The translations under genes and the position numbers were made by a program. From a virus, in the IMG/VR virus record IMGVR_UViG_3300046000_004057, positions 1 to 27,813 of that record: DNA of 27,813 bases; one strand, written 5' to 3'. Below the pieces are notes generated by a model. That model did not search any database. It saw only the letters and a list, made by a program, of their open reading frames with translations, and was not told where the DNA came from. This document shows positions 1-27,813 of the stretch, piece after piece; the first letter of the stretch is position 1; every line of letters starts with the position of its first letter.

Positions 1-3000
1 AGTTATTGTATGATTAACATCTAAAATCATATATGAACCACTAAACATTGGTATGTGTCTTAGGTTGAAATACATTGTAGGTTGAATCATTGCGTTACCC
101 AACATACTTACCGTACACCCATAAGATCTGGTCTTGTAAAGGTTATAAAGTGAGTTATTTTGCGTATCCGATCCCCTTCCTGACGCATTATTCGCTATAC
201 TATTTTGTACCGCTAAAGATTCTGAGGTCGCCTTACCCGCATCTTGTGATACCCCAATATTAGTGAATATATTTTGATTTGTTGTCCCCATATCAACATT
301 AAACCCAACAACTCTATTTGATAAAGCCCAATCTTTTTTATTTTTTTGATCCTCAATTAATGGTTGCGGACTTATTTTAGATAAATCCAAACCATCGTCC
401 TTAAATCTATAATCGGTATTATTTACCGCCAAATGTTCTGAGGGTTTTCCCGCATATAAACAAACCAATTTTGGACCTGAATTCCTATAATCAACTGTCG
501 TGTGTGTTCCAAATAAATCATTAGCAAACTCAAGAGACCCCTCCAATCTAGGTATTGGGTTTTTTATAGGGTCTTGAACATTATAAAAATTCACATATGA
601 CGGAAGTGCCATTATTTGGAAACTATTCATCTGTAATATTGACTGAACATATAATAATAAATTACTATCCACATTCATTGTGGTTATCATGTCATTTAAC
701 TTTAAAACATCCACAATAACTTTATTACCTAAATCCCTACTTGCCCTATCTAACAATAAAACATCCTCAAAAATGGTTTTATATGTTAAATCGGCTCCGG
801 CAATCCACTTATCATTAGTAGCTTTCAGAGATTCCCACATTTCAATTTTACTTTGTTTACCAATAATTTCACTTGATATATTTCTAACAGGGGTGTTATT
901 AACATCCGGTAATGACTTTTGTAATTTAGTCACCAAATCGTTCATCACTAAATTTTGTAAATCATTATTATTCTTAATATACTCATTAATGGAACTTCTG
1001 AAAAGAGTTTTATTATATTTATCGTCCTCACTTTTCTTTGTGGCGTATATTTTAATTAAAGTATAAAGAGATTTAACATTTATCTCACTAAACTCAATAT
1101 CGTTATCAATGAAAAAGTCAAATATTGTAGATCCACTATTCGTATATTTTATCTTATTTATATTTGAGAATCCGACATATGTTTCCAAAGCCTTCCAAGC
1201 GTCGGGGTAACTTATCTTTGATTGTGATACAGTCATAGTACCACCCGATATGGGTAACGCATTTGGTGAATAAGACGAATAAGACGTATACTGGGTAGGG
1301 TTAAAAATAGTGTCATACCCAAAAGTTCGATTATTAGTATTTGTAAAAGATAAGAACATTTCTTTTGAATACTCAGAAGGATTACCATACTTGAATAATA
1401 TATCGTAATTAATAAATGATTCTATTTTTGAATTTATTTGGTCAAATTGTTTCTGTTGAGTTTCGGATAAACTGATTGCGGTATTGCCCGTTGATGGTAT
1501 CTTCATCATATCAATCAACAACAATTGAAAATTCTGATAAACTAAATTACCGTCAGTGATTCCAGGTGTTGTCTGAGTTGGGTCTATTGGTTGGAAGTCG
1601 TATTTTGATAATGCGAACTTTAAGAAAAGTTGTTCGAATTGGTCTAATATTTCTTTTTTAAATGTTGATAATAACTCGCTTATGTCGCTATAACTATCGT
1701 CCCCATATATAGCAAAATTATCTTGTATGGTATCCGCCTTATCTGAAAATATCTTCTTTAGATACTCAGTTGTATCCGGTCTAATTAATCTTGAATTATC
1801 AAAATACCCGTAGTTAGGTGATGACCAAAATAATCTAACAGACCCATTATACATAGAAGGGTTATTTGTAACTTCTTTTTTAAGTTTGGCGGTGTCTAAT
1901 GTACTACTAACATCTTTAAAGCACTCATTTAATGTTTGATTAAAATTGTTACCGAATGAGGGTAAGGGGAAATATCCTGTATCGTCTTGATTCTTTAAGG
2001 TTGCCGACCAAGACGATATATTCATAGTCCTACCGGTATTTATTTCATCAAAACCTTTGGCTAATCTAACATTACTAGTCTTTGTTAGTGTAAGACCTGA
2101 ATTAATACCATTTTGAATGTCATCACTTGTGAAACCTATAGTTGATGATGAGAAAAAACCTGTTCCTGATGATGAAGTTGTAAAAATGTTATACCCATTA
2201 AAAAATACAGAAAAGTCATTAATCAATTTTGGGTAAAACCCTGAATTAATAATGGTGTAGTCACCCTGACCACTATTTAATGTGTCTTGTAATGTTATAT
2301 TACTAGTATTTGTTTCTCCTAGTCCCGTGAATGTATATGTAGTTGTTGTGGCCGAATTAGCCGGATCATAATTTTCTAAATAATTAAAATCTTTCCAAAC
2401 ACCATCAAGGATATCAACACCACTCTCAACTTTCTTTTTATACCTGTACCATATTGAACCGTACTTTAATATCCAAGCGTAGGGTATTTTATGTATTGCT
2501 CCGAACTTTTTAAGTGTTGAGCACATATAATCCAATGATAACTCACTAGTACCGTTTAAGGTTTTATATTTTTCTCTAAGTGTTGTTAATGGTAAGCTAT
2601 TCAAAAACAAATACGCCGATGAAACATAAGGATAATTGTTAAAATCTCTGAACTTTTGAACCCCTTCCTGAATAGAATTAATAAAGTATGGGGTGTTAAG
2701 TATTGATGTTGTTTGATTCGCAGTTACCTCACCTGAATAGTTAAAATAATATAAACCACCTTCCGTAACCAATTGTCTTTTTTTGTTATCCACTCTTAAA
2801 TCATAAAAACTTTTTAGAGATGAGGTGTTAACAATCGCTTGAAATGTTGGTTGAGTATTACCAACATAATTAAAGTGGGTAATAGGTCTTTTGGTTTTGT
2901 TTGTGTCGGTAACCTCAAAATTAGATATTACGTTTCTCTGAGTGTTAAACTTAATTACTTGATTTGTTGCGTTTGCGTTTTTAGGCCCTCCGTTATTCGC

Positions 3001-5598
3001 GCCGTCAGATAAGTTAGTTTTAACCCAATCACTATTAGTAAAAGGAAATGTATCACATAATGTAAATTCATTTGTTGATGACCCATTAATATAATCAACT
3101 AACTTTGTTTCTTCATCTAATTTCTCAGAACTTTGGTTCGCATCGTTTAATGTTATAAAGATGGGATTATCCTCAATACTAAAATCGTTTTTAGTGAAAT
3201 CACTAATATATGGTGTGGAGTAATATCCTCTTATAAATTTTTGCCAAGATTCACCTTCACCACTATTAGATATTTGTCTTAATGTACCAAGAATATTGGA
3301 TGAATTGATTCCATATTCTTTAATCTTTTTAATTAAAAACACATTAGTTTTATTTAATGCGTTGACGAGATTTTTATTTTCAGCGTCCGAAATTAATGAA
3401 TAAATTGAACTAGAGTTACTATTTCCTCTACTCAATCTTGAATAATTCACAACAAATCCAAGTCGTTCCCATATCTCATAAAAGAATTTCACTTCTTCTT
3501 TATTGATATAGATTTGATTTGTTATTGGGAACTCAATCGCGTTTAATGAAACTCGTTTTATCGCACTGACTTCATTACTTGATAATTGAGATGGGTCAGG
3601 TTCGTCAGCCCTTTGGACGTACGCTCTTATTAACTCCTCAACAAATTCAACTTCGGGCCATATCTTATAATCATATCCTTGGGTTTCATTAACCACTGAA
3701 GTGTCACCAGGATATGTTATCTCATAACTAGTTTGACCATCCTTTATTGACTCTTTAATTAATTGAGGCCAAGGATAAACTATTTTATTTTCACTTGGCA
3801 TTATTTTTTTATCCGAACTTGTTGACGATCCAAGTATTGAATTAACTCTTGATGGTGATTGTCTTTGATCCCAAGCCGCTCTATGAACATCGTCCATTAA
3901 CCTTAAATAAGCTTCACCATTTGCGAAGAATACCGCTAAGACATTTCTTATTGTTGGTATGAAACCCAAACCATTTGCCCCTTTATCTTGTAATTTTTCA
4001 TTTAAGGCATCCGTTAATTGTTGTAGAATAATTTCCTTTATACCCAACAATTGTTTTTCCATTTTCTCCGCTCTGTCAATAAACGTATCCACGGGTGTTG
4101 ACCCTTGGAACTTGAAGTATTGAGCGGTAAATCCGGTTGGATTCATATTATCTAATGATATTTTGACGGATAATTCTACAGTGAACCCACTAACCTCAGG
4201 CGAACTAGCATTAAACGATGACGTTTTATTCTGTTGTTGGTAAGTCTCAAAATAATCAACCTCTTCAGGTTTTATCTTAATTTCCATCCAATCAGGTAGA
4301 GTTAACGGATCCTGTGATTTTTGTAATTCTAAAAGATTTTTAACCGGATTGGAGAATTCTTTACCGCTTATTGTGTATTTCGAGTTACGACCTAGTGTAG
4401 CATTTGCATTTAGAAGCTCATTATATTCTTTGAATATTTTGATTAGATTTCTTTTGGCGTCAGCCGCTTTTTGACCTGTGTTATTTCCAGGTTTTAATGT
4501 ATATACTTTGGTCTTATCTTTTAAGATTATAAAATTTGTGGTATCTAAATATGTATTTACCCAAGACTCCGGTTGATAATAAAAAACTTCTTTCTTGAAT
4601 TCGGATAATTGTAGTGTATAGGTATCTAAATTCGTTAATGGCGTTAAATCTTCCTCACCAAATGACGATAATATATTTTTAACGAATGAATCCAATTTCT
4701 TTTGTAATTGAACTAATGTTAATTCAGGAAAATCATTATCCAATAAACCTTTTGATTTATATTCATTGTATAATTCTTTTACTTTTTCATATCCTTTTTC
4801 TACCGTAACAGGTGATAAATCAATACTTGACGCCTGACTATCGTTGGCCGCCTTTAACTTAATATCCGACCTATACATATGAGGAACCGCCAATAAATAA
4901 CCCATAGGTATCTCAGATAATACCGTATATTTGTATGTTAGAAATGTTAGATTTACTTTGAAGTTACCTGTATTGTAATCAAAACTAGCATTAAAATTTT
5001 GTAACATTAGTCGATATCTAACCGCTTTACCGTAATAACCTTTTAATGTTAAGTAAAATGTTGGGTACGGTAGATTAAAGAACGCCGCATATGGTGATTT
5101 ATCACCCAATTCAAATAAAGCCCTACCTCTAACATCTTCTAAGGTAATACTTATTGTTGGCATGAATGAAGTATTAACCCTCATGCTTATTGCCGTTATA
5201 CCCAATAAAGACGTTTCCGTTATTTCATTTTCAGCTTCTTCGCCAACATAACGTATTGGTGTTTGGTCATAAAAATTATTAGGGGGTTGTAAGGGGTCTT
5301 TTTTTTCGTTATCAGTAAAAAAATTAGTATAATTGTTATTTAGATATTTACCTCCTGTTGGGTTAAGGAAGTTAATCTTGGCTAAAGATATTGTCTTTAA
5401 TTCACTATTACTAGCACCTATCGATAATTTACTTCTGGGGATAACAGAACACTCCAAATTGGCATACATAACCAAATCCTCGTGATTAACCAACCTCTCT
5501 TTAGCCTTACCATCATTGTCTATGATTTTGTTTGGATCTACTACTATGATGTTTTGGTAATCAAATTCTACTAATATATTTTCTGAGTTATCTGCCAT
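1..5598 (-). CDS. Giant baseplate/tail hub-type structural protein, partial (C-terminus beyond left edge)
   Basis: An open minus-strand frame runs from an ATG at 5598 to the window edge without a stop, giving at least 1866 residues. It begins MADNSENILVEFDYQN and overlaps the stop of the gp53-like gene by 11 bases, so it is the next gene of the same operon. Residues about 135-240 are a beta-rich, aromatic-rich segment (SMRVNTSFMPTISITLEDVRG, then LMLQNFNASFDYNTG) of a kind found in large baseplate proteins. Near the edge, residues about 1829-1866 (GNAMIQPTMYFNL, IPMFSGSYMILDVNH) resemble the closing part of baseplate-hub barrel domains of the gp27/VgrG type. That resemblance is recalled, not searched. 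No signal peptide, membrane segment or catalytic motif is evident. The probable role is baseplate hub or wedge. Location and size support a structural protein strongly, but the exact T4 equivalent cannot be assigned. Confidence 0.75.
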   Translation of the reverse strand, partial: MADNSENILVEFDYQNIIVVDPNKIIDNDGKAKERLVNHEDLVMYANLECSVIPRSKLSIGASNSELKTISLAKINFLNPTGGKYLNNNYTNFFTDNEKKDPLQPPNNFYDQTPIRYVGEEAENEITETSLLGITAISMRVNTSFMPTISITLEDVRGRALFELGDKSPYAAFFNLPYPTFYLTLKGYYGKAVRYRLMLQNFNASFDYNTGNFKVNLTFLTYKYTVLSEIPMGYLLAVPHMYRSDIKLKAANDSQASSIDLSPVTVEKGYEKVKELYNEYKSKGLLDNDFPELTLVQLQKKLDSFVKNILSSFGEEDLTPLTNLDTYTLQLSEFKKEVFYYQPESWVNTYLDTTNFIILKDKTKVYTLKPGNNTGQKAADAKRNLIKIFKEYNELLNANATLGRNSKYTISGKEFSNPVKNLLELQKSQDPLTLPDWMEIKIKPEEVDYFETYQQQNKTSSFNASSPEVSGFTVELSVKISLDNMNPTGFTAQYFKFQGSTPVDTFIDRAEKMEKQLLGIKEIILQQLTDALNEKLQDKGANGLGFIPTIRNVLAVFFANGEAYLRLMDDVHRAAWDQRQSPSRVNSILGSSTSSDKKIMPSENKIVYPWPQLIKESIKDGQTSYEITYPGDTSVVNETQGYDYKIWPEVEFVEELIRAYVQRADEPDPSQLSSNEVSAIKRVSLNAIEFPITNQIYINKEEVKFFYEIWERLGFVVNYSRLSRGNSNSSSIYSLISDAENKNLVNALNKTNVFLIKKIKEYGINSSNILGTLRQISNSGEGESWQKFIRGYYSTPYISDFTKNDFSIEDNPIFITLNDANQSSEKLDEETKLVDYINGSSTNEFTLCDTFPFTNSDWVKTNLSDGANNGGPKNANATNQVIKFNTQRNVISNFEVTDTNKTKRPITHFNYVGNTQPTFQAIVNTSSLKSFYDLRVDNKKRQLVTEGGLYYFNYSGEVTANQTTSILNTPYFINSIQEGVQKFRDFNNYPYVSSAYLFLNSLPLTTLREKYKTLNGTSELSLDYMCSTLKKFGAIHKIPYAWILKYGSIWYRYKKKVESGVDILDGVWKDFNYLENYDPANSATTTTYTFTGLGETNTSNITLQDTLNSGQGDYTIINSGFYPKLINDFSVFFNGYNIFTTSSSGTGFFSSSTIGFTSDDIQNGINSGLTLTKTSNVRLAKGFDEINTGRTMNISSWSATLKNQDDTGYFPLPSFGNNFNQTLNECFKDVSSTLDTAKLKKEVTNNPSMYNGSVRLFWSSPNYGYFDNSRLIRPDTTEYLKKIFSDKADTIQDNFAIYGDDSYSDISELLSTFKKEILDQFEQLFLKFALSKYDFQPIDPTQTTPGITDGNLVYQNFQLLLIDMMKIPSTGNTAISLSETQQKQFDQINSKIESFINYDILFKYGNPSEYSKEMFLSFTNTNNRTFGYDTIFNPTQYTSYSSYSPNALPISGGTMTVSQSKISYPDAWKALETYVGFSNINKIKYTNSGSTIFDFFIDNDIEFSEINVKSLYTLIKIYATKKSEDDKYNKTLFRSSINEYIKNNNDLQNLVMNDLVTKLQKSLPDVNNTPVRNISSEIIGKQSKIEMWESLKATNDKWIAGADLTYKTIFEDVLLLDRASRDLGNKVIVDVLKLNDMITTMNVDSNLLLYVQSILQMNSFQIMALPSYVNFYNVQDPIKNPIPRLEGSLEFANDLFGTHTTVDYRNSGPKLVCLYAGKPSEHLAVNNTDYRFKDDGLDLSKISPQPLIEDQKNKKDWALSNRVVGFNVDMGTTNQNIFTNIGVSQDAGKATSESLAVQNSIANNASGRGSDTQNNSLYNLYKTRSYGCTVSMLGNAMIQPTMYFNLRHIPMFSGSYMILDVNHTIT

Positions 5599-5911
5599 AA
5601 TAAAAAAAATGATTTTCCAATGTATTCTTATAATCTTGTAATGAAGCTAACAATGGAAATGGAATAGTCAATATAGTTCCGTCAGGAATTAGAAATTCAT
5701 TTGGTCCAAATTGCGGATTTGCCTGTAAAATTAACCAACCAAAGAATGGGGTCTCATAAAATTGTTGTGAAACTTTATCTAACCTAGATAATCCATTCTT
5801 GTAGATATATCTCTTATCTGTTGTTTTACCAGGTAATTGAACGAATGGAACTACGGTTTGAGTTCCGTCAACTAAAAAGTTCTGATATCTATTATAATAT
5901 TGTAATGCCAT
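5588..5911 (-). CDS. gp53-like / LysM-like baseplate wedge protein
   Basis: This 107-residue protein has a compact LysM-like core at residues about 33-85. SRLDKVSQQFYETPFFGWLI is followed by LQANPQFGPNEF and then IPDGTILTIPFPL. This pattern (a helix ending near an aromatic pair, an ANP turn, then a PDG strand and a hydrophobic strand) is typical of the small baseplate proteins related to T4 gp53 and to tail protein X. Such proteins sit in the baseplate and contact the hub or peptidoglycan-facing parts. The gene starts one base after the TGA of the 1537-residue baseplate gene, and its own stop overlaps the start of the giant downstream gene, so the three are probably translated as a coupled unit. 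It is shorter than T4 gp53 (about 196 residues). An alternative is a generic LysM tail protein. Confidence 0.65.
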   Translation of the reverse strand: MALQYYNRYQNFLVDGTQTVVPFVQLPGKTTDKRYIYKNGLSRLDKVSQQFYETPFFGWLILQANPQFGPNEFLIPDGTILTIPFPLLASLQDYKNTLENHFFYYGR

Positions 5912-5912
5912 A

Positions 5913-8900
5913 TCAATTTAATTGTTTTTTACCGTTAAAGAAGGGAGTTGTAGAATTAGCCGTACTAAATAAGAATATTAAATCATCTTTTACATTTTGG
6001 GGTGGTGTTGGTGTTGATGAATAATCGAATTTTCTTTCGTTTGTAAGTAGGTTAAATGGTTTATAGAATCTAGATAATCCAATATATTTTGTATTTGTGT
6101 TTCTATATTGATTTATATGTCTATTCTGTAGTCTTTGTTCTTTTGTGTATTTTTCATGTAGAGAATCTGCCCCTATATTAAAATCAAAAGCATCAATGAC
6201 TCTTAACCCTAAAATTCTATTTAGTAATTTTAAAGGGTCTGGTTGATTATTATATGTCACCCCTCCTATCGTATTACCATTAGGTAATAAGAATGTTCTA
6301 AATTCTTCTAATTTATTTTTATCTAAGAATGTTTGTGATACCACCTTGAAGAAATCTTGTTCTACTTTATCCTGTATTTCTTTTGTTGGGTAGTCCACCT
6401 CCGTACCGTTAGGGGTAATTATACCTTTACCTCCTAATGACTCCATGAACTCTTTTAGATCATTTCCAACAATTTCTACGTCACTAATAAAATCACCCAC
6501 AGACGCCAATATTACATTATATACCAACGCACTTCCATCGCTATTTATCTTACCATCATAATCCTTAGTTACGAAATTTAATTTGTCAATTATGTTAATT
6601 AATTTTTGTTGTTGTTCTAATAGTGATTGTAACTCAACATTTAATCCTGACACAAAATCGGCATTTATACCCTTTATATAGGTAATCATATTTTCCCTTA
6701 TTGTTTTAATAACAGGACCGTCAGGTTCATAACCTTTCGAAGTAAAACCACTAATAATAACATTATCATTCTTACTTATATCACTTATAACACCATCAAA
6801 TAATTTATTTATTCCCTTTTCAAGTTCTTTAACTTTACCAAAAATCTCACTTTGGAACGTGCCGACATCCCCATCAGTATATTCTCTATTACTAGTTATT
6901 ATTTGTAAAATACCGTAGTTATATGCGGTAGCAATTGAATCACATTTACCCACAACTGTTCCAAAATAGTTTTGGGCTTCATCGACAAGGCTTTTCATTA
7001 TACCCCTATAACTAATTGTACCCGTTTCACCACTTTCAGCAACATTAGAATTAAGTATAACCCCAATTGTTGACCCTCCAGCGTTTTGTTGTTTATTCTG
7101 AACTACAGGGGGTTCAACTTCTTTATCCTTTGGTACACCTTGTAATACGATTTGATCTAAATTTGAGACATCTTCGGTTGCGGTTGCTCTCTCATCATAT
7201 ATTTCGGTATTAGCGTAATAATTAAAAGACAATGCGTTTTGTAGTTCCTCCACAGGTTTTGCCAATCCGTGACCACCAATAAAATCAAACGATAAAGTAA
7301 CATTCGCCAACATTGGTTGTACCCCTATACCTTCAGGATTTAAATCTAAAAGTAATGGTTCATATGATATCTGTAAATTTCTAGGTATTATCTTGGTGTT
7401 ATAAAAATCACCTATTCTTAATACCAATACGGGTGGAGTTCCAAATGCGGTGTTAATCGCATCATTATATACGGGTTTACCATCGGTATCGATAGTAGGT
7501 ATAGTATCACCAGGTCTTAAACATTGGTTTAAGAATGTTAATCTAGCATTTAATCCTTCAGGTGTCATTGAATGGAAAGCGGGGTTAAAGAACTTCAACT
7601 TTTCTTTAAGGCTATCATAAACGAAAGGACTATCCTGTTTTATAACCTCAAAATAATCACATTCTGTTAATAAATCCCTTAATACTTTTTTACTTAATCC
7701 TGGTCTTGTCACCAATTCTTGTCTAACTAGATCGGGTTTTTGTACTATTTCTTTGGTTCCCGTTTTGGCTTCTTTTTGTTTTGGCGTTTCCACTATTACA
7801 GGTGGTATTGGGTCTTGTGGAGTTGGGGTTACATTTATATTTTTTATTCTGACACTTCTACAACTCATTGATTCGGTCGTATATATCGCATCGGTATCCG
7901 TCATTGTTCTTCCTGACTTAGGTCCGGATAAATATAAAGGGTTAGTTGTACAAGATGCGGTCGCTCCAAACCCACCTGATGTTGATTTTGGGGTTACGTT
8001 TGTCGCCATCTCACCTACGGGTTTTGATGTTATTTTTAATGTTGCGTTTTCACCCATAAACTCATTTAAGGTGACATCCTTACCATCTAAATTTGTGATA
8101 ACCTGAGTTTTAAAAAATTGTATAACGGAATCTATTCTTCTTGCGGATAAATCATCGTTATAAGCTTTTGGAGCGCTTGCGGATGCCGAACCCTCCATAT
8201 CAATAATTACAGTTCCTTTCTTTTCTGATAATAATGTATAAAGTTGTTTCATTAAATTATCACTACCATCTTGATTATAAATTTGATTAAAATTATAATC
8301 TAAAACATCACTAAAAAATCCAGTCACACTATCAGGGTTATTGATGGCTTTAGATATATAAGTTGATTGTAAATCTTTATAAGTTAAATAATAATTATAG
8401 TAAGAACCATCTGCGGAAGTCCCTTGATGTGGTGGTGGTACGTTATTGTGAAAATAAAATCCAAGACCTTCAAATGGTTTTAAATCAATTAATGAATTAT
8501 CAGGTTGTGTTACTGTCTCAGCGTTTGCGGTAGTTACAGGTTTAGCATCAACTTCAGTTTGTACCTTCTCAATCTCTTCAGTAGTACCTCTTTGTATTAC
8601 ATCTTGATAATATTGTAATTTATTAAGTGGTGTTGTACTAAATTTTATTGCCAAGTCATATAAATCGTATTTTTGACATCCCGCAAAGAAAGATTCTAAC
8701 GCCCTATTCGCTCCGGCTCCAGTATCGTTGGCTAATACTTTATCAACTATTAGATTTAAAACAGACGGGTGATCAACAATTATCTTCCAAGATAATGTAC
8801 CATTTCTAGTGGTACTTCTGTATGTATAAACAGGTTCAGGTCTTCCAAGGAATGTAGTGTCTTGCCAATTCGCCGTTGAATTATCTCCGAATTTTAAGTC

Positions 8901-10526
8901 GTATGGTGGAAACCACATTACTCTACCCCCATTTGGACCTCTCTCACATAAAGGTAAATCTTGAACACTATAACCCGGTCTTTTTGAACTTTTCCAAGCA
9001 AGGTTCTCGATTGAGAACATATATTTTTTAACTTTGTTATTACTAACATAGCTTGGCGTTTCACCTTTAGTTGGTGATATGTTTAAGTTATATGTGTTAT
9101 CTAATACTGAATTATTAAATCTTCTTCCGTAATTAACAATACCATCGGATTTTTGTAACCTTGAGTTGTCACTATAAGGGTCGACTTTTGTGAAAACTCT
9201 ACAATATTCTTCACCGACTATAGTTTCAAATTTTGGGTCTTTATAATATACAACTTGAGAACCTTTGGTCATTTGTTTGTAACCATCGTTAAATATTCTA
9301 CTTACTTGGTTAATCGCATTACCCGCATGTCTAAACCTAGCCTCACCTTGTAGGTTATCAGCAGCCTTGACCATTCTTTGGGTGTCATCTAATATAGATC
9401 CCGGTTTGAATGGTATATTTGTTGAATAGTGTTCCTCGTTCCCCCCTTTATATTTAGGCGATACCCAAATAAACTCACCATCAATACTCCCTTGATTAAT
9501 AGTCGGTTTGGCGACCAATCCAAAGTTAAGCCTACCCTCATTACCTTCATAATCTTTCGCTAAAACATCAGGACCATAAACAATGGACTGTGTTTCCTTA
9601 CCGTAGATGTCGATCGGCATCGCTTGTATAGGTGATGTCGCATATGATGGTTCGGATGTAACAGATCCCACGTAATAAGCTCCAGGTAGTTGTAATCCTA
9701 TATTATCTAATAAACTATTCGCGAATGTTGTTAAGGCGTTTGCTGCTAAACCACCAACTAATGATTGTCCATAAGCCGGTCTGTAAATATTATAAGATAA
9801 ATTCTCAAACATTATACTTTTTTGACCCGATTCGGTTTGTACTAAGAACTTCTGTGATGGGGTTATTGTTCTATTAATTAAACCATCAAATAATCCACCA
9901 ACAATCGTACTTCTACCCGCCAACAAATTAATACCCTCACCCAGTGAACTCGTTCCTCGTCTGTTTTGAACATCCAAGAAATAGTTACCCTCGATTGGTG
10001 ATGACGGGACATAAGAACCCTCTAACTTACTTAAGTATGTGTCGTTAGAATTGGGTGTTGTTATACCAAAATTAATGGTGGATTCGGATTGGGCGTTATT
10101 AGCAAGATAAACTCCATTATTAACTAATAATAAATCTTGTAGAACTTGTGACCCTATCTTAGCAATATATGAATCTTGGGATAAAGAACCTCCGTCACCT
10201 TTTGGGTTATTGGATGTTAGTATATTATAGGCTTTGTATGAAGAGGGGACTATTAAATTACCGGGATTATCATTTCTATAAATTAGAAAATTATCTGATG
10301 AGGTAAATAAAACTTCATTACTTGATAAATCAGGTAATGTTTGTTGATATATAGTAGTTCCCTGCTGACCGGGATTTAACCCAACAAAATTGTAGGGTTT
10401 TAAGTTTTTTAACATTAACTCCTCTCTGAAAGTGTTCGAAGACGCAAAAGAAAGTGGGCTATCACCCGAAGGTTGACTTTTTGGTCCTGCCTGTTGTGCT
10501 TGTAATAATAGAGAAGGAGTTGACAT
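5913..10526 (-). CDS. Large baseplate/tail structural protein with an internal OmpA-like domain
   Basis: This 1537-residue protein is unusually large for one baseplate subunit. Recognisable parts, in order: residues about 530-595 contain MWFPPYDLKFGDN and then FLGRPEPVYTYRSTTRNGTL with SWKIIVDHPSVLN, a conserved-looking beta module. Residues about 765-845 form an OmpA/MotB-like domain. Residues about 1038-1105 contain IGDFYNTKI, LDLNPEGIGVQPMLANVTL, FDFIGGHGL and LQNALSFNYYANTE, another beta module. Residues about 1240-1400 are largely helical with a Gln-rich stretch. No signal peptide or membrane helix is seen. The ATG at 10526 is preceded by an AT-rich promoter-like element and no Shine-Dalgarno. 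The stop lies one base before the gp53-like gene. The likely role is a baseplate component that touches the cell wall. The structural assignment rests on context and domain resemblance; no exact T4 counterpart is claimed. Confidence 0.72.
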   Translation of the reverse strand: MSTPSLLLQAQQAGPKSQPSGDSPLSFASSNTFREELMLKNLKPYNFVGLNPGQQGTTIYQQTLPDLSSNEVLFTSSDNFLIYRNDNPGNLIVPSSYKAYNILTSNNPKGDGGSLSQDSYIAKIGSQVLQDLLLVNNGVYLANNAQSESTINFGITTPNSNDTYLSKLEGSYVPSSPIEGNYFLDVQNRRGTSSLGEGINLLAGRSTIVGGLFDGLINRTITPSQKFLVQTESGQKSIMFENLSYNIYRPAYGQSLVGGLAANALTTFANSLLDNIGLQLPGAYYVGSVTSEPSYATSPIQAMPIDIYGKETQSIVYGPDVLAKDYEGNEGRLNFGLVAKPTINQGSIDGEFIWVSPKYKGGNEEHYSTNIPFKPGSILDDTQRMVKAADNLQGEARFRHAGNAINQVSRIFNDGYKQMTKGSQVVYYKDPKFETIVGEEYCRVFTKVDPYSDNSRLQKSDGIVNYGRRFNNSVLDNTYNLNISPTKGETPSYVSNNKVKKYMFSIENLAWKSSKRPGYSVQDLPLCERGPNGGRVMWFPPYDLKFGDNSTANWQDTTFLGRPEPVYTYRSTTRNGTLSWKIIVDHPSVLNLIVDKVLANDTGAGANRALESFFAGCQKYDLYDLAIKFSTTPLNKLQYYQDVIQRGTTEEIEKVQTEVDAKPVTTANAETVTQPDNSLIDLKPFEGLGFYFHNNVPPPHQGTSADGSYYNYYLTYKDLQSTYISKAINNPDSVTGFFSDVLDYNFNQIYNQDGSDNLMKQLYTLLSEKKGTVIIDMEGSASASAPKAYNDDLSARRIDSVIQFFKTQVITNLDGKDVTLNEFMGENATLKITSKPVGEMATNVTPKSTSGGFGATASCTTNPLYLSGPKSGRTMTDTDAIYTTESMSCRSVRIKNINVTPTPQDPIPPVIVETPKQKEAKTGTKEIVQKPDLVRQELVTRPGLSKKVLRDLLTECDYFEVIKQDSPFVYDSLKEKLKFFNPAFHSMTPEGLNARLTFLNQCLRPGDTIPTIDTDGKPVYNDAINTAFGTPPVLVLRIGDFYNTKIIPRNLQISYEPLLLDLNPEGIGVQPMLANVTLSFDFIGGHGLAKPVEELQNALSFNYYANTEIYDERATATEDVSNLDQIVLQGVPKDKEVEPPVVQNKQQNAGGSTIGVILNSNVAESGETGTISYRGIMKSLVDEAQNYFGTVVGKCDSIATAYNYGILQIITSNREYTDGDVGTFQSEIFGKVKELEKGINKLFDGVISDISKNDNVIISGFTSKGYEPDGPVIKTIRENMITYIKGINADFVSGLNVELQSLLEQQQKLINIIDKLNFVTKDYDGKINSDGSALVYNVILASVGDFISDVEIVGNDLKEFMESLGGKGIITPNGTEVDYPTKEIQDKVEQDFFKVVSQTFLDKNKLEEFRTFLLPNGNTIGGVTYNNQPDPLKLLNRILGLRVIDAFDFNIGADSLHEKYTKEQRLQNRHINQYRNTNTKYIGLSRFYKPFNLLTNERKFDYSSTPTPPQNVKDDLIFLFSTANSTTPFFNGKKQLN
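7990..8230 (-). other. OmpA/MotB-like peptidoglycan-binding domain within the 1537-residue protein
   Basis: Residues about 765-845 of the large baseplate protein read VIIDMEGSASASAPKAYNDD followed by LSARRIDSVIQFF and a later strand ATLKITSKPVGE. The order strand, G-S/A-S, N-x-x-LS-x-R-R, V-x-x-F-F matches the OmpA C-terminal fold, in which the Asn and Arg region contacts the diaminopimelate peptide of peptidoglycan. Seen: the motif. Known: the family binds murein. Inferred: the phage baseplate uses it to engage the wall of a Gram-negative host. Boundaries are approximate. Confidence 0.6.
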
Positions 10527-10534
10527 ATTTTACT

Positions 10535-10549
10535 TTTATTTATAAATAC
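10535..10549 (-). promoter_or_regulatory. Late-promoter-like element before the 1537-residue baseplate gene
   Basis: The coding strand reads GTATTTATAAATAAA, matching the best form of the shared element (ATATTTATAGATAAC) at 12 of 15 positions. The TATTTAT core begins 22 bases before the ATG. The site lies in the 41-base gap after the tape-measure gene. Promoter function is inferred from recurrence only. Confidence 0.4.
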
Positions 10550-10567
10550 AGAATAAATCGTTTTTTA

Positions 10568-13270
10568 TTACGCCATACCCATACCTGATGTATTGTTATA
10601 CGCACCGACTTTACCACCTGTTAATCCATAGTTATTCGCAATAACTTCTTGGCTCTTAATCATTTTATCAGTAAATGCGGGACTATTAACCATATCGTTA
10701 ATTGTTTTAGTAACATAAGCGGTATCAACACCGGCAGGAGCATCAACTTTTATTGTTATAGTACCATCAAATTTATGTTCAACTATTTGTGTCTGTGTTT
10801 GCGCTTGTGAAATCCTATCGATTAGATAATCGGATTGGTTTGTTTGTTGTTGTTGGTTATTATTTGTTGCGGTTACTGTTTGATTATTTAAATCACTAAC
10901 TTGTGAATTAGTTACAGTTTGTGTTTCTCCCGCAGTTCCTTGGGTAACCTTGTCAAACGCATCTATTTGTTTCATCCAACTAAGCTTTGGTGCTTGAGTT
11001 TCTGTTTGGGTTTGATTTTGTTGTGTTGTCTGTTGTTGTGTTGTGTTTTTTTCTGTTACCTTAGTAGCATCTGTAAGAGTTTTAATCTGGTTTTGAGTGA
11101 GTTTAGCATTATCACCTAACATATCAGTAATTTCTTTCATTGTTTTATCGTCCATACCCGATTTACCTAATTGTTCTCCGATTTTTGATAACGTCATACT
11201 GATTTCATCTTCACTACCACCTTCGTTCATTTGTTCATATAATTTATTAAGATTTGGACTCATTTTATTAGATAATTCCTCTATATCTTTAGGTGTCATT
11301 GCTGATCCAACACTTTTAGTTTCTTGTATTTGGGATTGAGTTTGTATTTGGGATTGTTGTGTTGTGTTTTTTTCTGTTACCTTAGTAGCGTCAACAAGAG
11401 TTTTAATATGTTCTGGAGTAAGTTTAGAATTGTCAACAACCATATCGGTAATCATCTTCATTCTTTCATCATCCATGCCAGATTTACCTAATTTTTCACC
11501 AATACTTGACAACATCGAATTAATTTCCGTTTCACCACCACCACCTTTAATTTGTTTGCCTAATTCATTAATATCCGGCATCATTTTACTAACCAAATCA
11601 AAAATATCTTTATTACTCATTGCCGACCCAGCACTTTTAGTTTCTTGTACTTTTTGTGGTTGAGGTTTTTTTTGTGATGTTGTCTGTGTTGTCTGCATCG
11701 TGTTTTTTGCCGATGGGTTACCTACGTGTTGGAATCTTTCGAATTCACTTCCCGCAAGTTTAGATACATCATTAAATATTTTTTTAGCCATTTCAATTCC
11801 CGATTCACCGGCATTCTTCAATTTACTTTCAATTTCTAGTCCTGCCTTTTCAGCTCCCACTTTATCACCACTCATCATTTTACTTCCGTAATCTTTAAAA
11901 GATTGGGTCATGTCGTTAACGAATTTTTTGAGTTCGTCAGGCTTTAACGCCTTACCAGCAATATCGGCAGCCCCTGATTCTGTTCTGTAAACACCCCCTC
12001 TCGCCGCTTGACCAATTGCAGACCCAAAAAGTGCTGCCTTAGGTGCGGTAGCGGTTGAGGTTACCGCGCCCGCAATACGATTTAATGCGGTTAATTGTTC
12101 TTTGGCAATATCTTCCAACGCTTTTGGTTTTGACGACTCTGATAATGTCTTTATATCTTCCTCAGATAATTCAGTTATCGCCTTCTCCTCCATTATCCCC
12201 GTTTTAAATCCTTGAGCATCTTTTTGCTCCACCATTACGGAATACTTACCATCACGAAGTTCGGACATATTGGCGATCATTTGTTTTTGTTCCTCACTCA
12301 TAGGTCCGGTATCTAAAGTTGGGAATCTAATTTCACTCATCTTTTTATTTAACTCGGAACTACCTAACGCCATTCTCGCTAATTCATCGGCACCTAATCC
12401 AAGTTCTTTACCAATTTCTCTCATCTGTCTTTGAGCCCCTGGAAGTATTTGGAATTTTTGGTTCTTTTCGTCAAAATATGTGAACTGTTTAGTCATTTCA
12501 ACTATTTGATTTTGTAATTCGGCCGGATTGTTTTGACCCATATCCATTAACGCTAATGGGTCTAATAAAGCACTTGTTGAAACTCCTAATCTTTGTAATG
12601 CCGCCGCCTTCTCAATAGCCTGCTCAGGACTAAACATATCTTCAGATAGTTGAAATATTTTACCCATATTAACACCAAATAATGCCGATTGAGCGGCCAT
12701 TTTGGTTAATCCCTGTATACCATTTTCAAAATTATATAGATTTAAATTTTTTAGATTGTCAACAACACTTTTACTAACTTGCGCAGTATTTACACCAATA
12801 CTTCTAGTGTAATCCGTGACTTTCTGCATTTCTCTTGGTATCGCACTTAGAGCGAATCCGGCCTCTTTAAAGTTGGTAACTAATGTCGCTGAAGGAACAT
12901 TAGTGGCCTCCATCGCCACTGCAATACCCTCTATTTCCTTAGCATTTCCAATTAAACTTCGACTTGTCGCATCAGTAATATTACCAACAATTTCAGCACT
13001 TCTTTTTAAAGCGTCTTCGTATGATAGTATCCCTTCCGAAAATTTTAATATTTGAGTGGCGGATTGAGTAATTGAGGTCTCCATCTCAATGGTTCTCTCT
13101 CTACCCATTCCCGTATTCTTAACAAACTCAGCAGATAATTCATCTAATTTTGTCCAAGTGGATTTAAAATCCATCGCCGCACTGGCGGCCTCCTCCATCG
13201 CCTCCTTAACGCTTCCCCAAACCTTTTTAACGTCCGTTACTACTGTTGTTGCCGTATTTGCTTGTAACAT
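10568..13270 (-). CDS. Tail tape-measure-like protein (gp29-like role) with internal duplication
   Basis: This 900-residue, mostly helical protein begins MLQANTATTVVTDVKKVWGS. Position and content suit a tail tape measure: it directly follows the gp26/gp51-like pair and precedes large baseplate genes. Residues about 1-450 are alternating Ala-, Met- and Lys-rich helices. Residues about 540-745 hold two copies of a 107-residue unit (each with MSxxG-like turns, GEKLGKSGMDDERMKMITDM or its variant, then LVDATKVTEKNTTQQ). These are followed by a Gln/Asn/Thr-rich low-complexity stretch at about 745-825 and a short beta-rich tail (HKFDGTITIKVDAPAGVD). If all residues were extended in the usual helical way (about 1.5 angstrom each, the family rule) the tail would be at most about 135 nm. 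Repeats and disorder make this an upper bound. No membrane helix is obvious. The ATG is preceded by AT-rich DNA without a Shine-Dalgarno. Confidence 0.68.
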   Translation of the reverse strand: MLQANTATTVVTDVKKVWGSVKEAMEEAASAAMDFKSTWTKLDELSAEFVKNTGMGRERTIEMETSITQSATQILKFSEGILSYEDALKRSAEIVGNITDATSRSLIGNAKEIEGIAVAMEATNVPSATLVTNFKEAGFALSAIPREMQKVTDYTRSIGVNTAQVSKSVVDNLKNLNLYNFENGIQGLTKMAAQSALFGVNMGKIFQLSEDMFSPEQAIEKAAALQRLGVSTSALLDPLALMDMGQNNPAELQNQIVEMTKQFTYFDEKNQKFQILPGAQRQMREIGKELGLGADELARMALGSSELNKKMSEIRFPTLDTGPMSEEQKQMIANMSELRDGKYSVMVEQKDAQGFKTGIMEEKAITELSEEDIKTLSESSKPKALEDIAKEQLTALNRIAGAVTSTATAPKAALFGSAIGQAARGGVYRTESGAADIAGKALKPDELKKFVNDMTQSFKDYGSKMMSGDKVGAEKAGLEIESKLKNAGESGIEMAKKIFNDVSKLAGSEFERFQHVGNPSAKNTMQTTQTTSQKKPQPQKVQETKSAGSAMSNKDIFDLVSKMMPDINELGKQIKGGGGETEINSMLSSIGEKLGKSGMDDERMKMITDMVVDNSKLTPEHIKTLVDATKVTEKNTTQQSQIQTQSQIQETKSVGSAMTPKDIEELSNKMSPNLNKLYEQMNEGGSEDEISMTLSKIGEQLGKSGMDDKTMKEITDMLGDNAKLTQNQIKTLTDATKVTEKNTTQQQTTQQNQTQTETQAPKLSWMKQIDAFDKVTQGTAGETQTVTNSQVSDLNNQTVTATNNNQQQQTNQSDYLIDRISQAQTQTQIVEHKFDGTITIKVDAPAGVDTAYVTKTINDMVNSPAFTDKMIKSQEVIANNYGLTGGKVGAYNNTSGMGMA
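11041..11330 (-). repeat. Tape-measure internal repeat, copy 2 (C-terminal copy)
   Basis: This is the second copy of a 321-base (107-residue) in-frame unit. It shares long identical blocks with the copy at 11362-11650, including the coding for ATKVTEKNTTQQ (11043-11068 matches 11364-11389 base for base) and for ETKS near the other end. Divergence between the blocks is mostly conservative at the protein level. Confidence 0.8.
11362..11650 (-). repeat. Tape-measure internal repeat, copy 1 (N-terminal copy)
   Basis: This is the first copy of the 107-residue unit: M(S/T)xKDI, a helix, PDINELGKQIKGGGGE, then GEKLGKSGMDD, then LTPEHIKTLVDATKVTEKN. The offset to the other copy is 321 bases at both ends, a multiple of three, so the duplication kept the frame. 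Confidence 0.8.
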
Positions 13271-13279
13271 ATATAATTA

Positions 13280-13294
13280 TTTAACAATAAATAG
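13280..13294 (-). promoter_or_regulatory. Late-promoter-like element before the tape-measure gene
   Basis: The coding strand reads CTATTTATTGTTAAA, matching the shared element at 11 of 15 positions. The TATTTAT core begins 23 bases before the ATG at 13270. The element overlaps the end of the 60-codon frame. This is a weaker match than those before gp19 or the superoxide dismutase gene. Confidence 0.3.
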
Positions 13295-13299
13295 ATAGA

Positions 13300-13482
13300 T
13301 TATTCATTTTTTGGAGTATTCTCCTCTATCAATTTATCAATAAAGTATCTCCTAATATATGTCGGTAGTATTAGATAATCTCTGTAAGAAAGATGTAAGT
13401 GTTTTGATAAGTGATAAAACTCATCAATCAATGATTTAGCGTAATCAGAAGAACGGACGAAAAAACTCCACCCCGAACGCAA
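13300..13482 (-). CDS. gp51-like small hub-assembly protein, overlapping frame (possible frameshift extension of gp26)
   Basis: The frame encodes about 60 residues, with the conserved-looking part SLIDEFYHLSKHLHLSYRDY and then LPTYIRRYFIDKLIEEN. A helix, Y-x-D, L-P-x-x-x-R-R-Y/F-x-x-x-L-x-E arrangement is characteristic of small chaperone-like proteins encoded just before phage tape-measure genes, including the T4 gp51 position. Only a TTG can serve as an independent start; it lies inside the gp26-like gene with no Shine-Dalgarno, and a stop codon lies four codons upstream in this frame. The overlap with gp26 is 38 bases. A run of six T then C (13465-13459, coding strand) inside the overlap would move ribosomes from the gp26 frame into this one by a -2 or +1 shift, giving a fusion of about 300 residues. 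Either the fusion or both products may exist. Confidence 0.6.
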   Translation of the reverse strand: MRSGWSFFVRSSDYAKSLIDEFYHLSKHLHLSYRDYLILPTYIRRYFIDKLIEENTPKNE

Positions 13483-14203
13483 TGTTGACCATTACTTTTT
13501 CTCCTGACGGGGCGGTTACTTCTCTAGTTAAATCCAAACCTGGCTCATTCTCATTCATAAAACTCCTAATGTGTTTTGAGTCCATTATAGGCATACTCTC
13601 AACAAACTTAGCAATCATACCTTTATCCGTATTTCCATCAATAGAAACAATCTGTTTCATCAATCTCCAAGTAACCGTAGGTGCTACTCTACCTGATGGA
13701 TAGTCAGTTGCCATTTTATCTAATTCCAATGATTCACCCAATGATATTGGTTTTAATTTAATTGTGTTACCGCTTCTAGGTAATTTTGTTTGTAAAGTTC
13801 CGTCTTCATCGGGTTGAACATTACATTTTTTGATGTTTAGTTCGTCCAAAACGATTTTAACATCAAATTTCTTTCCTGTTTGTGGATCAGTTAACGCGAC
13901 ATTATATTCAGGTCCGAATGACGTATTTCTTAGGAAGATTAATATAGCCTCAACATCACTATTTAATAGTTCTTCGGGTCGTAAATCTGATTCGTAAATT
14001 TTATTCCTTAATAAGGAGATAACGATACCATCTTTACCTGAAGAATTGGCAGCCCCAATTAAAATATTTTCATCAGATGCGGTTAGATAACCAACCTTAA
14101 CTGATTTCTTTTTTGATTTGTAGAAAATACCGCCTGTTGGTAGTTGTACCACATCATGTGGTAAAGAAAAATCCATTTGTCCGTATGTAGCACTTTGATC
14201 CAT
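13445..14203 (-). CDS. gp26-like baseplate hub / tail assembly protein
   Basis: This 252-residue protein begins MDQSATYGQMDFSLPHDVVQ. It has the pattern LPTGGIFYKSKKKSVKVGYL followed by TASDENIL, the N-terminal signature of the T4 gp26 baseplate-hub family (LPSxGxxY, basic strand, then an acidic helix start). The body shows LLRNKIYESDLRPEELLNSD and FLRNTSFGPEYNVALTDPQT, also usual in that family. It is slightly longer than T4 gp26 (208 residues). It precedes an overlapping gp51-like frame and then the tape measure, the same order as the chaperone-tape measure cassette in other tailed phages. The start is the ATG at 14203, in AT-rich DNA with no Shine-Dalgarno. The last codons, EFFRPFF, contain the T-run considered under the frameshift site. 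It probably acts in the cytoplasm during hub and tape-measure assembly. Confidence 0.72.
   Translation of the reverse strand: MDQSATYGQMDFSLPHDVVQLPTGGIFYKSKKKSVKVGYLTASDENILIGAANSSGKDGIVISLLRNKIYESDLRPEELLNSDVEAILIFLRNTSFGPEYNVALTDPQTGKKFDVKIVLDELNIKKCNVQPDEDGTLQTKLPRSGNTIKLKPISLGESLELDKMATDYPSGRVAPTVTWRLMKQIVSIDGNTDKGMIAKFVESMPIMDSKHIRSFMNENEPGLDLTREVTAPSGEKVMVNIAFGVEFFRPFF
13459..13465 (-). promoter_or_regulatory. Candidate programmed ribosomal frameshift site (T6C)
   Basis: In the gp26 frame the codons are GAG TTT TTT CGT. The gp51-like frame is read as TTT TTC GTC, one base later. A tandem Phe-tRNA slip of -2 on six T residues, or a +1 slip from UUU to the better-paired UUC, reaches it. 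Phage Mu uses a -2 shift on a homopolymeric run in its tail chaperone genes. The sequence and frames are seen; slippage is inferred. Confidence 0.4.
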
Positions 14204-14279
14204 AATAATTATTTTTTACATAATAATAGTTAGTATGTTTTTTAAGTGAACATTAAATAACGGTAACGTATATAAAATA

Positions 14280-14319
14280 AAATCCACACACCATCATATT
14301 ATGATGAATGTATGGATTT
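14280..14319 (-). terminator. Strong hairpin terminator after the tail tube gene
   Basis: On the coding strand AAATCCATACAT, a single T bulge and CATCATA pair with TATGATG, GTGTG and TGGATTT, giving about 19 base pairs (two G-T wobbles) with a very short loop. The T-rich run TTATTTTATAT follows. It lies 21 bases after the gp19 stop and 77 bases before the gp26-like start. It would separate high tail-tube expression from the chaperone genes, which need fewer copies. Confidence 0.7.
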
Positions 14320-14339
14320 ATAATTTTTAATACTATATT

Positions 14340-14828
14340 TTAGTAAACTAAGATACAACGGTCCATTCTTAACTGAGCCGTGATTGAAGCTAACGCATCA
14401 GCATTGTAAGCCAATGTATCAAAGTTAACATCTTGTAACCAAGTTCCTTCTAATATCCATTTTTCGACAACAACTCCTGTTGGGTCTAACATCTCAAGGT
14501 CTACATTTTTCTTGTACCCCGCAGCGTAACCCATACGACCTGTAACAGATTCAGCACATAGACGAACCCATTCCATTAACGCTTGTGACGCTGATGGTCC
14601 GATTGGGTCTCTGAATTTAACATTTATTTGTCCCCAAAGAAATCTACCCGCAACATAAGTTGAAGTGTTTAGGAAAGGTATCTCTGTGGCATTTATTGTT
14701 ATATGCGGTCTAGCGGTTGATTCAACAAACCATTCGTTGATACCCAAGGTTGATGGAAATCTTAATATAAACCTGTTTTGTCTTTTAGGTTCATACGGTA
14801 TGGGCATTTTCATTAATAAATCAGCCAT
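14340..14828 (-). CDS. 19: Tail tube protein (gp19-like)
   Basis: This 162-residue protein begins MADLLMKMPIPYEPKRQNRF and continues ILRFPSTLGINEWFVESTAR. It closely follows T4 gp19 in length (T4 gp19 is 163 residues) and in landmarks: the N-terminal P-YEPKRQNRF strand, the PSASQALMEWVRL helix, and a C-terminal ALASITAQLRMDRCILVY-type strand. It forms the inner tube through which DNA passes, stacked as hexamers inside the sheath. It has its own promoter-like element 45 bases upstream and a strong hairpin terminator just downstream, so it is probably a separate, highly expressed transcript. No Shine-Dalgarno is present (AATAAGAAAAC before the ATG). This is one of the firmest assignments in the window. 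Confidence 0.92.
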   Translation of the reverse strand: MADLLMKMPIPYEPKRQNRFILRFPSTLGINEWFVESTARPHITINATEIPFLNTSTYVAGRFLWGQINVKFRDPIGPSASQALMEWVRLCAESVTGRMGYAAGYKKNVDLEMLDPTGVVVEKWILEGTWLQDVNFDTLAYNADALASITAQLRMDRCILVY

Positions 14829-14859
14829 GTTTTCTTATTTTTTTTGTTAGTTTATTTTA

Positions 14860-14874
14860 GTTATCTATAAATAT
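14860..14874 (-). promoter_or_regulatory. Late-promoter-like element before the tail tube gene
   Basis: The coding strand reads ATATTTATAGATAAC, identical over 15 bases to the element before the superoxide dismutase gene on the other strand. The TATTTAT core begins 45 bases before the gp19 ATG, inside the 81-base gap. Repetition before two unrelated genes, oriented with each, is the basis for calling it a promoter. Confidence 0.55.
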
Positions 14875-14909
14875 TACTATTAGTAATTTTTTTTATTTTT
14901 TTATGTATT

Positions 14910-15758
14910 TTAATATTTCTTTTTTACTCCACCGGCAGTGGAATAAGTTGTTACTATATTTTCAGGGTCTTTTTCAAAATGTTGTTTCATTGTCTCAACA
15001 TTTCTAACATCGTCATCTGAAAATCCTACTGTTGGTTCAGGTGTGAAATTATTACTTATATCATTTTTAAAGAACGCTTTTTTACCAATTTCTCTTGATT
15101 TTTCTTTAATAAACGAAACAAATTCCTCCATCGCTTTTATTTTTGCCTCTTCGGGACTACTTTCATTTCCTCCACCATAACTAACAGGATAAAACTTACA
15201 TAAATCAAGATATTCTTTTATCATATCTATTTTTGATGTTTCCCCTTCCATACCTGCTAAGTCACGATACTTTTCTAAGTTTTTAACCAACTCATCAGAT
15301 GAAATCCCATTATGGTCAGATATAATAAGGTTATAACAAGCTTCTTTAAGAACTGAAGGTGTATGTCCTCTTGCGGTGACAATTGCGAATATTGAACCAT
15401 TATTAATCGCCTCAACAAAGTCAGACCAAGCCGGTCCTGGTTTTGCTAACATAGCGTCAATAATAAATTGTTTATCTCCTTTAACATTAAAGTTTTGGAA
15501 TGGTTCTTCTCCGTAACCCACAATTTCCTCTCCTTTATATTTGAAATCTTCTTTACCTATAATCGAACGATAATGAGCGAAATCCTCAGTGCTCATACCA
15601 ACAATATCACCATCCTTATTTTTAAGGATAATTTTTGTCGGCATTGATGCTATGTTATCATCCCAATCAAAAGCATAATACTTCATATCAGGAGATCCGG
15701 TCTCCGTAATACCTTCCATTACAGAGACCGTTCTTCTATTTCTTAAATTAATCATCAT
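14910..15758 (-). CDS. HAD-superfamily phosphatase-like protein in the tail operon
   Basis: This 282-residue protein has HAD motifs in order. Motif I is YYAFDWDDNI (D31 nucleophile, D33 general acid-base, then D34 and N35). Motif II is FAIVTARGH (Thr128). A lysine-rich helix around K206-K208 could supply motif III. Motif IV is GFSDDDVRN (D248-D250). A set with intact Asp pairs predicts Mg-dependent phosphatase activity on a small or nucleotide substrate, which cannot be named from sequence. The ATG at 15758 overlaps the stop of the 36-codon gene by four bases (ATGA), supporting this start. Met25, right before motif I, is the alternative. The C-terminal tail (TTYSTAGGVKKKY) is basic. It sits between sheath and tube, so it is probably co-expressed with late structural genes. 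Confidence 0.75.
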   Translation of the reverse strand: MMINLRNRRTVSVMEGITETGSPDMKYYAFDWDDNIASMPTKIILKNKDGDIVGMSTEDFAHYRSIIGKEDFKYKGEEIVGYGEEPFQNFNVKGDKQFIIDAMLAKPGPAWSDFVEAINNGSIFAIVTARGHTPSVLKEACYNLIISDHNGISSDELVKNLEKYRDLAGMEGETSKIDMIKEYLDLCKFYPVSYGGGNESSPEEAKIKAMEEFVSFIKEKSREIGKKAFFKNDISNNFTPEPTVGFSDDDVRNVETMKQHFEKDPENIVTTYSTAGGVKKKY

Positions 15759-15865
15759 TTAACCAATTTGTCAATTAATCTTTCCAATTGTTTCTCAGTC
15801 AAAATTATTGACCTTGATTTATTTTTGGATTCTTTGACACTTTTTACCTTTTTATTATTTTCCAT
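15755..15865 (-). CDS. 36-residue basic microprotein between sheath and HAD gene
   Basis: A short frame begins MENNKKVKSVKESKNKS and ends RSIILTEKQLERLIDKLVK. It starts five bases after the sheath stop and ends in a four-base ATGA overlap with the HAD gene, which argues for real coupled translation. It has a lysine-rich disordered N-terminus and a C-terminal amphipathic helix (SIILTEKQLERLIDKLV). A helix of this kind, with I-L-T/S-E-x-Q, is familiar from small phage proteins. No function is claimed. It could be a remnant or a peptide that binds the HAD protein or a virion component. Confidence 0.5.
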   Translation of the reverse strand: MENNKKVKSVKESKNKSRSIILTEKQLERLIDKLVK

Positions 15866-15870
15866 AAATA

Positions 15871-18800
15871 TTAGATATTTTCGAATGATGCTCCTGTCGG
15901 AGTAATGTAGAATGTGATATCGATGAATTCCAACGCTCTTGTTGGTTTAACATAAATTGATCCTACCAATCTATTATTATCTAAATCTTCAGGTGAGTTC
16001 GATACAGTTACTCTGAAATCATATAAACCTCTATCTCTTCTGATTGAATCCAAGATTGGATTAACCGCATCTAAGAATTGTTGTCTTACGATATCATCGT
16101 TTTGTTCAAACAATAATCTCACAGAAACCGCAGATATCAACTTACGTGCTTGTAATAACAATCTTCTGACATTGATTCTATCAAGAGCCGATTGTTTAAC
16201 TTGTAGAGTTTTATTACCCCAAATTACAGTACCAACATCAGAGAAAGTTGCGATTGGGTTAATTCTACCTTCATACAATACATCTCTATCTTCTTGTGAT
16301 AGTTTCTTTCTTGCTTTAACCGCATTTACGATACCTCTTGTATAACCCGCAGTTGCGAACCAAGGGAAAGCGATATTATCAGTCAACGCCAAGTTTCTTG
16401 TTACCTCAGCAGTTGGTGGAATGTATATTTGTGTATTGTTAACCGTATCTCTTGTTAATACCCAAGGGTAGTAAGTAGCCGTGTAGTTAGAATCAATACC
16501 TGAGTTATATATGTTATCAACCGCTTCTTGTGGTAGAATTTGATCTTGGTCAATACCCGTTGTTGGTGTGAATAAATCGTAATCAGGTGTTGTTACAATA
16601 TAAATCGAATCCGCTCTGTCTAACTCAACCATCGTGATTGCGTTTTCAGTTAAGTTTGAATTATTAACATAATCAATACCAGGAGTAACGAACACATTTA
16701 TATTTACCGCTTCAGGGTTTGAGAAGGTTTTAATACCTAATAGGTATGCGTAGTAGTCAGTATTTGCCCAATCAACCGAGTTTTGTTCCACGGTGATATT
16801 TCTAAATAACCCTTGACCTGTTGCGGTTGGGTATCTGTCAGAAGTACAAGCCCCTTTCTTATATCCAGACGCTCCGAGTACGAATCTGTCTTCATTTGTT
16901 CTTGATTCTCTGTATATATCCCAACCATCAAAACCACCGTAAGGTAATACTGTGAATTTTCTTGCGAAAACTCTATAGTAAGGATTTTCTTGATCTTCAG
17001 GATCGGATTGGAAAATAGCATCCCCAACCTCAAACGCTGATGTTCCACTTGTAAAGTAACTATTAGATATAGTAACCGCACTAGCCTCTTTATCCATATG
17101 GAAACCTTTTGTTTGGTAATTCCAATTATCAAAATCATTAGTAGTACAGAAACTCAAAGGAATTTGCTTACCTTTATATTCTAAGAAGTCAGAATCAATA
17201 CCAATCTTATCAGAGAAACCTAAATAAGTTCTTCTAACATTATCTCCTGAAGATGTTGTTGAATTGTCCGCTCCGTTACTAGTTCCGAAAGGGGGGTTAT
17301 AAACAACTTCACCTGGGAAGTTATATTTGGTTTTGTAGATTGCGAATGGTGGTGTTACTCCACTTGTGTATTCTCTCATTACATAACCCTGAAATCCGCA
17401 AGGAAGTGCGTCAATCGGAGCATTTTCATTAACCTCAACCATAATGTATTTTGAAAGTAATGCGTATTCACCATTAGATGAACCTATTTTCTTAGCAATA
17501 TAGTTATTAAGATTTGGATCCATTGAGCAGTTTGTATATTTCTCAATAACAACAGGATTTGAATCCGTATCATAGAAATCTCTAACTAATACATCAAATG
17601 TACCATTCCCGAATGACATATTCGCCAATGATATTTTAACTTCTGTGTTTGCCGCATTACCGTCAGAAATTAATATGAATTTAAATAAGTCATATATAGA
17701 GTTACCTCGTAATTCAGATACAATCCAAGGTGTTGATGGTGTTTGATATCTCTCTAAGTAATTACCTATTGATGTAACATTTAAACTTCTTGCGTCGTCC
17801 AAAGCAATTAAATCACAACTTAATCCTCTGATGTAACCTTTATTATATGCCCATCTTAACATTGATGAATATCTTTCCTCAACAAAAAGAGGGAAGTCAG
17901 TTCTTGATTTATCAAAGTTTCCAATACCAAATACTTTTGTGATGTAGTTTGAATTTGACTCATCCATTGATGTTTCAAATTGGAAGGTTTGACTATTTTT
18001 AGTAATACCTGAAATTTTGAATGTTGAGAATGGGTTCTTAGTAACCGCAGAATACGATCCTGTACAAATCATATTAACGTCTGATGTTCCCGATACTTGA
18101 TAAACAGGACCATTGTCTGAACTGTAAGTTGCGATACCTCTTGACCTTAATGTAGATACAACAACATTTTCATATTCTGTAAATGACACACCACTGAATT
18201 TTTGTATACGTAACTCACCCCAAGTCTTCCAATAAGTATCCCCACCTTGTTTTAATAAAGCTTGACCACTCTGTTGGTTAATACAAAACGAGAATCCACT
18301 ATAAGTTCCATCACCATTATTAGCAAACGTCGCATAATACCAAGGGTCATTTAACGGACTTGTTAATGTATTACCTGACAAAGGTATACTCGGAACTCCG
18401 AAAGCGTTTGTTTCTCCTGTATATGTTGTCGATAAAGTAGCATAAGTCGCGTCTGTTGATGAACCCCAATAAACAATTTTAGGTATATCAGTAGCCGACC
18501 CCGATAAATTAACAACATAATCAACCAAACTGAAAATCCAATTATTAATATCTTCTCTAATACTTGACGTACTTCCATCAAACAACTGATATGGTATGTC
18601 AAGTAAATTTAAGATGTCGGCAGGAAAATCCGCATCATTTAAAGCATATGTATAATCAGAAAATTTTGTTCCTGTTGTATCACCAATCGCGCTAAATTCA
18701 ATTTGATCAGCAAAACTTGTGGATCCGGTCGGAGCAATGGTTGATGAATCAACATTTGCAATTGTTTTTATTGACCAAGATGGTCCCGCATCATAACCAG

Positions 18801-19095
18801 ATAATCCTAATATCCTTGATACGAATAATTGGTTAGATTGTTGTAAATATGATTTAGCAATGTATGCTGCCTCATATTTAGGAATTTGTGTATTCACAAA
18901 CTTTTCTGGTGATGTTCCACCAAATATTGTTGTGAATTCGTCAAAATTTTTGACGAATATAGGTTCAAATGCAGGTCCTTTTAATGTTTCCCCCACAATA
19001 CCTAATGTTGTGATACCAACACTTGAGGCTACGAAGCTTAAATCAACTTCTGATGTGTAAACCCCAGGTGAAACGAATACTTTTGTATTTGCCAT
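15871..19095 (-). CDS. 18: Tail sheath protein (gp18-like), enlarged
   Basis: This 1074-residue protein has a typical sheath N-terminus (MANTKVFVSPGVYTSEVDLS, then GIVGETLKGPAFEP) and C-terminus. The C-terminal part includes FATAGYTRGIVNAVKARKKL, INPIATFSDVGTVIWGNKTL, RRLLLQARKLISAVSVRLLF and LEFIDITFYITPTG. These core domains polymerise around the tube and contract. T4 gp18 has 659 residues, so roughly 400 extra residues lie in the middle (about residues 100-850). Those regions correspond to surface-exposed protrusion domains in known sheaths. The ATG at 19095 has no Shine-Dalgarno. An AT-rich promoter-like element lies about 39 bases upstream in the divergent gap with the ribbon-helix-helix gene. 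The assignment is firm; the role of the extra domains is unknown. Confidence 0.93.
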   Translation of the reverse strand: MANTKVFVSPGVYTSEVDLSFVASSVGITTLGIVGETLKGPAFEPIFVKNFDEFTTIFGGTSPEKFVNTQIPKYEAAYIAKSYLQQSNQLFVSRILGLSGYDAGPSWSIKTIANVDSSTIAPTGSTSFADQIEFSAIGDTTGTKFSDYTYALNDADFPADILNLLDIPYQLFDGSTSSIREDINNWIFSLVDYVVNLSGSATDIPKIVYWGSSTDATYATLSTTYTGETNAFGVPSIPLSGNTLTSPLNDPWYYATFANNGDGTYSGFSFCINQQSGQALLKQGGDTYWKTWGELRIQKFSGVSFTEYENVVVSTLRSRGIATYSSDNGPVYQVSGTSDVNMICTGSYSAVTKNPFSTFKISGITKNSQTFQFETSMDESNSNYITKVFGIGNFDKSRTDFPLFVEERYSSMLRWAYNKGYIRGLSCDLIALDDARSLNVTSIGNYLERYQTPSTPWIVSELRGNSIYDLFKFILISDGNAANTEVKISLANMSFGNGTFDVLVRDFYDTDSNPVVIEKYTNCSMDPNLNNYIAKKIGSSNGEYALLSKYIMVEVNENAPIDALPCGFQGYVMREYTSGVTPPFAIYKTKYNFPGEVVYNPPFGTSNGADNSTTSSGDNVRRTYLGFSDKIGIDSDFLEYKGKQIPLSFCTTNDFDNWNYQTKGFHMDKEASAVTISNSYFTSGTSAFEVGDAIFQSDPEDQENPYYRVFARKFTVLPYGGFDGWDIYRESRTNEDRFVLGASGYKKGACTSDRYPTATGQGLFRNITVEQNSVDWANTDYYAYLLGIKTFSNPEAVNINVFVTPGIDYVNNSNLTENAITMVELDRADSIYIVTTPDYDLFTPTTGIDQDQILPQEAVDNIYNSGIDSNYTATYYPWVLTRDTVNNTQIYIPPTAEVTRNLALTDNIAFPWFATAGYTRGIVNAVKARKKLSQEDRDVLYEGRINPIATFSDVGTVIWGNKTLQVKQSALDRINVRRLLLQARKLISAVSVRLLFEQNDDIVRQQFLDAVNPILDSIRRDRGLYDFRVTVSNSPEDLDNNRLVGSIYVKPTRALEFIDITFYITPTGASFENI

Positions 19096-19120
19096 TTTTT
19101 ATAAAGTTATTACGATTTAT

Positions 19121-19135
19121 TTTAATAATAAATAT
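19121..19135 (-). promoter_or_regulatory. Late-promoter-like element before the sheath gene
   Basis: The coding strand reads ATATTTATTATTAAA, matching the shared element at 11 of 15 positions. The TATTTAT core begins 39 bases before the ATG. It is one of two opposed candidates in the 118-base gap between sheath and the ribbon-helix-helix gene. Confidence 0.4.
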
Positions 19136-19169
19136 TATCAAAAAAAGCAAAAACTTTACTTATCATAAA

Positions 19170-19184
19170 CTATTTATATTTTAG
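19170..19184 (+). promoter_or_regulatory. Late-promoter-like element before the ribbon-helix-helix gene
   Basis: The sequence CTATTTATATTTTAG has the TATTTAT core 43 bases before the ATG at 19214, the same distance class as gp19 and the dismutase gene. It matches only about 10 of 15 positions, so this is a weak case. Confidence 0.28.
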
Positions 19185-19211
19185 GTAGATTATTTTCTGC
19201 CTTTTATCTAC
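19185..19211. promoter_or_regulatory. Inverted repeat, possible operator of the ribbon-helix-helix gene
   Basis: GTAGAT (19185-19190) and ATCTAC (19206-19211) form an inverted repeat with a 15-base spacer, ending two bases before the ATG. Small ribbon-helix-helix regulators often bind symmetric sites in their own promoters. With only six matching bases per arm, chance is possible. Confidence 0.25.
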
Positions 19212-19213
19212 AT

Positions 19214-19378
19214 ATGGGTTCAGACAGTAATAAAATCAAGAATTTGAAAATTTCGGAGGAGGCTCACGATATATTAAAAAAATATTGTGACAAAAGAGGT
19301 GTTAAAATTTATAGGTTTTTGGAGAATTTAATAAGAGAAAAATGCTCCGAAGGTAAAGACATCTACGGCGAAAATTAA
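19214..19378 (+). CDS. Small ribbon-helix-helix-like DNA-binding protein
   Basis: This is a 54-codon plus-strand frame. The first residues, MGSDSNKIKN, are polar. The fold follows: a strand (KNLKIS), helix A (EEAHDILKKYCDKRG) and helix B (KIYRFLENLIREKC). The pattern LKIS-x-E-A-H-x-x-L-K-x-Y-C, a G-turn, then F-x-E-x-L-I matches small Arc/MetJ-type regulators of phages. Such proteins dimerise through the strand and insert it in the DNA major groove. The gene is opposite to all neighbouring tail genes; its stop overlaps the stop of the gp15-like gene by four bases. An inverted repeat lies directly before the start. The likely role is a transcriptional regulator; its targets are not known. Confidence 0.65.
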   Translation: MGSDSNKIKNLKISEEAHDILKKYCDKRGVKIYRFLENLIREKCSEGKDIYGEN

Positions 19379-20415
19379 ATGTTAAACAATTCGTAAGTTA
19401 TTGTTGATTCTAAATTATCGTCAACTTTAATAACCGTAAATGTTATCACATCGTTTGTGCTTATTTGTATGGTGTCCAAATCTGACCCATAATAATCCCC
19501 ATTTATACTCACCTCAAAAGACGCAACATTTGTTGTTCCACTTAATGACGCAGAATTGGATAAATTAAATCTTTGGGTAACTGAAGTTGTTCCAGATGGA
19601 AATGTTAATTTTAATTCCGATACTTGGGGTATTTCATTTCTACCTTTACTTCTCTTAATATTAATCCTTCCGTCAGATTCAAATACTTGAACAACTCTAT
19701 TGATTGCCGGTGAAACAATAAATTCATTTTCGTCAATTAAGAATCCCATCATAAGGAATTCGTAACTCTGAACATAATACTTTCTTTTATCTACATCCAT
19801 AACGGATTCATCTGTTATGTTATTCCATATAATTGGTATGTAATGACCTTTTATCGTTGCGTATGCTTGTCTTGATGCAAATTTCTCCAATATTAATTTA
19901 TTAAATTGGTTTAATTCTCTCATTCTATTACAAATAATCTTTACTTGGTAAGTAATATCCACCGGAACTGGTTGTGGTATCTTATATACGTCAGCACCCA
20001 TTCTATTTCCATCCCAAGTTGGTACGGTGGCGTAGTAATATTGTCTCCTGTTTGGTATATTATATAGTAAAGCGGGATTTGTTCCGAATTTAACTTCAGG
20101 AACTCTTACCGTTGTAACGAATGGTGGTTTGGCGTTGAAGTCCAAATCAACAAAGTTCCAAGTTTCCGTGAATTGAGCCCAATTCTGTGTTGTTATGATT
20201 ATGTCAACAACGGGAACTAATGTTCCGTCAACAACTAATCTAAGTTCATCCCTAACAAAATCCATAAACCCCCTATCCAAATCAGCGTGAAGGATTGATT
20301 TTGGTAAAAATGTCCCATCTTGATTGATTTTATCCAATAACTCTTGTCTTCTTGGATATAATGTCTTTGAAGTTGTTAGTGGTATGTGTTTTTTTATTTG
20401 TTTTGGGAAAGCCAT
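19375..20415 (-). CDS. gp15-like tail completion / sheath stabiliser protein
   Basis: This 346-residue protein begins MAFPKQIKKHIPLTTSKTLY. The middle part resembles T4 gp15: a strand and helix VPVDITYQVKIICNRM, then LNQFNKLILEKFASRQAYAT, then a strand with DKRKYYVQSYEFLMMGFLID and FIVSPAINR. T4 gp15 has the same order (YELSIFTRYED, then an EQILPYFQP-like helix, then a long strand ending in GWMYPP). Such proteins cap the tail as a hexamer and join it to the neck. This protein is longer than T4 gp15 (272 residues), with an extra beta-rich C-terminal portion from about residue 255. It begins two bases after the gp14-like stop. The gene precedes sheath, as in T4. The match is from memory and moderate. 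Confidence 0.6.
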   Translation of the reverse strand: MAFPKQIKKHIPLTTSKTLYPRRQELLDKINQDGTFLPKSILHADLDRGFMDFVRDELRLVVDGTLVPVVDIIITTQNWAQFTETWNFVDLDFNAKPPFVTTVRVPEVKFGTNPALLYNIPNRRQYYYATVPTWDGNRMGADVYKIPQPVPVDITYQVKIICNRMRELNQFNKLILEKFASRQAYATIKGHYIPIIWNNITDESVMDVDKRKYYVQSYEFLMMGFLIDENEFIVSPAINRVVQVFESDGRINIKRSKGRNEIPQVSELKLTFPSGTTSVTQRFNLSNSASLSGTTNVASFEVSINGDYYGSDLDTIQISTNDVITFTVIKVDDNLESTITYELFNI

Positions 20416-20417
20416 AA

Positions 20418-20933
20418 TTATAATCCTCTAAATTCGTTTTCACTTACAGGTGTAGCAATTATAGTCCTGTAAAAGGGTTTGTAACCCGCATATGTGTGTT
20501 TATTATCTGAAACAATACGACCATCATCGGCAACCGAATAGTATCTAACTCTTGTTTCAGTTTCATAATAACCAATATAATCACCCATCGCTATATCAAT
20601 ACCCAATTCATCCAAATGTTTTTGGTATACCGATATTCTCGCGTTTCCAGGTTCGGTTTGTTCAATTTTTGAATTACCCAAGTTTTTTGATGTTGGTGGT
20701 TGTATTTGTAAATACGCCTTAAATTCAACAGGAGGTTTAAATTGTACACCATCGGAACTTACCTCACCATAAACATCGTCTTTCTTTGTTCTATGTCTAT
20801 CAATGCTATATAAAACCATTGTGAAATTCATATCACCCTCAAGCCATTCAGACCCCATTGAGATGTCCAATGAGTAATCCTCCGCTCCGAAGAACTTGCC
20901 TAACCTAGTTATGGGAATTCTTGACTTACTCAT
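20418..20933 (-). CDS. gp14-like neck protein (tentative)
   Basis: This 171-residue protein begins MSKSRIPITRLGKFFGAEDY. Its later part GDYIGYYETETRVRYYSVAD and then YKPFYRTIIATPVSENEF is loosely like T4 gp14, which has a comparable GDLIYFP...EI-x-WV-x-P strand pair. Position, just before the gp15-like gene in the same transcript, fits a neck or head-completion role. It is shorter than T4 gp14 (256 residues). The start codon overlaps the stop of the GIY-YIG gene by eight bases, so its translation may be coupled to that gene. An alternative is a generic head-tail joining protein. Confidence 0.45.
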   Translation of the reverse strand: MSKSRIPITRLGKFFGAEDYSLDISMGSEWLEGDMNFTMVLYSIDRHRTKKDDVYGEVSSDGVQFKPPVEFKAYLQIQPPTSKNLGNSKIEQTEPGNARISVYQKHLDELGIDIAMGDYIGYYETETRVRYYSVADDGRIVSDNKHTYAGYKPFYRTIIATPVSENEFRGL

Positions 20934-21693
20934 TTTTATACTTGAATTTATACCCTCCGGCAGTTTTATATTTTTTTTTCAAAACGCTACATATACTACT
21001 AATCGGTATACCTAAATTATTTCCGGCTTCCGAAATACTTTCCCATTCTTTTATTGGTTCATTATCTAATGTCAATTGTATAATTGATTTTCTTTTTGTT
21101 TTCATAAAAGTTTCTGAGTGTTTTTTACCATAAAAACCATTATTCTCACCAAAACGAGATTCACTCATTTTTTTCTTTACGTCATCACTCATTTTCACAC
21201 CCGTTTTACTTTTACTAATTTTTAATTTAGTAATTTCAGATAAACTACCTTTTTTCTTACCTTTATATGGGTTACTATCACTCATTTTCTTTTTAGTATT
21301 TTCACTTATTTTTTTACCTATAAGAGATTTACGAATATTTTCTTTATGTTCGTATGATTTTTCTTTACCTAAATGAGAAACACTTATTTTATTTTTAGTT
21401 TCCTCACTATGTTGTCTATTAAACATTGTTCCATCAGTACCACCAAAAGATATATTGTAACCAATACTTTTATCGGTGGAATTATTTATCGTTATGTAAT
21501 GTTTTTCATAATAATTTAATTCGTCCTGAGATTCACATATTTGTAAAATTTCTTTTTTAAAATTTTCTTTACCGTATTTTTTTATCGCAAGTTTTATTAA
21601 ATCACCGGAACCTAAATACCCTGATTTATTATTTTTATCTTGACCTATATAGATTTTATTATTAACGATATTTGTTATTTTATATATTACCAT
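20926..21693 (-). CDS. Free-standing GIY-YIG homing endonuclease with NUMOD repeats
   Basis: This 255-residue protein begins MVIYKITNIVNNKIYIGQDK, the GIY-YIG core (IYK...YIG at about residues 3-17), followed by GYLGSG, IKKYGKENFKKEIL and the catalytic-type glutamate in YYEKHYI (E63). Residues about 90-195 hold several NUMOD3-type DNA-binding repeats (HSEETKNKIS, SENTKKKMSDSNPYKG, SDDVKKKMSESRFGENN, with GFYGKKHSE). Residues about 203-252 look like a NUMOD1 helix-turn-helix (EWESISEAGNNLGIPISSIC and GGYKFKY). These are selfish nucleases of the SegA type, which spread by cutting uninterrupted sites. It is not inside an intron: its stop overlaps the gp14-like start, and its own start sits at a divergent strand switch. 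Family identity is firm; activity is unproven. The gene is very rich in Lys and Asn. Confidence 0.88.
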   Translation of the reverse strand: MVIYKITNIVNNKIYIGQDKNNKSGYLGSGDLIKLAIKKYGKENFKKEILQICESQDELNYYEKHYITINNSTDKSIGYNISFGGTDGTMFNRQHSEETKNKISVSHLGKEKSYEHKENIRKSLIGKKISENTKKKMSDSNPYKGKKKGSLSEITKLKISKSKTGVKMSDDVKKKMSESRFGENNGFYGKKHSETFMKTKRKSIIQLTLDNEPIKEWESISEAGNNLGIPISSICSVLKKKYKTAGGYKFKYKNE

Positions 21694-21726
21694 AATATTC
21701 TATAATTGTTTTTAATTCATAATCAT

Positions 21727-21741
21727 ATTATTGATAAATAT
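21727..21741 (-). promoter_or_regulatory. Late-promoter-like element before the GIY-YIG gene
   Basis: The coding strand reads ATATTTATCAATAAT, matching the shared element at 12 of 15 positions. The TATTTAT core begins 47 bases before the ATG at 21693. It faces a second element for the helicase gene about one base away, so the gap looks like a divergent promoter pair. Confidence 0.4.
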
Positions 21742-21756
21742 ACATTTATTTGTTAT
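21742..21756 (+). promoter_or_regulatory. Late-promoter-like element before the helicase gene
   Basis: The sequence ACATTTATTTGTTAT is a degenerate match (CATTTAT core) pointing to the helicase. It lies downstream of the TTG at 21731 and 33 bases upstream of the TTG at 21776, favouring the later TTG as the true start. Confidence 0.25.
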
Positions 21757-21775
21757 TTTTACTAAAAAGTTATCA

Positions 21776-23530
21776 TTGGAAAGTTCCGCAATTTTTGAAC
21801 AGAAGGCGTTAGAGATATTAAATACTTACGAGGGAGGGAATAACTATATCCTTAAGTTAAAACAACAACAACAAAATAATAAGAAGTTTTACCCAACAAG
21901 ATCACAATCAGATTATATTATTACTTATCATACCGAGACACCAAAAATAGCGAGAAGATGGGTTGATTTGGACCCATACTTCGCAAAGAAATTTGCCGAT
22001 GAAAAGTTATTCAGGGAAATACCTGATAAGATATGGGTTGAGAAATTATTAATTGAGAAAGAAAAGTCGTATCATATTTGGGGTAAGTTTTTTGAGAGTG
22101 AGGAGATTCACGATATATGGATGCCGAAAGGTGCGTTAATTAAAACCCACACAACAGAGAAGGTTGATATTGATTATACAAAATATTCCCATCGTCCCCC
22201 ACTTACACACCAAATAGAGGCAATAGATAAACTTGCGGGTAGTAAAAGATATATTCTCGCAGATGATATGGGTTTGGGTAAAACAACCTCAACGATTATC
22301 GCCGCATTAGAAACGGGAGCTAAAAAAGTTTTAATCATTTGTCCCGCATCGTTAAAATTAAATTGGGAAAGAGAGATACGTAATTACACGGACAAGAGTG
22401 TTTATATATGTGAGGGTAAACATTTCTCATCCGAAGAGGACTTTGTGATTATTAATTATGACATCATAAAAAACTTTCACGATATAAAGGACAAAGAAAA
22501 TTCACAGATATTAAAGGCGGGTTTTGATTTGGTTGTTATTGACGAGGCTCATTACATAAAGAACGCACAAGCCCAACGAACCAAATTAATAAACAATTTT
22601 GTTAAAGATGTTAAGAGATTATGGTTATTAACCGGTACTCCGATTACATCTCGTCCAATAGATTATTTTAACTTATTGAGTTTGGTTGAATCACCCGTTG
22701 CTCAGAATTGGATGGCGTATGTTATTAGATTTTGTGAGGGTTATCAATTTAGAGCGGGTCAAAGAAAGGTTTGGAATGTATCGGGGGCATCAAATTTGGA
22801 GGAACTAAGAGACAGAACATCAAAACAAATATTACGTAGATTAAAAACTGATGTGTTAGATTTACCTGACAAACTAATTAACCCCGTATATTTGAGATTG
22901 AAATCAAAGATGTATGAGGAGTTAATGGGTGAATACTACGATTGGTATAACAATAATAAGGAGGAGTCGTCATCATTAACAATACAATTTTCAAAGTTAA
23001 TGAAGGTTAGACAAACAATTGCCGATGAGAAAGTTGCGTCAACAATAGAACTTGCCGAAAATATTATTGAGCAAGGTAAGAAGGTTATCATCTTTAGTAA
23101 CTTCACCGAACCATTAAAGAGAATACACGAACATTTCGGAAAACAATCCGTATATTTGGATGGGTCAACCTCAAAATTTGGAAGACAAAAGGCGGTTGAT
23201 GACTTTCAGGATAACGAAAAGATAATGGTGTTTTGTGGGAATATTAAGGCAGCAGGGGTTGGTATTACATTAACATCTGCCGAAGTAGTAATTATGAATG
23301 ATTTATCGTTTGTCCCGTCTGACCATAGCCAGGCAGAGGATAGAGCATATCGTTACGGACAAAAAAATAATGTATTAGTATATTATCCGATATTTGAAAA
23401 CACAATAGAGGGTGTCATATATGATATGTTAATTAAAAAGAAAGGAATTTTTGAAACGGTTATGGGTGACAATATCAACAGGGGGGATTTGGTGGAAGAG
23501 ATGCTTAATTCAATCAACAATGTCGGGTAA
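21776..23530 (+). CDS. SNF2-family (superfamily 2) DNA helicase/translocase
   Basis: The gene encodes about 584 residues from the TTG at 21776. The open frame continues upstream to another TTG at 21731, but no ATG exists before the helicase core. Counting from 21731, the motifs are: Walker A LADDMGLGKTTSTI (about 177-190), motif Ia LIICPASLKLNWERE, motif II DEAH (271-274), motif III TGTPITSRP (301-309), motif V-like AAGVGITLTSAE (507-518) and motif VI QAEDRAYRYGQ (534-544). The combination of DEAH, TGTP and QAEDRAYR-x-GQ is the SNF2/HepA group, ATP-driven double-stranded DNA translocases. In phages such proteins may act in recombination, replication-fork remodelling or clearing of proteins from DNA. 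The N-terminus (FEQKALEILNTYEGGNNYIL and a Gln-run) precedes the motor. It is the first gene of the plus block. Confidence 0.9.
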   Translation: MESSAIFEQKALEILNTYEGGNNYILKLKQQQQNNKKFYPTRSQSDYIITYHTETPKIARRWVDLDPYFAKKFADEKLFREIPDKIWVEKLLIEKEKSYHIWGKFFESEEIHDIWMPKGALIKTHTTEKVDIDYTKYSHRPPLTHQIEAIDKLAGSKRYILADDMGLGKTTSTIIAALETGAKKVLIICPASLKLNWEREIRNYTDKSVYICEGKHFSSEEDFVIINYDIIKNFHDIKDKENSQILKAGFDLVVIDEAHYIKNAQAQRTKLINNFVKDVKRLWLLTGTPITSRPIDYFNLLSLVESPVAQNWMAYVIRFCEGYQFRAGQRKVWNVSGASNLEELRDRTSKQILRRLKTDVLDLPDKLINPVYLRLKSKMYEELMGEYYDWYNNNKEESSSLTIQFSKLMKVRQTIADEKVASTIELAENIIEQGKKVIIFSNFTEPLKRIHEHFGKQSVYLDGSTSKFGRQKAVDDFQDNEKIMVFCGNIKAAGVGITLTSAEVVIMNDLSFVPSDHSQAEDRAYRYGQKNNVLVYYPIFENTIEGVIYDMLIKKKGIFETVMGDNINRGDLVEEMLNSINNVG

Positions 23531-23545
23531 TTTAAAGATTACTGG

Positions 23546-23560
23546 ATATTTATAGATAAC
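23546..23560 (+). promoter_or_regulatory. Late-promoter-like element before the superoxide dismutase fusion gene
   Basis: ATATTTATAGATAAC is identical to the element before the tail tube gene, here on the plus strand. The TATTTAT core begins 41 bases before the ATG at 23588, in a 57-base gap. Confidence 0.55.
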
Positions 23561-23587
23561 CTCATAAATTATATGCGGTTTTAACAT

Positions 23588-25123
23588 ATGAAAAAAATAG
23601 AAAACAAAATTAAAATATTAACAGAGAAGATAAAGGATCAAAACGACACGAAAAACGAAATACTTTTTTTAAATGAAATGAAAAAAATAGGAATAGAGAA
23701 ATTACCTTATTCCTACTCAGCCTTAAAACAATTCATAGATCCGGAAACAATGTCTTACCATTATAATAATCATTATAAGGGTTATGTTGATAAACTAAAT
23801 GACGCACTTAGTAAGAAAAATTACGGTGACTTAGATTTAGAACAGATTGTCAGAACAATTAATAAGTTTGACAAGACAATTAGGAATAACGCCGGAGGTG
23901 CTTTCAATCACGCTCTTTTTTGGAAAATGTTATCCCCAACCGAACAGAAATGTGGTGGTAAGATATTAGCCAAAATCAAAAAAGATTTTAAGTCGTTTAG
24001 AGAATTTAAAACGGAATTTGAAACCAAATCAAAAACCAATTTTGGTAGTGGTTGGGTTTGGTTGGTTCTAACTAAAAGAGGGTCTCTTAAAATTATGACA
24101 ACCCCTAACCAAGATAATCCACTTATGAATATTATTGATAGTGGTGGTTATCCTTTATTGGGGTTAGATTTGTGGGAACACGCTTATTATTTAAAATACA
24201 GAAACAAAAAAGACGAATACATTAAAAACTTTTGGAAAGCGGTTAATTGGGAATTTGTAAATAAATTATTTGAAATGAAGGTATTTTCAAAGATTAATGA
24301 GACAACTATGTTAAAACAAGTTATTACTGAGTCAGTGTCAGAATCTTGTTCAAAATCAGATAATGAGGCAATTAGATTCATATTTAATGTCAATCCCATA
24401 ATAAAACAAATATATAGAGCCGGTATTGATTCGGCACTTAAGAGTGTTTTTAGTGAGAATTACTATGAAAGGGGTGAAGCCGGTGGTGGTGAAATGTCAG
24501 GGGTTTATAATTTAGAAGGGGAAGGTAGATCTGTTTTAAATAAAATGAATACCAACTACTCTTGTTTTTGTATTCTAATGAAGGATATAAACAAGTTATT
24601 ATCATCTTTAAATCAACCAACATTAGATTTGATTGGTCAAACCCCTAAGAAACAAATTGAGGAAGTTAATAGAATGGTCAGCATTATTGACCAATTTAAA
24701 TTCAGAATATTCGCAACCAAATCAAAAACATTTCAAAATATATTATCCACCTTATCTCAAAATAATAAACTTGGTGATGAAAGAGAGGATAAGACCGTCG
24801 TTAATTTAAAAAAGATATTCGGTGATAAGAATGTTATCAAAGTTGGTAAGTTAGGTGATAAGGATGATATGATTGGTGGGATTGATGCTGAGATAATAAT
24901 CGATGGTAAAAAGAATACCGCACAAATTAAACCATTTAAATATTTTACAACTAAGGATGGTAAATATACCATTTTTGGAACCGGAAATGTTAAATCATAT
25001 AAAACCGATTTATTAATATTCATAAAATATAACAATGATATGTTAATATTTGATAACAATAAAACTAAAATAGTCGGTGGTAATTTTGTTTTTGATGAAA
25101 GTTCATTAATTTATCCAAAATAA
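23588..25123 (+). CDS. Mn-type superoxide dismutase fused to a PD-(D/E)XK-nuclease-like C-terminus
   Basis: This 511-residue protein has two parts. Residues about 38-230 are a full Mn/Fe superoxide dismutase: LPYSYSALKQFIDPETMSYH, then NNAGGAFNHALFWKML, NFGSGWVWLVLTKRG, NQDNPLM, and LLGLDLWEHAYYLKYRN. All four metal ligands are present (His58, His108, Asp194, His198). AGG before the second His and Gln175 in NQDNPL are the marks of the manganese type. It should convert superoxide to oxygen and hydrogen peroxide. Residues 1-37 add a charged helix. The C-terminal 270 residues are not dismutase. Near residues 405-490 they contain VIKVGKLGDKDDMIGGID, a strand and TAQIKPF, resembling the D-x(n)-Q/E-x-K core of PD-(D/E)XK nucleases (Asp433, Gln446, Lys448). 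Residues about 240-400 are unassigned. Dismutase identity is firm; the nuclease assignment is inference. No signal peptide is present, so it acts in the cytoplasm or is packaged. Confidence 0.88.
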   Translation: MKKIENKIKILTEKIKDQNDTKNEILFLNEMKKIGIEKLPYSYSALKQFIDPETMSYHYNNHYKGYVDKLNDALSKKNYGDLDLEQIVRTINKFDKTIRNNAGGAFNHALFWKMLSPTEQKCGGKILAKIKKDFKSFREFKTEFETKSKTNFGSGWVWLVLTKRGSLKIMTTPNQDNPLMNIIDSGGYPLLGLDLWEHAYYLKYRNKKDEYIKNFWKAVNWEFVNKLFEMKVFSKINETTMLKQVITESVSESCSKSDNEAIRFIFNVNPIIKQIYRAGIDSALKSVFSENYYERGEAGGGEMSGVYNLEGEGRSVLNKMNTNYSCFCILMKDINKLLSSLNQPTLDLIGQTPKKQIEEVNRMVSIIDQFKFRIFATKSKTFQNILSTLSQNNKLGDEREDKTVVNLKKIFGDKNVIKVGKLGDKDDMIGGIDAEIIIDGKKNTAQIKPFKYFTTKDGKYTIFGTGNVKSYKTDLLIFIKYNNDMLIFDNNKTKIVGGNFVFDESSLIYPK

Positions 25124-25125
25124 AG

Positions 25126-25140
25126 ATATTTATAGAAAAC
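25126..25140 (+). promoter_or_regulatory. Late-promoter-like element before the gp13-like gene
   Basis: ATATTTATAGAAAAC matches the shared element at 14 of 15 positions. The core begins 21 bases before the ATG and lies two bases after the dismutase-fusion stop. If it is a promoter, the leader would be very short. Confidence 0.48.
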
Positions 25141-25147
25141 TATTTTT

Positions 25148-26272
25148 ATGGCAACTATACCAGAACCGGAAAGAACCAAAATTTTTACACAAGTTAAACA
25201 CCTTTTGGGTGCTCCCGTTAGATCGGTTGAGATTGAAGATGAACAGATGGACTCTTTAATGGACTTCTCGATTCAGGATTATGGACAGTATGTTCAGGAT
25301 TGGTTAATTGAATCGCAATGGACATCTTTATATAATTTAAATTTGGATACTCAATCTCTATCAAGAGCGTTGATTACCAAAAGTTTAGATTGGGAAACTA
25401 GATACACTTATGCTTATTCTAAGATTGTCGGGTTACAGGCTGGTGGTGATTGGGTTTTAAAGAAGGATTATATTGAGTTGGTTAGACACCAACAAATTTA
25501 TGAAATTCCCGCAGGTAGAGAAATAAATGAATTACTATGGTTTACTCCATCAACACTTAATAATGTGTTCTTCGATCCTTGGTCATTCGGTGGATTAGGT
25601 TCAGGTGGATTAGGTGGTTCAGGAGGATTCGCTCAAATGGGAACTGCCGGTGGTTCATACTTTATGACACCCGTATTCGATATGTTACTTAGAATGCAGG
25701 AGGTTAATATCCAAAGAAGAATTATTGCCGGTGATTTAACATATAGAATAACCGCACTTCCTGATGGTAAAAAGGCAATTCACTTAATGCAGACACCAGG
25801 TGGTAAGTTTGACTTTGGTAATGCTCAAATGACACAAGGTAAGATTTGGTATTGGTATTATGAAACAGAAGGTGCCGATAGAGACAAATGTTTAAAGGAT
25901 AACCCCGATATTATTAAATTACCATCTGATGTCCCTTTTGATGAATTATCTTGGGCTGATTTAAATAACCCGTCCAAACAATGGGTGAGAAGATGGTTTG
26001 TCGCTTATGTTAAAGAAACATTAGCAAGAATTAGAGGTAAGTATAGTGGTAATCTTAAAACACCTGACTCTGAATTGACCTTAGATTATACATCATTGGC
26101 AACAGAAGCGAAAGATGAAAAAACAAAATTGATTGAGGAGTTAATTGGTGCTGAGGGTAGATTAACAAGATTAAAACCTGAAAAAGTTATGGAGAGGGAA
26201 GCTTTAATGTCTGAAAACCTAAATAAACAATTAAAATTCAGAGCATTCCCAAGACCTTTATATGTAATTTAA
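25148..26272 (+). CDS. gp13-like neck (head-completion) protein
   Basis: This 374-residue protein begins MATIPEPERTKIFTQVKHLL. Its C-terminal half has LNNPSKQWVRRWFVAYVKET followed by LARIRGKYSGNLKTPDSELT and LDYTSLATEA. A W-x-R-x-(Y/W)-F-x-A-x-x-K-E-x-L-x-x-I-R-G-K segment followed by a PDSELTLDY turn is how T4-like gp13 neck proteins end. These form the ring joined to the portal after DNA packaging. A Gly-rich loop (GGLGSGGLGGSGGFAQMGTA, residues about 152-172) is an insertion. The protein is longer than T4 gp13 (309 residues). The start is the ATG at 25148 with an AT-rich leader (CTATTTTT). It is on the opposite strand from the gp14/gp15-like genes. Confidence 0.7.
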   Translation: MATIPEPERTKIFTQVKHLLGAPVRSVEIEDEQMDSLMDFSIQDYGQYVQDWLIESQWTSLYNLNLDTQSLSRALITKSLDWETRYTYAYSKIVGLQAGGDWVLKKDYIELVRHQQIYEIPAGREINELLWFTPSTLNNVFFDPWSFGGLGSGGLGGSGGFAQMGTAGGSYFMTPVFDMLLRMQEVNIQRRIIAGDLTYRITALPDGKKAIHLMQTPGGKFDFGNAQMTQGKIWYWYYETEGADRDKCLKDNPDIIKLPSDVPFDELSWADLNNPSKQWVRRWFVAYVKETLARIRGKYSGNLKTPDSELTLDYTSLATEAKDEKTKLIEELIGAEGRLTRLKPEKVMEREALMSENLNKQLKFRAFPRPLYVI

Positions 26273-26273
26273 T

Positions 26274-26609
26274 ATGGCAATAGTAAGATCAATACCAAGA
26301 GAAAAAGTAGTTGGTGGTAGGATTGTAAGAACTTCCGAAGTTGTTGTAATATCGGAAGATAGTTACTCAACGAATGGGGAGAGTTTAATTGTTGTGAAAG
26401 ATGTTGATTTTTGTAAAATAAAATTAAACTCAGTAACCACAGACCATATAAGAATTAAATCATTAACAAACACTTTAATTATACCAGATCTTGGTAAGAT
26501 AGATGGTTTGTATGATGAAATGACTTTAAATTCTGAGTCCTGTGCCGAGTTTTATTTTGTATTAGATACTTGGTATATCACATCAAGTGATGGGTTAAAA
26601 ATGTCTTAG
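26274..26609 (+). CDS. Small beta-rich protein of unknown function, likely virion-associated
   Basis: This 111-residue protein begins MAIVRSIPREKVVGGRIVRT. It starts one base after the gp13-like stop, so it is in the same transcript. The predicted content is almost all beta strands (VVVISEDSYSTNGES, IRIKSLTNTLIIPD). The end EFYFVLDTWYITSSDGLKMS has a W-Y-I-x-S-S-D-G-x-K pattern seen in small phage structural proteins, from recollection only. It ends in a four-base convergent overlap with the DNA polymerase stop. No catalytic motif, signal peptide or membrane helix is seen. Decoration, neck-associated or fibre-type roles are possible; none is shown. Confidence 0.55.
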   Translation: MAIVRSIPREKVVGGRIVRTSEVVVISEDSYSTNGESLIVVKDVDFCKIKLNSVTTDHIRIKSLTNTLIIPDLGKIDGLYDEMTLNSESCAEFYFVLDTWYITSSDGLKMS

Positions 26610-27813
26610 ACAAATTCTTCCCACCCCTCTTCTGCGAGTTCATACATATAGTTAGGTGAAACTCCAATTCTATCCCAAAACTTAACTTCACCTTCCGACA
26701 TTGACATAACTTCCTCCAAGTCATCTTGGTCTCCAATATCAATTGGTTGTCCATTAATCAATTCACATTGTTCTTTGGTGAAAATACCTCTGTTCTCAGG
26801 GTCGGTAACCAATAATTGTTCTCTCACCTCGTCTTTAAATACAACCAATAAAGGTTCAATCTTCTTATTGAATGTGGTAATCGCTCTTGGGACATTATAT
26901 TCACCCAACATATCAGGATTATTTTCCAATTCATTGGCATCTAACAAATAACAATTGATAATAACTCCATCACCTTTCTTTTGAACATCTCCGTGAGATG
27001 ACTTGGTTCCGTTATTAACATAATAGATAACATCACCCAAATTAACTTTAATGTTATTTTGTATAGCCAATTCAAGGTATGCCATTCTACTCATAGCGTG
27101 ACCCGCCTTAGTTTTAGAATTTACCCTAACTTTATAATCGTCAATAGACATTTTTACCTTTGCTCTTTGAGCAATCTTTTTAAGAGGTATCTCTTGGTTA
27201 AATATCTTTTGTAGATATTCATAATACCACTCAATAAATTCTTGACCATTACCTTCAAGTAACATCTTAATACCCTTATCAAGGAAGTCCTCAATGTATA
27301 TCGGAAGTTTCTTTGATTTAATGGAGTTACCTGTCAACTTAACTTTACCATTGTTTTCCAATGTTGCGTAATTCTTACGAGAAAGATTTATACAGGACTT
27401 CCAAGTTCCATCACAATCCAATCCCATCTCACCTTTCATAAACAAATCATTATATTCAGCAACATCGGCATCGTAACCGTGATATTCTTTACCCTCCTTA
27501 ACCAACCAATTAAGACCTTTACCGATATAAACCCTGTCGTCTACTCCACCATCGGGTAACGAAAAGTTAACCCCGTCCGTGTCCATTACAAGTGGCGTAT
27601 ATCCTTTCTTCATAAAGAAACTAATCATCTGACGAAGATATTGTCTACCCGTACAGGTAATCCTTTCACCTTGATTAATGTCACCCCAATTAAATACCAA
27701 CGGAGCGCTTAAAGATCCGAAGAAGGCGTTAATGAAAATCTTAATCGGTAACTGCTTTCTGTCATACGATAATGACTTTTTCTTATCAATCTTTTTGTAT
27801 TCGGAAGATAAGT
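26606..27813 (-). CDS. Family B DNA polymerase, C-terminal part (N-terminus beyond right edge)
   Basis: The open minus-strand frame covers 402 codons from the window edge to the stop at 26606. A TTG at 27700 is not a start, because coding continues upstream without a stop. Conserved palm motifs: motif B is DRKQLPIKIFINAFFGSLSA (K-x-x-x-N-x-x-x-G type), followed by FNWGDINQGERITCTGRQYL and then motif C, PLVMDTDGVNF, whose two aspartates bind the catalytic metals. In most family members motif C is DTDS; here Ser is replaced by Gly. The rest is thumb region, ending EEGWEEFV. This is the replicative phage polymerase equivalent to T4 gp43. The exonuclease domain is not in the window. It converges on the plus-strand block with a four-base stop overlap. 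Confidence 0.88.
   Translation of the reverse strand, partial: LSSEYKKIDKKKSLSYDRKQLPIKIFINAFFGSLSAPLVFNWGDINQGERITCTGRQYLRQMISFFMKKGYTPLVMDTDGVNFSLPDGGVDDRVYIGKGLNWLVKEGKEYHGYDADVAEYNDLFMKGEMGLDCDGTWKSCINLSRKNYATLENNGKVKLTGNSIKSKKLPIYIEDFLDKGIKMLLEGNGQEFIEWYYEYLQKIFNQEIPLKKIAQRAKVKMSIDDYKVRVNSKTKAGHAMSRMAYLELAIQNNIKVNLGDVIYYVNNGTKSSHGDVQKKGDGVIINCYLLDANELENNPDMLGEYNVPRAITTFNKKIEPLLVVFKDEVREQLLVTDPENRGIFTKEQCELINGQPIDIGDQDDLEEVMSMSEGEVKFWDRIGVSPNYMYELAEEGWEEFV

Follow-up and report, generated by a model that had tools for sequence, protein, structure and literature searches.

What would a tailed phage gain from a superoxide dismutase (SOD) joined in one chain to a nuclease-like region? We addressed this question for a gene in the window, which is the whole stretch of viral DNA that was analyzed (27,813 nucleotides, IMG/VR record IMGVR_UViG_3300046000_004057). 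An earlier note, made from the sequence of this stretch, had described a 511-residue reading frame with an SOD domain followed by a nuclease-like part, and the reading frame and its neighbours were as described, with a gp13 neck gene downstream (Table 1). Among relatives in IMG/VR, a helicase gene lies 5' and a gp13-like gene lies 3' of the fusion gene in every locus that has enough flanking sequence. A few of these loci have, in addition, an intervening ORF of approximately 1.1 kb or a small insertion.

We found that the fusion is genuine and has a wide distribution. When IMG/VR was scanned with the window's protein, at least 590 stretches encoding relatives were obtained, and 80 loci were kept. 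Full-length SOD-nuclease fusions were collected from at least about 85 contigs from different metagenomes, all at one shared locus. The 68 distinct full-length proteins that we aligned were 51-100% identical, and nearly all were 500-520 residues long. Compared with close relatives, the fusion gene had a dN/dS of approximately 0.06, with strong purifying selection on both domains. Because at least about 85 contigs carry the fusion, an assembly error that joined two separate genes, the artefact that the earlier note had named as a possible refutation, is excluded, and we give it practically no weight. The carriers are giant T4-like viruses that infect aquatic bacteria and form a widespread group. 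SODs had been thought rare in tailed phages, which holds for isolates but not for IMG/VR, where hundreds of stretches match. The belief that no such fusion had been described needs a similar amendment. A 501-residue SOD-nuclease fusion from an uncultured Caudovirales phage (A0A6J5L953; 51% identity over 484 columns) is already in UniProt, but it is annotated only as a superoxide dismutase. No description of an SOD-nuclease cargo arrangement was found in the portion of the literature that was searched.

The SOD domain is complete. Pfam families PF02777 (1.9e-39) and PF00081 (1.2e-21) matched residues 36-226, both above the gathering score, and the top sequence match in the PDB was S. aureus SodA (4e-56). 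The metal ligands named in the earlier note (H58, H108, D194 and H198) and the manganese-type Q175 were correctly identified, and they are invariant in all 68 full-length homologues and across 104 SOD proteins, whatever their architecture. The equivalents of the E. coli MnSOD residues H30, Y34, N80, W169, E170 and Y174, which are second-sphere or dimer residues, are also kept in the 104 distinct SOD-bearing homologues. Because the ligands, the second-sphere residues and the dimer residues are all kept, the domain is very probably catalytic. It shares with ordinary Fe/Mn SODs (S. aureus SodA, 5n56; E. coli MnSOD) the full domain, the ligands, the second-sphere Gln, the gateway His/Tyr and the dimer-bridging Glu. 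It differs from them in being phage-encoded, in having protease-type sites on both flanks and in being fused to other modules.

The C-terminal half is divided into a helical part and a final part with a predicted nuclease fold. An AlphaFold2 (AF2) model of this half, built with an alignment of 37 relatives, had a mean pLDDT of 86.3 and a pTM of 0.79. In a fold comparison, the last 120 residues (163-282 of the 282-residue model, to which the matches were restricted) resembled A. fulgidus Hjc (2wcw, Z 8.5), NhoI (7.8), I-Ssp6803I (7.7) and DpnI (6.5). The top-ranked entries were PD-(D/E)XK nucleases, and unrelated entries had Z scores of about 2.6 or less. Foldseek alone gave a weaker indication of the nuclease fold, with an E-value of 0.009 at best, and for residues 256-390, the helical part, it identified no clear counterpart in the PDB. 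The model thus points to the PD-(D/E)XK fold that the earlier note had suspected from D433, Q446 and K448. These three residues are each present in 68/68 homologues, and a fourth, E400, which had been omitted from the motif, is equally invariant. The core fold and the E...D...QxK residues are shared with archaeal Hjc, NhoI/Eco15I, I-Ssp6803I and the N-domain of DpnI, and we predict DNA cleavage as the activity. In contrast to those nucleases, to which identity is at most about 20%, the fusion has an extra helical domain and no Pfam or PHROG family; Hjc is the nearest fold, yet it is only 13% identical and has no family match.

Searches with the C-terminal half by sequence returned little. Neither Pfam nor PHROGs had a family that matched the region, a Pfam scan of 37 members gave no consistent family, and a profile search of PDB sequences with the alignment of this half yielded chance matches only. 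A scan of GTDB genomes with the same alignment found no relatives. Matches by tblastn to INPHARED were weak; the match in the 635-kb phage LR745206 was confirmed by HMM, and a match to a structural protein of CBB/GAP32 was rejected when the HMM did not confirm it.

Table 1. Positions of the features discussed in the text. Coordinates refer to the window unless a locus is named.
Feature	Coordinates	Strand	Basis
SNF2/UvsW-type helicase gene	21731..23530	+	PF00176 5e-31, phrog_62 1e-110; synteny
Late-promoter-like box ATATTTATAG of fusion gene	23546..23555	+	exact match
SOD-nuclease fusion gene, 511 aa	23588..25123	+	ORF calling; homologue set
N-terminal leader, residues 1-35, variable; interdomain linker in relatives with an extra N-terminal domain	23588..23692	+	alignment, architectures
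L11-T-E13, possible extra prohead-protease site in leader	23618..23626	+	E13 in 47/68
L28-N-E30, putative gp21-type cleavage site before SOD	23669..23677	+	E30 in 68/68
Fe/Mn superoxide dismutase domain, residues 36-229, Mn-type Gln175	23693..24274	+	Pfam, PDB match, alignment
Interdomain linker, residues 230-255	24275..24352	+	variable in alignment; low AF2 confidence
I236-N-E238, putative gp21-type cleavage site after SOD	24293..24301	+	E238 in 68/68
I246-T-E248, second putative cleavage site in linker	24323..24331	+	E248 in 67/68
Helical part, residues 256-390	24353..24757	+	AF2 model; no family or fold match
Predicted PD-(D/E)XK nuclease core, residues 391-511	24758..25120	+	AF2 and fold comparison
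E400, helix glutamate of nuclease motif	24785..24787	+	68/68
D433, nuclease motif	24884..24886	+	68/68
Q446-x-K448, nuclease motif	24923..24931	+	68/68
Late-promoter-like box of gp13 gene	25126..25135	+	exact match
gp13-like neck / head-tail adaptor gene	25148..26272	+	phrog_211 1.2e-10; synteny
ORFs with an HExxH domain of about 125 aa (TLAHEWVHAHQR...NEDEANAFA) before SOD	L247:3602-5728, L269:3596-5116, L274:3554-4669, L312:3611-5689		
Divergent stand-alone SOD-like proteins	L087:5004-5573 (Vibrio phage 2.275.O), L088:5010-5558 (PA5oct)		

The regions that flank the SOD domain have an unusual pattern of conservation. In the alignment of 68 proteins, the leader (residues 1-35) and the interdomain linker (residues 230-255) are variable except for glutamates that mostly have Leu or Ile two residues earlier. 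L/I-x-E is the cleavage motif of gp21, the prohead protease of T4, which cuts after the Glu (section 2.5 of PMC9026906). The surroundings of E30 are among the most variable regions of the protein, and residue 30 is nevertheless E, and residue 28 L or I, in 102/104 SOD proteins. In the linker, residue 236 is L or I in 60/68 and otherwise V or M, and residue 246 is I or L in 67/68. Residues 234-248 are also the stretch of lowest confidence in the full-length AF2 model, below 50. Among the 104 distinct proteins, L/I-x-E was found within 12 residues before the SOD core in 102 (36.6 expected by shuffling) and within 25 residues after it in 101 (43.4 expected); because the SOD proteins share ancestry, the comparison overstates independence, and with so short a motif it is a guide and not a P value. 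Cutting at E30 and E238 would release residues 31-238, a product as large as an ordinary SOD.

Neither gp21 nor gp23 lies in the window, which is a fragment; two related 322-kb contigs (G001 and G002) have both (gp21, PF03420, 1.5e-25 and 7.9e-25; gp23, 1e-64). Their gp23 proteins start with ...FLINE|ATSDG or HLINE|ATSDG, which is the expected gp21-type cut site. The pattern [LI][NT]E[ASGQ] occurred 2.0-2.5 times per 1000 residues in the first 45 residues of their ORFs and 0.34-0.54 times elsewhere, making it 4.6-5.8 times denser near the start in G002 and G001. Many ORFs in G002 (loci L098-L114; for example 28683-40325, 130110-130604 and 316370-317395) begin with a leader of approximately 20 residues, MKK(V/I)IRLTESDLxxIVKRIINE(Q/S) or MKYLITESKL..., that contains L/I-x-E, and these ORFs are possibly a large set of head-targeted proteins. 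A profile built from the G002 leaders fits the linkers of the fusion modestly, with a score of at least 4 in 22/68 proteins compared with 28/1360 shuffles. In phage LR745206, many ORFs (L197 and W01:100001-260000) have starts resembling M(K/R)xLKxFNES; 21% of the N-termini there fit a loose leader pattern, compared with 10.6% of shuffles.

Other architectures at the fusion locus were revealed by a scan with a divergent member. They include SOD alone (with the tail TNES...ILES), SOD with the nuclease found in the window (type 1), SOD with a second type of nuclease (type 2), SOD with domains of unknown function, and a single 873-residue protein with SOD and two type-2 nucleases. The two nuclease types are homologous (hhalign 97%, 4.7e-11) and keep the E, D and QVK residues. 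In some proteins a putative HExxH metallopeptidase domain (TLAHEWVHAHQR) lies in front of the SOD, with or without further modules, and the 35-residue leader with its L/I-x-E sites is retained as an internal linker. Most module borders have the linkers KKLNES, KPLNES, KNINES, KLMES or KKLTES; a few linkers of SOD-only proteins have TNES in place of L/I-x-ES. In two loci (L269 and L270), the partner domain is also encoded on its own by the ORF that follows, where it has the leader MKIIISESQYKLIKE.

The nuclease is also found without the SOD. In G002 relatives, the type-2 nuclease stands alone, with the leader MKITISEGQYKILSE, between gp21 and the gp22-like and gp23 genes. The nuclease-only homologue of LR745206 starts with MKKFTEYIKES, which we take to resemble the T4 capsid targeting sequence; used as a query, it found no relatives in IMG/VR. 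Because each domain occurs without the other and likely cleavage sites lie between them, the SOD and the nuclease are probably independent cargo modules. The same facts (SOD alone or with other partners, nuclease without SOD, likely cut sites between) argue against the idea in the earlier note that one chain couples dismutase to nuclease activity. The suggestion of packaging in the earlier note gains support from the conserved prohead-protease-type sites and the stand-alone nuclease relatives in the head-gene cluster. More distant SOD-like proteins are encoded by Vibrio phage 2.275.O and Pseudomonas phage PA5oct, which are also T4-like jumbo phages with gp21. The Vibrio phage protein ends with KMLDESVNIRHLINFISK, resembling the linker of the window's fusion, and the record of the PA5oct protein bears an ESI-MS/MS note, which is the sole basis for calling it a virion protein. 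These two differ from the fusion in standing alone, at 27-29% identity, with the NQDN motif lost and no nuclease.

The sequence upstream of the gene is consistent with expression late in infection. The box ATATTTATAG occurs three times in the window with zero mismatches, at 14865 (minus strand), 23546 (plus) and 25126 (plus), each time upstream of a late gene. The promoter-like element that had been described as identical to that of the tail tube gene is thus exact at the tail-tube-like, fusion and gp13 genes. The shorter form TATTTATA was present within 60 nucleotides upstream of the fusion gene in 47/67 relatives, compared with 1.0% of random 60-mers and 1.8% of shuffles, and it resembles the T4 late promoter TATAAATA. 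The conserved box and the position in a late cluster both favour the late expression that had been proposed.

The reading that we favour, with moderate confidence, is that the fusion is a late, head-packaged cargo polyprotein that is cut by gp21 and injected; we infer packaging, cleavage, injection and both enzymatic activities from the sequence patterns above. The protein would be made late and packed into the prohead. During head maturation, the prohead protease would cut after E30 and after E238 or E248, freeing a Mn-type SOD (approximately residues 31-238) and a PD-(D/E)XK nuclease-fold protein (approximately 249-511) inside the capsid. Both products would be injected into the next host along with the DNA. 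There the SOD would reduce superoxide near the incoming genome, and the nuclease would have DNA as its substrate, possibly that of the host, junctions or modified DNA. This reading requires that a nuclease active inside the head spare the phage DNA, which is a point against it. More generally, and with our judgment evenly divided, a lineage of jumbo T4-like phages may pack a modular polyprotein in which a Mn-type SOD is constant and the partners (nucleases, the putative HExxH peptidase, unknown domains) are swappable, each bordered by prohead-protease sites, such that one late gene would deliver several separate enzymes, an antioxidant among them, into the host together with the genome.

There are precedents for parts of this scheme. 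PMC9026906 and PMC3012670 describe capsid targeting, cutting and injection for the T4 internal proteins and Alt. Like the fusion, IPI-III and Alt have L/I-x-E sites in a leader or linker and belong to T4-like phages with gp21; they are expressed late, as the fusion probably is, and processing on both sides is known for the termini of Alt (PMC9026906). The fusion differs in having several enzymes in one chain, internal sites between them and an SOD as presumed cargo. The polyvalent proteins of phages and conjugative elements are likewise multidomain proteins, for which packaging and delivery together with DNA are presumed (PMC5512222), as we propose here; that paper mentions no SOD, and the domain borders of the fusion bear prohead-protease-type sites. 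For a viral SOD, the chlorovirus PBCV-1 Cu/Zn enzyme (A245R) is expressed late and packaged in virions, and lower superoxide in cells infected by the virus has been linked to it (PMC7019647). It is a precedent for a late, packaged SOD, as the one here would be, but it is of an unrelated SOD type, from a eukaryotic virus, and stands alone.

Conservation of the single chain in at least about 85 contigs would also be expected if the protein worked uncut, as a bifunctional soluble late enzyme whose SOD, as the product of an auxiliary metabolic gene, shields the replicating cell and whose nuclease acts on replication or packaging intermediates like a Holliday junction resolvase. The late promoter box fits such an enzyme, as does Hjc being the closest fold of the nuclease domain. 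However, it would have no need of invariant L/I-x-E sequences in otherwise variable linkers flanking the SOD, and the two domains are separable and shuffled in relatives. We consider this explanation unlikely. A role as a head-completion or neck component, with the nuclease finishing or trimming packaged DNA near gp13, a function that has been proposed for proteins of the T4 gp4 type, and with the SOD as a structural part, seems more doubtful still. The constant position immediately 5' of gp13, seen in nearly all loci that extend this far, and the nuclease paralogue in the head cluster, are in keeping with that role, but invariance of all the catalytic and second-sphere SOD residues is unexpected for a purely structural module. 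In addition, some relatives at the locus have SOD without nuclease, and neither PHROGs nor Pfam matched the fusion to head-completion proteins.

The earlier note had also suggested a defence or counter-defence effector that senses superoxide; the SOD would then be the sensor and would switch the nuclease. Defence systems often use nucleases as effectors, which is a general point with nothing particular to the fusion. The SOD residues are like those of an ordinary catalyst and not a sensor, the partners change and the SOD stays, and nuclease homologues without SOD and likely cleavage sites between the domains are likewise hard to combine with sensing. With the gene in a conserved late cluster and no match in PADLOC, we regard an effector of this kind as very improbable.

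If the packaged-cargo reading is correct, then tailed phages inject an antioxidant enzyme with the genome, which would suggest that large phages face a real obstacle in the superoxide present at the moment they infect. The head protease of a double-stranded DNA phage would then double as a polyprotein processor that unpacks modular cargo. Most proteins of uncultured jumbo phages have no known function, and the conserved sites offer a simple sequence test for other packaged cargo in these phages.

Several additional observations were made at these loci. In L060 (7532-8689), the fusion gene and gp13 are separated by an extra ORF of about 386 residues that starts with MKFIMSESQYNRI; such an ORF also occurs near L058, L063 and L067. 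We considered this 1.1-kb ORF of L060 as another copy of the nuclease and rejected it, as it had no match to the nuclease HMM. A stretch similar to it, ...FYWSNKGQRGCDELRLSIRFRI..., is fused to SOD in L246. Upstream in the window, on the minus strand, is a GIY-YIG/NUMOD3 homing endonuclease gene (20926-21693); among the flanking relatives it was found only in L002/L082, a near-identical contig, and it is probably a recent insertion. Downstream, also on the minus strand, a 364-residue ORF (26606-27700) partially matches phage DNA polymerase families (phrog_262, 3.9e-8), and in L232 the region 3' of gp13 contains a 755-residue ORF on the same strand. The tail sheath protein of the window (15871-19095, minus strand) has 1074 residues; its match to sheath proteins is mainly in the last 350, with approximately 700 residues unmatched. 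In G002, three ORFs after gp23 (L104, 122699-126558) start with apparent Bacteroidota-style signal peptides (for example ...SLFTMAQTSV); they are possibly phage-coded exported proteins, and the style of these peptides hints at a Bacteroidota host.
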